Part shown: in pieces, positions 1-64,000 of the stretch | How the letters are laid out: each line of letters starts with the position of its first letter | How positions within the stretch are numbered: the first letter of the stretch is position 1 | Assembly: GCF_007752535.1 (NCBI RefSeq) | Contig: NZ_CP036426.1 | Coordinates: 4,340,001-4,404,000, forward strand | Length of the DNA stretch: 64,000 nt | Direction: 5' to 3' | Source: Tautonia plasticadhaerens | GTDB lineage: Bacteria > Planctomycetota > Planctomycetia > Isosphaerales > Isosphaeraceae | Notes under the pieces: generated by a model | Databases searched by the model: none | Seen by the model: only the letters and a program-made list of their open reading frames with translations | What the model was told of the DNA's origin: nothing | Translations under genes and position numbers: made by a program

Positions 1-1080
1 TCGGTGCCGCAGGAATCGAACCTGCTGAAGCAACTCGTGACCGACCACTGGGCCGACCTCTACGACATCGAGGGCGAGGGGGACATCGCCAAGCTGCGGC
101 GGCGGAACCTGCTGCGGGAGTTCGCCGAGTATTCGGACGTGGAACTCATGGCGGCGATCCGGCAGCGGCAGGCCGAGGGCGAGGCGTCGACCGGCGAGGA
201 CGTGACCGACCTGAAGACCCCCGAGTGGGAGGTCTTCATCGACCCCGACCATGCCCAGCGGACCCGGGACTTCCGGCTGCGGGCGGTGCCGGCCCCCCGG
301 CGGTTCGCCCGCTCCTTCGAGCAGGTCGTGCTGGTCGAGCGGGTGCGGGAGGTGCGGGCGCTGATCGGGTTCACCCGGATCGAGTCGCCGGGGGACTACG
401 AGGACCCGGCCGAGTTCCCCGAGGCCCAGCGGATGCGGATCGCCCGGGGCAGGCCGTCGTGGGTGCCGGCCAACGAGGTCCGGGGCGAGGGCCTCTTCTT
501 CCGCTTCGCCGAGTCCGAGATCGCCTCCTGGCTGGCCCGGGAGAAGCGGCTCAACCTGGAGTTCTTCGCCTCCCACAAGCAGTGGCGAGCCGACCGGGGC
601 TTGCAGCCGCCCGAAGACTTCTATCCCGGATTGAGGTTCGTCCTGCTGCACTCGTTCGCCCACGCCCTGATCCGGCAGTTGTCGCTGGAGTGCGGCTACA
701 CGGCGGCCTCGCTCCGGGAGCGGATTTACTCCCGTAATCCGGGCACGGACCGGCCCGAGATGGCCGGGGTGCTGATCTACACGGCGGCCCCGGACAGCGA
801 AGGCACGCTCGGCGGTCTGGTGTCACTGGGGGAGCCGGCGGTCCTTGAGCGGCACCTGACCCAGGCGATGGACTCGATGCGGCTCTGCTCCAGCGACCCG
901 CTGTGTGCCGAGCACCACCCGGGCAAGGAGGGGACCTCGCTGCACGGGGCCTCGTGCCACGCCTGCCTGTTCGCCCCGGAGACCTCGTGCGAGCGGGGGA
1001 ACAAGTATCTCGACCGGACCGTCCTGGTGCCGACGGTGGACCGGGAAGAGTATGCGTTCTTCCGTGACCTGGACGCCTGA
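1..1080 (+). CDS. drmB: DISARM protein DrmB (DUF1998), 5' end cut by window edge
   Basis: This is the C-terminal part of DrmB, a core protein of the DISARM phage-defence system, where DrmA (helicase) and DrmB act together on incoming phage DNA. The frame is open through the left edge, so the real start lies outside; the GTG at 4 is only an internal codon. Counting from it, residues 214-232 hold the family signature around LHSFAHALIRQLS. The C-terminal DUF1998 cysteine cluster is complete: Cys295, Cys301, Cys318, Cys321 and Cys329 (C-x5-C, then C-x2-C-x7-C), probably binding zinc. The stop lies 2 nt before drmC, so the two are co-transcribed. Family DrmB proteins are usually longer than the 358 residues seen. 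DISARM assignment rests on DUF1998 plus the DrmC neighbour; the helicase and methylase genes would lie to the left. Confidence 0.85.
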   Translation, partial: SVPQESNLLKQLVTDHWADLYDIEGEGDIAKLRRRNLLREFAEYSDVELMAAIRQRQAEGEASTGEDVTDLKTPEWEVFIDPDHAQRTRDFRLRAVPAPRRFARSFEQVVLVERVREVRALIGFTRIESPGDYEDPAEFPEAQRMRIARGRPSWVPANEVRGEGLFFRFAESEIASWLAREKRLNLEFFASHKQWRADRGLQPPEDFYPGLRFVLLHSFAHALIRQLSLECGYTAASLRERIYSRNPGTDRPEMAGVLIYTAAPDSEGTLGGLVSLGEPAVLERHLTQAMDSMRLCSSDPLCAEHHPGKEGTSLHGASCHACLFAPETSCERGNKYLDRTVLVPTVDREEYAFFRDLDA

Positions 1081-1082
1081 CG

Positions 1083-1874
1083 ATGGACCCCACCCGCCCG
1101 ATCCTCGACGCCGTTGCGGGGCTCGCACTGGGCCTGCCGGTTGAGGTCGTCGAGCGGGTGGCCGGGGTCATCTCGGCGTGCGACCCGGGCGAGATTCGTC
1201 GACGGGTGGCCGATGCCGTGCCCCATGCCCACCACCGGGGCCTGGCCCTGCGGTTCGTGGACGGTTGGCTGGCCGGGTCGCCGGGCGTCTCGCCGGCCGA
1301 GGTCGCCATCGCCCTGCGGACGGCGGCCCACCTGGGGCGGCAGCGGGGGCGGGAGCCGTCGGTGGAGATGGCCTGGACCGGTCCGCACGTCGAGGCGGTC
1401 CCCTACCGCCACACGGAGCAGGCGATCCTCCAGGTGCTCGACTCGGCCCGCACCCGGCTGCTGCTGGTCAGCTACGCCGTCTACGCGATCGGCAACGTCC
1501 GGGATGCGGTCGTGCGGGCGGCCCGGCGTAGGGTCGAGATCGGGGTCGTCGTCGAGACCCCGGACCGGATCGAAGGGCACGGGACCTACGACACGCTGGG
1601 GGCGCTGGGCGCGGAGGTCGCCGGCTGCTCGATGGTCTATTGCTGGCCGATCGAGCGGCGGCTGCGGGACGACATTGGCAGGCCGGGCTCCCTGCACGTC
1701 AAGTGCGCCGTCGCCGACGGCCGCTGGCTGTTCCTGTCCTCGGCGAACCTGACCGAGTACGCCTTCACGATTAACATGGAACTCGGGCTGCTCGTCACCG
1801 GGGGAAACCTGCCCGGCCAGGTCGAGGCCCACTTCGACCGGCTGATCGAGTCGGGTATCCTGGTGAAGGCGTAG
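1083..1874 (+). CDS. drmC: DISARM protein DrmC (phospholipase D fold)
   Basis: A 263-residue phospholipase D-superfamily protein, the usual third core gene of DISARM. A single HKD motif is visible at H205-x-K207-x4-D212, followed by SSANLTEYAF with Asn222, as in PLD nucleases and lipases. One motif per chain means the active site would form in a dimer. The N-terminal 90 residues are helical and lack a signal peptide, so the protein is cytoplasmic. The ATG at 1083 follows the drmB stop after 2 nt. In the DISARM literature DrmC is often dispensable for protection and its biochemical role is unsettled. Confidence in the fold is high; the DrmC name depends on the drmB neighbour. Confidence 0.85.
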   Translation: MDPTRPILDAVAGLALGLPVEVVERVAGVISACDPGEIRRRVADAVPHAHHRGLALRFVDGWLAGSPGVSPAEVAIALRTAAHLGRQRGREPSVEMAWTGPHVEAVPYRHTEQAILQVLDSARTRLLLVSYAVYAIGNVRDAVVRAARRRVEIGVVVETPDRIEGHGTYDTLGALGAEVAGCSMVYCWPIERRLRDDIGRPGSLHVKCAVADGRWLFLSSANLTEYAFTINMELGLLVTGGNLPGQVEAHFDRLIESGILVKA

Positions 1875-2098
1875 AGTCGGCCTGATGATAAGCGGAGCTT
1901 CCTGGAGTTCTCGGGAGACATCATCGAGCGGGTCGATGGGGTGTCCTACTCCGACCCGCTGACGGCGGCGATGAAGGCGCCGGGGATGACGTGAACCAGG
2001 GAATGATGCGTCTGTTCTGAACCGGGCGATCCGTTCCCGAACGTCCGTCCAGGACGGCATGAGTCCCAGGATGATCGTGGAGGAGCAAAGCAGGTCCG
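1875..2098 (+). other. Spacer with an orphan C-terminal reading frame
   Basis: After the drmC stop, an open frame from 1875 to the TGA at 1992-1994 encodes about 39 residues ending in YSDPLTAAMKAPGMT, with no ATG, GTG or TTG start near its beginning. The composition looks protein-like (LEFSGDIIERVDGV), so it may be the tail of a lost gene, but I do not recognise the family. The remaining 100 bp before the next gene contain nothing I can name. Confidence 0.3.
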
Positions 2099-3210
2099 AT
2101 GCCCATCTACGAGATTACCCCGTCGGCGATCCGCAAGCTCGGCGAGACGACGTTCGGCGCCGCCGGGATCAGGGAGCGGGCCGACTTGCAACGGTTGCTC
2201 CGCAGCAACATCGGGGTCGTCTCCCCGGACACCCTGGTCATCTCCGAGGAATTCGGCGAGTGGGAGGACTCCCGCCGCCGGATCGACCTGCTGGGGATCG
2301 AACGGGACGCCAACCTCGTCGTCATCGAACTGAAGCGGACCGAGGACGGCGGGCACATGGAGTTGCAGGCCATCCGCTATGCGGCGATGGTCTCGACCCT
2401 GACCTTCGGCAAGGTGGTCGATGTCTACGCCGACCACCTGCGCCGCATCGGCGAGCCGACCGACGCCCGGACCGCGCTGCTTGAGTTCCTCGGCTGGGAG
2501 GAGGAGGACGAGGACCTCTTCGCCCAGGATGTCCGCATCGTCCTGGCCTCGGCGGAATTCTCGAAGGAGTTGACCACCGCCGTCATCTGGCTCAACGACC
2601 ACGGCCTGGACATCCGGTGCGTCCGCATGAAGCCCTACGACGACAACGGTCGGCTGCTGGTCGATGTCCAGCAGGTGATCCCCCTGCCGGAGGCCGCCGC
2701 CTATCAAGTCCAGGTCCGGGAGAAGGAGCAGCGCGGCCGCCAGGAGCGGGCCGAGCGGTACGGGATCAGGAGGCGGTTCTGGCAGGGCCTCCTGGCCCGC
2801 GCCTCGGCGAAGACCCCCCTGCACGCCAACATCTCGCCGGGCGAGTTCAACTGGATCGGTGCGGGCTCCGGGATGCGCGGCCTGGGCTTCAACTACGTCA
2901 TCCGCCAGGAGGAGGGGACGGCCGAGTAGTACATCGACCGGGGCGCGGAGGAGGCCGAGGCGAAAAGCGTCTCTTCGATCGCCTGCTCGGGCAGAAGGAG
3001 GAGATCGAGCGGGCCTTCGGGGGCGAATTGTCCTGGCAGCGGCTCGACTCGAAGCGGGGCTGCCGGATCGCCCACATCGTCACCCTCGGCGGGTATCGGA
3101 GCGACGAATCGAGGTGGCCGGAAATCCAGGATGCCATGATCGACGGCATGGTCCGGCTGGAAAGGGCGTTGAAGCCCCAGATCGCCGCACTGAGGTCCGA
3201 TTTCGCCTGA
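2099..3210 (+). pseudogene. DUF4268 protein with PD-(D/E)XK nuclease-like N-terminus, broken by a stop and a frameshift
   Basis: The intact product would be about 370 residues. The N-terminal domain shows a PD-(D/E)XK pattern, Asp63 followed by Glu77-x-Lys79 in VVIELKR, resembling NucS/RecB-type nucleases. The C-terminal part is DUF4268. The frame from ATG 2099 meets a TAG at 2927-2929 where homologous DUF4268 proteins have an aromatic residue before YIDRG. A second lesion follows: the family continuation (EKRLFDRLLGQKEEIERAF) is only readable in another frame from about 2960, pointing to a one-base loss in the GCGAAAAGCG stretch, and this frame ends at 3210. The gene lies 225 bp downstream of drmC. 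A truncated nuclease-domain protein ending at 2929 might still be made. Family and lesions are read directly; a link to defence is inference. Confidence 0.75.
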
Positions 3211-3492
3211 CCCATGGGGCCGTCGGCCGCCGAGGGAGCGTGGATTCGTTCGCCACGATGCCCTCCGATGGAGAGATCGCCCCCGAAGCCGACGGACCTC
3301 TGGGACTCGGCGCTCAAGGCCCTCGAAGCGGGAAAGCTCTCCCGAGGTCAGCGTTGCCGACGGCGGCAGCCGGGACGGGACCGTCGGGGGCGCCCGCCGA
3401 GCCCCGGGACGGGCATGGGAGGGTATGACAGTTGCGGCCCAGGCCGCAGGACGGCCATCACCCGACCTCGACCATCGAAGAGGAGCGATCCC

Positions 3493-3684
3493 ATGGGCGT
3501 CGATCCGGTCGCCAAGAAGATGTCGGAAGCCAGCGAGGACGTGGGGCTCGCCCCGCCGAAGAAGGGCGAGACGTTCCGCTGCTCCGAGTACGGGATGGAG
3601 ATTCGCGTCACCGCCGACTGCCACTGCAAGGAGGGCGAGCACGTCCACTTCCACTGCTGCGGCAAGGAACTGGCCAAGGTCTGA
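3493..3684 (+). CDS. Small Cys-rich desulforedoxin-like protein
   Basis: A 63-residue protein starting at ATG 3493, preceded by GAGGAG at a suitable distance. The C-terminal two thirds resemble the desulforedoxin / desulfoferrodoxin N-terminal metal site: FRCSEYGMEIRVT, then DCHCKEG, then HCCGKEL. In the usual site the first half is C-x2-C-G; here the second cysteine is Tyr (C-S-E-Y-G), while an extra C-x-C occurs mid-chain and the closing CC-G is kept. A metal site built from a different cysteine set is therefore possible. No signal peptide or membrane segment is present. It stands alone between a pseudogene and an opposite-strand methyltransferase, so context does not help. Function unknown. 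Confidence 0.6.
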   Translation: MGVDPVAKKMSEASEDVGLAPPKKGETFRCSEYGMEIRVTADCHCKEGEHVHFHCCGKELAKV

Positions 3685-3850
3685 GGGCCGGTGGCATCCG
3701 CCCCGCTACGCCGGGCAATCTCGCTCGAACTCCATGCCCGATGCCCCGGTATCTCCCGAGTGGGAACGATCGGGCGCAAGCTCGAACGGTGAGCCGGGCC
3801 ATCGCCGAGTGCCGTCGAGGTCGGAGCGACGACCCGCCCCGACCCGACGG

Positions 3851-4888
3851 TCACACCGGCTCCCCCTCGATGACGCTCACCTCGACCGCCGTCGGCACGA
3901 TCCGCCTCAGCCGGAAGCCGCCAGCCTCCAGGAGCCCCTGGAACTCTTCCTCGGTCCGCTCGACCCCGCCGTGGACCACCAGCATCGTCAGGTCCATCAG
4001 CTTGCCGAACTGCGGGGCGTTGCCCGGCTCGATCACTCGCTCCACGACCAGCAGCCGACCCGATTCGCCCATCGCCCGCCGGACGTTCCGGAGGATCATG
4101 ACGGCCCGCTGGTCGTCCCAGTTGTGCAGGATGTGCCGCAGCAGGTAGGCGTTGGCCCCGCCGGGCACCGATTCCAGGAAGTCGCCGCCGACCACCCGGC
4201 ATCGGCCCCCGAGCCCGGCCCCCTCGATCGCCTCGCCAGCCCGCTCGACCACCCCCGGCAGGTCGAACAGCAGGCCCCGCATCTCCGGGTCGCGCCCCAG
4301 GACCCGGGCCAGGGTGCCGCCGTTTCCCCCGCCGATGTCGGCCAGGACTTGGATGCCGGCGAAGTCGTAGACCTCCAGCATGGCCAGCGTCTTCCGGTCG
4401 TTCAGGGCCGTCATGGCGTCGTCGAAGGTCCGGGCCTCCTCCGGGTGCCCGGTGAGGTACTCGAAGTAGGTCTGGCCACTCAGGCGCTCGAAGGCCGGCT
4501 CGCCCGTGCGGATGCTGCCGATCAGGTCACCCAAGGCCCGGTAGAACGCCCCGCCCATCATCCGGGCCGTGGCCCGCTGCGAGCCGGGCACGTCGGACCG
4601 CATCAGGTCGGCCATCGGGGTCAGGCTGAACCGGTGGTCCTCCCCCTCGGCGAAGACCCCCAGGCTGGCCAGGGCACGCATCAGGCGGCAGAGGGACCGG
4701 GGGTGCGTGCCTGTTGCATCGGCAAGCTCCTCGACGCTGCGGGGGCCATCGGCCAGGAGGTCGGCGAGTCTGAGTTCGGCGGCGACGTGGATGGCCTGGG
4801 AGGCGAAGTAGCCGGTGATCAGCCGGGAGAGTTGGTCCCCGGGTGTGGGCTCAGACTCGTGCGTCGGCTTCTGGGAGTCTTCAGGCAT
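3851..4888 (-). CDS. Class I SAM-dependent O-methyltransferase (COMT-like, two-domain)
   Basis: A 345-residue member of the acetylserotonin / caffeate O-methyltransferase-like family. Residues 20-110 form the winged-helix dimerisation domain (ASQAIHVAAELRLADLL, then the LCRLMRAL helix). The SAM-binding loop is ADIGGGNGGTL at about 183-193, and His255 in HILHNWDD aligns with the catalytic base of the family. Start is the ATG at 4888. The acceptor substrate cannot be deduced. The DUF2325 gene upstream on the same strand ends 63 bp away, so co-transcription is possible. A paralogue with the same architecture lies at 10084-11118. Confidence 0.85.
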   Translation of the reverse strand: MPEDSQKPTHESEPTPGDQLSRLITGYFASQAIHVAAELRLADLLADGPRSVEELADATGTHPRSLCRLMRALASLGVFAEGEDHRFSLTPMADLMRSDVPGSQRATARMMGGAFYRALGDLIGSIRTGEPAFERLSGQTYFEYLTGHPEEARTFDDAMTALNDRKTLAMLEVYDFAGIQVLADIGGGNGGTLARVLGRDPEMRGLLFDLPGVVERAGEAIEGAGLGGRCRVVGGDFLESVPGGANAYLLRHILHNWDDQRAVMILRNVRRAMGESGRLLVVERVIEPGNAPQFGKLMDLTMLVVHGGVERTEEEFQGLLEAGGFRLRRIVPTAVEVSVIEGEPV

Positions 4889-4951
4889 GGGGCTCGCGTG
4901 CTGGAGATGATCGGGGCCGGTCCGTCAGTGATCGAAGTCCCAAATCTCTCA

Positions 4952-6466
4952 TCACCCTCCACTCAGGCGCTCGCCGCACTGGTCGATGATCTGGGCGGCG
5001 ACCTGATTCGGGCTGTATCCGCCCGGCAGTCTGACCAGGGGCTTGCCGTGCAGGTCGCAGTACCGCCTCACCTCACCGAAGGCGTGGCTCGACCAGCGGA
5101 TCGCCAGCAGCACCAGGGCCACCTCAGGGCGGGCGATGGCCGGCTCGAAGGTCGAGACCGCCTGGTGCTCCTTCGTCTCGACCCAGATCAACTCCCCCAG
5201 ACCCAGGGCGTCTCTCAGCGCTTCCCGGGCCTCCGGGCGGCACATCCCGCCGATCAGCACGACGCTCCGACCTCCCAACAGCCGGCGGGCCTCCAGGACC
5301 TCGGCAGTCGGCTCGGGGGCGACCGGCTCCACCGTGGGGGACGGGCGGGATGCCAGGTAGCGGTCGATCTCCCGCAGGACCAGGCGGAAACCCTCCGGCA
5401 AGTCGTCCCGGTCGGGCAGGTCGTCGACCACCGGCAGCAGCAGGTCCCGGAGGTCCTTGCTGCTGGGCGGCAGCCCCTCGGCGACCATCTCGTCCACGCT
5501 GCTGACGACCGCCTGCCAGTCCTGGTCGGCATCGCCATTCCGCCGGATGGCCTCCAGGTGCCGTCGGAGTCGCTCGATCCGGGGGCGATGCCTCAGCGCT
5601 TGCGGGTCGCCCCCGCCCTGGGCCTCGATGCGGGCCAGCAGGTCGGGCCAGCGGGCGGGGTCGGCCAGGTCGTCTGCCCGCAGGTGCCGCTTGATGAAGA
5701 CCCGGTGCCGGGCGGCGGCATCCCGGACCCATTCGTAGGCCGCCAACTGGTCCGGGTCGTCGGGGGCCTGGAGGCGTTGGAGGGCCGACCGCACCGCCGA
5801 CTGGGCCTCGGCGACGAGGTGCAACGAACGCTCGATGGCCCCCCGGCGGTCCCGGGAGCCCGCCGCCAGTGCCGATGCTTCTGCGAGCGTCTCGATGGAG
5901 CCGCCCAGGTCGTCGAGCAGGGCGATGTCCGGGGTTGGTGAGGAGTCCCCGGCTTCCATGAAGTAGAAGGCGTCGGCGAAGCGGTCGGCCCACTCGGCGA
6001 CCTCCGGGTCTTCCGGTGTCTTCTCGCCTTTGGGATCGTCCCCGTCTCGAACTCGTCGCAGGCGGTCCGCCGCCAGGAGAGCCGCCTCGGCCTTGAGCCG
6101 GCAGCGGGCCTCGATCTCGCCGAGGACGGGGCCTTCGTCCAAGGCCGAGGAGATGGCCTCCCCGGATGGCGGATGGCGCTCCACGATTGCCCGGCGTGAT
6201 TGTCCCAGCGTCAGTTCGTGGAGCGGCTCGGGCTCATCGGGGCGTTCGGATAGGACGGCTGGGGCCTCATCGGCATCCGGGAATGCTGGGGCCGGGTTAG
6301 GGTGGGAGCCCTCTGCCGGGACGGCCCCGGGGGGAGGCTCCTCGGTCGACGCCAGGATCGCCTGGGCCAGGGCTCGCAGGTCGGCGCGGAGTTCGGCGTC
6401 CTCGGCGGCGAGGGCCAAGAGGTGCCGGGCCTCGGCCTCGATGATCTTCATCTCCCAGCCCGGCAT
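4952..6466 (-). CDS. DUF2325 domain protein with long helical N-terminal region
   Basis: A 504-residue protein. The C-terminal ~110 residues are DUF2325: VVLIGGMCRPEAR, a central ALVLLAIRWSSHA strand, and the closing PLVRLPGGYSPNQVAAQI. The preceding ~380 residues are Ala/Leu/Arg/Glu-rich and probably helical, with a Pro-rich linker near residues 45-75; I recognise no catalytic motif there. The ATG at 6466 is chosen because GGAGG lies just upstream; the open frame continues to about 7441 but only as shadow of the opposite-strand serpin gene. DUF2325 looks like a small nucleotide-binding-type fold of unknown role. It is divergent from the serpin gene across a 189-bp spacer. Confidence 0.7.
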   Translation of the reverse strand: MPGWEMKIIEAEARHLLALAAEDAELRADLRALAQAILASTEEPPPGAVPAEGSHPNPAPAFPDADEAPAVLSERPDEPEPLHELTLGQSRRAIVERHPPSGEAISSALDEGPVLGEIEARCRLKAEAALLAADRLRRVRDGDDPKGEKTPEDPEVAEWADRFADAFYFMEAGDSSPTPDIALLDDLGGSIETLAEASALAAGSRDRRGAIERSLHLVAEAQSAVRSALQRLQAPDDPDQLAAYEWVRDAAARHRVFIKRHLRADDLADPARWPDLLARIEAQGGGDPQALRHRPRIERLRRHLEAIRRNGDADQDWQAVVSSVDEMVAEGLPPSSKDLRDLLLPVVDDLPDRDDLPEGFRLVLREIDRYLASRPSPTVEPVAPEPTAEVLEARRLLGGRSVVLIGGMCRPEAREALRDALGLGELIWVETKEHQAVSTFEPAIARPEVALVLLAIRWSSHAFGEVRRYCDLHGKPLVRLPGGYSPNQVAAQIIDQCGERLSGG

Positions 6467-6655
6467 CGTTCCCTCCGGACCCCAGGGCCGGCATGAGGAT
6501 CGGGGATGGTGCCCCGGCCCCCGCAGACGAGGCGGGACATCCGTGAGACCGCCCGTCGTCGAGCATAGCCCTGCGGTTTGACGACGGGAACGGGGGCGGG
6601 GACAATCGGCCCGTGGGGCGGATGCCCGGGGGCCCGGCTTCGGAGGAGGACCACC

Positions 6656-7975
6656 ATGCCAACTTCTCATTCCAGCGATGCGTCCCATCGGGGGCCGATC
6701 CCCGTCGCCCGGCTGGCCCTGGTCCTCCTGGCCGGGCTCCTCGGGGCACTCCCGGGTTGCGCCCCGAGCGGGTCCATCGAGGCCAGCCAGGAGCCAGAGC
6801 AGCACCGAGGAGGAGGGGACGTGGCCATGAACGCCGATGTCCGCGCCGTCGTCGAGGGCAACACCCGCTTCGCCCTGGACCTCTACGCCCGGCTGGGGTC
6901 GGATCGGGACGACAACCTCTTCTTCTCGCCCGGAAGCCTCTCCACCGCCCTGGCGATGACCTACGCCGGGGCCGGGGGCCAGACCGCCGGGCAGATGGCC
7001 GAGGTGCTCCACTTCCGCCTCCCACCGGAGAAGCTCCATCCGGCCTTCGCCGCCCTGCAAGCGACCTGGGACGCCGATGCGGAGGGGGCCGGCTTCCGGC
7101 TGAGCGTGGCCAATCGGCTCTGGGGCCAGCGGGACTTCGACTTCCGGGACCGCTTCCTCGCCAGGACCCGGGAGCACTACGGGGCGGAACTGGCCCGGGT
7201 CGATTTCGCCCGGCAGGCCGAGCCGGCACGTCAGCAGATCAACGCCTGGGTCGAGGAGCAGACCGACGGCAAGATCGCCGACCTGATCCCGCCCGGCGTG
7301 CTGGACGCCATGACCCGGCTGGTCCTGACCAACGCCGTCTACTTCAAGGGCGACTGGGCCGATCCGTTCCGCAAGGAGGCCACCCAGGACGCCCCCTTCC
7401 ATGTCTCGGCCGGCCGGCAGGTCGAGGTGCCGCTGATGCACCGGCAGGGCGACTACCGCTACTGGGCTGGCGACGGCCTCAAGGCGCTGGAACTGCCCTA
7501 CGGCGAGGGCGACCTGGCGATGGTGGTCCTGCTGACCGACGACATCGAAGGGCTGCCGGGCCTCGAAGGACGCCTGACCGCCGACGACCTGTCCCGCTGG
7601 CTCTCAGGGCTACGGGAGCGGGAGGTCCGGGTCTCCCTGCCCCGCTTCACGTTGGCCTCGCAGTTCCAGCTTGCCGAGGTGCTGGGGGCGATGGGCATGC
7701 CCCGGGCCTTCATGCCCGGCGAGGCCGACTTCTCGGGCATGAGCAGCGAGGAGGAACTGTACCTGTCGGCGGTCGTCCACAAGGCATTCGTCGATGTCAA
7801 CGAGGAGGGGACGGAGGCCGCCGCCGCCACGGGGGTCGCCGTGGGCGCGACCTCGTTCCGGGTCCCGGAGGAGCCGGCGGTGTTCCGGGCCGACCACCCG
7901 TTCCTCTTCCTGATCCGGGACAACCGGACCGGGAGCCTCCTGTTCCTGGGCCGGTTGGCGAATCCGGAGGTCTGA
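6656..7975 (+). CDS. Serpin-family protease inhibitor, predicted lipoprotein
   Basis: A 439-residue serpin with a lipoprotein signal: hydrophobic segment 18-31 and lipobox ALPGC with Cys35, so it would sit on a cell membrane facing outwards. Serpin landmarks follow in order: NLFFSPGSLSTALAMTYAGA, TNAVYFKGDWADPF, and the C-terminal ADHPFLFLIRDNRTGSLLFLGRL. The reactive-centre hinge is EEGTEAAAAT, matching inhibitory serpins (small residues at P12-P9). Counting from P15 Gly places P1-P1' at Thr-Ser, so target specificity is not obvious. ATG 6656 is preceded by GGAGGAGG. The gene is monocistronic between a divergent DUF2325 gene and a glycosidase-like gene 117 bp downstream. The protease it inhibits is unknown. 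Confidence 0.92.
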   Translation: MPTSHSSDASHRGPIPVARLALVLLAGLLGALPGCAPSGSIEASQEPEQHRGGGDVAMNADVRAVVEGNTRFALDLYARLGSDRDDNLFFSPGSLSTALAMTYAGAGGQTAGQMAEVLHFRLPPEKLHPAFAALQATWDADAEGAGFRLSVANRLWGQRDFDFRDRFLARTREHYGAELARVDFARQAEPARQQINAWVEEQTDGKIADLIPPGVLDAMTRLVLTNAVYFKGDWADPFRKEATQDAPFHVSAGRQVEVPLMHRQGDYRYWAGDGLKALELPYGEGDLAMVVLLTDDIEGLPGLEGRLTADDLSRWLSGLREREVRVSLPRFTLASQFQLAEVLGAMGMPRAFMPGEADFSGMSSEEELYLSAVVHKAFVDVNEEGTEAAAATGVAVGATSFRVPEEPAVFRADHPFLFLIRDNRTGSLLFLGRLANPEV

Positions 7976-8092
7976 TCGGCCCTTCGAGAGGGTGGTCGGC
8001 CTTCTGGAGGGAATTCGAATTCGAGGCCGGGTCCGCTGGAGCCACCCGGACCGAATGGCGCCGACTTGAATTCCCCACCGAGGCACACCTCC

Positions 8093-10030
8093 ATGATCAA
8101 CCTCTGGTGTCGATCCCTCTTGGTGATGCTCGTCCTGGCCCCCGTCCCGGGATCGGCATGGTCCGATGGCGACTCGACTGGATCGGATCAGGCCCGGGGG
8201 CCGAACCCCACGCTGACCATCGAGGGGGACCGCTTCCTCCTGGACGGCCGCCCGTTCTCCATGTGGGGCATCCGCACCGCCAGCGGCACCCAGGACGACG
8301 CCCAGTGCGACCATCTCGTCGCCCAGCTTGACGACTACAAGGCCCATGGCGTCAACACGGTCGCCGTCTATTACATGGGCTGCCGGGGCGGCAACTACGA
8401 CCCCTTCTCGCCGGACGGGACGGCGATCGACCCGGGCCATCAGGAGCGGATGGAGCGGATCATCCGGGCCTGCGCCGAACGCGAGATGGTGGTCGTCGTC
8501 GGCCTGTTCTACCAGCACGCCCCCTTCGGCCTGCGGGACGCCGGTGCCGTCCGGGAGGCCGTCCGCACCGCCACCGAAGCCCTGGAGCCCTTCGGCAACA
8601 TCATCATCAACATCGCCAACGAGCAGAACTCCGGCGGCTGGTCCGACACGGCGGCTGTCTTCGACTTCCGGGACCCCGAGCGGATCATCGAACTCTGCCG
8701 GCTGGTCCATGAGGTGGACCCGGGCCGCATTGTCGGGGGCGGCGGCTACGACCACGAGAAGAACATTGTCATCGGCGGGTCACCGGAGGTGGACGCGTTG
8801 CTGTTCGACACGGCGGGGCCGGACCCCGACTCGGGGGCGCTCTACGACCGGTTCGTGGCGGCGGGCGTCGAGGGTAAGCCGATCGTAAACGTAGAACTCT
8901 TCGGCGGCTGGACGGGCCAATTCGAGCGTGGCATCTTCCCCGAGGAGGTCCGGCGGGCCTACCTCCGGGAGGTCGAGGCCGCCGCAACCCAGCCCGGCCT
9001 GTCGGTGTTCTTCCACAACAACGTCTGGTGCCAGCAGGAACCAATGCGGTACGACCTGGCGGGCTCGGGGACGGAGGACGACCCGGGCATCCGCTGGTAC
9101 TTCGAGGCGGTCCGGGAGGCGACCGGTCAGCCCGGGGACCGTCAGGCCGAAGGTGCTCCCGAGGCGCCGCCCGTCGCCTTCGAGGATCAGCCCGACGGCC
9201 TTCGGATGACCATCGGCGGGGAGCCGTTCGCCACCTACGTCTTCGAGCGGGGAGAGACGACCCGTCCATTTTTGGAGCACCTCCACACGCCGCGCGGGGT
9301 GCAGGTCACCCGCAACAACCCGCCGGTCGAGGGCGTGGACATCGCCGACCACCCGACGTTCCATCCCGGCCTCTGGCTGGCCTTCGGCGACCTGGGCGGG
9401 CCCGACTCCTGGCGGGACAACGACCCCATCCGGCACGCCGGGTTCGTCGAGGAGCCGCAGGGCGGGCCGGGCCGGGGCGACTTCGTCGTCCGGAATCGCC
9501 ACATCAAGGGCGGCGAGGTCATCGCCGAGGAGGTCTGCCGGCTGACCATGCTGGTGCGGCCCGCCGGCAGGCTGCTGATCTGGGACTCGGAGTTCCGGCC
9601 CGTGGGCGGCACCCTGGCCTTGGGCGACCAGGAGGAGATGGGCCTCGGCGTCCGGCTCGCCACCCCGCTGGCGGCGGTCAACGGCGGGCGGATCATCGAC
9701 AGCGAGGGGCGGGTCAACGAGGCCGGGGTCTGGGGCCGTCAGGCCGACTGGTGCTCGTACAGCGGGGAGGCCGGCGGCGATCGTGCCGGCATCCTGCTGA
9801 TGCCCGACCCCGGCCATTTCCGCCGCTCGTGGTACCACGCCCGGGACTATGGCCTGCTCGTGGCCAACCCCTTCGGGCGCCGAGCCTTCACCGGGGGCGA
9901 GCCGAGCCGGGTGGTCGTCGAGGAGGGCGAGGCCCTGCGGCTGCGGTTCGGCGTCCTGGTCTTCGACGGCGAGCCCGACCCGGATGCGGCCTACCGGGAC
10001 TTCCTGGAGCAGATCGGGCACGGAGGGTAG
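8093..10030 (+). CDS. Secreted glycoside-hydrolase-like protein fused to a DUF6807 (PmoA) domain
   Basis: A 645-residue exported protein. ATG 8093 gives a signal peptide (hydrophobic 8-18, cleavage near GSAWS); a TTG at 8066 is possible but places non-signal sequence in front. Residues ~35-350 look like a TIM-barrel glycosidase: LTIEGDRFLLDGRPFSMWGIR at the start, NIANEQ (candidate acid/base Glu) and NVELFGGW (candidate nucleophile Glu). Residues ~365-645 are DUF6807, annotated in planctomycetes as PmoA: FLEHLHTPRGVQVTRNNP and HPTFHPGLWLAFGDL. A role in polysaccharide or glycoside breakdown is likely; the substrate is not deducible. A strong hairpin follows the stop. Confidence 0.8.
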   Translation: MINLWCRSLLVMLVLAPVPGSAWSDGDSTGSDQARGPNPTLTIEGDRFLLDGRPFSMWGIRTASGTQDDAQCDHLVAQLDDYKAHGVNTVAVYYMGCRGGNYDPFSPDGTAIDPGHQERMERIIRACAEREMVVVVGLFYQHAPFGLRDAGAVREAVRTATEALEPFGNIIINIANEQNSGGWSDTAAVFDFRDPERIIELCRLVHEVDPGRIVGGGGYDHEKNIVIGGSPEVDALLFDTAGPDPDSGALYDRFVAAGVEGKPIVNVELFGGWTGQFERGIFPEEVRRAYLREVEAAATQPGLSVFFHNNVWCQQEPMRYDLAGSGTEDDPGIRWYFEAVREATGQPGDRQAEGAPEAPPVAFEDQPDGLRMTIGGEPFATYVFERGETTRPFLEHLHTPRGVQVTRNNPPVEGVDIADHPTFHPGLWLAFGDLGGPDSWRDNDPIRHAGFVEEPQGGPGRGDFVVRNRHIKGGEVIAEEVCRLTMLVRPAGRLLIWDSEFRPVGGTLALGDQEEMGLGVRLATPLAAVNGGRIIDSEGRVNEAGVWGRQADWCSYSGEAGGDRAGILLMPDPGHFRRSWYHARDYGLLVANPFGRRAFTGGEPSRVVVEEGEALRLRFGVLVFDGEPDPDAAYRDFLEQIGHGG

Positions 10031-10074
10031 CCGGTCCTCGCCCGTCCGCTTGATCACAGGCGGGCGAGGACCGG
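10031..10074. terminator. Bidirectional intrinsic-terminator-like hairpin
   Basis: Perfect 14-bp inverted repeat: CCGGTCCTCGCCCG at 10031-10044 pairs with 10061-10074, enclosing a 16-nt loop. It starts right after the TAG of the DUF6807 gene and ends 10 bp before the stop of the converging methyltransferase gene, so it can serve both. There is no long T-tract on either side. Confidence 0.7.
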
Positions 10075-10083
10075 ACCTTGTGC

Positions 10084-11118
10084 TCAGGCCGCCGCCAGGC
10101 CGGCTCCCGCCCGCTCGGCCTCCACCAGGGCGACCGGCGAGCGCGTCGGCTGGACCCTCGCCAGGGCGAAGCCCGCCCCGGCCAGCAGCGCCCGGAACTC
10201 GGCCTCCGTCCGCTCCTTGCCGCCGGTCATCACCAGCATGTTCAGGTCGCCGAAGTGCCCGAACGACGGCCCCTCGCCCTCGCCCAGCACCGACTCGACC
10301 AGCAGCAGCCGACCGCCCTCGGCCATCGCCCGGCGGATGTTCTTCAGGATCGCCAGGCTCCGCTCGTCGTCCCAGTCGTGGACGACCCACTTCAGGACGT
10401 AGAGGTCGCCGCCCTCGGGGGCCGCCTCGAAGAAGTCGCCGCCGACCACCTGGCAGCGGCCCGAGAGCCCCTCGGCGGCCAGCCGGCCCGTCGCTCCCTC
10501 GACGACCTGCGGGGCGTCGAAGAGGACGCCCTCGGCCCCCGGGTTGGCCTTGAGGATCGCCGCCAGCAGGCCGCCGTGACCGCCGCCGACATCGACGACC
10601 TTGCGGTATGGGGCGAAGTCGAAGGAGTCCAGGACCGCCGCCTCGACGGCGGCCGAGCCGGCGGTCATGGCGTCGTTGAAGACGGCCGCATCCTCGGGGT
10701 TATTGGCGTAGTAGTCGAAGACGGGCATGCCGTGGATGTGGTCGAAGGCCGTCCGGCCCGTCTCGACGCTGTAGCGCAGCCCGCCCCAGGCCCGGTAGTG
10801 CTCGTTGCCCAGCACGGCCATGATCATGGCCCGCATCGAGCCGGGGGTGCCGGTGCGGAAGGTCTCGCCCAGGGGCGTCAGCGCGTAGCGGTCGCCGTCC
10901 CGCCGGAACACTCCGGCAGTGGCCAGCGCCCGGAGCAGCCGGGCCAGCGCGGGGGCGTGGGTGCCGGTGGCTTCGGCGAGTTCCTCGGCGGTGCGGGGCC
11001 GCTCGTGGAGGTGGTCTGCCAGGCCCAGCCGGGCGGCGGCGTGGATCGCCTGCGAGGCCCGGAAGCCGAGGATGACCTGGAGCATGCGGTCCTGGGGCGA
11101 CGGATCGTCGGTGGCCAT
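10084..11118 (-). CDS. Class I SAM-dependent O-methyltransferase (COMT-like), second copy
   Basis: A 344-residue paralogue of the methyltransferase at 3851-4888, with the same layout: dimerisation winged helix (residues 20-100), SAM loop VVDVGGGHGGLL at 174-185 and catalytic-type His247 in KWVVHDWDDE. The ATG at 11118 is chosen because GGAGG lies 7 nt upstream; in-frame codons further upstream encode a Pro/Arg-rich stretch unlike the family. The two copies differ enough, for example in the central FDHIHGMPVFDYYANN region, to be separate acquisitions or an old duplication. Acceptor unknown. The gene converges with the DUF6807 gene and is 234 bp downstream of the next minus-strand gene. Confidence 0.88.
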   Translation of the reverse strand: MATDDPSPQDRMLQVILGFRASQAIHAAARLGLADHLHERPRTAEELAEATGTHAPALARLLRALATAGVFRRDGDRYALTPLGETFRTGTPGSMRAMIMAVLGNEHYRAWGGLRYSVETGRTAFDHIHGMPVFDYYANNPEDAAVFNDAMTAGSAAVEAAVLDSFDFAPYRKVVDVGGGHGGLLAAILKANPGAEGVLFDAPQVVEGATGRLAAEGLSGRCQVVGGDFFEAAPEGGDLYVLKWVVHDWDDERSLAILKNIRRAMAEGGRLLLVESVLGEGEGPSFGHFGDLNMLVMTGGKERTEAEFRALLAGAGFALARVQPTRSPVALVEAERAGAGLAAA

Positions 11119-11352
11119 GGGCCCTCCGGGAGCGGGTCGGACCGGGGGCCGAGGCCCGCAGGCAGGCGGCGTCGGGGCGTCGGACCCGTGGTCGAAATTC
11201 GAAAGGTCGGGCAAGCTACCCGGGAGCGACCGGCCCGGCAAGGCCAACGAGCCGGCGTAGTCGGGGGTCGGCCCCGGGCCTCCCCGCCGACATCGGAGCC
11301 CCCCGGATACGCGATGAGGTGTGGTCGCCAGTCCAGCCGTATGGGGATTCCG

Positions 11353-11877
11353 TCACACGTCGGCCTCGAACGCCGCCGGGAAGAGTGCTCTGAGGTGGTC
11401 CCGGCTCTGTTCCCACGCCCGGCGCATCCCGGGGCTATCCCGACCGCCCCAACCGAACGCATAGTAGAACGGCGATCTCTTGCACCGGCGGCCCTCCGGC
11501 GTGCCGAGGAATGCCTCGATCCCCGGGCGTCCCCGGAATTCCAGGCCGGGGTAATAGGCCCCGCCGGCTGTCGGAAGGGTCGGGTCGATGACCATCCCGT
11601 CGGGGCGACAGACCCAGCCGTGCTCCAGGAGTTGGCCACCGTTCAGGACGGCGATGCCCTCGACGTAGGAGGCGTCGGCGTAGCCGACCAGCCCTTGGAC
11701 GACCCGACGCGCGTTGAACCAGCATTGGCCGGGGACCGCGCCGATCAGCCGGTTGACCCGCACCGACTCGTCCACGTCCTTGCCCGTGATCCCGGTCATC
11801 GGCTGCCAACCCGTGAGGAACGCGACCTCCTCGTCCTCGACTTCCACCGCCTGATCCATCTTCTTCAACTGAGCCAT
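11353..11877 (-). CDS. Conserved-looking hypothetical protein (174 aa)
   Basis: I do not recognise this family. The 174-residue protein begins MAQLKKMDQAVEVEDEEVAF and is soluble, with no signal peptide. It is rich in aromatic and Gly residues: QCWFNARRVVQGL, GWVCRPDGMVIDPTLP, and FYYAFGWGG near the C-terminus. The GWVCRPDGMVIDPTLP stretch resembles 'content described as a request' folds seen in phage and plasmid proteins, but this is only an impression. AAGGAGG lies 7 nt before ATG 11877, a clear ribosome site, which supports a real gene. It is divergent from a methyltransferase; the shared 208-bp spacer contains a perfect 20-bp palindrome. Confidence 0.65.
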   Translation of the reverse strand: MAQLKKMDQAVEVEDEEVAFLTGWQPMTGITGKDVDESVRVNRLIGAVPGQCWFNARRVVQGLVGYADASYVEGIAVLNGGQLLEHGWVCRPDGMVIDPTLPTAGGAYYPGLEFRGRPGIEAFLGTPEGRRCKRSPFYYAFGWGGRDSPGMRRAWEQSRDHLRALFPAAFEADV

Positions 11878-11941
11878 GGTGCCCTCCTTGAGTCGGGCTT
11901 GATCGCCCCTCGGTCCGACGGAATAACAGAGTGGGTGTTGC

Positions 11942-11961
11942 CGATTTCCGATCGGAAATCG
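11942..11961. promoter_or_regulatory. Perfect 20-bp palindrome, candidate operator
   Basis: The sequence CGATTTCCGATCGGAAATCG equals its own reverse complement over all 20 bases. It lies in the 208-bp spacer between two divergent genes (11877 leftwards, 12086 rightwards), 65 bp from one start and 124 bp from the other. Its position and symmetry suit a dimeric regulator; none is encoded next to it. A small hairpin function is less likely because there is no loop. Confidence 0.5.
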
Positions 11962-12085
11962 AGGATGACTCTCGACGGGCCCTGCTCGAAGAAGGAGCAT
12001 CGCCGAAACGGGGCACCGGCTTCCGTCTGGACCTGGATGGCATTGCGGTGCCCGTCCTCCGACGCATAGACACACGGGGAGGGCG

Positions 12086-12700
12086 ATGGGTCTCTACTCG
12101 CGCCACATCTTCCCCCGGCTGTGCGACCGGGCTATGCGGCGGCCCGACATGGCGCGGCTCCGGGGCGAGTTCCTGGCCGATGTGGGCGGGGATGTCCTGG
12201 AGGTCGGCTTCGGGACCGGGTTAAACCTGGAGCACTACCCCGAGCACATCCGGCGGATCACCGCCGTCGATCCCAACGCCGGCATGACCAAGCTGGCAAG
12301 GAGGAGGATCGACGAGGGCGGCATCGAGGTGGACCGGAGGGTGCTTGGAGGCGAGGCGTTGCCCTTCGAGGACAAGACCTTCGACTGCGTGGTGAGCACC
12401 TGGACGCTGTGCAGCATCGCCGAGGTCGGTCGGGCGCTGGCCGAGGTCTGCCGGGTGCTCAGGCCCGGGGGCCGGTTCCTCTTCCTGGAGCATGGCCTAG
12501 GCGACGATCCCGGCGTGCGGCGATGGCAGCGGAGGCTGACCCCCATGCAGCGGCGGCTGGCCGACGGCTGCCGCCTGGACCTGGATGTCGAGGCCGTCGT
12601 CCGGGGCCAGCCCTTCGGTCATGTCGAGGTGGGCCGCTTCCTGCTGGAGCGGACGCCCCGGCTGCTCGGCTCGATGTACCGGGGGGTGGCAAGGAAGTGA
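12086..12700 (+). CDS. Class I SAM-dependent methyltransferase (Methyltransf_11 / UbiE-like)
   Basis: A 204-residue single-domain methyltransferase. Motif I is DVLEVGFGTGLNLEHYP at about 36-52, motif II ITAVDPN, motif IV FDCVVSTWTLCSIA and post-motif RVLRPGGRFLFLEHG. The arrangement matches short UbiE/COQ5- and METTL7-like proteins that modify lipophilic acceptors or phospholipids; the acceptor here is unknown. No membrane segment. GGGGAGGG precedes ATG 12086. The VOC gene follows in the same direction after 70 bp and may be co-transcribed. Confidence 0.85.
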   Translation: MGLYSRHIFPRLCDRAMRRPDMARLRGEFLADVGGDVLEVGFGTGLNLEHYPEHIRRITAVDPNAGMTKLARRRIDEGGIEVDRRVLGGEALPFEDKTFDCVVSTWTLCSIAEVGRALAEVCRVLRPGGRFLFLEHGLGDDPGVRRWQRRLTPMQRRLADGCRLDLDVEAVVRGQPFGHVEVGRFLLERTPRLLGSMYRGVARK

Positions 12701-12770
12701 GCTTGCGGCCCCGACCGGCAACCGGGACCATCTCTCGGGGCACCCAGGACGATCGCCACGGGGCAGGATC

Positions 12771-13157
12771 ATGAAGCTGCTGCGGACCCACCACGTCGCC
12801 GTCATCTGCTCCAATTATGCGACCTCCCGGCGGTTCTACGCCGAGACGCTGGGCCTGGAGGTCCTCTCGGAGGTCTACCGGGAGGCCCGGGGGTCGTACA
12901 AGCTCGACCTGCGTCTGCCCGACGGCACCCAGGTCGAGTTGTTCTCGTTCCCGGACCCGCCCGCCCGGCCCAGCTACCCGGAGGCGTGCGGACTGCGGCA
13001 CCTGGCCTTCGAGGTCGCCGACCTCGACGAGGCCGTCGCCGAGCTTGCGGGCAACGGGATTCGGGTCGAGCTGATCCGGGCCGACGAGTTCACCGGCAAG
13101 CGGTTCACCTTCTTCGCCGACCCGGACGGCCTGCCGCTGGAGTTGTACGCGCGCTGA
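12771..13157 (+). CDS. VOC-family protein (glyoxalase I-like, YaeR type)
   Basis: A 128-residue vicinal-oxygen-chelate protein of the small YaeR/GloA2 type. Visible landmarks: HHVAVICSNYATSRRFYAETLGL at the start (first metal-ligand His), VELFSF with a mid-chain Glu, GLRHLAFEVADLDEAVAEL (second His), and FFADPDGLPLELY at the end (last Glu). These fit a metal site of two His and two Glu. Members act as lyases, isomerases or dioxygenases; the substrate is unknown. It is probably co-transcribed with the methyltransferase 70 bp upstream and converges with the pseudogene at 13197. Confidence 0.85.
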   Translation: MKLLRTHHVAVICSNYATSRRFYAETLGLEVLSEVYREARGSYKLDLRLPDGTQVELFSFPDPPARPSYPEACGLRHLAFEVADLDEAVAELAGNGIRVELIRADEFTGKRFTFFADPDGLPLELYAR

Positions 13158-13196
13158 CGCCATGAGGACCAGCCAGGCCCGATGCTGCCTCGGCGA

Positions 13197-13834
13197 TCAT
13201 GCCGAGACCGCAGAGGGATGGACCATGGGGACGTAGCCGGCCCGGATCGCCGCCACGGTCAATCTCGGGGTGTGGACATTGACGACCGCCCCCCTCGGTC
13301 GTGGAATCCGGTCCCGATATCCCCCCGGTGACCAGGCCATCAGGTGGCCGTCCCAGAGCAGATAGCCTCCTTCGTCCGGCGCCTCCGGGGCGACGAATAC
13401 CCCGTCCGGCAAATCGTCCAGGTTTGCTTCGTAGGTCCGCTTCGCGCCACCGGGGCCGAGCCGGTCGGCGTGGAGACGGTCGTCGATCTCAAGGGCCTTG
13501 GGGATGTCGCCCGCCCATCGCCCCGGATTCCCCGAGGCTAGGCGTCCCGGAAGGCGTTGTACCTGGCCCGCTGGCATTCGGCACAGGGCCGGTGGCCAGC
13601 CGCCAGGCCGGTTGCCTCGTCGACGAAGAACAGTTCCGTGTACCGCCCTGGGGCCATGACCTGCCGGCAGCGGCCCTTGAACGCCAGCACGCAGAGAATC
13701 CACCGCCGCAGCGCCCAGGGCCGCCTGATCTGCCCCTTGGCGTCATGGAACACCCCCCGGTTGCCCATGAGCGTGCCCCGCGCGGGGACGGCGACGATCT
13801 CGCCATGCGGGGTGACCCGGTTCCGCCTCGGCAT
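13197..13834 (-). pseudogene. Conserved hypothetical protein split by one frameshift
   Basis: Two consecutive frames on the minus strand read as one ~212-residue protein. The first, from ATG 13834, gives MPRRNRVTPHGEIVAVPARG, then VMAPGRYTELFFVDEATGLAAGHRPCAECQRARYNAFRDA, and stops at TAG 13540-13538. The second continues with ASGNPGRWAGDIPKALEIDDRLHADRLG and ends at 13197. At the junction one base appears missing where an AW pair would be expected. The CAEC motif and YTELFFVDEAT block belong to a family I know only as uncharacterised proteins. The lesion could be a real mutation or a base-call error; the rest of both halves is intact. Confidence 0.65.
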
Positions 13835-13990
13835 GCGTTCCACCCGACGTGACTCCGTGATCGGATTCGGCAGGGTACGACCGATACGTCGGGGGAGCAA
13901 GCGCCGAGGTTCCCCGTCCCATCGACGATTTGACCCGCCACTCGCCCGGGTGGAGAATCGGGGGGCGACGGGAATCCTCCGGGGACGACG

Positions 13991-14779
13991 ATGGACGGCC
14001 ACCGAGACATCCTGGACTACAACCGCCACGCCTGGGATCGCCAGGTCGAGCGGGGCAACCGCTGGATCGTGCCGGTCGGCCCGGAGGAGGTCGCCCGCGC
14101 CCGTCGGGGCGACTGGTCGATCGTCCTGACCCCGACCAGGGCGGTCCCCCACGACTGGTTCCCCCCCTTGTCGGGCCTCGACGTGCTCTGCCTGGCGAGC
14201 GGTGGGGGCCAGCAGGGGCCGATCCTCGCCGCCGCCGGGGCGAAGGTCACCGTCCTCGACAACAGCCCGAACCAGCTTGCCCGGGACCGCCTGGTCGCCG
14301 ACCGAGAGGGCCTGGACCTGGCGCCCGTCGAGGGGGACATGGCCGACCTCGGCATGTTCCCGGGGGGGCGGTTCGACCTGATCGTTCACCCCTGCTCGAA
14401 CGGATTCGCCCCCGACGTGCGACCGGTCTGGAGGGAGGCGTTCCGGGTGCTTCGGCCCGGCGGCACGATGCTCTCCGGCTTCGCCAACCCGGTGCTCTAC
14501 CTGTTCGACGAGTTCGCCCGGGAGCGGGGCGAGTTCCGGGTCGCCCACACGATCCCATACTCGGACCTCGCCAGCCTCGGGGAGGAGGATCGGCGGCGGC
14601 TCGCCGATCGGGACGAGCCGCTGGCCTTCGGTCACACGCTGGGGGACCAGATCGGGGGGCAGATCGAGGCCGGTTTCGCCCTGGTCGGCTTTTACGAGGA
14701 TGCCGACCCCGAATCGCTCCTGGGGGCGTATCTCCCGACGTTCATCGCCACGAGGTCGCTGAAGCCGGGGTCGTCGTGA
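13991..14779 (+). CDS. Class I SAM-dependent methyltransferase (262 aa)
   Basis: A single-domain methyltransferase beginning [20 protein letters not shown], a start typical of a family of small bacterial methyltransferases. Motif I is [21 protein letters not shown] (about 64-84), motif [14 protein letters not shown], motif [14 protein letters not shown] and post-motif [16 protein letters not shown]. The target is unknown. The stop TGA at 14777-14779 shares its last base with the ATG of the next gene (TGATG), indicating translational coupling with the TfoX-N protein. Confidence 0.85.
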
Positions 14780-15105
14780 TGATCGGCGTCGATGAGTTAC
14801 TGGAGCGCCTGAGCCCGCTGGGTGCCGTCACCAGCCGCCGCTTCTTCGGGGGGCACGGCATCTACTGGGACGGCCTGATCTTCGGCATCCTCCACGACGA
14901 GCGCCTCTACCTTAAGGTGGACGAGCAGTCGCAGCCGGACTACGTGGCCAGGGGCATGGGTCCGTTTCGGCCCGACGAGCGGCAGACGCTCAAGTCCTAC
15001 TACGAGGTGCCCCCGGACGTGCTGGACGATCCCGAGGCGCTGCTGTCGTGGGCCGAAGAGGCGATCCGGGCAGCCCAGGCGACCGCCGAAGGCCCCGGTC
15101 GGTGA
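14779..15105 (+). CDS. TfoX N-terminal domain protein
   Basis: A 108-residue protein consisting of only the TfoX N-terminal domain: LLERLSPLGAVTSRRFFGGHGIYWDGLIFGILHDERLYLK, then FRPDERQTLKSYYEVPPDVLDD. It lacks the C-terminal helix-hairpin-helix domain of full TfoX/Sxy competence regulators. Stand-alone copies are common and their function is not settled. The ATG at 14779 overlaps the upstream methyltransferase stop by one base, so the pair form an operon. Confidence 0.85.
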   Translation: MIGVDELLERLSPLGAVTSRRFFGGHGIYWDGLIFGILHDERLYLKVDEQSQPDYVARGMGPFRPDERQTLKSYYEVPPDVLDDPEALLSWAEEAIRAAQATAEGPGR

Positions 15106-15171
15106 TCACCGGGGATCGACCCGAGTCGAAATGGTGGCGCCGGACCACCCCTGGCATGACCGGAGGGAGAC

Positions 15172-15966
15172 ATGGCCAAGAAGAAGGCCGAGAAGCCGGA
15201 GACGAAATCCGATTTCCTCCGCAGGGTCCTCGGCAGGAACCCGGACCTCGACTACCGCCAGGTCAATCAGCGGTGGCGGAAGGCGGGCCATCCCGGCGAG
15301 ATCAGCAACCCCCTGTACTACCTGATCCGCCGGGAACTGGGCATCCGGACCGAATGGGCCTGGGTCAAGCAACCTCCCACGGCGACCAGGGAACTCTTCC
15401 AGTTCAAGATCACCCTCCTGGAAATCCGGCCGCCGATCTGGAGGCGCATCCGGGTGAGGGATGGCACCCTGGACAAGCTCCACGAGCACATCCAGGCGGC
15501 CATGGGCTGGACCAACTCGCATTTACACCACTTCCGCATCGGCGGCACGCTCTACGGCGACCCCATGCTGATGGCCGAGAACTTCGGCGAGATGAAGTAC
15601 CGGGATTCCACCACGACCCTGCTGAGCGCCATCCTGCCCCGGGACGACGGCCTGTTGTCCTTCGAGTACGAGTATGACTTCGGCGACGGCTGGCGGCACG
15701 AGGTCACCTTCGAGGGACGCCCGACCGCCGCGCCGGGGGAGAAGCACCCGATCTGCCTGGAGGGCGAGGGGGCGTGCCCGCCCGAGGACGTGGGCGGGGT
15801 CTGGGGCTACGCCGACTTCCTCCAGGCCATCGCCGACCGCGACCACGAGGAGCACGACGAGCTTCTGGAGTGGGCCGGCGGCACGTTCGACCCCGAGAAG
15901 TTCAGCCCGACGACGGCGACCAGGCGGATGAAGCAAGGGCTCCCGGACTGGCGGTCGATGCGGTAG
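15172..15966 (+). CDS. pRiA4b ORF-3-like protein
   Basis: A 264-residue protein. Residues ~75-250 match the plasmid pRiA4b ORF-3 family: [20 protein letters not shown], then [34 protein letters not shown] and [12 protein letters not shown]. The N-terminal 70 residues form a separate Lys/Arg-rich helical segment with [25 protein letters not shown]-like content, possibly nucleic-acid binding. The family is widespread on plasmids and mobile DNA; its biochemical role is unknown. GGAGGGAG precedes ATG 15172. It sits next to the primase-like gene, in keeping with a mobile-element origin. Confidence 0.85.
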
Positions 15967-16084
15967 CGGAGGTCACCGAGCCGGCCTCCTGGCAGTTGCG
16001 ATTGCGACCCGCCCCCATGAGCCAAGCCAAGGTGGCATCTCCAGAGCAAGGCGACCGACTCGTACAGGGGTAAAATCGGGCCGC

Positions 16085-16180
16085 AAGGTCGTCATCCCCG
16101 GCGGCAGCCACGCCCCCTCCATGAGCGACCCGGCGGCCTTCCACGCCGAACTGCTCAGGTTCCCGGGGGAGTTGACGTGA
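16085..16180 (+). pseudogene. C-terminal remnant of an alpha/beta hydrolase
   Basis: The frame ending at TGA 16178-16180 encodes [27 protein letters not shown] and a few more residues. The [11 protein letters not shown] block is the catalytic-His region that closes alpha/beta hydrolases. Upstream the same frame becomes unrelated sequence and no start is present, so the body of the gene has been lost. The remnant overlaps the last bases of the minus-strand primase-like gene (stop at 16155), so a junction between formerly separate DNA blocks lies close to 16.08 kb. Confidence 0.55.
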
Positions 16181-17976
16181 CGCAGGGGGCGAGCAGGGTG
16201 TAGACCGTCGCCTGGGCGTACCGCCTCCGGCCCTTGCCGAGGACCCCGGCGGCGACGAGCGCGTCGTGGATGGCCTTCGTCGTCTTCCCATTGCTTCCCG
16301 GGGCAAGCTGGGACTGCAACGCCTTGGAGATCGGAGCCTCTCCTCCGTTTGCCTCCAAGAGATTCACGATCGAGCGGACGGTCGCCCACCAGCGTTGCCG
16401 CTGATTGAGCCGCTTGGGCTGGTACGGCAACATTCGCTGCTCGATCTTTGTCCAGCCTGCCTCAATTGCCTGTTGTGTCGTAGGTGGCTCAACAAGTATA
16501 ACTCTTTCTTCTTCTCTCCCTGGTGGGGATGAGGGGGTCGATGTCCGGCCTGATGAAGGAGCCCCCATCAAGGCCGGCAGGTCGATGGGGTTGCGGTACC
16601 GGCCGCTGGTGATCTTGGAACGCATCCTGGCAAGTCGGCCGCCGAAGTCTTCCTCGTTGGCGACGTGATTGACGATCCGCCGAACCTGGCCCTGTACGTC
16701 GCTGGCCTTGCCGTTCTGGAGCCGGGTGATGTACCCGTTCGACTTGGCCTCGGCCCAGCGGTAGACCAACTCGGCAGCTTCCACGGGTTCGAAGCCTTGG
16801 ACGTGGATCAGGAACCGGCCAAGCTCCCGGCCTGCCCTGTCGATGCAGTCGTCGCAGGGCAGGCCGTTGATCGCCAGGTCTTGGACGAGGGCCAGCCAGT
16901 AGTGCCTCTCCTTCGCCTTCAGGTTCCCCACGTAGGCGATCCAGTCGGGCGGGGCGTCGGCCTTGCAGGAAGTACCCGGGCTCGGTGTCGAAGCCGGGGG
17001 TTGGTGGGTGGGCTTGGTGGCCACTGCTACGGACCCACCGGACCGCCAGCGGTCGATGTCCTTCCGGGTTGCTTTCATCCGGGCGTGGAGGTCCCGCCAT
17101 GTCCTTACGCCGACAACGTGGTAGCTGGCCTCCTCGTACAGGTCCCGCCAATGCCGGAGCAGGCCCTCCAGCAGCGCGTCCCACTCGGGGGCGGGTGGGC
17201 CATTCAGGTACATCCGCATCTGATCCTGGAAGCCGGTCAGGAGCCGCCCGTCCGGGCCGAACGAGCAGAAGTCGAGCCCGAAGGGGAGGCGATGGGCGTG
17301 GTTGCCCCAGGGGTAAACCTCGGTCGTCGACGGGAGCCCGGAACTCGTGACGAAACGCCGGCCGGTGTCGACAGCGGTGGCAGATGGGACCAGCCGATCG
17401 AGCGGCAGGATGACGTGGAAACCGAGGCTCCTCGAACTGAGGCACCAGCGGGCCTCGGGGCCGAGGGTTGCGTGGAGGCGCCGGGCCTTGTCGAGCACCT
17501 CGACAGAGAGGCACGGCAGTTCGAGTATCGGTGGGTCCGGGGGGTAGATGTTGGTACCCTTCCAGACGGGGGTGATGCTAGGGTATCCCTTTCGGAAGGT
17601 GACGAGCGGCCTGCCGTGGTTGTCGAGGTCGATGGTGACGTTGCGGGTACGGGGGCCGTGCGGCAGCGCCAGCCAGTAGGCATAGCGGGGCCGCACGTTC
17701 GGCTTCCGCCAGACGGTGTGATACCAGTACCGGGCCTGGTCGAGGTGCCGCTCGACCCGGAAGCGGACCTTCCCACGGTGCTCGACGACGAGGGTCTTCC
17801 AGGACTCGTTGTGGCCCTTCCGCTCAACAATCGTCAGGTTGGACCTCCGGTCGCCGAGGCGCGGCCAGACGAAGTGGTACTGGTACAGGTCGAAAAGTTC
17901 CGGCTCGGCATCGGCGATCGGTCCGTGCTCGGCGGCGAGGGTGTCCCGGAGGTCGAGTTCCTCCTCATAGGGGATT

Positions 17977-19260
17977 GAAAGGACAAAACTCTTCCGTATC
18001 CTGAGACCTTCGCACCAGGAGATCAAGGAGATACGCAGATGCGGCCCAGCCCCGAGATGATCCCCGTCCTCATCGATGCCGCCAAGGCCCTCAAGGGCAG
18101 TCCGAAGCGAGTCTTCATGGCCAAGACCGTCGCAGCGATGGGGCGGGGTGGACAACGCTGGGCCCAGGAGCATCTCGGCTGGTGCCGGGAGACCATCCGC
18201 AAGGGCACGCACGAACTCCGCTCGGGCATGACCTGCGTGGACGCCTTCTCGGCCCGCCGTCGCAAGCCCGCCGAGGAGCACTTGCCCCGACTCCTCGATG
18301 ACATCCGCAGCATCGCCGACGGGCAGAGCCAGGCCGACCCCAAGTTCCAGACCAAGGGGCTCTTCACCCGGATCAGTGCCGCCGAGGTCCGACGCCAGTT
18401 GATCGCCACGAAGGGCTACACCGACGAGGAGTTGCCCACCCAGCAGACCATCAACACCAAGCTGAACCTGCTGGGCTATCGCCTCTCCAGGGTGGCCAAG
18501 TGCCGCCCCCAAAAAGAGTCCCGCAGACCGATGCCATCTTCGATCAACTGAAGGCGGTCAACCCCGAGGCGGATCGGGCCAGGGGCACCCTGCGGCTCTC
18601 GATCGACGCCAAGGCGACGGTGCATGTCGGCCCCTTCTCACGGCGGGGCCGGAGCCGGACCGGCACGAAGGCGGCGGATCACGACTTCAAGCCCGTGGCG
18701 ACGCTGACCCCCTTCGGCATCTTCCTGCCCGAGCACGACGACCTGTGGCTGTACATGGCCCGGTCGAAGGTCACCAGCGACTTCATCGCCGATCGCCTGG
18801 AGCAATGGTGGGAGGGCGTCCGCCTGCGGTTCCTGCGGGTCAAGACGCTGGTGATCAACCTGGACAACGGCCCGGAGAACCACAGCCGGCGGAGCCAGTT
18901 CCTCAAGCGGATCGTGGCCTTCGCCCGCAAGTATCGCCTGGTGGTGCAGTTGGCGTACTACCCGCCGTACCACAGCAAGTACAACCCGATCGAGCGGTGC
19001 TGGGGCGTGCTGGAGATGCACTGGAACGGGTCGCTGCTGGACTCGGTGGAGGCGGTGTTGGGATTCGCCCGATCGATGACCTGGAAGCGGAAGCACCCGG
19101 TGGTCAGCCTGGTGGAGACGACCTACGCCAAGGGGGTCAGGCTGAAGCCCGAGGAGATGGAGGCGTTGGAGGCCGAGGTGATCCGCCTGCCGTCGCTTGA
19201 GAAGTGGTTCGTGAAGATCCCTCGTAAGCGAGGCAGGCCACGGAAGACGTAGCTTCTTTC
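17977..19260 (+). mobile_element. ISAzo13-family insertion sequence, ~1284 bp
   Basis: The element contains the transposase at 18039-19252 and is bounded by imperfect 27-bp inverted repeats: 17977-18003 against the reverse complement of 19234-19260, matching at 19 of 27 positions, with a shared core TCTTCCGT-n2-CCTG. The ends fall 62 bp before the transposase start and 8 bp after its stop, as expected for a compact IS. I could not see a target duplication, and the exact ends may be off by a base or two. It splits the primase-like gene; the host coding frame resumes on both sides. Confidence 0.75.
18039..19252 (+). CDS. ISAzo13-family transposase, read in two frames joined at a C5A5 tract
   Basis: The first frame (ATG 18039 to TAA/TGA-ending at 18551) carries the helical DNA-binding region; the second (from about 18500 to TAG 19252) carries the DDE_Tnp_ISAZ013 catalytic domain. 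Catalytic acids: Asp in LSIDAKATVHVG, Asp in LVINLDNGPENHSRR, Glu in YHSKYNPIERCWGVLE. Homologues run as one chain of ~400 residues, and the join KCRPQK / KRVPQTDAIFDQL falls on the run CCCCCAAAAA at 18505-18514, where a shift of -1 restores one product. This may be programmed slippage or a disabling mutation; the sequence alone cannot decide. The family is frequent in planctomycetes. Confidence 0.8.
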
Positions 19261-19539
19261 TGGTGCCATAGAGGGCGTACCACTCGTCCGTTACGGGGTC
19301 TGGATTATCGGCCCGGTCCTCTTCGGTGAAGTCGGCCAGGAACCGCCGTTCCGCTTCGAGCACGGCTTCGGGCTGGCGACGGCGATGCCTGGGCGAATTG
19401 GTGACCATCGGCTTGGGGGGCTCGGCCTGTACCATCGTTCAAACCCTGGAGTTCCGAGCAGGAGGGCCGAAGAACGACGGAGGCCCGCAGGGAACCTCCC
19501 CACGGGCCTTGCCCTTGCCTGACCGGCCCCAGCGGGTCG

Positions 19540-20253
19540 TCATCGGGGCTCGGGGATCGCCATCGCCGCCGAGAGACCGGGGATGAAGAAGGGTCCCGGA
19601 CACGTCAGCCGTCGAGGCGTGCGGAAGTCGCGCAGCAGGTGGGCCACCTCATCCCCGCAGAGATGACGTTCTTCGACGAGGGCTCCTGCGACGATCTCGA
19701 TCTGCGGCCAGAGCAAGTCGAGGTACCGTCGGGTACGGGCCTTGAGCCGATCCAGCCCCGGGCCGATGGCTTCGATGACGGCCCGATCCGAGCCGACCAC
19801 CCTCTTCCAGTTGTTGCGGCCGGCGTACCGGAACTCGGCCAGCGGTCCGGCAAGGGTGCTGACGGAGTAACGTCATCCGATCCGGGTACCGACGAAGGCG
19901 GTGGTTCCCGTCGAGTCCTGATTTGGGTCGTACCGTCCGGCGCGGGAGAAGGCGTGGGGCACGATCGTCGTGTACCCCAGGCTGAACCACCGGCGTCCGA
20001 CGACAGCGTGCCCCGCCTCATGGTACGCAAGGAGCCAGGGGTTGCGGGCGATCCTCCGCTCCAGGCGGTTCTGGATCGAGGCATAGAGCTTCGAGGGAAC
20101 CACATCGACCGGGCCGGTCCAGCGGCCCTCAGCGAATGCCTGGGCCTCCTGCTTGGTCGGTGCGGCGATCTCGCCAAGCGGCTCGTCGGGGCCGCCCAAG
20201 GCGAAGACAAGCCATGTCGTGACCGATTCCTTCGTTCGCGTTGTCATCGTCAT
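19540..20253 (-). pseudogene. M41-like zinc metallopeptidase gene with one in-frame TGA
   Basis: One continuous minus-strand frame of 238 codons from ATG 20253 to TGA 19540, interrupted only by TGA at 19875-19873. Upstream of it lies LLAYHEAGHAVVGRRWFSLG, the HExxH zinc motif in the context typical of FtsH-type (M41) peptidases; downstream, STLAGPLAEFRYAGRNNW and KRVVGSDRAVIEAIGPGLDR match the rest of stand-alone M41-like domains, which lack the AAA+ ATPase. A CGA-to-TGA change would explain the stop (the sequence reads G-stop-R-Y-S). The truncated product keeps HEAGH but loses the third-ligand region. Selenocysteine insertion is not supported by context. Confidence 0.7.
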
Positions 20254-20716
20254 CCATGTTGGTCAATCGAGGTAGATCGGGGCTTCGTCGCCCGTCCGGC
20301 GGCCTCGTTGCCGCCGACAAGGATGATCCTACCGATTCCACCGATCCTGGGAAGGCCAGTTTGCCAAATTTTCTAGTATCATGAATACAATCGCATGAAG
20401 ATTAAAATGAAGACAAGCGGGTTGCAGATTTAGCGACTGAGCCCCCGGGTTCCCTCGTCCTCGCAACCGGACAACCAACCCAGTTGGGGGCCGGTGTGAC
20501 CGCATCGCTCCGAGTCGAACTCGCCAACCCTTGTGCGTGCTAGTCGCCTGCCTGCTTCTATTGGATGTTGCATCATAAGACAGTTCCACGGCTCCATTGC
20601 CGCAGCCGGATGGGGCCGGGCACACGAAGGAAGCCGTCCGGGGCCGTGTCCCCACGACTCCGGGCCGCTCGATCGACCGACCAGCCTGCCGCCAACCCCA
20701 GTTCGGGTAATCGGTT
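20254..20716. other. Intergenic stretch without a gene
   Basis: About 460 bp between the M41-like pseudogene and the IS701-like element. It includes an AT-richer stretch at about 20,360-20,420 that stands out from the surrounding high-GC DNA. I see no convincing coding frame, tRNA or repeat. It forms the left flank of the IS701-like insertion, whose right flank is the upstream region of the DNA methyltransferase gene, so part of it may once have been that gene's promoter region. Confidence 0.4.
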
Positions 20717-22108
20717 TCAACAACGAAATTCGCCCGAGCACGATCTCATCTCGACTGATGCAGATTTGTGGGGATACGCCGCCGGGGCCAGGGCGTAGAA
20801 CAGGACGCCTTGTAGCGGCGCGGGGAGTTCCTCGATGGCCGCCGCTCCCCCGGCCTGTGGAAAAACCCACTCCCGCCTCAGCCAGCGACGCACCGCCGTC
20901 AGCGCATCGGAGAACGTTACCCCGGCCTTGCCCGGCCAGTCCACGCCGCACGATCGCTTGGATTCCGGCAGCGCCTGATACAGCAAGGCCACGACTGTAT
21001 ACAGGCCGAACAGGCACGGCGCCGCCCGCAGGACCGTCCGCCGGCACCAGCCCCGAGTCGTCTCCAGCCCGAGGTGGCAGCGGAGTTCTTGAAAGGTCGT
21101 CTCCAGGTTCCAGCGGCCGGTGTACGCCTCGACCATCGCCACCGGGCTAATGCCCGGATCGGTGCTGAAGAAGTACTCGTCGCGATGCGTCCCGGTCTGA
21201 TCCCGGACGAAGACCCAGGCGATCTCGACCAGCCCCCCGCCCGCCTTGTACCAGTGGCCCGTACCGTGGGCGACCCCCACCGACCGCTCCCCGCCGCCGT
21301 ACCAGGCGACCGTCTCGGTCCGCAGCTCGGCGGCGGCCGACGCCTGGCTCGGCTTGGGACGCCGGGCGCCCTTGACCGGCGGCCGACCGATGCCCCGGTA
21401 CGGCGGGGGCGGGTCGAACAGGTTGGCCTCGGGGTGGAGCTTGCTGACCAGCGTCAAGCGGCCCCGATGGCGGCGGGCGAACCGGGCCAGTTCGTGGGCG
21501 CCGTAGCCGGCGTCGCCGACGAAGACGAACCGCCGCTCCGGGAACCGCAGCAGCATCACGCGCAGCAGCGTGGCCATGACCTGCGCCGGCGTGCGATGCG
21601 GGCGGCGGCGGGCCCGGTCATCCTCCTCCGAGCGATACAGGTCGACGAGCACCGGCAGGGCCCAGGGGCGGGTGGCCCAGGGGAAGCGGACCAGCACGGC
21701 GAGCACGACCCACCTGCGGCCGTACCGCCAGGCGGTGTATCCGTGGCTGGAGCGGACCGGGTCGCGGTGCCGGGCCTTGCCGTAGACCTTGCGGCCGGGA
21801 TGGCTCTCGACCGTATCGTCGCCGACCAGGGGGGCGGGGCGGTCGGCGGGCACGAGCGTCAGGACCAGCCGGGTGAGGCCGCAGGCCAGCTGAATCACCG
21901 ACCACGAGGCCGAGGAGAGGACGCGCCGATAGGTCGTGATATGGCCGGAGGCCAGGGGCGCGGCCGTCCTCAGCAGGTTGGCGACGGTGCGACGCCCGGC
22001 GGTCAGGATGGCGGCGCCAAGCAGGACGACGAAGCGGGCGAAGGTCGGCCGGGTGAAGGCGGGGCCGAGGGCCTGCAGCAGCGGCCCGGCCTCGGGTGGT
22101 AGGATCAT
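20717..22108 (-). CDS. IS701-like transposase (DDE_5 / IS4 superfamily), stop supplied by flanking DNA
   Basis: A 463-residue transposase from ATG 22108. Catalytic Asp in VGDDTVESHPGRKVYGK, second Asp in FVFVGDAGYGAHELARF, and the IS4-type Y-x2-R-x3-E signature in AYTGRWNLETTFQELR. The family name is by motif order; DDE_5/IS701 fits best. Odd feature: the frame has no stop inside the element. It reads through the left inverted repeat (from 20773 down to 20750) and 33 bp of flanking DNA, adding about 10 foreign residues (ending CSGEFRC) before the TGA at 20717. Confidence 0.85.
   Translation of the reverse strand: MILPPEAGPLLQALGPAFTRPTFARFVVLLGAAILTAGRRTVANLLRTAAPLASGHITTYRRVLSSASWSVIQLACGLTRLVLTLVPADRPAPLVGDDTVESHPGRKVYGKARHRDPVRSSHGYTAWRYGRRWVVLAVLVRFPWATRPWALPVLVDLYRSEEDDRARRRPHRTPAQVMATLLRVMLLRFPERRFVFVGDAGYGAHELARFARRHRGRLTLVSKLHPEANLFDPPPPYRGIGRPPVKGARRPKPSQASAAAELRTETVAWYGGGERSVGVAHGTGHWYKAGGGLVEIAWVFVRDQTGTHRDEYFFSTDPGISPVAMVEAYTGRWNLETTFQELRCHLGLETTRGWCRRTVLRAAPCLFGLYTVVALLYQALPESKRSCGVDWPGKAGVTFSDALTAVRRWLRREWVFPQAGGAAAIEELPAPLQGVLFYALAPAAYPHKSASVEMRSCSGEFRC
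20745..20749. repeat. Target-site duplication (left), IS701-like element
   Basis: CTCAT here is repeated exactly at 22201-22205, directly outside the two inverted-repeat ends of the element at 20750-22200. Confidence 0.8.
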
Positions 22109-22200
22109 GGCGGGTCCCTCCTCGGTCGGTGGCCGTGGGAAGCCGGTTCAACTCCCCATGCTACCGCCGAGGCGGGCCCGCGAAATCTGCACCAGTCGAG
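20750..22200 (-). mobile_element. IS701/IS4-superfamily insertion sequence, 1451 bp
   Basis: Bounded by inverted repeats beginning CTCGACTG: 20750-20773 against the reverse complement of 22177-22200, differing at only a few positions, with a shared TGCAGATTT core. A perfect 5-bp target duplication CTCAT flanks it. It carries one transposase gene on the minus strand. It has landed about 110 bp upstream of the ATG of the split DNA methyltransferase gene, so it may have separated that gene from its promoter. Intact ends, an intact transposase frame and perfect duplication suggest recent insertion. Confidence 0.85.
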
Positions 22201-22205
22201 CTCAT
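22201..22205. repeat. Target-site duplication (right), IS701-like element
   Basis: CTCAT, identical to 20745-20749 on the other side of the element. Confidence 0.8.
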
Positions 22206-22278
22206 AACCTATCAATCAACAGGAGGCTCGGGAGGAGTCTTCAAGGGAATGGCCTGGCCGCCCCGAAGGCGGCACAAC

Positions 22279-22292
22279 GCACGATGTCGTGC
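22279..22292. promoter_or_regulatory. Short inverted repeat upstream of the methyltransferase reading frame
   Basis: GCACGATGTCGTGC: two perfect 6-bp arms around a TG centre, 18 bp before ATG 22311. It is placed where an operator or a leader hairpin could control the split methyltransferase gene, but 6-bp arms can also occur by chance. Confidence 0.3.
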
Positions 22293-22310
22293 AAACGAAG
22301 GGACTCAGCA

Positions 22311-22653
22311 ATGCTGACCAGCTACTACACGATCGAGGCCGAGGTCACGGGCATCTCGGCCGGCCGAATCGACCCCGTGGTCGATGCGATCTCCAGGACC
22401 GCCTCCTGGGAGATACCCGTAGAGGGGTGGTGGACGGAGGAGCACTCCATCTCTATCGAGAGCCAGGCCATGCTCCGTGCCGGCGAGCGACCTGAGTCGT
22501 TCGCCGAGCGAATTGCCCGCTCGACCTGGGCGGCCAACTCGGAGTATTGCCCGGTCTCGTTGACGATCGACCGGCCCGACGGATCGCGTCGTCAGGTCTT
22601 CGAATTCGCTGAACCCGACCACCGCCGATTGACGGGCGGCGAGGGGATCGAAC
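22311..22653 (+). pseudogene. 5' part of a DNA methyltransferase gene split by the ISAs1 element (N-terminal extra domain)
   Basis: From ATG 22311 the frame encodes 114 residues, MLTSYYTIEAEVTGISAGRI, SWEIPVEGWWTEEHSISIE and so on to GGEGIE, and is then cut by the IS at 22654. Removing the element and one copy of its 10-bp duplication joins this frame exactly to the adenine methyltransferase frame at 23925 (GIEPRRATPQRKTFRSGN, then VVKKPVPLKHYGGK), with no stop in between. The ancestral gene therefore coded for a ~400-residue protein: this unrecognised N-terminal domain followed by a D12-class methyltransferase. The N-terminal domain has no visible catalytic motif. Confidence 0.65.
22644..22653. 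repeat. Target-site duplication (left), ISAs1 element
   Basis: GGGATCGAAC, repeated exactly at 23915-23924 on the other side of the element; 10 bp is within the usual size for ISAs1 insertions. Confidence 0.9.
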
Positions 22654-23914
22654 CAGGGCAAACGCACCTAATTTTCGGCATTTCCGCACAATACTCGTTG
22701 CAGGTAGCCATCGTCCCAGGCAGCTTGCAGTCGCTTCCCTTTGATACTTCGCCTGGAGGTGGATTCCTTCTTCAGCAGGCACAACGCCAGCCGACGCAGC
22801 AGCCCAAAGTTCTCCGGGGCGTTCTCCTTCCTGATCCGGCTCCGGTCCTCGTCGAACGTCACGTCCAGGACCCAGTGCAGCGAGTTCTCTACGGCCCAAT
22901 GGCTCCGGACGGCCTCGTTCAACAGCTTGGCGTCATTCTCCAGGCTGCTGAGGTAGTACCTCGTCTCCACGCTCAACTTGTCGCCGATGAACCGCTCGGC
23001 CTCGATCATCACCACGCTCCGCAGGCCCTCCCACTCCTCTCGGCCCTTCAGCCGGGAGAGGTCCGAGGTCGCCCAGTACCGGCGGAACTCGTCCCGCCCG
23101 TGGCCCTCGGACCACTCCCGGTGGTAGCCGATCTCCGGCCCCCTCATCAGCCGGGGACTGACCCCGTCCCAGAACGCCACGACCTGCTCGAAGAGGTGCT
23201 CGTGGTTAGCCTTCAACGCCAGGACGTAGTCGGCCTTGCGGCCCCGGATCGTGCGGGCGATCTCCTTCTGGCACCCCATGGCGTCGATGGTGACGATCGC
23301 CCCGGCGATCGAGAGCATCTCCAGCAGCCCGGGGATGGCGGTGATCTCGTTGGACTTCTCGTCCACGGCGACCTGGCCCAGCAGCAGGTGATTGGCCGTG
23401 GCCCAGGCATGGACCATGTGGAGGGCCGATTTCCCCCTGGCCCGGTCGAAGGAGCGTCGGAGGGCCTTGCCGTCGATGGCGACGACCTGCCGCTCGGTCG
23501 CCTCGTGCAGCGCCTCGATCCAGCCGAGGAAGCCCCGCTGGAACTCGTCGGGGTCGAGCCGCTCGAAGAGGCGGCGGAAGGTGTCGTGCGAGGGGATGCC
23601 GTTGGGCAGGTCCAGGAAGGTGCTCAGCCAGGCGAGCTTGGCGTTGCCGAAGTCCTCGATGTCGTCCCAGGAGGCGGCCCCGGCGACGACCGCACAGATG
23701 GCGATGGCGATGATGTCGAGGAGTTCGTGGAGGCGGGAGCGGTCGATCCGGGGGTCGGTCAACTCGGCGAAGTGGTGGGCGATGGAGAGTTCCTGGGCGG
23801 CGGTCATGGCGATCCTCCTGGATGCTTCGGGATCGAGGAGGATTACCAGAAGTCGGCGTCGTCGACCACCTTCCCGCCGTCACATCAGAGTACCCTCATG
23901 GTGCTCCGACCCTG
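22654..23914 (-). mobile_element. ISAs1-family insertion sequence, 1261 bp
   Basis: Ends begin CAGGG on both sides: CAGGGCAAACGCACC at 22654-22668 against CAGGGTCGGAGCACC read inwards from 23914, 10 of 15 matching with CAGGG and GCACC conserved. A perfect 10-bp direct repeat flanks the element. It carries a single intact transposase on the minus strand. It splits the DNA adenine methyltransferase gene in frame. The perfect duplication indicates a recent event. Confidence 0.92.
22668..23807 (-). CDS. ISAs1-family transposase
   Basis: A complete 379-residue transposase from ATG 23807, with AGGAGGATCGCC just upstream as ribosome site. Family landmarks: DIIAIAICAVVAGAASWDDI in the N-terminal DUF4338-like helix, catalytic Asp in VVAIDGKALRRSFD, second Asp in VTIDAMGCQKEIA, and Glu in HWAVENSLHWVLDVTFDEDRSR, the IS4-superfamily YREK region. 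The stop lies inside the left inverted repeat. No defects are visible, so the element may be active. Confidence 0.95.
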   Translation of the reverse strand: MTAAQELSIAHHFAELTDPRIDRSRLHELLDIIAIAICAVVAGAASWDDIEDFGNAKLAWLSTFLDLPNGIPSHDTFRRLFERLDPDEFQRGFLGWIEALHEATERQVVAIDGKALRRSFDRARGKSALHMVHAWATANHLLLGQVAVDEKSNEITAIPGLLEMLSIAGAIVTIDAMGCQKEIARTIRGRKADYVLALKANHEHLFEQVVAFWDGVSPRLMRGPEIGYHREWSEGHGRDEFRRYWATSDLSRLKGREEWEGLRSVVMIEAERFIGDKLSVETRYYLSSLENDAKLLNEAVRSHWAVENSLHWVLDVTFDEDRSRIRKENAPENFGLLRRLALCLLKKESTSRRSIKGKRLQAAWDDGYLQRVLCGNAEN

Positions 23915-23924
23915 GGGATCGAAC
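23915..23924. repeat. Target-site duplication (right), ISAs1 element
   Basis: GGGATCGAAC, identical to 22644-22653. Confidence 0.9.
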
Positions 23925-23968
23925 CCCGTCGCGCTACGCCGCAACGCAAGACCTTCCGGTCGGGTAAC

Positions 23969-24829
23969 GTGGTCAAGAAACCGGTGCCGCTGAAGCATTA
24001 CGGAGGCAAGGCCCCGCTGGCACCGTGGATCGTGGGGCTCCTTCCCGAGGGCCGATCCTACGCCGAACTCTTCGCCGGGGGCGCCTCCGTACTCTTCAAC
24101 CGGCCCAAGGCCGGGCGAGAATGGCTCAACGACCTCGACCCCGAGGTCATGCGGTTCTTCGAGCAACTCCAGGACCCGGGTTCCTTCCAGGTAATACGGA
24201 GAGTTGCTGACGAAGCCTGCTCAGAGTTGTCGCATCTCTGGGCTCCGCTCGACCTGGACGACGACAACACCCGGGTCAAGGAGACCTACCGCCATCTCAA
24301 GGAGCGGTACAAGGCCGAGCAGGACCCGTCCGTCGCCGCCGGCCTCTTCTTCGTGTTGAAGAAGATCGGTCGGAACGGGGATACCTCATCGGTCGTCACC
24401 TCGTCCCGTTACCGCCGTTCGATGCCCGAGTCCCTCTCGGCCCTGCTCTCGGCATGCGAGGAGTTGCCTGCCTTCCACGCGCGGCTCAAAGGCGTCCACC
24501 TCAGCCAGAGAGACGCCCTGGGCCTGATCGACGAGATCGACGAGGAGGGCGTCGTCCTCTACCTCGACCCGCCCTACCTACATGCGACTCGCCGTACGGT
24601 CCACAACTACGGCATTCGCGAGATGTCCGAACCCGACCACGAAGCGTTGCTCAGACGCCTGCTCAGGTGCCGTTGCTCCGTGGCGATCTCCGGGTATCCC
24701 AGCGACCTCTACGATGGGTGCCTGACCGGAGCCCCCGGCTGGGTACGCCACGAGAAGGAGGTCCGCTGCTCGTCCTCGAATCACTGCAAGGACACCCGCC
24801 GGACCGAGGTCCTCTGGGTGAAGCGGTGA
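23969..24829 (+). CDS. D12-class DNA adenine N6-methyltransferase, 3' part of the split gene
   Basis: From the GTG at 23969 the frame encodes 286 residues covering a whole Dam-type methyltransferase: HYGGKAPLAPWI (SAM-binding motif, 10-21), AELFAGGASVLFNRP (32-46), WLNDLDPEV, and the catalytic DPPY at 200-203 in VLYLDPPYLHATRR. Orphan enzymes of this class methylate adenine in DNA for host regulation or protect phage and plasmid DNA. The recognition sequence is not deducible and no restriction gene is adjacent. The original start was at 22311, before the ISAs1 insertion; the GTG, or transcription reading out of the element, could still allow translation of this catalytic part. A strong hairpin follows at 24855. 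Confidence 0.8.
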   Translation: MVKKPVPLKHYGGKAPLAPWIVGLLPEGRSYAELFAGGASVLFNRPKAGREWLNDLDPEVMRFFEQLQDPGSFQVIRRVADEACSELSHLWAPLDLDDDNTRVKETYRHLKERYKAEQDPSVAAGLFFVLKKIGRNGDTSSVVTSSRYRRSMPESLSALLSACEELPAFHARLKGVHLSQRDALGLIDEIDEEGVVLYLDPPYLHATRRTVHNYGIREMSEPDHEALLRRLLRCRCSVAISGYPSDLYDGCLTGAPGWVRHEKEVRCSSSNHCKDTRRTEVLWVKR

Positions 24830-24854
24830 GATCGCAGCCCAGTCACGACGCGCA

Positions 24855-24891
24855 AACGCCCATCGAGGCCCGAATCAGCCTCGTGGGCGTT
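24855..24891. terminator. Hairpin between convergent genes
   Basis: AACGCCCA(T)CGAGGC at 24855-24869 pairs with 24878-24891: 14 base pairs with a single bulged T and an 8-nt loop. It lies 25 bp after the methyltransferase stop and 56 bp from the stop of the converging Cys-rich gene. No T-tract follows, but the stability and position suit a terminator for either strand. Confidence 0.6.
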
Positions 24892-24947
24892 CGCCGATCG
24901 GGCATACGAAGCCGGAACGGTGGTATGGTGCGAATCGTCCCGGGGCC

Positions 24948-25292
24948 TCACGTTACTGTCCCCTCCCCGGGATCGCCCCGATCGGGCAACGGCTCCCCTT
25001 GGCAACGGCAGTGGAAGTCCAAATCGTCGGAGAAGCTGTGCGGCCCCCAGCCCTCGTTAACCTGCACCGGACAAGTGAAGTGCTCGAAGACGGTCTCCAG
25101 GCGGTGCCGGGAGGCGGGGTGGCAGCAGAGGCCCCAGTCGGAGTTGAACTTGGCATAGTACGAGCAGCCGCCGCACTGCTCGCCGGCCTTGTACCGCCGA
25201 CGGACCTCCGGCTCCCCCGGCCAGCCCGCCTCGTAGAGGGTGCGCGCCTCGTCGTTCGACCAGCCGCCCGTGACGATCATGTTCCGGTTCAT
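24948..25292 (-). CDS. Cys-rich hypothetical protein (114 aa)
   Basis: I do not recognise a named family. The product has six cysteines in the middle and end: EQCGGCSYYAKFNSDWGLCCHP, FEHFTCPV and DFHCRCQGEP. The C-x2-C...CC...C...C-x-C pattern suggests a metal or Fe-S site. No signal peptide or membrane helix. Start ATG 25292; a second Met follows at codon 5. The stop is 52 bp from the start of the RNA-ligase gene's 3' end on the same strand (25345), so the two may be one transcript with the ligase upstream. Confidence 0.6.
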   Translation of the reverse strand: MNRNMIVTGGWSNDEARTLYEAGWPGEPEVRRRYKAGEQCGGCSYYAKFNSDWGLCCHPASRHRLETVFEHFTCPVQVNEGWGPHSFSDDLDFHCRCQGEPLPDRGDPGEGTVT

Positions 25293-25344
25293 GCCTGCCC
25301 CCCTGGTCGGGATCGGGCGAGGGCGACGGCCCCTCGCCCGACCC

Positions 25345-26442
25345 TCAGTGCTCGTCGGTGCCGCCCTTGCGGGCCAGGTAGTCCGCCGAGATCGACTTGA
25401 GGATCACCCGACCCGAGCCGCCCAGGGTGGCATCGTATCGCTCCCGGACCGGCACCACGACGCAGCCCTCCCGCCCGGCGAACCGGCCGGCATCCTCCGG
25501 CGGGCACATCGTCGTCGGCCCGTAGGTGTGCTCCTCGACGACCTCCCACGAGAACGGCCCCCGGTACAGCACCGGCACCGCCTCGATGCCGAATCGACCC
25601 AGCAGGGCCGCCTTCTCGTCGTGGCCGAGGTGCGTGCCGTCCACGGCGAGGTCGAAGGCCCGGAACCCCTTGGCGCCGTTGGCCATCCCGTAGGCCATGT
25701 CCTGCACCCTGCTGCCGTACAACTCGCCGAAGAGAACGACACTCCGCTGGCCCTCGCTGACGTGTCCCAGCAGGCCCTTCACCGCCTCAGTCATCGGCAA
25801 CCAGAAGTCAGAGGGCCTTCCCTTGGCGTCCACCGGCCTGCGGCGCACGTCGTTGGAGCCGGCCACGAACTCGAATCGTTCGCCCGCCTCGTCGGCGACC
25901 CGCACCAGGCCCAGGCGGCAGTTCTTGCCGTGCAGCTTCTCGGTGATGACCACCTCCTCGCCCGGCACGAGCACGTCGGGGAAGTTGCGGATGTTCTCGA
26001 TGTCGGTGTAGCGGTGGAACGACGGGATCGGCGGCGGGGAATCGCCGTCGGTCGGCCGCACCGGCGGCTCGAACTTGGTGACGCCGTAGTGCTCCCGCAC
26101 GTCCCGGCCGACCTCCCAGGCCGGATCGACGGCGTGGTCGATCGTCCCGTAGCTGGGCTGGCCTCGCAGCCGAGCGGCCCGGACCCGCAGCCCCGGCTTG
26201 CGGCTGTCGTCGATCTCCCGGGGCAGCGGCGCCAAGTACTTGGCGATGCCCAGCCGCTCGGCAAGCTCCTGGGGCATCACCGTGTCGGGAGGGAAGTAGA
26301 CCACCCGGTCGCCGGGCTTCAGGGCCAGGGCCTTCTGGACGATGACCTGCCAGCCCTTGACGGTGATGAACTCCAGGGCGTCGGCGTTGGGATGCGGATG
26401 GACGGCCTTGACCTCGCAGACCTCGACGACCAGCGTGCTCAT
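25345..26442 (-). CDS. RNA ligase, DraRnl / Rnl5 type
   Basis: A 365-residue ligase of the Deinococcus DR_B0094 (Rnl5) type. Residues 1-110 form the N-terminal OB-like domain (VEVCEVKAVHPHPNADALEFITV). The nucleotidyltransferase domain carries motif I VITEKLHGKNCR with Lys169 as the AMP-accepting lysine (K-x-x-G), motif III VVLFGELYG and motif V RVILKSIS near the C-terminus. This family seals nicked RNA using ATP, especially 3'-OH/5'-phosphate nicks in duplexes. Length matches the family. Upstream of ATG 26442 is GAGGTCCCC, a weak ribosome site. The Cys-rich gene follows on the same strand. Confidence 0.88.
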   Translation of the reverse strand: MSTLVVEVCEVKAVHPHPNADALEFITVKGWQVIVQKALALKPGDRVVYFPPDTVMPQELAERLGIAKYLAPLPREIDDSRKPGLRVRAARLRGQPSYGTIDHAVDPAWEVGRDVREHYGVTKFEPPVRPTDGDSPPPIPSFHRYTDIENIRNFPDVLVPGEEVVITEKLHGKNCRLGLVRVADEAGERFEFVAGSNDVRRRPVDAKGRPSDFWLPMTEAVKGLLGHVSEGQRSVVLFGELYGSRVQDMAYGMANGAKGFRAFDLAVDGTHLGHDEKAALLGRFGIEAVPVLYRGPFSWEVVEEHTYGPTTMCPPEDAGRFAGREGCVVVPVRERYDATLGGSGRVILKSISADYLARKGGTDEH

Positions 26443-26618
26443 GGGGACCTCCGTATCTCGACCGGGACGGCGTTCGCCGCCCTGCCCAGGAGACCCGCCG
26501 CAGCGGGCGAGGGTTCGGGATGCGGTCCCGGATGGATGCGATCCATCGGCTCGGTCGGCTGCCGAGGGGTCGCCACGGCCGGTCTGGAGCAGGGATGCCG
26601 TCGCACGAGGAGGGCCAG

Positions 26619-28121
26619 CTACGGCCCCTCGACGACCACCTCCATCCGCACCTCCACCGGCTCCTCGCCCGGCCCGGTCCCCCGCAGGACCGCCTCGTAG
26701 CGCCCCGGCCCCCGGTACGCATGGCGGGCGAGGTCCCGGATCGCCTCGGGCTCCGACCCGTCGCCGAAGTCGATCCGCACATCCTCACCGGCCCGGACCA
26801 GCCGGTTCTCGAACGTCACCTCGTCGCCGGGCCGGATGCCACGCACCGGGGCATGGTAGAACCAGCCGAAGGCCATCCGCCGACCCCGCCCCGGGTCGTA
26901 GATGCGCACCTGGGCGTGGTCCCGGTCCTCGGCGCCGTCGGCGGTGCGGACGACCAGCGTCTCGCTGTACAGCCCCGGGCGGTCGTAGCGGACCTCGGCC
27001 ACCGGGCCGTGGACCTCCCGACCGTCGTGCAGGCGCCAGGTGTGTTCAGCGATTTCCCGACCCTGGCGGGCGAGGCTCCGGCTCCCATCCAGCCGGATCG
27101 TCTGACCCGGCAGGCCGAAGTGGTAGCCGCCGGCGACGGCGAGCGATGGGTCGTCGTAGTCCCGCAGGTATGCCTCGACCAGGAACGGGTAGGTGCTCAG
27201 GTTCGTCCGGCCGTATTGCAGCTCGACGTGCAGGTGGTGGTCGCGCACCTGCGACTTGCGCCCGTCCCGGGTCATGCCGGTTCGGCCCAGCACCCGCCCG
27301 GCCTCCACCTCGGTCCCGACGACGAGGGCCGGGTCGATCGTCTCGATGTCCATGTGCGCGTAGAGCACCCGCATCCCGGACGGCGCCTCGATCGCCAGGT
27401 AGTTCGAGTCACCGTCGCCGCCGGGCGGCGGGGCGACGACGACGGTGCCGCCCGTCAGTGCGACCACCGGCAGCCGGCCGGGGATGGCGCCGAGTTCCTC
27501 GCCCCGGTGGTAGTAGAGGAGGTTGTAGGGGACCAGTGACAGCCAGGTGTTGTTATAGGAGGCCGAGCGCCAGCGATACTCCCCGATCGGGAAACGCAGG
27601 TCCTCGGGCCCCCAGGGCTCCCCTTCGGCCACCGCAGAGAGCCGCACGTCGCCGCCCCGCCAGGCCAGTGGTTCGATCCGGGCCTCGGTGGCCCAGGTGC
27701 GGGTGGCCTCGACATAGAGCCGCAGGCCGTTGACGACCACCGGCATCTGGTGGGGCCGGGCAAGCAGGGTCGCCCGGACCCCATCGACCTCGACGACCAC
27801 CTCGGCCATCCGGAGCGTCTCACGGCGGTCGTTGTCCTCGATCCAGAGATCGGTCTCCCAGTGCTCGGCGACGGAGACCAGCCGGACGGTCCGCTCGACG
27901 GGGCCGTCGCCCGAGGGCCACCAGAGGTTGTAGGTGTCCCCGAGGCCCATCTCGAAGACCACGGGCCAGCCTGGCTGGTCCCGGATGACAATCGCCCCGG
28001 CCGATGCGGGGTCCATCTCCGGCGCCGGATCATCCGTTCCGGAAGCGTCACGGGCCGCTGCGGAGCCGATCATGAGGCCGAGGAAGATCGCCGGGAAGAG
28101 AGCAGGGATGCGGGTCGCCAT
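26619..28121 (-). CDS. Secreted M23-type metallopeptidase-like protein with PKD domain
   Basis: A 500-residue exported protein. ATG 28121 gives a signal peptide (hydrophobic 6-22, cleavage near AAARD). Residues ~205-305 form an LytM/M23 fold: HRGEELGAIPGRLPVVALTGG with His205, RVLYAHMDIE with His256, and DHHLHVELQYG with His296 and His298. At the usual Asp of the first ligand motif (HxxxD) there is Glu209, so the zinc site may be altered. A PKD-like domain (~335-410, IRLDGSRSLARQG) and a second beta domain (FENRLVRAGEDVRIDFGDG) follow. Likely acts on or binds cell-wall or extracellular material; whether it is catalytic is uncertain. Confidence 0.8.
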   Translation of the reverse strand: MATRIPALFPAIFLGLMIGSAAARDASGTDDPAPEMDPASAGAIVIRDQPGWPVVFEMGLGDTYNLWWPSGDGPVERTVRLVSVAEHWETDLWIEDNDRRETLRMAEVVVEVDGVRATLLARPHQMPVVVNGLRLYVEATRTWATEARIEPLAWRGGDVRLSAVAEGEPWGPEDLRFPIGEYRWRSASYNNTWLSLVPYNLLYYHRGEELGAIPGRLPVVALTGGTVVVAPPPGGDGDSNYLAIEAPSGMRVLYAHMDIETIDPALVVGTEVEAGRVLGRTGMTRDGRKSQVRDHHLHVELQYGRTNLSTYPFLVEAYLRDYDDPSLAVAGGYHFGLPGQTIRLDGSRSLARQGREIAEHTWRLHDGREVHGPVAEVRYDRPGLYSETLVVRTADGAEDRDHAQVRIYDPGRGRRMAFGWFYHAPVRGIRPGDEVTFENRLVRAGEDVRIDFGDGSEPEAIRDLARHAYRGPGRYEAVLRGTGPGEEPVEVRMEVVVEGP

Positions 28122-28780
28122 CGGGTGGGATGCCTCATCGCTGGTTCGTGCTTTTGAGGATGTTGATCGGGGGATGGCTCCGGGATGCCAGCCGGGCGAG
28201 CCGGGCGCCGAGGACATCTTAAACGATGCCAGTGGCCCGTCGCGTCGGAGGAGTCCCGCCATCGAGACTTATGCCGCCCGTGGGCCCGTGTATCCGAGGC
28301 TCGATGTCGACGGGGACTGAGGGGACCCAACTTTCGCCGGGGCTATTACCAACGGCAATTTCCCCGAAATGCAACTCCTGTTGGGTTATCAAGCCGGCCC
28401 GGTTGTCTGTTCTACTCAGCCCGGCCGGAGCCTCTTAGTCTCTATGGATTGTGAAATAATTGATTGTCGCTATATCTTGTGGCAAGGATTCCACTGGTGG
28501 CGCGGGCCGTAGGAAAGGATTCCAGGCAGCGAGTACACGAACCGACAACGCCGAGACGACGGTCGCTATCAACTGGTGTTACGACGTACCCTTGAGTGGC
28601 GAACGGCGCTCCCTGTCCGGATGGCCTGCCTGCCCCCCGAATTAGCCAAAGCCCAGGGTCGACCGCCGGCCCCTCCGCTCGCATCCACACCGGTTATTAA
28701 CCCAGCGGGACGTACCCTCGTACCGGGCCGACCTCCAAGGCGAGGACATCAGCGAGTAGCCGGCCCAGTCGGCATTCCGC
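28122..28780. other. Intergenic stretch without a gene
   Basis: About 660 bp between the M23 gene start and the stop of the DUF2809 gene, both on the minus strand. Base composition is mixed, with an AT-richer stretch near 28,440-28,500. I find no coding frame with family features, no tRNA and no strong repeat. The part just upstream of 28121 must hold the M23 promoter; none is obvious. Confidence 0.4.
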
Positions 28781-29209
28781 TCACACCCGACTGATGCCTT
28801 TGCTTGAGTACGCCTGCAACCTCCAGATCGCCTCGATCCCCGCGCCCAGGCCGACACCGACGACATAGCAGGCCAGGTCGGACCAGAGGAAGCCGTGGCC
28901 CAGGGCGAGCCCGCCGAGGGTCGTCCTGCGGATCGTGTCGAGCCAGGGGGCGTGGAACAACTGGCCGACCTCGACCATTACGGAGACGAGCAACGCCAGG
29001 GCGGCGACATTCCTCGTCGAGGCCCTGGGCAGGAACAGACCGAGCCCCAGGAACGCCGCCGTCGCCCAGAGGGTATCCCCGGCATAAGTTGCCACGAAAC
29101 CCGGGAAGGAGTCGCCGAAGCGGCGGGAGCCGATCCCAAGCACCACTGTCAGGCCGAGCAGGGCGAGCCGGTTCAGGGTAGTTCGCCGACTTCGGGGAGC
29201 GGAGTTCAT
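28781..29209 (-). CDS. DUF2809 membrane protein
   Basis: A 142-residue integral membrane protein with four predicted helices: LALLGLTVVLGIGSRRF, FVATYAGDTLWATAAFLGLGLFL, VAALALLVSVMVEVGQLF and LACYVVGVGLGAGIEAI. The GDSFPGFVATYAGDTLWA segment is typical of DUF2809, small proteins of unknown function. ATG 29209 overlaps the TGA of the small frame upstream as ATGA, which supports this start. Not linked to a pathway. Confidence 0.75.
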   Translation of the reverse strand: MNSAPRSRRTTLNRLALLGLTVVLGIGSRRFGDSFPGFVATYAGDTLWATAAFLGLGLFLPRASTRNVAALALLVSVMVEVGQLFHAPWLDTIRRTTLGGLALGHGFLWSDLACYVVGVGLGAGIEAIWRLQAYSSKGISRV

Positions 29210-29433
29210 GCCCCGTCCCCTTCGGCCCAGATCATCCGCAGGTAGCGATCCGCCGACCACCGCACCGCCTCCCCGGCGCCATCGGGGATCGCCGGCCAGG
29301 CATGGGGTGAGGGCTCCGGGCTCATGTCCGGCCGGTCCGAGTCGATCCGCCACGATGACTTGCATCCTACCAGACCTGGCTGGACCAAGATGCCGCCCTC
29401 GGGAACTGCCGAGGCGCCGAACCAAGAGGTCAC
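29206..29433 (-). CDS. Possible small protein upstream of DUF2809
   Basis: A 75-codon frame whose TGA (29208-29206) lies within the DUF2809 start as ATGA, an arrangement typical of coupled genes. The C-terminal part (AWPAIPDGAGEAVRWSADRYLRMIWAEGDGA) looks protein-like; the N-terminal part less so, and an internal Met (MSPEPSPHAWPAIP) could be the start. No family recognised. The overlap is the only good evidence, so chance remains possible. Confidence 0.3.
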   Translation of the reverse strand: MTSWFGASAVPEGGILVQPGLVGCKSSWRIDSDRPDMSPEPSPHAWPAIPDGAGEAVRWSADRYLRMIWAEGDGA

Positions 29434-29492
29434 GGTCGCAGTCTATCCATGGGTCATGCAAGCGGGCGATCCGACTGCACCGGGACGGGGAG

Positions 29493-30164
29493 ATGCGACC
29501 CATGATCCTGGACACCGAGCCCTACCTGGAGCAGCAGGCCCGCTGGCCCCGTTCCGGACGCCACATCCTGGCCCAGCACGACGCCGGCTCGGTCGTCGTC
29601 TACCAGGCATTCTGCCCGGGGATCGGGCACTTCGCCGCCCGGCACGGCCGCCTCGGCGGCGGGTTCAGCCTGGGCCGGATGAGTTGGATCAAGCCGAACT
29701 TCCTCTGGATGATGTACCGTTGCGGCTGGGCGACCAAGCCGGACCAGGAGGTCGTCCTGGCCATCCGGCTGAGTCGGTCCGGCTTCGACGAGGTGCTCCG
29801 GCTGGCCGTCCACTCCTCCTCCTGCCCCGAGGTCTACGGCACCGAGGCGGCGTGGAAGGAGGCCGTGGCCCGCTCGGACGTGCGGCTCCAGTGGGACCCG
29901 GACCACGGGCCTTCGGGGCAGCCGCTCCAACGGCGGGCGATCCAGCTTGGGCTCCGGGGCGAGGCCCTGTCCCGCTATGTCGAGGAGTGGGCGATGGAGA
30001 TCGAGGACATCACGGGGTTCGTCCGGGAGCAGCGTGCCCATGCCGCCTCTCCGTTCGAGCGGCTGGTCACCCCCAGGGAGGGGGTGTATCCGGTCGAGGA
30101 TGCCGAGGTCGCCAGGAAACTGGGCCTGTCGGAATGGGGGGGCGAGCCGCTCGCCCCATCGTGA
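29493..30164 (+). CDS. DUF4291 protein
   Basis: A 223-residue DUF4291 protein: VVVYQAFCPGIGHFAARHGRL, then MSWIKPNFLWMMYRCGWATKPDQEVVLAIRLSR, then VRLQWDPDHGPSGQPLQRRAIQLGLRG, all hallmark blocks. The conserved Lys, Arg and His residues in these blocks hint at an enzyme, but the family has no assigned reaction. The ATG at 29493 is preceded by GGGGAG; a second ATG at 29502 is also possible. Soluble; stands alone. Confidence 0.88.
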   Translation: MRPMILDTEPYLEQQARWPRSGRHILAQHDAGSVVVYQAFCPGIGHFAARHGRLGGGFSLGRMSWIKPNFLWMMYRCGWATKPDQEVVLAIRLSRSGFDEVLRLAVHSSSCPEVYGTEAAWKEAVARSDVRLQWDPDHGPSGQPLQRRAIQLGLRGEALSRYVEEWAMEIEDITGFVREQRAHAASPFERLVTPREGVYPVEDAEVARKLGLSEWGGEPLAPS

Positions 30165-30427
30165 TGGTTTCGCACGGACGACATCCCCGAGGCCGGGGCC
30201 ACTGGGATCGGTTTACAACCTGCCGGGTCCCCTCTACCATCATGGTTGGGGATGGAGGAGGTCCTGGGCATCGACGGAGCCGAGGCGTGATCACGAGCGG
30301 TCGAGTGGGGGGCAGGATCGGGCCTCGTGTGGCCCAGGAACCAATGGGGGCAACCGGAGAATGCGTCCGCTGTGTCCAGGGGGCGAACGAACAGAATCTC
30401 CCCATCCGGGGGAGGACGGTCTCCTGA

Positions 30428-30973
30428 GTGCGGTCGAATCTGCGTGATTCCCTGAACATCGCCCCCGGGGCGACGACGTTCGTTGACGGCGAGCAAGTCG
30501 GTGAGGATCACGTCCTGGAGGAGGGCGAGACGCTTGAGTTCCTGCGTCCCGTGGGGCGGAAGGGCGTTGGTCGGGTCTGGACGGTCGAGCAATTCTGCGA
30601 TCACTTCCAGATCACCGTGGAGCAGTTCGAGCAACTCCTCGGCCTCGGCCTGCGGCCTCTCCGCTGGCCCGACGGCGCCATTCGCCTCTGCGAGGATCAG
30701 GTTGATCGCTTCCTCGACCAGCATCTCGGCCTTGTCCAACGCCCCCTCCCCGTGCCGCCGGAGTTCCTCTCCCCCCAGGACGCCGCCGCTTTCCTGGGGA
30801 TCACGTCGGAGGCACTGGATCACCTCCGGAAAGCCCGGAAGATCAGGGCGGTCCAGGTCGGCAATCAGCGGGGATTCGTCTACGCCATCGTCGATCTGCG
30901 GGACTTCGCCTCCAGCCGAATCATCCCGACTGCCGAGGAGGAACTGCGGAAGCGGGGCCGTGGGCGCCGCTGA
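30428..30973 (+). CDS. Excisionase-like helix-turn-helix protein with N-terminal beta-grasp (ThiS-like) region
   Basis: A 181-residue protein starting at GTG 30428, directly after an in-frame TGA at 30425-30427. Residues ~5-45 (LNIAPGATTFVDGEQVGEDHVLEEGETLEFLRPVG) have the look of a ThiS/MoaD beta-grasp tail, though the closing Gly-Gly is absent. The centre (VEQFCDHFQITVEQFEQLL) and the C-terminal part (FLSPQDAAAFLGITSEALDHLRKARKI) are helix-turn-helix units of the MerR/excisionase type. It converges on the integrase gene with only 2 bp between stops, the usual company for a directionality factor. Role as excisionase or regulator is inferred; the start may be truncated because family-like proteins usually begin earlier. 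Confidence 0.6.
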   Translation: MRSNLRDSLNIAPGATTFVDGEQVGEDHVLEEGETLEFLRPVGRKGVGRVWTVEQFCDHFQITVEQFEQLLGLGLRPLRWPDGAIRLCEDQVDRFLDQHLGLVQRPLPVPPEFLSPQDAAAFLGITSEALDHLRKARKIRAVQVGNQRGFVYAIVDLRDFASSRIIPTAEEELRKRGRGRR

Positions 30974-30975
30974 CA

Positions 30976-32202
30976 TCACCGACGGAAGTCGAGCCCTCGG
31001 ACCATTGCCCGCAGGTTCTCCTTGTCGTGCTGGTCATAGTGTTTCTGGGTCTCGGTAGTCGTGTGGCGTAGCTGCGACTTGACCTGCTCGGCAGACAGTC
31101 CGAACCACTGCTTGGCGTGGGTCGTCATCGAGTGGCGGAACATCTTCCATGTCGCATGGTCGATGCCCGCCCGCCCGGCCAGGGCCTTGAGTTGGTCGAG
31201 CGGCTTGTAGCCCGGCGTGCTCGTGACCCAGGGCTTCTGCTTCGCGTTCGGAAAGACCCAGCGGCACGTCCGGTGTCGCTCCCAGTCACGGAGATTGTCG
31301 ATCAGGGCGTCGGGTAGCCCAATGGGGGCGGCCGCGCCCTCGGTCTTGAGATCGTGCTCGATCTTGAAGTTCAGCCAGGCGATGCCCGCCTCCCAGTCGA
31401 TCTCGTCCCATTCCAGGTGCAGTACCTCGCCGATCCGCGCCCCGGTGTAGGCGGCGAAGTAGACGAGGGCCTGGAGCCGGCGGCGACCCCAGTCCTCCGG
31501 CCGCTCGGCGACCTCCCGGTCAGCCTGGTCGAGCAGGGCGACGATCTGCTGCCGAGTGAAGTGCTTGGGCTTCGCCTCCATGATCCGCTGCTTGGCACGT
31601 TTCTGTCTCGCGCCCACGCTGGCCCGCCCCCGCCCGGAGAAGGGGTTCGAATCCTCCGGGCGGTGTTTCCAGTCCTCCAGGACGTTGAAGAACAGCCGCA
31701 GGAGCCGGAGGTCGGCGTTGACGCTATCGGCCGAGGGGACCTCAACCAGCCGCTTCTGGACGTAGGTCTCCCGGACATCGCCCGCAATCTCGTGGCACCA
31801 GCCCGGCTGGGCGATCCGCCCGAAGTCCTTCAGGACCCGCCGCTCCCCGAGCATCGACTTGAGGCTCTTGCCCCAGGCGCGTTCGGCCTCCTTGCGTCCC
31901 GCCGGGGGCAGGTCGTGGCCGGGGTAGTGGGTATCGAGGTACTTCTTCTGGAAGTCGTCCCAGGTGATCGGGTCGAGGCTCTCGCGCCGGTCGGGGGCGT
32001 TGAGTTCCTTCTCCAGGTCGGCGGCGGCCTGGCGGGCGTAGGTGGCGGATGCATGCTTGCCGAGGGACTGGAAGCGCCGTCGCCCGAATTCCACCCACTC
32101 AAGCGTGTAGCTGGTGGTGCGGCTGCCGTCCTTCAGGCGGTTGTTCTTCCGCTTCTTGATCCAGACCTTGATGAACTTGCGGATGGGCAACCGGCTCGAC
32201 AT
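30976..32202 (-). CDS. Tyrosine recombinase / integrase
   Basis: A 408-residue site-specific recombinase. N-terminal ~130 residues form the arm- and core-binding domains; residues ~210-400 the catalytic domain with Arg256 (TGARIGEVLHLEW), Lys286 region, Arg356 in TWKMFRHSMTTHA, His380 in SQLRHTTTETQKHY and the nucleophile Tyr389. The first His of the usual HxxR box is Lys353 here, a tolerated variant. The ATG at 32202 removes a Pro/Cys-rich upstream stretch. It lies 184 bp from the 3' end of tRNA-Lys(CTT), a classical attachment site, and converges with the excisionase-like gene. It most likely integrates the island to its left. Confidence 0.9.
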   Translation of the reverse strand: MSSRLPIRKFIKVWIKKRKNNRLKDGSRTTSYTLEWVEFGRRRFQSLGKHASATYARQAAADLEKELNAPDRRESLDPITWDDFQKKYLDTHYPGHDLPPAGRKEAERAWGKSLKSMLGERRVLKDFGRIAQPGWCHEIAGDVRETYVQKRLVEVPSADSVNADLRLLRLFFNVLEDWKHRPEDSNPFSGRGRASVGARQKRAKQRIMEAKPKHFTRQQIVALLDQADREVAERPEDWGRRRLQALVYFAAYTGARIGEVLHLEWDEIDWEAGIAWLNFKIEHDLKTEGAAAPIGLPDALIDNLRDWERHRTCRWVFPNAKQKPWVTSTPGYKPLDQLKALAGRAGIDHATWKMFRHSMTTHAKQWFGLSAEQVKSQLRHTTTETQKHYDQHDKENLRAMVRGLDFRR

Positions 32203-32348
32203 GGCCCCGACCTCCCGACCAGCCAGCGCAACACTTCGCGCAACACATTTTGCGCACGGCGGGAACGAGGGGGCAAGATTGGGCCGTCGCAATCGCCGCA
32301 AGCTGTCGGAATCGGCTACGGAAATGGCTTTGGCGACATGAAGATACG

Positions 32349-32380
32349 AAAAAACCCCGCCACGTTTCCGTGACGGGGTT
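32349..32380 (-). terminator. Intrinsic terminator after tRNA-Lys
   Basis: On the minus strand, 7 nt after the tRNA, AACCCCGTCACG and CGTGGCGGGGTT form a 12-bp stem (one mismatch; 32380-32369 with 32364-32353) around a 4-nt loop, followed by a run of six T (32354-32349). Standard rho-independent form. Confidence 0.85.
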
Positions 32381-32386
32381 CTGGAG

Positions 32387-32459
<73 letters not shown>

Positions 32460-32629
32460 GACGCGATGTGAATCTCGCTCGCGGTGAAGAATCATCATAG
32501 CCGTCGGGGAAAGCCACTTCAAGACGGTAGCTCGAACGGGGTTGCCCGGGGCCGGCGATGAGAGGCGGTCGGGGGGGAGGGCCGGGGCCATGCGAACTCG
32601 GATGACACCGGCCTGCGGAGCGAACCGGG

Positions 32630-34225
32630 TCAGCGGATCCGGATGATCCGCCGGTCTTCATAGATCTTGCCGAACTGGTCGATCGTCCGGACCCGGATCG
32701 GGTAGGTGCCCGCCTCGGGGCCTACCGGGAGGGTACCGCGCCAGAGGTGGGGAGACTTGATCACGTCGGGGAGGCGCCGGCCCGGGGGAGGATTCTCTCC
32801 GGATTCCAGGTCCTTCATCCGTCGGTAGAAGGGGTCCTCGGCGGCGACGCGAGGCAGTCGCGTCCATTCCCCGTCGTCGCCGAACGCCAGTTCGACGACG
32901 GACTTGTCCGAGCCGTTGAAGACGTTGACCAGCACCTCGGTTTCGCCGGACTCGGAGGAGGAGATTTCCTCGGGGGCGAAGATGGTCATCTGGTGGTCTG
33001 CGGGGCGTCTGGCGGCCCGGAACTCGATGTCATAGGTCTGGCCGTCGAAGGTCAAGATCGAGTAGCCGTTAGGGGCGCCGTCTCTCATGGTGGTGTGGGG
33101 GATCCCCAATTCGTCGGGGGCGCCCCCCCACCAACTCCCGCATACGGTCACGTTGACGACGTGGTGGTGCGGTTGCTCGCCCCGGTAGCCGTCCTCCTCG
33201 CCGATGAAGAGGTGTTCGAGGTAGTGGGTGTGGGCCGAGACGGAGAGGGAGAAGGGGCGTTTCTCGATCAGCCGGTAGAGCTCGTGGCGGTCCTCGACGT
33301 CGACGAGCGGGATGTGCATCATCAGCACGACGAGCTGGTCCTCGGGGATCATGGCCAGGTCGTTGCGGATGAAGTCCATCTGCCGGTCGCCCAGGCCGCC
33401 CTTGTAGCGGCCCCGGCCCTCGCCCTCGGGGACGAACCAGGTGACGTCGTCGAGCACGAGGAAGTGGACCGGCCCGTGGTCGAAGGCGTAGTAGGAGGGG
33501 CCATAGATACGCTCGAAGGTCTCGTCGGAGTGCGCGTCGTCGGCCGCCTCGTAGTTCAGGTCGTGGTTGCCGATGACGTTGTACCAGGGGATGCCGATCA
33601 GCGCGATCGCCCGGTTCAGGGGTTCCATGACCGAGAGGTCGTCGAAGGCGATGTCCCCCAGGGTGACGCCGAAGGAGGCGTCGATCCCCTCGCCGAGGAT
33701 CGGCTCGATCACGTCGTGGGCGAAGTACTCGACCTCCTTGACGTCCCTCGGTTGCGGGTCGCCGAAGAACAGGGCCCGGAAGACCTCCGGCTCGGCCTGG
33801 GGGGAGAGCGCGAAGTCGACCGAGCCGGGCAAGGGGCCGGTCGGACCGACGCCGGGGAAGCGGGACTGGGGGGAGCCTTCCGGTTTGTGGACGTAGTAGA
33901 ACCGGGGCAAGTTGTCCCCGTTGACCGGGGTCATCCAGCCCCGCGGCTTGATCACGAAGAGGATGGTGTCGTCGTCGACGGGCAATTCGTATCGCCCCTC
34001 GGGGTCGGTGGCCACGATCTCCCGGCCGTTGGAGACCTTGACGCCGGGCACCCCCTCCTCGTCATCGTCCCGCTCGGCGTCTCGGTCTCGATCGTGGAAG
34101 ACGACGCCGGTGGCAGTCCTCGGCGTGTCCTGCCTCGGCGCGTCCTGTGCCGCAGTCGAGGCCTCGGAAGCGGGTGCCGCCAGGGCGAGCAGGACGGCCA
34201 TTCGGCCCAGTCGGATGCGAGTCAC
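32630..34225 (-). CDS. Secreted calcineurin-like phosphoesterase with N- and C-terminal beta domains
   Basis: A 531-residue exported metallophosphoesterase. The GTG at 34225 gives a basic-then-hydrophobic signal peptide (RIRLGRMAVLLALAAPASEA); ATG 34201 is the alternative. Residues ~38-140 form an SdrD-like N-terminal domain (VVFHDRDRDAERDDDEEGVPGVKVSNG). The metal centre is visible in order: GDPQ (Asp156), TLGD (Asp191), GNHD (219-222), MMHIPL and SAHTHYLEH. A C-terminal beta domain ends VRTIDQFGKIYEDRRIIRIR. Such proteins hydrolyse phosphoesters outside the cytoplasm; substrate unknown. It is divergent from the TetR gene across 207 bp, which hold the TetR promoter. Confidence 0.88.
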   Translation of the reverse strand: MTRIRLGRMAVLLALAAPASEASTAAQDAPRQDTPRTATGVVFHDRDRDAERDDDEEGVPGVKVSNGREIVATDPEGRYELPVDDDTILFVIKPRGWMTPVNGDNLPRFYYVHKPEGSPQSRFPGVGPTGPLPGSVDFALSPQAEPEVFRALFFGDPQPRDVKEVEYFAHDVIEPILGEGIDASFGVTLGDIAFDDLSVMEPLNRAIALIGIPWYNVIGNHDLNYEAADDAHSDETFERIYGPSYYAFDHGPVHFLVLDDVTWFVPEGEGRGRYKGGLGDRQMDFIRNDLAMIPEDQLVVLMMHIPLVDVEDRHELYRLIEKRPFSLSVSAHTHYLEHLFIGEEDGYRGEQPHHHVVNVTVCGSWWGGAPDELGIPHTTMRDGAPNGYSILTFDGQTYDIEFRAARRPADHQMTIFAPEEISSSESGETEVLVNVFNGSDKSVVELAFGDDGEWTRLPRVAAEDPFYRRMKDLESGENPPPGRRLPDVIKSPHLWRGTLPVGPEAGTYPIRVRTIDQFGKIYEDRRIIRIR

Positions 34226-34365
34226 GGTGTCTGCCTCTGGGTTACGTCGATTCCCCACGGGTCCTGCCGGTGGCCCCGGGCTCGATCCGGATGGTATCAC
34301 GAAGCGGTGAAGATCGGATGATCGGCCTCCCGGTCGTGCCGCCGGACCTCCGGTCGGCCCGGCCC

Positions 34366-34393
34366 TTGACGGACTAGACGACCGGTCTATTAT
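34366..34393 (+). promoter_or_regulatory. TetR promoter with embedded operator
   Basis: TTGACG (34366-34371) and TATTAT (34388-34393) spaced by 16 bp form a good sigma-70-type promoter for the TetR gene. Inside the spacer and reaching the -10 box lies TAGACGACCGGTCTA (34375-34389), an inverted repeat TAGAC-n5-GTCTA. A repressor bound there would block polymerase, so autoregulation is likely. A GC hairpin (34407-34421, GGGGGCC around one T) follows in the leader just before the ribosome site. Confidence 0.75.
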
Positions 34394-34432
34394 GAGGCCA
34401 GGGAACGGGGGCCTGGCCCCCGGGAGGGGACG

Positions 34433-35026
34433 ATGGGCGATCGGGAGAAAACCAGGGAGGCGTTGCTGGAGGTCGGACGTCGGGTCTTCCTCGAGAAGGG
34501 TTACAGTGGCGCCGGGCTGGACGCGGTGTTGAAGGCGGCCGGGGTGCCGAAAGGCTCGTTTTATTACTACTTCGGCAGCAAGGAAGACTTCGGCCTGGCG
34601 GTGGTCGACTCCTTCGTCGAGGAGTCGGACCGGGCGTTGGAGGCGGCGTTGGAGGATCGAGCGATCGAGCCCCTGGTCCGCCTGAGACGCTACTTCGAGG
34701 CGGCCGCCGAGCGGTTCGAGGGGGACCGATGCCGGAGCGGCTGCCTGGTGGGCAAGCTGAGCCAGGAGCTGGCCGAGCAGAGCGAGACGTTCCGCCGCCG
34801 GCTCTCGGAGGCGTTCGACGCCTGGACCGTCCGGGTCGCCTCCTGCCTGGAGGAAGCCAGGGGGCTGGGCGAGTTGCCCGCCGAGCTCGACGCCCGGGCC
34901 CTGGCCGAGCTGCTGACCGACGGCTGGCAGGGGTCGCTCCTGAGGGCCAAGACCCTCCAGAGCCCCCGGCCGCTGCGGATCTTCATCGACGTCATGTTCC
35001 GGACGGTCCTCCGGGGACCCGGCTGA
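34433..35026 (+). CDS. TetR/AcrR-family repressor
   Basis: A 197-residue regulator. Residues 5-60 are the TetR helix-turn-helix (EALLEVGRRVFLEKGYSGAGLDAVLKAAGVPKGSFYYYFGSKEDF). The ligand domain has the CRSGCLVGKLSQELAEQSETFRRRL block seen in AcuR/NemR-like repressors, where cysteines sense reactive electrophiles; two Cys (RCRSGCL) are present here. Start ATG 34433 after GGGAGGGG. The operator-bearing promoter at 34366 points to autoregulation, and the RND efflux pair 550 bp downstream on the same strand is the probable target. Confidence 0.9.
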   Translation: MGDREKTREALLEVGRRVFLEKGYSGAGLDAVLKAAGVPKGSFYYYFGSKEDFGLAVVDSFVEESDRALEAALEDRAIEPLVRLRRYFEAAAERFEGDRCRSGCLVGKLSQELAEQSETFRRRLSEAFDAWTVRVASCLEEARGLGELPAELDARALAELLTDGWQGSLLRAKTLQSPRPLRIFIDVMFRTVLRGPG

Positions 35027-35576
35027 TCCGGCCTTTCGGCGAGATGCCCGGTCGGGTCGGGTCCGAACTGAGTCATCGATTCGTCCTCGGAACCCCTCCG
35101 GATGGGCGATCCCGTTCGGCGTCCGCCCCTGGCGAGGGGCGGGTTCTTCCTGAGTGCAGGGCAGTGACCTCCCATGAGCGATCGAAATACGGGTTCGATG
35201 AAACCGATGGGATCGGTCGGCGTCGGGCCTCACCGCTCGACTCGGCCTCGTCCCGGCCGCGGTCCCTGGACCCGCCCCTCGTCCACGGAGGTCGCGGTCG
35301 CGACCGGGCCGAGGAGGTCCTGCGGGCCGGGACGGGCCGCCCTCCGCTCCTTCGGGATCCCGCTCCGTGCGAACCCTGGCCTCCCCGGGCGGCTCCGGAT
35401 CGGGGCGGCACCGAATGGGACCGGTCCTCGCACGGCCATCGGCGGCGACGAGCGGGCCGACATCGATTCCCCGGTGAGAGAACCGTCGTCGGTCGGGGGA
35501 TGACGGAGGCCGGCCGGGGCGGGGAGTCCGCACGGGGCCTCGGGAGAGATCAGGCGGGATCGAGGACCAGACGATC
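35027..35576. other. Spacer between TetR and efflux genes, with a hairpin
   Basis: About 550 bp. It contains a perfect 8-bp hairpin CCGCCCCT-GGCG-AGGGGCGG at 35123-35142, terminator-like for the TetR transcript but without a T-tract. I see no coding frame with family features and no second TAGAC-n5-GTCTA copy, so control of the efflux genes by the TetR protein through this spacer is not proven. Confidence 0.45.
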
Positions 35577-36818
35577 ATGAATTTCCGGGATCGAATCGCG
35601 TGGGCCGGGCTCGCCCTCGGCCTGTTGGCCGGGGTCGCCGGCTGCCGGGAAGCCGCGCCGTCACCGGCCATGCCGCCGCCCTCGGTGGTGGTGGCCGAGC
35701 CGATGGCACGCGACGTGACCGAGTGGGACTACTTCACGGGTCGGCTCCAGGCCGTTCAGGAGGTCGAGGTCCGGGCCCGGGTGGGGGGCTACCTCGACGA
35801 GATCCACTTCAAGGATGGGGACCTGGTGGACGAGGGGGAGTTGCTCTTCACGATCGACCCCCGCCCCTACGAGGCCACCCGGGATCAGGCACGGGCCCGA
35901 GTCGAGCAGGCGCAGGCGCAGCTGGAGCTGGCCCGTCGCGAGCAGAACCGGTCGGCCCAGCTCGTCCGCCGCAACGCCGAGACCCAGGAGGAGTACGACA
36001 TCAAGGCCAGCCAGGTCCGCCAGGCCGAGGCCGACGTCGCCGCGGCCGAGGCCGCCCTGGAGGCCGCCGAGCTGGACGTGGAGTTCTGCACGATCGAGGC
36101 CCCCGTCTCCGGCCGGATCGGCCGACACCTGATCACCGAGGGGAACCTCGTCAACGGCGAGGCCGGCCAGGCCACGATGCTGACGACCATCGTCTCCCTC
36201 GACCCGATCCACGTCTACTTCGACGCCAATGAGCGGGACTACCTCAAGTACGTCCGGCAGTCCCAGGAGGGCACCCGCCCCAGCTCCCGGGAGTTCGCCA
36301 CCCCGATCTCCGTCCAGCTCGCCGACGAGGAGGGCTTCCCCCACCCGGGCACGATGGACTTCGTCGACAACCGGGTCGATCAGTTCACGGGGACGATGCG
36401 GGGGAGGGCGATCCTCCCCAACCCGGAGGGCGTCCTGACCCCCGGCCTCTTCGCCAAGGTCCGGCTGCCGGGGAGCCCCCGCTATCGGGCGACCCTTCTG
36501 CCCGACGGGGCGATCGTGCGGGACCAGTCGCAGACCTTCGTCTTCCTCGTCTCCGACGAGGGCGAGGCCCGACGCCGACAGGTCGAGATCGGCCGGGCCG
36601 TGGCCGGGCTCCGGATCGTCAGAGACGGCGTCGGTCCGGAGGACCGGGTCATCATCGAGGGGATCCAGGCGGTCCGGGACGGCGTCGAGGTCAGGGCGGA
36701 GCCGGGGGCCATCGAGGTCGACGAGGAGCTCTGGGCCCGCGAGATGCCCGCCGAAGGGGGCTATCCCCCGAACGCCGGCGCCGTCGGCTTCGCCGCCGGC
36801 AGGAGGTACGCCCCGTGA
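35577..36818 (+). CDS. RND efflux membrane fusion protein (AcrA-type), lipoprotein
   Basis: A 413-residue periplasmic adaptor. Signal and lipobox AGVAGC with Cys23. The lipoyl/barrel-sandwich halves are VEVRARVGGYLDEIHFKDGDLVDEGELLFTIDPRPYE and EFCTIEAPVSGRIGRHLITEGNLV, flanking a coiled-coil hairpin (~105-175, rich in Ala/Glu/Gln/Arg). The beta-barrel and membrane-proximal domains follow (IHVYFDANERDYLKY; QTFVFLVSDEGEARRRQVEIGR). It bridges the RND pump and an outer-membrane channel. The stop overlaps the pump start as GTGA, so translation is coupled. Confidence 0.93.
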   Translation: MNFRDRIAWAGLALGLLAGVAGCREAAPSPAMPPPSVVVAEPMARDVTEWDYFTGRLQAVQEVEVRARVGGYLDEIHFKDGDLVDEGELLFTIDPRPYEATRDQARARVEQAQAQLELARREQNRSAQLVRRNAETQEEYDIKASQVRQAEADVAAAEAALEAAELDVEFCTIEAPVSGRIGRHLITEGNLVNGEAGQATMLTTIVSLDPIHVYFDANERDYLKYVRQSQEGTRPSSREFATPISVQLADEEGFPHPGTMDFVDNRVDQFTGTMRGRAILPNPEGVLTPGLFAKVRLPGSPRYRATLLPDGAIVRDQSQTFVFLVSDEGEARRRQVEIGRAVAGLRIVRDGVGPEDRVIIEGIQAVRDGVEVRAEPGAIEVDEELWAREMPAEGGYPPNAGAVGFAAGRRYAP

Positions 36819-39800
36819 GGTCGTTCGCGCACTTCTTCATCGACCGGCCGATCTTCGCCGCCGTCCTCTCGATCGTCATCACGATCGTCGGCGGCCTGGC
36901 GTTCGTGAGCCTGCCGGTGGCCCAGTACCCCGACGTCGCCCCGCCGACGGTAGTCGTCTCGGCCCAGTACCCCGGCGCCTCCCCCGACGTGATCGCCAGC
37001 ACGGTGGCGACGCCCCTGGAGCAGGAGGTCAACGGCGTCGAGGGCATGATGTACATGGAGTCGCAGTCGGCCAACGACGGCTCCATGACCCTGACCATCA
37101 CCTTCGAGCTGGGCACCGACCTCGACGTGGCCCAGGTGCTGGTGCAGAACCGGGTGGCCGTGGCCGAACCGAGGCTGCCGGAGGAGGTCCGTCGGATCGG
37201 GATCACCACCCGCAAGCAGTCTCCCGACCTCTTGCTCGTGGCCCACCTGACCTCCCCCGACGAGACCTATGACCAGCTCTACATCAGCAACTACGGCCTG
37301 CTCCGGGTCCGGGACGTGCTGGCCAGGGTCGAGGGCGTGGGGGACGTCCGGATCTTCGGCGCCCGCGAGTACAGCATCCGGGTCTGGCTCGACGCCGACA
37401 AGCTCGCGTCGCTGGGGATGACGGCCGGGCAGGTGGTCCAGGCCCTGCAATCCCAGAACGTCCAGGTCGCCGCGGGCGCCATCGGCCGATCGCCGATCGG
37501 GCCGGAGAACGAACTGCTCCTGCCGGTGAACACGCTCGGCCGCCTCACAGACCCCCAGCAGTTCGCCGACGTGATCGTCCGCACCGGGGAGGGAGGCCGC
37601 CTCGTCCGGGTGGGCGACGTGGCCCGGGTCGAGCTGGGGGCCTGGGACTACTCGGTCAACAGTTATTTGAATGAGGACCAGGCCGTCGCCGTGGTCGTCT
37701 TCCAGCAGCCGGGCTCCAACGCGGTCGAGACGGCCGAGAACGTCATCAAGGCCCTCGAATCGCTGTCGGCCGACTTCCCGCCGGGGCTGGTCCACCGGCT
37801 CATCTACAACCCGACCCAGTATATCCAGGACTCGATCGACGAGGTCTTCGAGACGCTCTTCATCGCCGCCGGCCTGGTGGCCCTGACCGTCCTGATCTTC
37901 CTCCAGAGCTGGCGGGCGACGATCATCCCGCTGGCGGCCATCCCCGTCTCGCTCGTGGGCACGTTCGCGGCGATGCAGGTGCTCGGGTTCTCCCTGAACA
38001 ACCTGTCGCTGTTCGGCCTGGTGCTGGCGATCGGCACGGTGGTCGACGACGCGATCGTGGTGGTCGAGAACGTGGAGCGGAACATCGACGACGGCCTCTC
38101 CCCCCGGGAGGCGACCCGGAGGTCGATGGACGAGATCAGCGGAGCGTTGATCGCCACCACGCTGGTCCTGATCGCCGTGTTCGTGCCCACCGCGTTCCTC
38201 TCGGGGATCAGCGGCCAGTTCTATCGGCAGTTCGCGCTGACGATCGCCGTCTCCGTCGCCATCTCGACCTTCGTCTCGCTCACGCTCAGCCCGGCCCTCT
38301 GCGCCCTGCTGCTGAAGCGGCGGGACGCCAGGCCGGACCCGTTCGACCGGCTCTGGAACCTGCTGCTCGGCTGGTTCTTCCGGGCGTTCAACTGGTCGCT
38401 CGACCGATCGACCGCCGCCTACGTCTTCCTGCTCAAGCGGGTGATCAGGGGTGCCGCCCTGGCGCTGATCCTCTACGTCGGCCTGATGGTCGCCACCGGC
38501 TACGGGTTCCGGTCGGTGCCGGCGGGGTTCATCCCGGCCCAGGACCAGGGCTACCTGATCGTCGCCGCCCAGCTGCCCGACGGCGCCTCCCTCTCCCGGA
38601 CGGACGAGGTCACGCGTCGGATCGTCTTCCTGGCCCGAGACACCAAGGGGGTGGGCGGGGCCGTGGCCTTCGCCGGCTTCTCCGGGGCCACCCGGGTGAA
38701 CAGCTCCAACGCGGCGGCCGTCTTCGTCACGCTCGACCCGTTCCCCAAGCGGATCGGTGAGGGCGTGGAGCACGACGCGATCCTCGGCGAGCTTCGGGGC
38801 AAGATGGCCTCGATCGCCGGGGCCCAGGTGTTCGTCATCCCGCCTCCCCCCGTCCGGGGCCTCGGCACCGGAGGAGGGTTCAAGATGATGGTCCAGGACC
38901 GATCCGGCCTCGGCTTCGACGCCCTGCAGGGCGCGACCACCGAGCTGGCGATGGCCGCCAACCAGGTCCCCGGCCTGGTCCAGGTCTTCTCCACCTTCCG
39001 GGCCGCCACCCCCCAAATCTTCGCCGACATCGACCGGACCAAGGTCCGGATGCTCGACGTCCCCCTGGAGCGGGTCTTCGAGGCCTTGCAGGTCTTCCTC
39101 GGATCCGTCTACGTCAATGATTTCAACCTGCTCGGCCGCACCTACCGGGTGGCCGCCCAGGCCGACGTCGATTTCCGGAACGAGGCCGAGGACATCGGTC
39201 GGCTCCGGGTGCTCAGCGCCTCGGGGGCCCCGGTGCCGCTCGGGTCGCTCGTCGAGCTGGAGGAGATCACGGCCCCGGACCGGGTGATCCGCTACAACCT
39301 CTACCCCGCCGCAGACCTCTCCGGCGACACGCTGCCCGGCTACAGCACCGGCCAGTCGCTCCAGGCCATGGAGCGGCTCGCGGCCGAGGTCCTGCCCCGG
39401 GGCATCTCGTACGAGTGGACCGACATCGCCTTCCAGGAGCAGCGGCAGACGGACACGGCCCTGTATATCTTCCCGCTCTGCGTGCTGTTCGTCTTCCTCG
39501 TCCTGGCGGCCCAGTACGAGAGCCTGAACCTGCCGCTGGCGATCATCCTGATCGTGCCGATGTGCCTGCTGTCGGGCATCGCCGGGGTGGCCCTGCGGGG
39601 GATGGACAACAACCTGCTCACGCAGATCGGCTTCGTCGTGCTCATGGGCCTGGCGAGCAAGAATGCGATCCTGATCGTCGAGTTCGCCAAGGCCAAGCAG
39701 GACGAGGGGCTCGACCGCGTCTCGGCCGCGCTGGAGGCCAGTCGGCTCCGGCTCCGGCCGATCCTGATGACCTCCTTCTCGTTCGTCCTGGGCGTGATCC

Positions 39801-40003
39801 CGCTGCTGGTCGCCAAGGGTGCCGGGGCCGAGATGCGGCAGGCCCTCGGCACGGTCGTCTTCTACGGCATGCTCGGCGTGACGTTCTTCGGCCTGTTCTT
39901 CACCCCGGTCTTCTACGTCGTGCTCCGTCGCCTCGCCGAGGGCAGGCGGGCGGCAGCGAAGCCGGCGGAGGAGCCCGAGCCGGAGGCGGCCACGGTCGCC
40001 TGA
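36815..40003 (+). CDS. RND multidrug efflux pump, HAE1 family (AcrB-type)
   Basis: A full-length 1062-residue inner-membrane pump beginning at GTG 36815, overlapping the adaptor gene by 4 bp. N-terminal MRSFAHFFIDRPIFAAVLSIVITIVGGLAFVSLPVAQYP is the HAE1 signature. Twelve membrane helices in two repeats flank two large periplasmic loops. The proton-relay Asp pair is visible in GTVVDDAIVVVENVERN. The second repeat ends LRLRPILMTSFSFVLGVIPLLVAKGAGAEMRQALGTVVF. Substrates are probably hydrophobic drugs or toxic organics. No outer-membrane channel gene lies nearby, so a TolC homologue elsewhere must be shared. Confidence 0.95.
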   Translation: MRSFAHFFIDRPIFAAVLSIVITIVGGLAFVSLPVAQYPDVAPPTVVVSAQYPGASPDVIASTVATPLEQEVNGVEGMMYMESQSANDGSMTLTITFELGTDLDVAQVLVQNRVAVAEPRLPEEVRRIGITTRKQSPDLLLVAHLTSPDETYDQLYISNYGLLRVRDVLARVEGVGDVRIFGAREYSIRVWLDADKLASLGMTAGQVVQALQSQNVQVAAGAIGRSPIGPENELLLPVNTLGRLTDPQQFADVIVRTGEGGRLVRVGDVARVELGAWDYSVNSYLNEDQAVAVVVFQQPGSNAVETAENVIKALESLSADFPPGLVHRLIYNPTQYIQDSIDEVFETLFIAAGLVALTVLIFLQSWRATIIPLAAIPVSLVGTFAAMQVLGFSLNNLSLFGLVLAIGTVVDDAIVVVENVERNIDDGLSPREATRRSMDEISGALIATTLVLIAVFVPTAFLSGISGQFYRQFALTIAVSVAISTFVSLTLSPALCALLLKRRDARPDPFDRLWNLLLGWFFRAFNWSLDRSTAAYVFLLKRVIRGAALALILYVGLMVATGYGFRSVPAGFIPAQDQGYLIVAAQLPDGASLSRTDEVTRRIVFLARDTKGVGGAVAFAGFSGATRVNSSNAAAVFVTLDPFPKRIGEGVEHDAILGELRGKMASIAGAQVFVIPPPPVRGLGTGGGFKMMVQDRSGLGFDALQGATTELAMAANQVPGLVQVFSTFRAATPQIFADIDRTKVRMLDVPLERVFEALQVFLGSVYVNDFNLLGRTYRVAAQADVDFRNEAEDIGRLRVLSASGAPVPLGSLVELEEITAPDRVIRYNLYPAADLSGDTLPGYSTGQSLQAMERLAAEVLPRGISYEWTDIAFQEQRQTDTALYIFPLCVLFVFLVLAAQYESLNLPLAIILIVPMCLLSGIAGVALRGMDNNLLTQIGFVVLMGLASKNAILIVEFAKAKQDEGLDRVSAALEASRLRLRPILMTSFSFVLGVIPLLVAKGAGAEMRQALGTVVFYGMLGVTFFGLFFTPVFYVVLRRLAEGRRAAAKPAEEPEPEAATVA

Positions 40004-40205
40004 TCGCGGCGGCGTCCCACATCGGCGCCGGATCCCGGGCGGGCCTCCCCGAGGAATAGGGACGGGGTGGCCCGCCCCCGTTCGTGAGCGCCGGTGGCCC
40101 CGTGCGAAGGAGGGGCGGGGCCGCTATGCTCGGGGGATTGGATCGTCGGCCCCGGGCAGGGACTCGCTCGCCCGGCCTCGATCGACTCGGGCAGGAGACC
40201 GGACG

Positions 40206-41381
40206 ATGTCCACCCCCCTGATCGCACCGGCGGCGATGTTCCTGCTGGGCGCCGTGGCCCTGGTGCGGGGGCCGGTCGGCGACGATCGCCCCAGGGCCCG
40301 GGAGCTCGGCGTCCGGCCGGGAGTATTCCCGACCGGCCCGCTCAACGCGATCACCGACGTGCCCGGCGTCCGCGTCGGCCAGGTGACGCTGATCGAGGGG
40401 GACGACGTCCGGACTGGCGTCACCGCGATCCTGCCCCACGGCGGGGACCTCTTCCGGGAGAAGGTGCCGGGCGCCGTCTTCGTCGGCAACGCCTTCGGCA
40501 AGCTCGCAGGGTCGACCCAGGTGCGGGAACTGGGGACGATCGAGACGCCGATCATCCTCACCAACACGCTCTCCGTCGGCACGGCCGTCGGGGCGGTCGT
40601 CCGGTATACCCTCGACCGGCCGGGCAACGACGACGTGCGGTCGGTCAACGCCCTGGTCGGCGAGACCAATGACGGCGGCCTGAACGACATCCGGGGCGGT
40701 CACGTCTCGGTGGGGCACGTCCTCGACGCGATCCGGAACGCCTCGGCGGGACCGGTCGCAGAGGGGAGCGTCGGCGCCGGGACCGGCTGCGAGGCGTTCG
40801 GCTGGAAGGGGGGGATCGGGACCTCGTCCCGGGTGCTCCCGGACCGGCTCGGCGGCTGGAAGCTCGGGGTGTTGGTCCAGGCGAATTTCGGCGGAGTCTT
40901 AACGATTGGCGGCACGCCGGTCGGCCAGGAACTCGGCCGATACGCCTACAAGGACGCGGTGGGGCAGGGGGAGGGGACCGACCGCTCCGGGGACGGATCG
41001 TGCATGGTCGTCGTCGCCACCGACGCCCCGATCGACGCCCGGGACCTGGAACGACTGGCCGCCCGGGGCATCTTCGGCCTCGCCCGCACCGGTTCCTCGT
41101 TCAGTCACGGCAGCGGGGATTTCGCCATCGCCTTCTCCACGGCCCCCGGGCTCCGCGTCCGGCACGGGGATTCGGCCGTCCGATCCCGGGAGATCCTCCC
41201 CTCGGATGCCGCCTCCCCGCTGTTCCAGGCCGCGCTCGAGGCGACCGAGGAGGCGGTCGAGAACGCGATCCTCCGGGCCTCCACCACCACCGGCAACGGC
41301 CGGACGGTCGAGGGGATCCCGATCGACCGCGTCCGCCAGATCCTCCGGGCGCGTGGGATCACCGAAGATCGGCACCCCTGA
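40206..41381 (+). CDS. DmpA/P1-family (S58) peptidase
   Basis: A 391-residue member of the L-aminopeptidase D-Ala-esterase/amidase family (DmpA). Signature blocks: GPLNAITDVPGVRVGQVTL, ETPIILTNTLSVGTAVGAVV, NDGGLNDIRGGHVSVGHVLDAI, and the autocleavage site SGDGSCMVVVAT with Gly264-Ser265; Ser265 becomes the N-terminal nucleophile after self-processing. A hydrophobic stretch at 5-22 could act as signal peptide, so export is possible. These enzymes cleave N-terminal residues of small peptides. The aldo/keto reductase follows after 25 bp, probably in the same operon. Confidence 0.9.
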   Translation: MSTPLIAPAAMFLLGAVALVRGPVGDDRPRARELGVRPGVFPTGPLNAITDVPGVRVGQVTLIEGDDVRTGVTAILPHGGDLFREKVPGAVFVGNAFGKLAGSTQVRELGTIETPIILTNTLSVGTAVGAVVRYTLDRPGNDDVRSVNALVGETNDGGLNDIRGGHVSVGHVLDAIRNASAGPVAEGSVGAGTGCEAFGWKGGIGTSSRVLPDRLGGWKLGVLVQANFGGVLTIGGTPVGQELGRYAYKDAVGQGEGTDRSGDGSCMVVVATDAPIDARDLERLAARGIFGLARTGSSFSHGSGDFAIAFSTAPGLRVRHGDSAVRSREILPSDAASPLFQAALEATEEAVENAILRASTTTGNGRTVEGIPIDRVRQILRARGITEDRHP

Positions 41382-41406
41382 ATCATCCATACTGGAGGAC
41401 ACCATC

Positions 41407-42402
41407 ATGCGTAACCGAGAGCTGGGGAAGGGCGGGATCAAGGTCTCGGCGATCGGCCTGGGATGCTGGGGCATGTCGGGCTCGTACGGCCCGGCCGACG
41501 AGGCGGAGTCGGAGGCCACGCTGCACCGCGCCCTCGACGTGGGAGTCACCCTCATCGACACGGCGGACTCGTACGGGGAGGGTCACAACGAGTCGCTCAT
41601 CGGCCGCGTCCTCTCCCCCCGTCGGGCCGAGTTCGTCCTCGCGACCAAGACCGGCTGGGTCAAGCGACCGGGCCCGGGCGGCTCGGAGGCCGTCGGCGTC
41701 GACGGCCGACCCGAGCGGATCCGGTCGGCCTGCGAGGCGAGCCTGGCCCGGCTGAGGGCGGAGGTGATCGACCTGTACTACCTCCACCGGGTCGACCCCG
41801 AGGTGCCGGTCGAGGAGTCGATCGGCGCGATGGCAGGGCTCGTGGCCGAGGGGAAGGTCCGGGCGATCGGCCTGTCGGAGGTCTCGGAGGCTACCCTGAG
41901 GCGGGCGCACGACGTCCACCCGATCTCGGCGCTCCAGTCGGAGTACTCTCTCTGGACCCGGGAGCCGGAGGCCTCGGTCATGCCCGCCTGCCGGGAACTG
42001 GGCATCGCCTTCGTGCCATTCAGCCCGCTCGGCCGGGGGTTCCTCACCGGCGCCGTCACCGGGCGATCGCAGATCCAGCCGGGGGACTGGCGGGCCAACA
42101 ACCCGAGGTTCACCGAGGAGAATCTCGCTCGCAACCTCGCCCTGCTGGAGACGCTCGACTCCATCGCCAGGCCCCGGGGGGCCACCCCGGCGCAGGTCGC
42201 CCTCGCCTGGGTCCTCTCCCGGGGGCCGCAGCTCATCCCGATCCCCGGCATGAAACGACGTTCCCACCTGGACGAGAACCTGGAGGCCGCCGACCTCGAC
42301 CTCTCCCCCGACGAACTGTCCCTCCTCGACGCCGCTTTCCCCCCCGGTGCCGCCGCCGGGGACCGCTACACCCCCGACGTCGCCCGATGGGCCGGACGTT
42401 GA
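41407..42402 (+). CDS. Aldo/keto reductase
   Basis: A 331-residue NADPH-dependent oxidoreductase of the AKR superfamily (YajO/AKR13-like). The catalytic tetrad is Asp51 (LIDTADSYG), Tyr56, Lys81 (ATKTGW) and His127 (YYLHRVD). The cofactor end is IPIPGMKRRSHLDENLEAADLDLSPDELSLLD. A TIM-barrel, cytoplasmic. It reduces aldehydes or ketones; substrate unknown. Start ATG 41407, 25 bp after the DmpA gene. The MarR gene lies 108 bp downstream. Confidence 0.93.
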   Translation: MRNRELGKGGIKVSAIGLGCWGMSGSYGPADEAESEATLHRALDVGVTLIDTADSYGEGHNESLIGRVLSPRRAEFVLATKTGWVKRPGPGGSEAVGVDGRPERIRSACEASLARLRAEVIDLYYLHRVDPEVPVEESIGAMAGLVAEGKVRAIGLSEVSEATLRRAHDVHPISALQSEYSLWTREPEASVMPACRELGIAFVPFSPLGRGFLTGAVTGRSQIQPGDWRANNPRFTEENLARNLALLETLDSIARPRGATPAQVALAWVLSRGPQLIPIPGMKRRSHLDENLEAADLDLSPDELSLLDAAFPPGAAAGDRYTPDVARWAGR

Positions 42403-42510
42403 GCGTGGTGCTGGGGTAGGGGGCACATCGCCCCTTGCCCTTGACTCGAATGTAATCGACGCGCAAACTATTTTCGCGAAGGCAAAACGAGGGGCGGAGG
42501 ATTCGAGGGC

Positions 42511-42990
42511 ATGGCAACCCGACGGCTGAAGGACGAGCTGAAGAAGCGCCTCCCGTTCGACTCCCTGGAGCAGGAAGCCTCGCTGAACCTCGCCCGGACG
42601 GCCGACCGCCACAACATCGCCTTCGCCCGTCTGTTCCGGGAATACGGCCTGACTTCGTCGCAGTACAACGTCCTGCGGATCCTCCGGGGCGAGGGCGGGC
42701 CCTTGCCGATCCTGGAGGTCGCCGGGCGGATGGTCGCCGCCGTGCCGGGGATCACCGGCCTGGTCGACCGGTTGGAGGCCATGGGGTTGGTCTGCAGGGA
42801 TCGCTCCACCGAGGACCGCCGGGTCGTCTTCGCCTCGATCACGCCCCGGGGTACGGCCCTGCTCGGGCGCCTCGACCGGCCGGTCGCCGAGCTTCACGGG
42901 CGGCTCCTGGGCCACCTCTCCAAGGCCGACCTGGCCGAACTGATCCGCCTGCTGGAGATGGCCAGGCAGGTGGACGGAGACGCCGATTGA
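42511..42990 (+). CDS. MarR-family transcriptional regulator
   Basis: A 159-residue winged-helix dimer. Landmarks: GLTSSQYNVLRILRGEGGPLPILEVAGRM (recognition region), ITGLVDRLEAMGLVCRDRSTEDRRVVFASITPRG (wing). Upstream, TTGACT at 42441-42446 could be a -35 box but no good -10 follows at 17 bp; TTCGCGAA at 42473-42480 is an 8-bp palindrome. Downstream stands a decayed pirin gene; MarR-pirin pairs are common, so pirin was probably its original target. Confidence 0.9.
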   Translation: MATRRLKDELKKRLPFDSLEQEASLNLARTADRHNIAFARLFREYGLTSSQYNVLRILRGEGGPLPILEVAGRMVAAVPGITGLVDRLEAMGLVCRDRSTEDRRVVFASITPRGTALLGRLDRPVAELHGRLLGHLSKADLAELIRLLEMARQVDGDAD

Positions 42991-43044
42991 ACACGCGGCT
43001 CACTCTTTTCGGTAATCGTTGACGTGTCGAATTTTGACGTTCAA

Positions 43045-43061
43045 ATCGGAATTATTCCGAT
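43045..43061. promoter_or_regulatory. 17-bp inverted repeat at the pirin start, candidate MarR operator
   Basis: ATCGGAAT-T-ATTCCGAT: two perfect 8-bp arms around one base. It ends on the first two bases of the pirin ATG at 43060, where a bound repressor would block initiation. A second small repeat, TTGA-CGT-TCAA, lies just upstream. The MarR gene ends 55 bp away. Confidence 0.5.
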
Positions 43062-43520
43062 GGTTCGCGTACGCAAGCCGTCCGACCGAGGGCATTTCGA
43101 CCACGGTTGACTCGACACACACCACACGTTCTCGTTCTCGCGCTATTATGACCCGGAGTTCAGGGGCTTCCGGTCGCTCCGGGCCATCAACGAGGACGTG
43201 ATCCACCCCGGCTGGGGCTTCGGCACGCACGGGCACGAGGACATGGAGATCGTCACCCTCGTCCCGAAGGGGAACTCGCCCACCGGGACGGCCTCGGCAC
43301 CGGCAGTACGATTCGGCCGAGAGAGTTGCAGTGCATGACGGCCGGATCGGGGATCCGAACGGCCGAGGGGGCCAGGGGAGTCGAGGGGGCCGAGGTGGTG
43401 CTCACGCCCTCGGCCCCCGACGACTCCCGGCCGCCGAGTGAGATCGAGCTGGTGATCTCCCGGACCCAGGGCCGTCACGTCGCCGACATCACCCGCAGGG
43501 TCATCTCCGGCGGCGATTGA
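43060..43520 (+). pseudogene. Pirin gene remnant with stop, frameshift and deletion
   Basis: ATG 43060 starts MVRVRKPSDRGHFDHG, the canonical pirin N-terminus. TGA at 43108-43110 stands where pirins have Trp ([12 protein letters not shown]). The frame then continues [39 protein letters not shown]. Near 43,280 it shifts: the next pirin block ([21 protein letters not shown]) is in another frame and the metal-site spacing is shortened. The tail to TGA 43520 (EIELVISRTQGRHVADITRRV) is not pirin-like and may come from elsewhere. Intact pirins are ~230-290 residues iron-binding cupins, so this copy is dead. Confidence 0.8.
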
Positions 43521-43554
43521 CCATCCCCCTCGGACTCGAACCGGAGTCGCACCG

Positions 43555-44436
43555 ATGGCCGACCTCGACGGGATCATGGCCGGCAGGCGATGCCTGGTGA
43601 CGGGGGCCACCGCGGGCATCGGCGAGGTGACGGCCCGGGAACTGGCCGGGCTCGGCGCCTCGGTCGTCCTGGTCGGCCGGGATGCCGGGAAGTGCGAGGC
43701 GACGGCCGCCCGGATCCGGGATCTCACCGGGAACCCGGCCGTCGAGTCCCTGGTCGCTGACCTCTCCTCGATGGCCGAGGTCAGCCGCCTCGCCGACGCA
43801 TTCCGCCGCCGGCACGACCGGCTCGACGTGCTGGTCGCCAACGCCGGGGCCCTGTTCCTGAAGCGATCGGAGACCGTCGACGGCTTCGAGCGGACCTTCG
43901 CCCTGAACCACCTCTCCCCCTTCCTGCTGACGACCCTGCTGCTCGACCCGATCCGGGCGGCCTCGCCGTCCCGGATCGTGGTCGTCGCCTCGGATGCCCA
44001 CCGCGGGATGACGCTCGACTTCGACGACCTCCAGGCCCGGCGGGGCCGATACTGGGGGATGTTCGCCTACGGGCGGTCGAAACTCGCCAACATCCTCTTC
44101 GCCCGGGAACTGGCCCGTCGGCTCGAGGGGACCGGGGTGACGTCCAACGCGCTGCACCCCGGCTTCGTCTCCTCATCGTTCTTCTCCGGTCCCGGCCCGG
44201 CCCGATGGGCGATGCGACGGGTAGCGAGCCTGTTCGCGATCGCCCCCGAGCAGGGGGCGAAGACTTCGGTGTACCTCGCCTCGTCGCCGGAGGTCTCGGG
44301 AGTCTCGGGCCACTACTTCGCCAGATGCAAGGAGGCCACGCCTTCCCCCGCCGCTCGGGACGACGAGGCCGCCCGTCGGCTCTGGCAGGTCAGCGAAGGG
44401 CTCCTCGGAGCCTGGGCATCCGGGCCTGCTGAATAG
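43555..44436 (+). CDS. Short-chain dehydrogenase/reductase
   Basis: A 293-residue SDR enzyme of the retinol-dehydrogenase-like type. TGATAGIG at 16-23 binds NAD(P); GRD after strand 2 favours NADP. NAG at 96-98; catalytic Ser146 (VVVASDAHRG), Tyr172 and Lys176 (YGRSK). The C-terminal part (ALHPGFVSSSFF, SVYLASSPEVSGVSGHYFARCKEA) is typical of that subgroup. Start ATG 43555, 34 bp after the pirin remnant. It converges with the serine-hydrolase gene, stops 17 bp apart. Confidence 0.92.
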   Translation: MADLDGIMAGRRCLVTGATAGIGEVTARELAGLGASVVLVGRDAGKCEATAARIRDLTGNPAVESLVADLSSMAEVSRLADAFRRRHDRLDVLVANAGALFLKRSETVDGFERTFALNHLSPFLLTTLLLDPIRAASPSRIVVVASDAHRGMTLDFDDLQARRGRYWGMFAYGRSKLANILFARELARRLEGTGVTSNALHPGFVSSSFFSGPGPARWAMRRVASLFAIAPEQGAKTSVYLASSPEVSGVSGHYFARCKEATPSPAARDDEAARRLWQVSEGLLGAWASGPAE

Positions 44437-44453
44437 GATCGGAGGATCGGGGA

Positions 44454-45650
44454 TCATTCCCCTCCGCGTCCATGCAGGTCGATCATCGCCGAGCAGGCCT
44501 CGTCGCAGGCCCGGGAGGCGGCCTCGCCTCCCTGATTGGTCGCGGCGACGACGGCGAAGTCTCGCCTCGGTGCGAACCAGACGACGGCGTGGTTCATCGT
44601 GTTGCTGCCGGCGTGGGTCAAAGCGGTACCCCCTGCCCACTCCCGCTCGGCGAAGTGCCACCCGAAGCCGTAGTCCCCCTCGTCGGGCTTCTCGTGAAGT
44701 CGAGCGAAGGATTCAGCCCGAAGTATCGGGGAGCCGCCCTCTCCTTTGCCCGATCGGAGGTGGCAGGCGAGGAATCGACCCCAGTCGCCGAGCGAAGCGT
44801 GAACGGTACCCGCCGGGCCGATCAGGGCCGGGTTGTCGGCGCCGGGGCCGGGGGGGATGGGCGAACTGCGGCCGAAGAGGTCCAGGACATGGGGCCAGGG
44901 CTGGTCCGCACGCCCTCGGGTCGCCGACGGGCCGAACCCCGTCGTCCGCATCCCCAGCGGCTCGAAGAGTCGGGCCCGCATCAGGTCTTCCCAAGAGGCA
45001 TCCCCCAGCCGCTCGGCGATCGCCCCGGCGACGATGTAGTTCCGATTCGAGTAACGGAACTCCGAGCCGGGCGGAGAGGCGGGCCGCTCTGCCAGGATCC
45101 TGCCAAGATACATGGTGCGTTGCCGAGGCATCGAGTCGCCCAGGTTCCTCATCGCGTCGAGCGACAATCCCGGTGCGACCGTCTCCCCGGGGAACCCGGC
45201 CCGGTGGGCGAGGATCTGCTGGATCGTCGCCCCGCGATAGTCCGGGTGCATTCCCTGCTCCAAGTCCGGCAGGGCCTCGGCTAGGGTCGTCTCCCAGGAG
45301 AGCCTCCCCTCTTCGACGAACGTCGCCAACAAGGTTGCCGTCATCGCCTTGGTACACGAGCCCAGGTGGAAACGGTCCTCGATCGTGACCGGGTCTTCCC
45401 TGCCCACGATCCTCACCCCCACCGCACCGACCTTGACTGCCCCCTCGATCGTCATGATTGCCGAGGCCAGCGCCGGCAGTTCGTGACGCGCCCGGATCGG
45501 TTCCAGGAGGGCGACGACCTCGGGTGAGCCTGCGGGGTGGTCCTCCCGATGTGCGAGGCGGGGAAGGCCGTGCGGGCCCTCCGGCCCGGAGATCGGACCG
45601 CCGGGAGCGAGCATCAGGGGAGCCAGCAACGAGACGATCAGGGTGAACAT
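44454..45650 (-). CDS. Serine hydrolase of the beta-lactamase (class C / esterase) fold, exported
   Basis: A 398-residue protein. ATG 45650 gives a hydrophobic signal (MFTLIVSLLAPLMLAPGG); upstream in-frame Met codons would spoil it. Active-site motifs: S98-C-T-K101 (HLGSCTKAMTA), Y200-S-N202 (FRYSNRNY), and THAGSN near the C-terminus in place of the KTG box. The family includes D-aminopeptidases, esterases and carboxypeptidases; clinical beta-lactamase activity should not be assumed. Substrate unknown. Stands alone. Confidence 0.88.
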   Translation of the reverse strand: MFTLIVSLLAPLMLAPGGPISGPEGPHGLPRLAHREDHPAGSPEVVALLEPIRARHELPALASAIMTIEGAVKVGAVGVRIVGREDPVTIEDRFHLGSCTKAMTATLLATFVEEGRLSWETTLAEALPDLEQGMHPDYRGATIQQILAHRAGFPGETVAPGLSLDAMRNLGDSMPRQRTMYLGRILAERPASPPGSEFRYSNRNYIVAGAIAERLGDASWEDLMRARLFEPLGMRTTGFGPSATRGRADQPWPHVLDLFGRSSPIPPGPGADNPALIGPAGTVHASLGDWGRFLACHLRSGKGEGGSPILRAESFARLHEKPDEGDYGFGWHFAEREWAGGTALTHAGSNTMNHAVVWFAPRRDFAVVAATNQGGEAASRACDEACSAMIDLHGRGGE

Positions 45651-45718
45651 GGCATGGGGCTCGACCCGTGGCCTGGGATTCCAGACGACATGCAAATCGT
45701 AGTCGGTTTGACGTGGGA

Positions 45719-45997
45719 ATGCAGGTCCCCCACGCCCCGTCCGACGGCATCATTGACGGCGATGACCCATTTGCGACCGGGCAACCGGTCTACCGCGGCC
45801 GATCACACTTGAAAGCCCCCCCGGCCCTGATCCGGTCGCTGGTGATCATCCTCATGATCACACTCACCATCGTGAGTTTCGCCGCCTCAGCGACGATCAT
45901 CCTTGGCACTTCGCTCCATCGCGCGGGAGCCCAGCCAGCCCCCGAAGCGAGAGCCATTCATGAATTGGCCGTCCCAGCGACGAGTCCCAGGACATAA
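45719..45997 (+). CDS. Possible small membrane protein in a 530-bp spacer
   Basis: A 92-codon frame between the divergent serine-hydrolase start (45650) and the flavin reductase stop (46181). It would encode one strong membrane helix (ALIRSLVIILMITLTIVSFAASATIILGTSL) with short polar ends. Codon third positions are moderately GC-rich, as in real genes here, but there is no ribosome site and no recognised family. The remaining 180 bp to 46180 show nothing I can identify. Confidence 0.25.
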   Translation: MQVPHAPSDGIIDGDDPFATGQPVYRGRSHLKAPPALIRSLVIILMITLTIVSFAASATIILGTSLHRAGAQPAPEARAIHELAVPATSPRT

Positions 45998-46180
45998 ATC
46001 TCACCACGCTTCTGGGTGTGATAATTCTCAGTACAAACGGCTTCACTCGGGAACATGCCGGAGGCGTCCGAGGGTGAGACTCGGCTGGATATATTACGGA
46101 ACTGGGCCGTACTGGGCCGGATTCGCCTCGCCCGGGGGCTTCGCCACCGATTCCCGAGTTCGAGCCAGAACTGAGTCCAT

Positions 46181-47797
46181 TCAGTACACGTCCCTGAGGT
46201 ATCGTCCCGAGGACGCCAGGCCGTTCATGTAGTCGCGGCCCCCCTCCTCATCGAGGAGTCCACCCCGGCGGATGACGCGATGGAGGGCGGCGTCGACGTC
46301 GGCGGCCATCCGCTTCGCGTCGCCGCAAACATAGACGTAGGCCCCGTCCTCGAGCCACCGGAAGAGCTCGGCGGACGCTTCCTCCATCAGGTGCTGGACG
46401 TAGACTTTCCGATCTCCGTCGCGGCTGAAGGCGAGGTCGAGGCGGGCCAACTGGCCGACTCGGAGGGCCTCGGCCAGCTCGGCCTCGTACAGGAAATCGG
46501 TGTCGCGTCGCCGATCGCCGAAGAAGAGCCAGTTGCGACCGGTCGCGCCGGCAGCGGCTCTCTCCTGGAGGAAGGCGCGGAAGGGGGCGATGCCGGTGCC
46601 GGGGCCGATCATGACGATCGGGGTCGTCGGATCGGCCGGCAGGGCGAACCCGTGCGATTCCCGGACGAAGACGCGGACCTCGTCGCCGGGCGCGAGGCGG
46701 TCGACCAACATCGTCGAGGCGACACCCTTGCGCGGACGGCCGCCGCGGTGGGAGCAGACGCGCCCTACGGTCAGATGGACCTGCCCCGGGTGGCGTCGGA
46801 GGGAGCTGGAGATCGAGTAGAGCCGGGGAGTCATCCCAGCCAGGGCCGCGGAAAAGTCGGCCGCCCCCGGGCGAGCGGTCGGGAATTCCAGGAGCAGGTC
46901 GAGCACGTCGAGTCCGGCGATTGGCGTATCGTCGTTGAGGAGCGATCGGAGCGTCGCCGCTTCGCCGAAGTCGCTGGCTGATCCGGCCAGGGCGGCGATC
47001 AACTCCTCGGTCGGCCGGGCCAGGCAGCGATGGCGAATTAGCGCCTCCCGCAAGGAGACCTCACCGGACGGCCCGACGACCGGCTCTTCGCCCGAGAGGC
47101 GGAGCGCGGCGAGGATTTCGTCGACCAGTTCGAAGCAGTTCGTCGGGGAGACCCCCAGGGCGTCGCCGGGCCTGTAGGAGATGCCGCTGTCGCCCAGGTC
47201 GATCTCGACGTGGTGCGTCCGCTTGTCCGAGGCGGGCCCGTTGAGGTTGACGCTCCGGATCAATCGCGCGTGGTACGGGTTCTTGCGCGAATACCCGATC
47301 GGCGCCTTCGACTCGCGTCCGTTCGTCGGCGACGACGACGCGGCCGGTGCGTCCGGCCTGCCGGCATGGCCGATCCGGTTCTCCGAGGGCGATTCCTTGA
47401 GGACCGACCTGAGCGCCTTCGAAGTCGCCGCACCGCCGGGGGAGCAGAGCACCAGGCTCGTCTCTTCTCCCGAGGCGATCGCCTCGGCGTAGGTCTTGCA
47501 GAGGTAGCCGCAGGCGCCGCAATCGAGTTGGGCCATCGCGGCCATCAGGCGGAGTTCGACCGGCTTTCCCTCCGCCAACGCTCGGCGCTCGGCGATCGGG
47601 AGCGTCGGGTCGTGCCAGGGGAACTCCTCGGCCTCCGGTCGCGTCTGCGGCGGTGGGATCGCGGAGGCGGCCGTCATGACGCCGTCGGGGAGTTCGCCGG
47701 TCCCCTCGAGGCCGATCCAGCCGGCGAGGAACCCGTTGAGCCATGCCCGCTGCTCTGGGGTGAACGGGGCCGATTCGGGGACTAGGGAGATCGACAT
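46181..47797 (-). CDS. CysJ-like flavin reductase with N-terminal [4Fe-4S] domain (nitrate/nitrite assimilation)
   Basis: A 538-residue reductase. Residues 12-30 (FTPEQRAWLNGFLAG) open the chain; residues 93-118 carry Cys93, Cys96, Cys100 and Cys118, a PF04060-type [4Fe-4S] site in place of the flavodoxin domain of CysJ. The ferredoxin-NADP reductase module follows: RLYSISSS (325-332) for FAD, MIGPGTGIAPFR (396-407) for NADPH, and the closing GRYLRDVY. It should pass electrons from NADPH through FAD and the cluster to nitrite or nitrate reductase. It is the last gene of the nitrate cluster, 56 bp after nirA. True sulfite reductase function is less likely given the context. Confidence 0.85.
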   Translation of the reverse strand: MSISLVPESAPFTPEQRAWLNGFLAGWIGLEGTGELPDGVMTAASAIPPPQTRPEAEEFPWHDPTLPIAERRALAEGKPVELRLMAAMAQLDCGACGYLCKTYAEAIASGEETSLVLCSPGGAATSKALRSVLKESPSENRIGHAGRPDAPAASSSPTNGRESKAPIGYSRKNPYHARLIRSVNLNGPASDKRTHHVEIDLGDSGISYRPGDALGVSPTNCFELVDEILAALRLSGEEPVVGPSGEVSLREALIRHRCLARPTEELIAALAGSASDFGEAATLRSLLNDDTPIAGLDVLDLLLEFPTARPGAADFSAALAGMTPRLYSISSSLRRHPGQVHLTVGRVCSHRGGRPRKGVASTMLVDRLAPGDEVRVFVRESHGFALPADPTTPIVMIGPGTGIAPFRAFLQERAAAGATGRNWLFFGDRRRDTDFLYEAELAEALRVGQLARLDLAFSRDGDRKVYVQHLMEEASAELFRWLEDGAYVYVCGDAKRMAADVDAALHRVIRRGGLLDEEGGRDYMNGLASSGRYLRDVY

Positions 47798-47853
47798 CGT
47801 CGGATGCTCTCAAACCGGGAGATCGGAGTGTCCGGCGGCGGGCAGTCCGCCCC

Positions 47854-49686
47854 TCAGGCGACCGTGCATCGGGGCACCCCCGCCGCGGCGAGGAGCTCGA
47901 GGCCGTCGCTGCGTCGTGCAAAGCATGCGAAGGACTCGCCGGGGTGCGAGCGGTGCTCAAGGTAGTGGCGGAGCAGCCGCTCGACGATCGGCGGGAGGTC
48001 GTCGAACGGCACCGAGTCGAGCAGGCGTCGGCCGATGCCCCGTTCCTCTCCCCAGCCGCCGCCGATGCAGAGGTGATAGCCCTCGACCATCTCCTCGCCG
48101 ACTTCGACCTTCGTCGCCTCCAAGCCGATGTCGCCGATGTAATGCTGGGCACACGAGTGGTGGCAGCCCGTGAGATGGATGTTGATCGGCTGATCCAGGG
48201 TCACGCCGTCTTCCAGATAGCGGGCGAGGGCCATCGCATGCCCCTTGGTGTCGGCCGCGGCGTACCTGCAGCCGGCGTTCCCGGTGCACGCCACCAAACC
48301 TGCCCGGGGGGCGGAGGCGTCCCAGTCCAGCCCGATCGCCTGGATCGCGGCCTTCACCTCCGGGTGGTCCGCCTCGGCGATGTCCGAGATGAGGAGGTTC
48401 TGCCAGACGGTCAGGCGGATCGTGCCCGAGCCGAATCGCTCGGCGACCTCGGCGAGCCCGCGCATCTGGCCCGTCGTCATCCGACCGGCCGGCAGGACCA
48501 CGCCGACGTAGGATCGGCCGTCTTGCTTCTGCCGGTGGAACCCGACGTGTCCCCAGCGGTCGGCCGGCGGCGGGATCGAGCAGCATCCGAGCGGGGCCCT
48601 TCGCAACCGAGAGCCGAGCTCGGACTCGACCTCGGAGAGGAATCGGTCGAACCCCCAGTCGTCGAGCAGGTACTTGAGCCGGGCCTTCTTGCGGTCGGTG
48701 CGGTCGCCGTTCTTGATGAACACGCGGATGATCGCCGAGGCGACCGGGACGCACTCCTCCGGCAGAAGCAGGACCCCGGTCGGTCGGGCGAATTCCTCGT
48801 GGCCGGTGATGCCGCCGAGCGCGAGCCGGAGGTAGACGCCGCTCGGCGGAGAATCGGGGCGTTCGTCGACCCGGACGGCGAGGAAGCCGACGTCGTTGGT
48901 GTCCTCCAGGCTGGCGACCTTGCCGCCGCCGTCGAAGGCGATATTGAACTTGCGGGGGAGGCCGTGCAACTCGGGGTGGTTGAGGATGTGGTGGTGCAGC
49001 TCTTTCGCGAGCGGCAGGGTCTCGACCAGTTCGACGGGATCGATGCCCGAGGTCGGGCTGCTCGTGATGTTGCGCACGTTGTCGCCCCCGGCACCCCGGT
49101 TGATGACCCCGAGGTCGGCCAATCCGGTCAGGACATGGATCCCGTCCCGAGGCCCGATCTCGCGGAGCTGCAGATTTGCACGCGTTGTCACGTCCGCAAA
49201 TCCCCCACCATGTCGATCGGCCAGGTCGGCGATCCCACGGAATTGCCACGAGGGCACGACGCCGCCCGGGATGCGCAGGCGGCACATGAAGGAGTCCTGG
49301 GCGGGCGCGACGTGGAAGAGTCCGGAGAACTTGTAGAGGAACACATCCGTCCCCCTCGGGAAGGAATCCGAGGTGGCGTTCGCCCTCATCTCGTCCCAGA
49401 GGGAGAACGGATCCTTCTCGCGCTTCGCCTGCTCCTCCTTACACAATGCCTTCCCCGAGGCGAGGACGCGATCCTGGGCCTCGCGATGGACTCGGTCTGG
49501 GCGGGAGGGAGGGGCGTCGAGGGCCGTCCCGCCAACGCCGAACCCGGGCATCGCCCCCGATCGATCGTGGGCACCGCCTCCGGAGACGATCGGCAGCGAA
49601 CGGACCGCCCGGGAGACGTCGGCCCCCATGACGAAGCCCTGGAGGAAGTGCTTCTGCACGTCGGTGAAGCCGTTCGATTCGGGCAT
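47854..49686 (-). CDS. nirA: Assimilatory nitrite reductase (siroheme, NirA type)
   Basis: A 610-residue siroheme/[4Fe-4S] reductase converting nitrite to ammonium in the cytoplasm. Two ferredoxin-like half-domains precede two catalytic halves. Ligands are Cys467 and Cys473 ([11 protein letters not shown]) and Cys508 and Cys512 ([10 protein letters not shown]); the last also bridges to siroheme. [16 protein letters not shown] is the first siroheme-binding block. The N-terminus has [16 protein letters not shown], similar to the start of the downstream flavin reductase. Start ATG 49686, 27 bp after the transporter stop. Its reductant is either a ferredoxin or the downstream flavin reductase. 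Confidence 0.92.
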
Positions 49687-49713
49687 GATTGGGACACCCT
49701 CGCGTGGTTCGGA

Positions 49714-51033
49714 TCAGGCGGCGGCGGTCGTCGCCGCACGGCGGCCGACCGCCGCCTCGAACTCGGCGGCGGCCTCGGCCTCGGCGTCCTCCGAGAAGCG
49801 GACGCCCAGCGCCAGGAACGACGAGGCGGCGACCGCCGCCCCGAGGACCATCAGCGCGGTCGACCACGGCAACGCCCCCCGGAATAGGAAGCCCGCCGCG
49901 ACCGCACCCGCGTTCCCGCCGGCGCCGACGATGCCGGCCACCGCCCCGAGCGCCTTGCGGTCGACAAACGGCACGACCGAAAAGGTCGCCCCCTCGGCCA
50001 TCTGCACGAACAGGCTGAAGACAACCAGTGCTGGGAGGGCGAACACGAGGCTCGACATCCGGGCGAACGCCATCAATGCCAGCCCCTCCAGGAAGACCGT
50101 CGTGAACAGCCAGGTCACCCTCCCCTTCAAGCCGATCCAGCCGCCGAACGCGTCGCCGAGGGCCCCGCCGAGCGTCCGGGCGAAGAGGTTCATCAGGCCG
50201 AACGACGCGGCGGCGACCCCGGCGGCCCGAAGGCCCAGGTCGAAGTCATCCACGAAATAGAGCGCGGCGATGTTATTGATCGTCAGCTCGACGCCGAAGC
50301 AGGCCCCATAGAGCACGAACAGGGCCCAGACCCGGCGATCGGACGCGGCGCGGCGGAAACCTCCGCGGGGACGTCGCCGGTGAGTCCTCTCGTCGAGGTC
50401 GCCCCGGGGCGAGTCCTGCGTGAGCAGGTAATAGGCGACGCCCATGGTCAAGCAGGTCGCGCCGGCCGCCACCATCGCCAGGCGCCAGCCCCAGAAGGTG
50501 CCGAGGCCGAGCGTACCGGCCAGCAGCGAGAAGGCGAGCGGCATCGTCAGCTGCGTCACCCCGCCTCCGAGGTTCCCCCAGCCCGCGGTCGTCGCGTTGG
50601 CCGTGCCGACGCAGTTGGGGGCGAACATCACTGACGTGTGATACTGAGTGATCACGAACGACGCCCCGATCGCCCCGATCGCCACTCGGAACGCGAGGAA
50701 CGTCGGGTAGTCGCGCGCCAGGCCGATCCCCATCACCGGCAACGCCCCGAGGACGAGCAACGCCGAGTACGTCCGCCTCGGGCCGAAGCGGTCGCAGAGG
50801 AGGCCGACCGCCAGGCGGGCGACCACCGTGATCGCCACCGACCCGATGATGCACCATCCGACCTGGGAGGCGGTGAGCGCCATCTCCTCCCGGACGATCG
50901 GCATCAGCGGCGCGATGCCGAACCAGGCGAAGAAGCAGAGGAAGAAGGCGAACCACGAGCAGTGGAACGTACGCATCGGGGGCGTCGTGAAGTCGAGCAG
51001 GTTGATTCGGGTGGCGCGGCCGTCGGCGGTCAT
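49714..51033 (-). CDS. narK: Nitrate/nitrite transporter (NarK family, MFS)
   Basis: A 439-residue twelve-helix transporter of the nitrate/nitrite porter group. Nitrate signature stretches: FHCSWFAFFLCFFAWFGIAPLMP in helix 1, and the glycine-rich ANATTAGWGNLGGGVTQL in helix 5; a second such motif (AGIVGAGGNAGAVAAGFLF) is in helix 11. Conserved Arg in FRVAIGAIGASFV. It imports nitrate for the reductases. ATG 51033 has GGAGG 8 nt upstream. Lies 29 bp after the nitrate reductase stop. Confidence 0.93.
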   Translation of the reverse strand: MTADGRATRINLLDFTTPPMRTFHCSWFAFFLCFFAWFGIAPLMPIVREEMALTASQVGWCIIGSVAITVVARLAVGLLCDRFGPRRTYSALLVLGALPVMGIGLARDYPTFLAFRVAIGAIGASFVITQYHTSVMFAPNCVGTANATTAGWGNLGGGVTQLTMPLAFSLLAGTLGLGTFWGWRLAMVAAGATCLTMGVAYYLLTQDSPRGDLDERTHRRRPRGGFRRAASDRRVWALFVLYGACFGVELTINNIAALYFVDDFDLGLRAAGVAAASFGLMNLFARTLGGALGDAFGGWIGLKGRVTWLFTTVFLEGLALMAFARMSSLVFALPALVVFSLFVQMAEGATFSVVPFVDRKALGAVAGIVGAGGNAGAVAAGFLFRGALPWSTALMVLGAAVAASSFLALGVRFSEDAEAEAAAEFEAAVGRRAATTAAA

Positions 51034-51062
51034 CGGGCCCTCCGGTCCGAGAATGGGCGGGA

Positions 51063-53327
51063 TCAGCGGGACGTCGAGAAGAGGCGTCTCAGGCGGCCGT
51101 TCGGCCTTGGGGGCGCGGCGGGGCGGATTCGGACGGCCGCGGCCTTGTAGGCCGGCTGTCTCGAATGCGGGTCGAATGCGGGGAAGGTCAGCAGGTTCGT
51201 CCCGGCGTCGTGCATCGGCAGGAAGACCCGTCCTCGGCCGACCCCCTGCGTCAGCAAGGCCCGGGCCCGGGTCGACCCCCGACGGGATGCAATCTCGACC
51301 CAATCGCCCGGGGCGATCCCCCGGTCGGTGGCGTCGTCGGGGTGGAGCTCGGCGTGGGGCTCCCGGGGCGCCAGCTTGCGGAGGATCGACGACTTGCCGG
51401 TCCTCGTCAGCGTGTGCCACTGGGAGGCGCACCCCCGGCCGGTGATCAGGAGCAAGGGGTAGGACTCGTCCGGCTCCTCTGGCATCGCCGTGGGCTCACC
51501 GAAGACGAATCGGGCATGCCCGTCGTCGTGATAGAAGCATCCGTCGGCGAACAGGCGACGCTCGGCCCCGGGGTCGTCGAGGCCGGTCGGGCAGGGCCAC
51601 TGAATTCCGCCCGCCTCGCCGACCATCCGCTCATCGGCGATCCCGGTGATGTCGCACGGCCTCCCCGCCGAAAGTCGCTTGAGGAGCTGGAACACGTCCG
51701 AGGGCGTCCGCCATCCGGCGAACATGGGTCCGCAGCCGTAGGCCTCGGCGACGAGGCGGAAGATCTGGAAGTCGGCCAGGGCCTGGCCCGGGGCGCGTCG
51801 GACCTTCCTCAGCAGGCCAATCCGCCGCTCGGAGTTGATGAACGTCCCCTCCTTCTCCCCCCAGGCGGCGGCGGGGAGGAGGATGTCGGCGAGCCCGGCC
51901 GTCTCGGTCGAGTGGTAGATATCCTGGACGACCAGCAGGTCGAGCCGGCCGAGCACGTCGGCGAGCCCGCCCCGATCGATCCACGAATGGGCGGGATTCG
52001 TGGCGACGACCCAGAGCCCTCGGATCGACCCGTTCCGGATGCCGTCGAGGATCTGGTCGTAGGTCCGGCCGGCGTGCGCCGGGATGCGATCCTCGGGGAT
52101 GTCGAGGATTCGGGCGACCTCGGCCCGGTGGTCGCGGTTCGAGAAGTCCCGGCCGCCGAGCAGGCTCGAGGTGTTCGAGAACAATCGGGAGCCCATCGCG
52201 TTGCACTGGCCGGTGATCGAGTTCGCCCCCGTCCCGGGCCGGCCGATGTTGCCGGTCATCAGCGCCAGGGCGATGATCGCCTGGGCCGTGCGGACACCCT
52301 GGTGGCTCTGATTGACCCCCATCGTCCACCAGAACGAGACGCGGTCCCGCCGGCGGATGCGGTCGGCCAGGTCGAGGATTTTCCGGATGTCGAGGCCGGT
52401 CCGGCCGGCGACATACGGCGGGGTGAACCGCTCGACGAAGGCGGCGAAGGCATCGAAGCCGGCGGTGTGGGCGTCGATGAAGGTGCGGTCGATCGATCCT
52501 TCCTGGATGAACAGGTGTGCGAGTCCGTAGAGCAGGTCGAGGTCCGCCTTCGGCCGGATCGGCACGTGGAGGTTCGACTGGGCGGCCGTCTCGGTGCGAC
52601 GGGGGTCGATGACGATCAGGTCGGGGTCGCGGCGGTTCCGCATCACCCGCTCCCAGAGGATCGGGTGCGCGATGCAAGGATTGGAGCCCACGAAGACGAG
52701 GCAGTCGGACTCCTCCAGGTCGCGATACGAGTAGGGCGGGGCGTCGAAGCCGAAGCACTGCTTGTAGGCCACGGCGGCGGTGGCCATGCACTGGCGGGTG
52801 TTGCCGTCGCCGTGCACCATCCCCATGCCGAACTTCGCCACCGAGCCCAGCAGGGCGAGTTCCTCCGTCGTGATCTGGCCGGTGCCGAGGAAGGCGACCG
52901 ACTCGGGCCCGTGGGCCCGCTGGATCGCCTTGACGCGCCGGGCCATCTCGCCGACGGCGGTCGGCCAGTCGACGGGGCAACGCCGGCCGTCGGATCCGCG
53001 GAGCAGGGGGATGGTGGCGCGGTCGGGGGCGTCGAGCACGGCCAGCGCCTCCCATCCTTTCGGGCAGGCCATCCCCCGGTTGACGGGATAGGAGGCCGAC
53101 GGCGAGAGGTTCACGGCCAGGCCGCCCCGGAGGTGGACGTCGAGGCTACACCCGGTCGAGCAGTAGCCGCAGACCAGGGACGAGGTGGCGTCGGGGCTCA
53201 CCCGGGCCGGCACCTGGCCCAGGCCGAATCGCCCCGGCTCCCTCAGCAGCGACCGGGTGAGGCGGCCGTCCCGGGCATGCAGCAGCGACCGGGCCCGATC
53301 CAGCAGCAAATGCAGCGAAACGCTCAC
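51063..53327 (-). CDS. nasA: Assimilatory nitrate reductase, molybdopterin subunit (NasA/NarB type)
   Basis: A 754-residue molybdopterin oxidoreductase reducing nitrate to nitrite. The [4Fe-4S] site is Cys53, Cys56, Cys60 and Cys88 ([21 protein letters not shown]). Cofactor blocks: [84 protein letters not shown], and the C-terminal [19 protein letters not shown]. There is no export signal, so it is cytoplasmic. The GTG at 53327 overlaps the DmsBC-like stop by 4 bp (GTGA), tying the two together. The short N-terminal leader (residues 1-48) is unusual for NasA. Confidence 0.93.
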
Positions 53328-54973
53328 GAGTGCAGACCCCCCGGCATCTTCGGCCGAGATGCGGCGGCGAAAAAGAGGAACCGTTCCAGCAGTTCTCCCG
53401 CGATCAAGCCGGCCAGCGCGATCGCCGAGAGGCACGAGGCCACCCCCGGCACGGCCCCGGGACCCAGCCCGGCGAGCGTCAGCGGCACCACCACCCCTGG
53501 GATGAGCCCGAGCGTCACCCGCACCTTCCAGCAGCCCGCCAGCGGACCCCGGATCACCCGGGACGACCGGCCCAGCAGGTCGACCCCGGATCGGTCCCGG
53601 TGGTCGAGCAGTTCCGATTCGGCCGCGACCTTCCCGAGTACCAATGCCGCCAGGGCGACCCACGGAAGTGCAGCGGGGGGCGTCCCCTCCCAGGCCCGGC
53701 ACGATAGCCGGGCGGCCAGCCCGAGCACGGCCACCGTGCCCGCGAATCGCAAGACGCCCCGGCCCCCGGTCCAGGCCGGCCTCCTCGTGACGTGGTAGAC
53801 CATCACCGAGCAGGCCACACCGGCGACCCCCGAGGCGACCGCCCCGGCCGCGAGCACGATTCCCAATTGCGGCCACCGTTCAGCCAGGTCGGGGCGGACC
53901 AATGCCAGGCCCACCGAAGCCCCGGCGAGCTTGGCGAAGGCACCGAAGCAGACGACCTCGCGACTCAGCCACGAGTGTCGCAGGCCGATCACCGCCCGAT
54001 AGGCCAGGTGGGGCCTCCCCAGGTGGGCGAGGCTCGCCATCAGCCCGATGAGCAGCCCCCCGAGGCTCAGCAGCCCGAGCGCCACCGATCCGTCCCCACC
54101 GAGCCTCCCGATCAGCTCGAACAGCAGGCCGCCCGCGGCGAGCTGCGTCAGCACGAGCATGACGACGAGCGGCCCGTGGGCGTGCTCCGCCTCGATCCGG
54201 TGTGCATCCGCCGGCTCGGAGTCGGCCGGGAGCGGACGGGAGGCCCGGTATCGCGTCGACGGCCCCGTGATCGAGGGGTCGGGGGCCGAGGGCAGGAAGC
54301 GGCCGGCAGCGGCCGACTCCTCGACCTCGGCGACGTCGACCACCCGGACCCGGATCGCTTCGTGCGGGCAGGCCCGGACGCAGGCCGGGGCCTCCCCGAC
54401 GCGGAGGCGGTCGGAGCAGAGGTCGCACTTGCGGACGATCCCCTCCCCGGCGTGGTACTTCGGGGCGTCGTAGGGGCAGGCCATCGTGCAGTACTTGCAG
54501 CCGATGCACTGGTCATCCAGGTGGCGGACGATCCCGGTGACGGGGTCCTTCTCGTAGGCGTCGACCGGGCAGGCGTTCGCGCAGGCCGGGTCGACGCAGT
54601 GGTGGCACGAGGTCGTCACGTGCTGGAGCACCGGCAGGGCCTCGTGGCCCCCAACGAGCAGGCCGACGTCGCGCCACGACTCCCCCTCGTCCAGGCCGTT
54701 CAGGGCGTGGCAGGCGGTCACGCACGCCTTGCAGCCCGAGCAGCGATCCAGCTCCACCTCGAAGGCATATTGCTGCCCCGGGCCCGGCGGCGAAGCCGGC
54801 ATCAGCTCGGCGTATCGCCCCCGCGAACGTAATTCCGGGGCCTCGTCGTGGAACCTGGAGAACTGCTCGACGGCCGTCACCTCGCGCTCCGCCCGCAGCA
54901 GGGAATCGGCCATCGCGTCGACGGGGCCGGTCGTCGACACGGCACCGGATGTCAACAAGGCCGACGTGCTCAT
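53324..54973 (-). CDS. Fused DmsB-like ferredoxin and DmsC-like membrane anchor
   Basis: A 549-residue fusion. Residues 75-208 contain sixteen cysteines in four groups ([39 protein letters not shown]...CVRAC), as in DmsB-type proteins with four [4Fe-4S] clusters. After a linker, residues ~268-549 hold about eight membrane helices resembling DmsC ([36 protein letters not shown]). DmsBC normally draws electrons from quinol for a periplasmic molybdoenzyme; here it is coupled by a 4-bp overlap to a cytoplasmic nitrate reductase, so it probably feeds that enzyme. ATG 54973 follows GAGAGGAT. The direction of electron flow is inferred. Confidence 0.88.
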
Positions 54974-55261
54974 CGCTCGATCCTCTCACCACCTCCCCAA
55001 GACCAGTCCAGGGTGTCGGCCCCTCAGAACGCGACGGCCGTACCGGCCCCCATCCCCTTCCCGCGGAAAGTGGGCGATTGCTGCGGCAGGTCGAAGGTCG
55101 AGGTTCGGAAGACCACCGGGGGTGCTTCGGTTTTCCGAAGGGATTCTCCCCCCAATTCGGCGAGGACCACCTCCGGGACTGCGCGCACGGCCGGCGTCCA
55201 TGCCCGCGATTGGGGCACTCTTCAGCATGAGGACGGGGCGGCCGGGCCGAATGCGACCCGA

Positions 55262-55900
55262 TCAGCGGCCCGCTTCAGATCCCTCGGCATCCCGACCGTA
55301 GGCGAGCCGGAGCAATTCCGCGAGGGACCGGGCGGCGAGCTTCCTCATCAGGCCGGCCCTCCGCATCTCGACCGCCCGGGGGGTGATCGCCAGGCGGGCG
55401 GCGATCGCCTTGTTCGGCAGTCCGCCCTTGATCAGGTCGAGGACCTCCCGCTCCTTCTCGGTCAGCGACCGGAAGCGCGCATCGATGGCCTCGCGGTCGA
55501 CCAGCAGGGCGCGGCGGCGGGCGTCCTCGTCGATCGCCCGCTGCACCTTGTCGAGCAACTCCTGCCGATTGAACGGCTTCTCGACGAACTCGACGGCCCC
55601 CGACTTCATCGCCCGGATCGCCATCGGCACGTCGGCGAACGCGGTCATGAAGATCGCCGGCCTCCCCTCGCCGCGTCCGACCAGCTCCTCGAACAGGTCC
55701 AGGCCACTCTTGCCCGGCATCCGGACGTCGAAGACCAGGCAGCCCGGACCATCGGGCGGGGACTCGCGGAGGAACTCGGCGGCCGTGCCGAACGCCCGGA
55801 CCCGGAGCCCGACGGTCTCCATCAGCCAGCGCAGCGAGTCCCTCAAGTCGGCGTCGTCGTCAACGATGTAGACCGTCGGTTCCTGCATCGTCGCGGCCAT
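55262..55900 (-). CDS. FixJ-type response regulator
   Basis: A 212-residue two-domain regulator. Receiver domain 8-122 with the acidic pair Asp14-Asp15, phosphoacceptor Asp58 (LVFDVRMPG), Thr86 (FMTAFAD) and Lys108 (EKPFNRQELL). The LuxR/FixJ DNA-binding domain spans ~143-203 (SLTEKEREVLDLIKGGLPNKAIAARLAITPRAVEMRRAGLMRKL). The start at 55900 lies 41 bp inside the kinase gene, so the two are translated together. It most likely controls the nitrate operon that begins 288 bp downstream. Confidence 0.93.
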   Translation of the reverse strand: MAATMQEPTVYIVDDDADLRDSLRWLMETVGLRVRAFGTAAEFLRESPPDGPGCLVFDVRMPGKSGLDLFEELVGRGEGRPAIFMTAFADVPMAIRAMKSGAVEFVEKPFNRQELLDKVQRAIDEDARRRALLVDREAIDARFRSLTEKEREVLDLIKGGLPNKAIAARLAITPRAVEMRRAGLMRKLAARSLAELLRLAYGRDAEGSEAGR

Positions 55901-57410
55901 CGCTCGGGATCGAGACGCGGAAGACGGTGCCGACGCCCGGCTCAGACTCGAACTCGATACGCCCCTGGTGGGCCTCGACGATCGTGCGGCTGATCGCCAG
56001 CCCCATGCCCATCCCGTCGGCACGAGTGCTGAAGAATGCGTCGAACACCTGGCGTTCCCGGCCCCCGGCGATGCCCTCGCCGTTGTCGGAAACCTCGAAG
56101 GACACCTGCCCAGGTCCGCCCCGCACGGTCGCCATAACGATCTGCGGCGCTTCGACTCCCATGGCCCGAACCGCATCGGTCGCATTGCGAACGAGGTTGA
56201 CCAGGACCTGCTGGACCTGGACGGGGTCGCACTCGACACCTGGCAAGTCGGGTGCCAGCTCGGTCCTCAGGGCGATCCCGAGTCGCTCGACCTCCCCTCG
56301 GAGCAGGTCGGCGACCTCGGCGACGAGGGCGTTCGGCTCGACACGCTCGACGGCCGGCCCCTGGCGGGAGACGAAGCGGCGGATTCGGCGGATGATCTCG
56401 CCGGCACGGAGGGTCATCGCGAGGATCCGATCCAGGGCCGCCCGCACCTCGCCGATCGCCGGCCTGGGGCGTTCGAGCGCCACCAGGCAACCCTCGGCGT
56501 AATTGGCGATCGCGCCCAGCGGTTGGTTCAGCTCGTGGGCCAGGCCCGTGGCCATCTCGCCGATCACGTTGGTCCGGGAGACGTGGCTGAAGCGCTCAAG
56601 CAGCTCGCGATGACGGCGGTCCGCCCGCTCGCGCTCCCTCGACTCGATGCGCAACGCCTCGTTGGCCCGTTCGAGCGAAGCGGTACGCTCGCGGACGCGG
56701 CGTTCCAGTTCGTCCCGGGCGTCCCGCAGCTCCGCGAACTGCTCCCGGATCAGCCGGGCCCAGGGCCGGAGGATCAGGAGGGCGACCACGAGCAGGCCGA
56801 TCAGGTTCGTGGCGGTCATCGCCCAGCCGGTCTGGAGTAGGCGGTCGACACGCCCCCTCGCCTCGCGTTCGTAGAGCCCGACGATCACGTCCATCCGCCA
56901 AAGATAGTCATCCTCGGCCTCGAGGATGACGTGCAGGGCCGCCTCGGCCTCCTCCCCCCAGCCGGACCCGCCCCGGATGATCGTCGAGGCGGCGTCTCGC
57001 ATCCGGCGGTAGTCGGGTTCCAGTGCGTCGAAGGCCCGGCGGATCGACTCGCTGTTGCGTCCGGGCAGCGACCGGAACGCATCCCCCCGCCGGAGACCGC
57101 GATGAGACCGGGCCCAGAGTTCGAGCACCCGCCGCAGCTCGTCGAGGTGCCGGGCACGCTCCCCGGACCGCGTCACCGAGACGGCCAGGGCGGCCTTGGC
57201 CAGTCGCTGGCTGAGCATCCGCTGACGTCCGGCGACGTTAATCACCGGCGCGTCGGACATCAGGCGGATCATCGAGGGTTGGACCAGGAGCCGATCCGCC
57301 AGCAGCAGCGCCGCGATCAACCCCATCGCCAGCCAGGCCGGTCGACTCGGCGGGCCTGGGGGCCGGCCTGCCTCGGAGATCGCGCCCGTCCGGTTTCGCC
57401 TGCGGATCAT
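55860..57410 (-). CDS. Histidine kinase with PilJ/NarX-type N-terminal sensor
   Basis: A 516-residue membrane kinase. Helices at ~26-43 and ~198-216 bracket a periplasmic sensor that begins DAPVINVAGRQRMLSQRLAK (53-72), closely like the nitrate-binding P-box of NarX/NarQ and the PilJ N-terminal domain. A coiled coil (~222-285) leads to the H-box MATGLAHELNQPLGAI with His292, then the N-box LVRNATDA, DNGEGIA and GMGMGLA of the ATPase domain; the kinase core is FixL/NtrB-like. It should phosphorylate the adjacent FixJ-type regulator in response to nitrate or nitrite. Ligand is inferred from motif and operon context. Confidence 0.9.
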   Translation of the reverse strand: MIRRRNRTGAISEAGRPPGPPSRPAWLAMGLIAALLLADRLLVQPSMIRLMSDAPVINVAGRQRMLSQRLAKAALAVSVTRSGERARHLDELRRVLELWARSHRGLRRGDAFRSLPGRNSESIRRAFDALEPDYRRMRDAASTIIRGGSGWGEEAEAALHVILEAEDDYLWRMDVIVGLYEREARGRVDRLLQTGWAMTATNLIGLLVVALLILRPWARLIREQFAELRDARDELERRVRERTASLERANEALRIESRERERADRRHRELLERFSHVSRTNVIGEMATGLAHELNQPLGAIANYAEGCLVALERPRPAIGEVRAALDRILAMTLRAGEIIRRIRRFVSRQGPAVERVEPNALVAEVADLLRGEVERLGIALRTELAPDLPGVECDPVQVQQVLVNLVRNATDAVRAMGVEAPQIVMATVRGGPGQVSFEVSDNGEGIAGGRERQVFDAFFSTRADGMGMGLAISRTIVEAHQGRIEFESEPGVGTVFRVSIPSDGRDDAGTDGLHR

Positions 57411-57502
57411 GTTCGCTCAACGGTCGTCGTCGAGGTGAAGGCGGACTCGAACGCACACCGCAACTCCCGAACACCACGAGATCGCCATCGAAGGATTTCA
57501 GG

Positions 57503-58972
57503 TCAAAGGATCACCTCCCTGATCACGTGGCCTTCCACATTCGTCAGGCGGCGTTGCACGCCGTTATGCTCGAACGTCAACGCCTCGTGATCCAGGCCGA
57601 GGAGGTGAAGGATGGTGGCGTTGAAGTCGTAGAGGGTGGTGACGTCTCCCACCGCCTTCCTGCCGAGTTCGTCGGTGATTCCATGACTGGCGCCCGGGCG
57701 GACGCCGGCGCCAGCCAGCCAGCAGGTGAAACCGTCGGGGTTGTGGTCGCGGCCCCGCGACCCTTTCTGGAACATGGGCATTCGGCCGAATTCGGTGCAC
57801 CAGACGACCAGCGTCTCCTGGAGCAGCCCCCGTTGCTTCAGGTCGCGGATGAGTGCCGCGGCGGGCTGGTCGAGGATGGCCGCGTGCCGGTCGTACTGCT
57901 CCTTGAGCCGGTCATGCCCGTCCCAATTCAACTCACCGCCGCTCGCGTAGGCGCCGTTGAACAGCTGGACGAATCGCACCCCGCGTTCGATGAGCCGGCG
58001 GGCCAGGATGCAGTTGCGGGCGAACGCGGCCTTGAGCGGGTTGGACGCGTCGTCGGCGCCGTAGTGCCTCAGCACGTGGCCGGGCTCGTCGGAGAGGTCG
58101 CCGGTCTCCGGCAGGCTAAGTTGCATCCGGGCGGCGAGCTCGTAACTCGCGATGCGGGCCGCGAGCTTCTCGTCGCCCGGATGCCGCTGGAGGTGTCGCC
58201 GGTTCATCCGTCGCAGCAGCTCCCGGGCGGCGTCGTCGTCCGAGGTCCGCACCCCATCGGGAGGAGTGAGGTGGCGTACCGGGCCGGACGCGTCGAGTGG
58301 CGTCCCCTGGTACACGGCCGGCAGGAAGCCCGGACCCCAATTGTTCGAACCGGCCTGCGGAACGCCCCGGGGGTCGGGGATGGCGACGAAGGCCGGCAGG
58401 TCCTGGCTCTCGCTGCCGAGCGCGAAGCCGGCCCAGGCGCCGAGGCTCGGGAAGCCGTCGAGCACCGAGCCGGTCGAGAGGAAGTTCTCGGCCGGCCCGT
58501 GCGTGTTGCTCGCGCTGGTCAGCGAATGCACGAAGGCGATCTCGTCAGTCAGCCCGGCGAGGTGCGGGATCAGGTCGGAGACCATCTTGCCCGACTGCCC
58601 CCTCGGGCGGAACCGATACTGGGGCCGGGCCAGGTCGCCCGCGGGGCCCTGGAACGTCACCGCCGGCCCGTCCTCCAGCGGCCGGCCGTCGTGCTTGATC
58701 AATTCCGGCTTGTAGTCCCAGGTCTCGAGCTGACTCACGGCGCCCGCGCAGAAGATGACGACGACGTTTTTCGCCTTCGCCGGGAAGTGCGGCGGCCTCG
58801 GGGCGAACGGCCGGGCCGGATCGATGCTCGGGCTGTCGGCGGCGAGGAGTCCGTCGCGGCGGAGCAGGCTGGCCAGCGCGATCGAGCCCAACGCCGTGGC
58901 CGACCGGGAGAGGAAATGCCGCCGGTCCAGGAGGAGTCGCCCGGCGGGCGAGACGCGGTCCGAGCTCGGCAT
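57503..58972 (-). CDS. DUF1501 protein (sulfatase-like), Tat-type signal
   Basis: A 489-residue DUF1501 protein, abundant in planctomycetes. The N-terminus has a twin-arginine-like signal, [22 protein letters not shown] (Arg17-Arg18), indicating export in a folded state. Alkaline-phosphatase-fold landmarks: [76 protein letters not shown] with metal-ligand-type residues. It is 57 bp downstream of the cytochrome-like DUF1553 gene, its constant partner in planctomycete genomes. The reaction is unknown; export and pairing suggest work on extracellular polymers. Confidence 0.93.
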
Positions 58973-59029
58973 GATGTCCTCCGGGAGGGCTGGCGGGCGG
59001 GCGGGGCGTTCGGGGTCGGGATGCGGGGG

Positions 59030-61822
59030 TCAGGGGAGGAAGAGGAACTCGTTGGAATTGAAGAGGGCGCGACCGAGGGCATCCAGCCCGTGCCGACGCA
59101 CGACGGCGGAGGCGTCGTCGCTCTCGTCCGGGTCGGGATCGCGGCCGAGGGCGAGCTGATAGGCGCGGCGGACCTGGGCCGAGGCGTCCTCGCCTGCCTC
59201 CGCCCGGAGCCGGTCGGCGAACGCGCCCGCCTCGTCGAGGGTGAAGCGGCTGTTGAAGAGGTTCAGGGCCTGGATCGGGGTGGTCGACTCGATCCGCCTC
59301 GCCGTGCTCTGCCCCGCGTCCGGGCAATCGAACGCGCCGAAGACGGCGTCGCGCTCGCGCCGCACCCTGTGGGCGTAGATCATCCGACGCCTCCCCTTGG
59401 CGTCGAACCGCTCGACGGGCGGGAATCCCTGCAGCCCCCCCCGGTGGCGGAAGAAGTCGAATCCGGGGCCGCCCATCTCCGGGTTCAGCCGCCCGCTCAC
59501 GGCGAGCATCGCGTCTCGGATCGCCTCGGCTTCCAGCCGGCGCGGCGGGAACCGCCAGAGCAGGCGGGCGTCGGAATCCTTCGCCCGGGCGCCGGGGTCG
59601 ATCCGGCTCGATTGCCGATAGGTCGCCGACAGCACGATCAGGCGGTGCATGTGCTTGACCGACCAGCCTGATCGGATGAATTCCGAGGCGAGCCAGTCGA
59701 TCAGCTCCGGGTGTGACGGCCTCGCCCCGTTGTGGCCGAAATCGCTCGGTGTCCCCATGAGTCCGATGCCGAAATGCCCCTGCCAGATGCGGTTGACCAT
59801 CACCCGGGCGGTCAAGGGATTCTCCGGGCTCGCGATCCATCCGGCCAGCGCCTCACGACGCTCCCGCTCGGCGGAGCCCCTCGGGAGGGCGAGCGTCCCG
59901 AGGGCGTGGGGGACGGCGGGGGCGACCTCCTCCCTCGGCTGCTCGGGGTCGCCGCGGTGCAGCCGGTGGATCGAATCGGGGGCCCGGAAGACCCCCGCGA
60001 AGGCGACCTGCCGGGCGCGGGCGTCGGCAAGCTCCCGCTCCAGGCAATCCCGCTCCTCGATCAGTCGACTAGCAACCCTCGCCTCCTCGGGGTCGAGTCC
60101 TGCGGGAAAGGGCGAGACGGGGGGATCGCCCCCTCCCGAGTACTCCCGACGGTCGGACGAATCGGCGACGGCCCGCCACCCGCCCGAGTCGGGGGCGACC
60201 TCGATCCGGTAGGCCACTGCGAGTCGGTCGTCAAACTCACCCTCGCGGTCTCGCCCCCAGACGACCCGATCGATCGAGTACTCCCCGGGGAACTCCAGCT
60301 CGATCCAGCCCCGTCCCTCCTCGTCCGACATCCAGCTGCTCGAGTTGCCGTAGCGGCCGTCGATGGCGAACCGCAGCTCGTGCCGTCCGGCGACGACCGT
60401 GTCGCCGGACGACCAGATCGCGGTGCCGGAGGCGGCGAGCGCGACGTTCCGCCCGTCGACGTCATACACCTCCAGTTCGTCGATGCAGGGCTCCAGCCGG
60501 TTCGTCCCGAGGACCGTGAAGCGGACGCGTCGGGCGGCCACCGGGCCGAAGCGATCCGCGTTCTTGCGCGGGTCGACCGGTGGACGCTCGATGCCGGACC
60601 CCGCCGTCGGCTCCAGCCCCGCGAGCCGTCGCTCGATGTCTACCAGCCGCGACCGGAGACCGGCCTCTCGCCGCCGGGCCTCGTCGGCCTGGGGCGTCCG
60701 GACGGGACGGTCGCCGTACTCCACCCCGGCGAAGAACGCCTGCATCGAGTAATAGTCGACCTGGGAGACGGGGTCGAACTTGTGGTCGTGGCAGCGGGCG
60801 CAACCGACGCTCAGGCCCAGGAAGGTCAGCGTCGTGTTGTTGACGATCTCATCGATCGCGTCCTGTCGAGCCAGCCGGATCGAGGGCTCGTCCTTGCCGA
60901 TCTGGCCGGGGAGGAGCACCGATGCGGTGACGAGGAACCCCGTGGCCTCGTCCCGGCCCAACGCATCGCCCACGATCTGCTCGCGGACGAACCGGTCATA
61001 CGGCGTGTCGGCGTTGAAGGCGCGGATCACGTAATCGCGATAAGGCCAGGCATTCGGGCGTTCCGTGTTCACCTCGAAGCCATGCGTGTCGGCGTAGCGG
61101 ACCACGTCGAGCCAGTGCTGCGCCCATCGCTCGCCGTACCTGGGGGAGGCCAGCAACTCGTCGACCACGCGACCGTGGGCATCGGGGCGGGGGTCTGCGA
61201 CGAAGTCTGCCACCCGCTCGGGAGTCGGCGGCAGCCCCGTGAGGTCGAAGGCCACCCGCCGTAGCCACGAGGCGCGATCCGCCGGGGGTGAGGGGCGCAG
61301 TCCCTCGCCCTCTAGGCGGTCGAGGATGAAGCGGTCGATCGCATTCCGCGGCCAGGACCGGTCGACGGATGCCGGCGGCGCCGGGCGAGTCGGCGGGCCG
61401 AACGACCAGTGGTCGATCGGGTCCTCCTGCGTCACCCCGTCCACCCCTTCCGGCCACGATGCACCCTGGTCGATCCAGGCGGCCAGGGTGCCGATCTCGG
61501 CCTCCGACAGCCGCTCTCCCCTCGGGGGCATGAGCATTTGCTCGTCTTCGCCCGAGGAGAACATGACGATCGGGCTCTCGGACGCCTTCCCCGGCACGAT
61601 CGCCGGCCCGTAGGCCCCCTCCTTGAAGGCCTCCGATTTGACGTCGAGCCGCAGCCCGGAGCGCTGCCGGTCCGGGCCGTGGCAGCCGAAGCAATGCCGC
61701 TCGAGTATCGGACGCACGTCGCGGGCGAACTCCACGGCGGCCGGGCCCGAGTCCTCGGTCGCTCGCAGGTCGGCCGCGACGCCGAGCAGCAGGAAGGGCA
61801 GGGCCCCGAGGGTCCGCTTCAT
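59030..61822 (-). CDS. Cytochrome-like planctomycete protein (PSCyt1 - DUF1549 - DUF1553)
   Basis: A 930-residue exported protein. ATG 61822 gives a signal peptide (KRTLGALPFLLLGVAADLRATE). A heme-c motif C44-F-G-C47-H48 lies in the PSCyt1 domain; DUF1549 follows (NAIDRFILDRLEGEGLRPSPPADRASWLRRVAFDLTGLPPTP), with a second CARCHDHKFDP motif; an inserted discoidin-like segment (~470-620) precedes DUF1553 (GWIASPENPLTARVMVNRIWQGHFGIGLMGTPSDFG). The arrangement is a planctomycete hallmark; redox function in the periplasm is inferred from the heme motifs. It is the first gene of the pair with the DUF1501 gene. Confidence 0.94.
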   Translation of the reverse strand: MKRTLGALPFLLLGVAADLRATEDSGPAAVEFARDVRPILERHCFGCHGPDRQRSGLRLDVKSEAFKEGAYGPAIVPGKASESPIVMFSSGEDEQMLMPPRGERLSEAEIGTLAAWIDQGASWPEGVDGVTQEDPIDHWSFGPPTRPAPPASVDRSWPRNAIDRFILDRLEGEGLRPSPPADRASWLRRVAFDLTGLPPTPERVADFVADPRPDAHGRVVDELLASPRYGERWAQHWLDVVRYADTHGFEVNTERPNAWPYRDYVIRAFNADTPYDRFVREQIVGDALGRDEATGFLVTASVLLPGQIGKDEPSIRLARQDAIDEIVNNTTLTFLGLSVGCARCHDHKFDPVSQVDYYSMQAFFAGVEYGDRPVRTPQADEARRREAGLRSRLVDIERRLAGLEPTAGSGIERPPVDPRKNADRFGPVAARRVRFTVLGTNRLEPCIDELEVYDVDGRNVALAASGTAIWSSGDTVVAGRHELRFAIDGRYGNSSSWMSDEEGRGWIELEFPGEYSIDRVVWGRDREGEFDDRLAVAYRIEVAPDSGGWRAVADSSDRREYSGGGDPPVSPFPAGLDPEEARVASRLIEERDCLERELADARARQVAFAGVFRAPDSIHRLHRGDPEQPREEVAPAVPHALGTLALPRGSAERERREALAGWIASPENPLTARVMVNRIWQGHFGIGLMGTPSDFGHNGARPSHPELIDWLASEFIRSGWSVKHMHRLIVLSATYRQSSRIDPGARAKDSDARLLWRFPPRRLEAEAIRDAMLAVSGRLNPEMGGPGFDFFRHRGGLQGFPPVERFDAKGRRRMIYAHRVRRERDAVFGAFDCPDAGQSTARRIESTTPIQALNLFNSRFTLDEAGAFADRLRAEAGEDASAQVRRAYQLALGRDPDPDESDDASAVVRRHGLDALGRALFNSNEFLFLP

Positions 61823-62145
61823 GGTGGTCGGCGCCTCATCCGTCGGTGTCTCGCGTCCCGGGGGGACATCCCCGTGTCCCCGGATCGTTCGCCGACGGGC
61901 GATGGGAGATCCTCGAGCATCGCCGAGGATGTCCCTCATCACCGGTGTCGGAACCCAGGCCGCGTTTCGCGAGACGATCTCCGATCCGACCCACCATAAC
62001 GAGTCATCGGGCCCACCGGGAGTATGGAGCAGGCGTGGGGCGTCTCGGTGATCCCGACACGGTGGCCTCGTCGGGAGCCCCGTCAGGTACGGACTCCGGC
62101 CGAGGCCGCTGCCGCTCGGCCCCTATCCCGCCGGCTCGACGCCGA
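61823..62145. other. Intergenic stretch without a gene
   Basis: About 320 bp upstream of the DUF1553 gene, up to the stop of the next minus-strand gene. It must contain the promoter of the pair; I see no clear -35/-10 pair, tRNA or repeat. Open frames here lack family features. Confidence 0.4.
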
Positions 62146-62520
62146 TCAGGGGTCCTTGGTCATCCCCGACGCGTCCGAGGGCCCGTCGGCCTGGACCAGC
62201 GTGGCGCGGTAGTCCCGGAAAATCTCCAGGGCCTCGTCGAAGCCGTCGGCGGCCACGATCCGATCGAGCGAACGGTGGAAGCCGACGAGAAGCCGGTCGG
62301 AGTGGGCGGCCAGGCGGCCGAGCCTCTCGTGCGCCGGGTGGGCCCGGAGGCGGCGGACGGCGGCCTCCGCCCGGCAGCGGCGATGGGCCAGGCGGCGGGC
62401 CTCGTCGCAGAGGTCGGCGAGCGGGACCGGGCGCGGAGACGCAAAGCGCAGGGAGATCGGCCGGCCGACGGGTGCGGTGCGCAGGGAGATCGGCCGGCCG
62501 ACGGGTGCGGTCGGGGGCAT
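62146..62520 (-). CDS. Hypothetical protein (124 aa) with an 11-residue tandem repeat
   Basis: No family recognised. From ATG 62520 the product begins MPP, then TAPVGRPISLR twice in a row, then a helical region (LADLCDEARRLAHRRCRAEAAVRRLRAHP...SLDRIVAADGFDEALEIFRDYRATL). Arg and Ala are frequent; no signal or membrane segment. The duplicated 11-mer reflects a perfect 33-bp DNA repeat at 62446-62511. It might be a DNA-associated helical protein, but this is only composition-based. Confidence 0.5.
   Translation of the reverse strand: MPPTAPVGRPISLRTAPVGRPISLRFASPRPVPLADLCDEARRLAHRRCRAEAAVRRLRAHPAHERLGRLAAHSDRLLVGFHRSLDRIVAADGFDEALEIFRDYRATLVQADGPSDASGMTKDP
62446..62511. repeat. Perfect 33-bp direct tandem repeat (two copies)
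   Basis: 62446-62478 and 62479-62511 are identical. The length is a multiple of three, so the coding frame of the surrounding gene is preserved. Identity at every base implies a recent duplication. Confidence 0.9.
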
Positions 62521-62849
62521 GGGATGGCCCTCGGATTGGAGATGAAAACCGCGACGGGCACGGTGTCGGAGACGGGGCCTGGCGAAAGAGCAAGGCGCGT
62601 GCCCAGGCCGTCTCCCCGCGGCCGAATGGCGTCGGAATCCGAGGAGCCGAGCAAAAATCGAGGGGAAGGCGATGTGAAAGGCATCGAAAGGTCGACCGGG
62701 AAACACCCTCGGTTGTAGAAATGACCACAGTCACGAACCGGGCCGACGTCTTGATTTCCTGCAAAGATTACAGCCCGGCGTCGGGAGACGGTCGGCCCGG
62801 TCCCGGGAGGGTCGCTCACCCCTGGCCGTCGGGGTTCCAGTTCTCCGGC
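62521..62849. other. Intergenic stretch without a gene
   Basis: About 330 bp between the repeat-bearing gene and the MFS gene, both on the minus strand. A less GC-rich stretch near 62,710-62,770 could hold the promoter for the small gene. No coding frame, RNA or repeat recognised. Confidence 0.4.
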
Positions 62850-64000
62850 TCAGCCGGGCAGTTCCTGGCCTCGGGTCTCGGGAGCGAAGGGCAGCAGGGC
62901 GACGCCGACGAGCATCAGCAATGCGAGGAGCGAGGCGGAGTCTTCCAGCCGCATCGACCTCCCCCCCGGTCCCTGGAGCCAGCCGCTCAGGAACAGGATG
63001 GGGGCGGCGAGGAACCGCCCGAAGTTGAAGCAGAAGCCGGCGCCGGTGCCCCGGACCTCGGTCGGGAACAGCTCGGGGAAATAGACCGCATAGCCGGCGT
63101 GCATCCCCAGCGTGAGGAAGCCGAAGACCGGCAGGAACAGCAGAACCGGCGTCACCCCGGAGATCACCTGGAACAGCAACAGCGCCGCGACCAGCCCGCC
63201 GAGGTGGAAGGCGAGGAACGCCCCCCGGCGGCCGAAGCGGTCCGCCATCGGCCCGAAGCAGACCAGGCCGATCCCGCCGCCGGTCGTCACCAGGAACATG
63301 CCGGCCATCTCCCAGTGCTTCAGGGGCCGGGCGAGGGATGCGAGGAGGTCGGCCCGCTCGGAGTCGTCGGCACCCTCGGGCAACTCGGCGAGGGCACGGG
63401 CCTCGACCATCCCCCGGAGGCGGTCCTTGCCGTAGACGTGGGTCCCCCAGAAGGTCGCCAGGCCGACCGTCGCCAGGCCGACCCCGACGAGGGTCCTCCT
63501 CAGCAGCGGGCCCCGGAACAGCCGGCCCAGGGCGCCGGAGCCCCGGGGTTTGGAGGGGTCGGCGGAGGGCCCCCGTTCGGGCTCCTTCAGCGACAGCCGG
63601 ACCCAGAGCACCAGCAGCGCCGGCGCCGCCCCGATCACGAAGCCCCATCGCCAGCCCAGGTCCGGGTTCGCCACCAGCAGCACCCCCGCCGCCGCGGCCA
63701 TCCAGGAGCCGAGCACGCTGGAGGCGTGGAAGATCGACAGCGACCAAGCCCTCGCACGGCGGGGGAAGACCTCGGCCACCAGGGCGGTCGCCACGGCCCA
63801 CTCCCCGCCGGTGCCCAGCGCGACGAGGAACCGGAACGCCGCCATCTGCCACCACGAGGCCGAGAAGGCCGAGAGGCAGGTGGCCATCGAGTACATCAGG
63901 ATCGTCCAGACCAGCACCCGGACCCGGCCGTAACGGTCGCTCAGGCGGCCGAAGACGACCCCCCCCAGGGCGCCTCCGAGCAGGAAGGCGGCGAAGGTCA
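62850..64000 (-). CDS. MFS transporter (sugar/metabolite:H+ symporter type), start beyond the window
   Basis: The frame is open through the right edge, so the N-terminus is missing. The visible 383 residues cover about ten helices. The intracellular loop motif GRLSDRYGRVRVLVW appears at the edge, and a second copy, FGPMADRFGRRGAFLAF, marks the other half. RFLVALGTGGEWAVATALVAEVFPRRARA fits the metabolite:H+ symporter group (aromatic acid, sialate or sugar carriers). The C-terminus is VALLPFAPETRGQELPG. Substrate unknown. Confidence 0.85.
   Translation of the reverse strand, partial: TFAAFLLGGALGGVVFGRLSDRYGRVRVLVWTILMYSMATCLSAFSASWWQMAAFRFLVALGTGGEWAVATALVAEVFPRRARAWSLSIFHASSVLGSWMAAAAGVLLVANPDLGWRWGFVIGAAPALLVLWVRLSLKEPERGPSADPSKPRGSGALGRLFRGPLLRRTLVGVGLATVGLATFWGTHVYGKDRLRGMVEARALAELPEGADDSERADLLASLARPLKHWEMAGMFLVTTGGGIGLVCFGPMADRFGRRGAFLAFHLGGLVAALLLFQVISGVTPVLLFLPVFGFLTLGMHAGYAVYFPELFPTEVRGTGAGFCFNFGRFLAAPILFLSGWLQGPGGRSMRLEDSASLLALLMLVGVALLPFAPETRGQELPG

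Follow-up and report, generated by a model that had tools for sequence, protein, structure and literature searches.

What was the gene that an insertion sequence (IS) split in Tautonia plasticadhaerens, a single fused gene or two neighbors, and does its interruption reveal selection, regulation or chance? The window analyzed here, a stretch of 64,000 nucleotides, covers positions 4340001-4404000 of an 8.67-Mb contig in an assembly of six contigs; the genome report on T. plasticadhaerens ElP (PMC7716859) gives 9,395,224 bases in one chromosome and five plasmids. A preliminary sequence-only reading had described the locus as a DNA adenine methyltransferase with an unknown N-terminal domain, split by an ISAs1 element in a precisely reversible way. 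For the most part, the locus emerges from the present analysis as an ordinary IS-interrupted methylase on probably mobile DNA (Table 1). In addition, the analysis defines a family of small proteins, comprising nine members other than that in the window and having a confidently predicted fold, for which the libraries hold no model.

Table 1. Features of the interrupted gene and its surroundings (window coordinates)
Feature	Position	Strand	Basis or remark
ISAzo13-type transposase, two overlapping frames (18039-18551, 18500-19252)	18039..19252	+	PF07592
Upstream insertion sequence, IS701 family	20750..22200	.	NF049999
IS701 transposase frame	20717..22108	-	as listed, 33 bases beyond the element's left end
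N-terminal part: module of ~107 residues, then first part of linker	22311..22653	+	family profile, AlphaFold2, GC3 0.83
Left target-duplication copy, GGGATCGAAC	22644..22653	.	
ISAs1-family insertion sequence, 1261 bp	22654..23914	.	
ISAs1 transposase, 379 aa	22668..23807	-	PF13808, PF01609, NF033564
Right target-duplication copy, GGGATCGAAC	23915..23924	.	
Rest of linker	23925..23968	+	other frame with TAA 23965-23967
Apparently complete D12-class adenine methyltransferase (286 aa, counted from its own GTG)	23969..24829	+	PF02086, phrog_56, TIGR00571
Tyrosine recombinase (integrase)	30976..32301	-	PF00589
tRNA-Lys (CTT)	32386..32459	-	adjoins integrase

The insertion and the methyltransferase

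The insert is an ISAs1-family element located between perfect 10-bp copies of GGGATCGAAC. Members of this family have related terminal inverted ends and duplicate 8-10 bp of their target, and the present element shows no notable difference from them: its termini read CAGGGC... and CAGGGT..., with the CAGGG shared with the family, the flanking repeat is 10 bp long (12 matching bases with the element's terminal G and C included), and the intact transposase frame of 379 codons scores 414.5 bits against the NCBIfam model NF033564 (cut-off 70). The left end is supported by a partial copy elsewhere in the genome that matches bases 1-52. The insertion into this gene is an ordinary event that had been observed correctly from the outset.

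When the flanks of 343 and 905 nt are joined, the resulting empty site of 1248 nt consists of 416 codons with a single, terminal stop, that is, a frame of 415 codons open throughout, close to the approximately 400 codons originally claimed. Because the repeat is perfect, the sequence of the empty site is independent of the exact place of the target within it; if the frame is displaced at the join by one base or by two, it closes after 128 or 137 codons. Third-position GC is high in both halves of the interrupted gene, 0.83 and 0.84. With the element in place, the frame of the N-terminal part (22311-23993, plus strand) runs on without a stop along the antisense strand of the IS and ends out of frame with the methylase, probably a side effect of high GC.

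Given the perfect duplication and the open empty site, the claim of precise reversibility is correct as a description of the anatomy, and an on-off switch, in which precise excision of the element restores the fused gene, could be imagined. However, the same anatomy characterizes any IS with a clean duplication; moreover, the assembly contains no excised copy, each half of the gene having one match in its own genome. Nor is there any sign of recent spread, inasmuch as, among the 25 own-genome matches listed (40 of the 351 first-look candidates were scored), the element occurs at full length just once, the remaining 24 matches being partial and 66-85% identical. We consider such a switch extremely improbable.

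The catalytic part of the gene is intact: it lies wholly downstream of the element, contains neither stops nor frameshifts and, in an alignment of eight sequences, retains the SAM-binding motif I and the catalytic DPPY of D12 methylases. It matches PF02086 with 66.5 bits (cut-off 22; profile positions 3-210 of 253), in agreement with the class assigned in the sequence-only reading, and also matches phrog_56 of PHROGs. The insertion has taken away no catalytic residue, leaving an apparently complete enzyme of the phage type. Homology to the Dam-type enzymes of TIGR00571 extends over residues 7-281 (profile positions 4-263 of 267), but at 66 bits the match does not reach the cut-off of 114.85, and GATC specificity is therefore not to be assumed.

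Relatives of the methylase were detected at the family level in 10 of 45 genomes (E <= 1e-8, its own included; the others 28-38% identical), at the class level in 13 of 397 genomes (E <= 1e-30, its own included; best identity 40%), and in 85 records of phages, Streptomyces phage ZL12 among them, and 60 of plasmids. Like the phage and plasmid D12 methylases (PF02086, phrog_56), the enzyme shows a match over nearly the full length and keeps motif I and DPPY; it differs in that the best identity is only about 40%. Among the ten proteins of the stretch that were compared with PADLOC, methylase-type matches were obtained for the methylase only, and none of the ten matched a restriction nuclease model; the enzyme would probably be an orphan that modifies the DNA of the element or of the host. 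The B-protein model of PD-Lambda-5 (PDLC04018) also matches the methylase with E 1.8e-11, the best stretch comprising only residues 1-67, and is outscored by three Type II methylase models; the partner A protein was sought among those ten proteins only.

With respect to expression, the homology in 24 relatives begins at residues 3-11 of the frame that starts from GTG 23969 (with one exception, at residue 30, according to the domain tables), which makes this GTG a plausible natural start. The frame extends back to ATG 23822, inside the end of the element. No strong ribosome-binding sequence was seen by eye before GTG 23969, and a scan covering one promoter type yielded no promoter-like match in 22150-25000. 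Either of these two starts might still allow production of the catalytic part.

The N-terminal module and its small-protein family

The first part of the gene had been presented as an unrecognized domain of about 130 residues. Unrecognized it is with respect to the libraries, Pfam, PHROGs, NCBIfam and PADLOC all giving zero matches, but it can now be placed in a family of small proteins, and its size has to be corrected: the conserved module comprises about 107 residues and is followed by a linker of 22 codons, not conserved, that reaches to GTG 23969. Against a profile of the nine other members, from which the window sequence was excluded, the N-terminal part scores E 1.7e-12 (database size 20000), a test that is not wholly independent, since the nine were partly found with profiles containing the window sequence. 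Shuffled versions of the N-terminal part were listed by the same profile at E <= 10 in 0 of 200 cases, and the first link to a relative was made with the window sequence alone (E 5.1e-5).

The family is sparse. A search of the phylum (392 genomes) at E <= 0.001 returned the own gene and three others, among which only that in genome G180, a pair of small genes in tandem, held up. Further members were found via profiles: L061 (on the same contig as the G180 pair), L062 and L063 in genome contigs, L065 in a genome of the class, and L066 (the same as L083), L080, L081, L082 and L084 in viral contigs. L080 and L081 encode an identical protein, and the distinct other members total nine. The contigs of L061 and L063 are labeled as planctomycete MAGs and that of L062 as a Candidatus Nealsonbacteria MAG. 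At E <= 0.001, the module is present in 2 of 397 genomes of the class, its own included; in the family table (45 genomes, E <= 10) the own gene is the sole row below 0.001, the next being at 0.002. Neither tblastn with the module or two relatives against phages and plasmids nor viral scans with single or three-row queries yielded a relative, and a viral scan with the methylase alone as query likewise came back without one.

Two other, weak candidates were discarded, L003 (E 7e-4), where the match lies inside a frame of 556 codons, and L004 (E 8e-4), which has an internal stop; neither genome was recovered by the three-row profile at E <= 0.01, which produced two other weak rows, G360 and G343. 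In a small ORF set, weak single-sequence matches to L003 and L004 persist (E 9e-5 and 4e-4).

The other members likewise fall outside the catalogued families. The two L002 proteins gave chance-level rows only (Pfam zf-RING-like, E 0.13; phrog_36418, E 0.061) and nothing in NCBIfam. Seven further relatives also had no NCBIfam match, a sole Pfam row with partial coverage (RuvA_C, E 0.053), and weak, partial PHROGs rows to phrog_9870 (E 0.0046), phrog_11155 (E 0.012) and phrog_37610 (E 0.023), all three of which are families of unknown function.

AlphaFold2 models of the window N-terminal part (mean pLDDT 84.3, pTM 0.80) and of L062 (mean pLDDT 87.4, pTM 0.78) show the same predicted order of elements, strand-helix-strand-strand-helix-strand-strand-helix. 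The best matches of the models among solved structures are designed ferredoxin folds, and the fold searches otherwise returned general ferredoxin-like matches and uncharacterized viral proteins. The module is predicted to adopt a ferredoxin-like fold, which is a common one and says nothing firm on function. A phage SAM lyase (6zm9) appears among the matches of the L062 model (Z 7.1, rmsd 3.8, 98 aligned residues), at rank 7 among tied rows and with a score no better than those of the neighboring rows. A profile search of solved-structure sequences retrieved only short stretches of designed proteins, judged spurious.

The window member shares with this unnamed family the profile match and, with L062, the predicted order of strands and helices. 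It differs in lacking the ATYLE.LP stretch seen in most members and in being open in frame into a methylase. In the neighborhoods of several relatives (L062, 3110-4202; L063, 2419-3550; and upstream of the L080/L081 member), other small genes occur, and by eye the neighbors are alike: the neighboring proteins of the L062, L063, L080 and L081 members begin with MADRMAA or MAERLVA, or are MADNYLEFSEV-like. This recurrence suggests an accessory gene cluster around these standalone members.

One gene or two

At the sequence level, the fusion of module and methylase is real, and the architecture is unique within the data searched. The sequence-only reading had proposed looking for the fused form in relatives. 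It was found at none of the nine module loci and, in a difference from other phage and plasmid D12 methylases, the in-frame module is absent from all 24 other bacterial methylase loci (flanks of up to 1.5 kb) and from all 80 viral ones, which were kept out of at least 562; the fused gene did not turn up a second time in the genomes searched. The converse arrangement, with module and methylase as separate neighbors and a stop between them, which the same reading had named as contrary to a fusion, was not found either: in the loci examined, the two are not neighbors. The flanks examined around the nine other members, which extend to at most 5 kb (some 1.5 kb in the case of L065) and in several cases stop at a contig end, showed no D12 methylase. 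The architecture may be a recent, lineage-private fusion or the product of a slipped stop.

The second of these possibilities amounts to an explanation that is mutually exclusive with a fusion, namely, two adjacent, nearly touching genes in one transcription unit that never formed a stable fusion, the stop of the first having been erased, before or after the arrival of the IS, by a one-base slip in its unconserved tail or by a sequencing error. If read one base out of frame, the first gene would encode 128 residues and run into a TAA one base ahead of GTG 23969, a common layout of neighboring genes; this length lies within the range of 106-133 residues seen from the start in eight of the nine other members, the start of L063 being unsettled. 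Furthermore, all nine stand alone as separate genes, and three of them (the 118-residue member of L002/L061, L062 and L063) share about 4-8 bases with the small gene that follows, where the start of the gene after the L062 member was assigned by hand. The chance that two separate genes would appear in frame and open across the linker is about 0.19. Nevertheless, the frame as sequenced is open, and no methylase accompanies any of the nine relatives in the flanks examined. On balance, we regard the two-gene explanation as rather unlikely, while taking it seriously.

If the fusion is accepted, it could be read as a 'Rosetta stone', according to which the uncatalogued small ferredoxin-like proteins would be partners of DNA adenine methylation or of its cofactor, for example by guiding or braking an orphan methylase; the insertion at the linker would have parted the two, with the enzyme still able to act unguided. 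This is a long shot. The single fused case is a first, weak lead to the role of the family, and the family, together with the possible fusion to a methylase, is a modestly interesting by-product of the study of an otherwise ordinary insertion.

The surroundings of the locus

The second insertion, reported earlier as lying just upstream, is confirmed and assigned to the IS701 family; it is outside the gene frame, ending 110 bp before the ATG. The element is 1451 bp long, with inverted ends, and its bounds follow from two genomic copies that align exactly from 1 to 1451 (87% and 74% identity); partial genomic copies start at 1 or stop at 1451. It is flanked by CTCAT at 20745-20749 and 22201-22205, a possible 5-base duplication. 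Its transposase scores 254.5 bits against NF049999 (cut-off 170) and 69.9 against the older model NF033540, under the cut-off of 150. About 1.5 kb to the left of this element there is an ISAzo13-type transposase, probably broken, whose frames match positions 1-67 and 65-306 of PF07592, the first with 23.7 bits, below the cut-off of 26.9. Together with the ISAs1 element, this makes three transposase loci within 6 kb.

From the two insertions, which were taken to be independent, selection for the loss of the methylase had been deduced, and the presence of two complete IS within 3.2 kb (20750-23914) is what speaks for it. However, only one of the two interrupts the gene, the third transposase suggests a general gathering of IS in this stretch, which also contains an integrase, and the catalytic domain has kept its motifs and is free of stops and frameshifts. 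IS-rich surroundings can explain two insertions without selection, and we hold selection for loss to be highly improbable.

The reading that we prefer combines a D12 methylase bearing an N-terminal module, a mobile stretch and one chance ISAs1 insertion into the linker; taken as a whole, it seems to us reasonably probable. An enzyme of the phage or plasmid type, encoded in a stretch rich in IS and next to the integrase at tRNA-Lys, would have borne at its N-terminus a small ferredoxin-like module, elsewhere an independent small protein, that would serve as an accessory part. A single ISAs1-family element would then have transposed between module and methylase, duplicating 10 bp, a chance event in relaxed mobile DNA that would have removed the fused form.

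To the right of the methylase, there follow an RNA ligase gene, a DUF4291 gene, a helix-turn-helix gene and the tyrosine integrase, which lies 84 bases from the tRNA-Lys gene. The ligase, which adjoins the methylase (25345-26442, minus strand), is of the phage type (PF09414, phrog_968) and includes the PHA02142 OB-fold domain; the protein encoded at 26619-28262 (minus strand) combines an M23 peptidase domain with PKD domains. Between 16 and 34 kb, all but one of the nine 2-kb bins have a GC content of 0.65-0.68, the exception being 26-28 kb (0.718); the bins outside have 0.68-0.72. The stretch looks like acquired DNA that tolerates insertions, with the tRNA-Lys gene as a possible integration site; the term 'mobile' is applied to it on the basis of gene content, its left border not being settled.

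In the rest of the window, no stretch of more than 12 bases from the tRNA-Lys 3' end is repeated. In the genome, 44 bases of the 3' part of this tRNA (window 32386-32429) recur in direct orientation, with two mismatches, at G000:C1:4181670 (L166, L167), 190.7 kb to the left, where ARAGORN detects no tRNA. This copy may mark the distant attachment site of an integrated element of very large size, or it may be left over from integrations that took place earlier.
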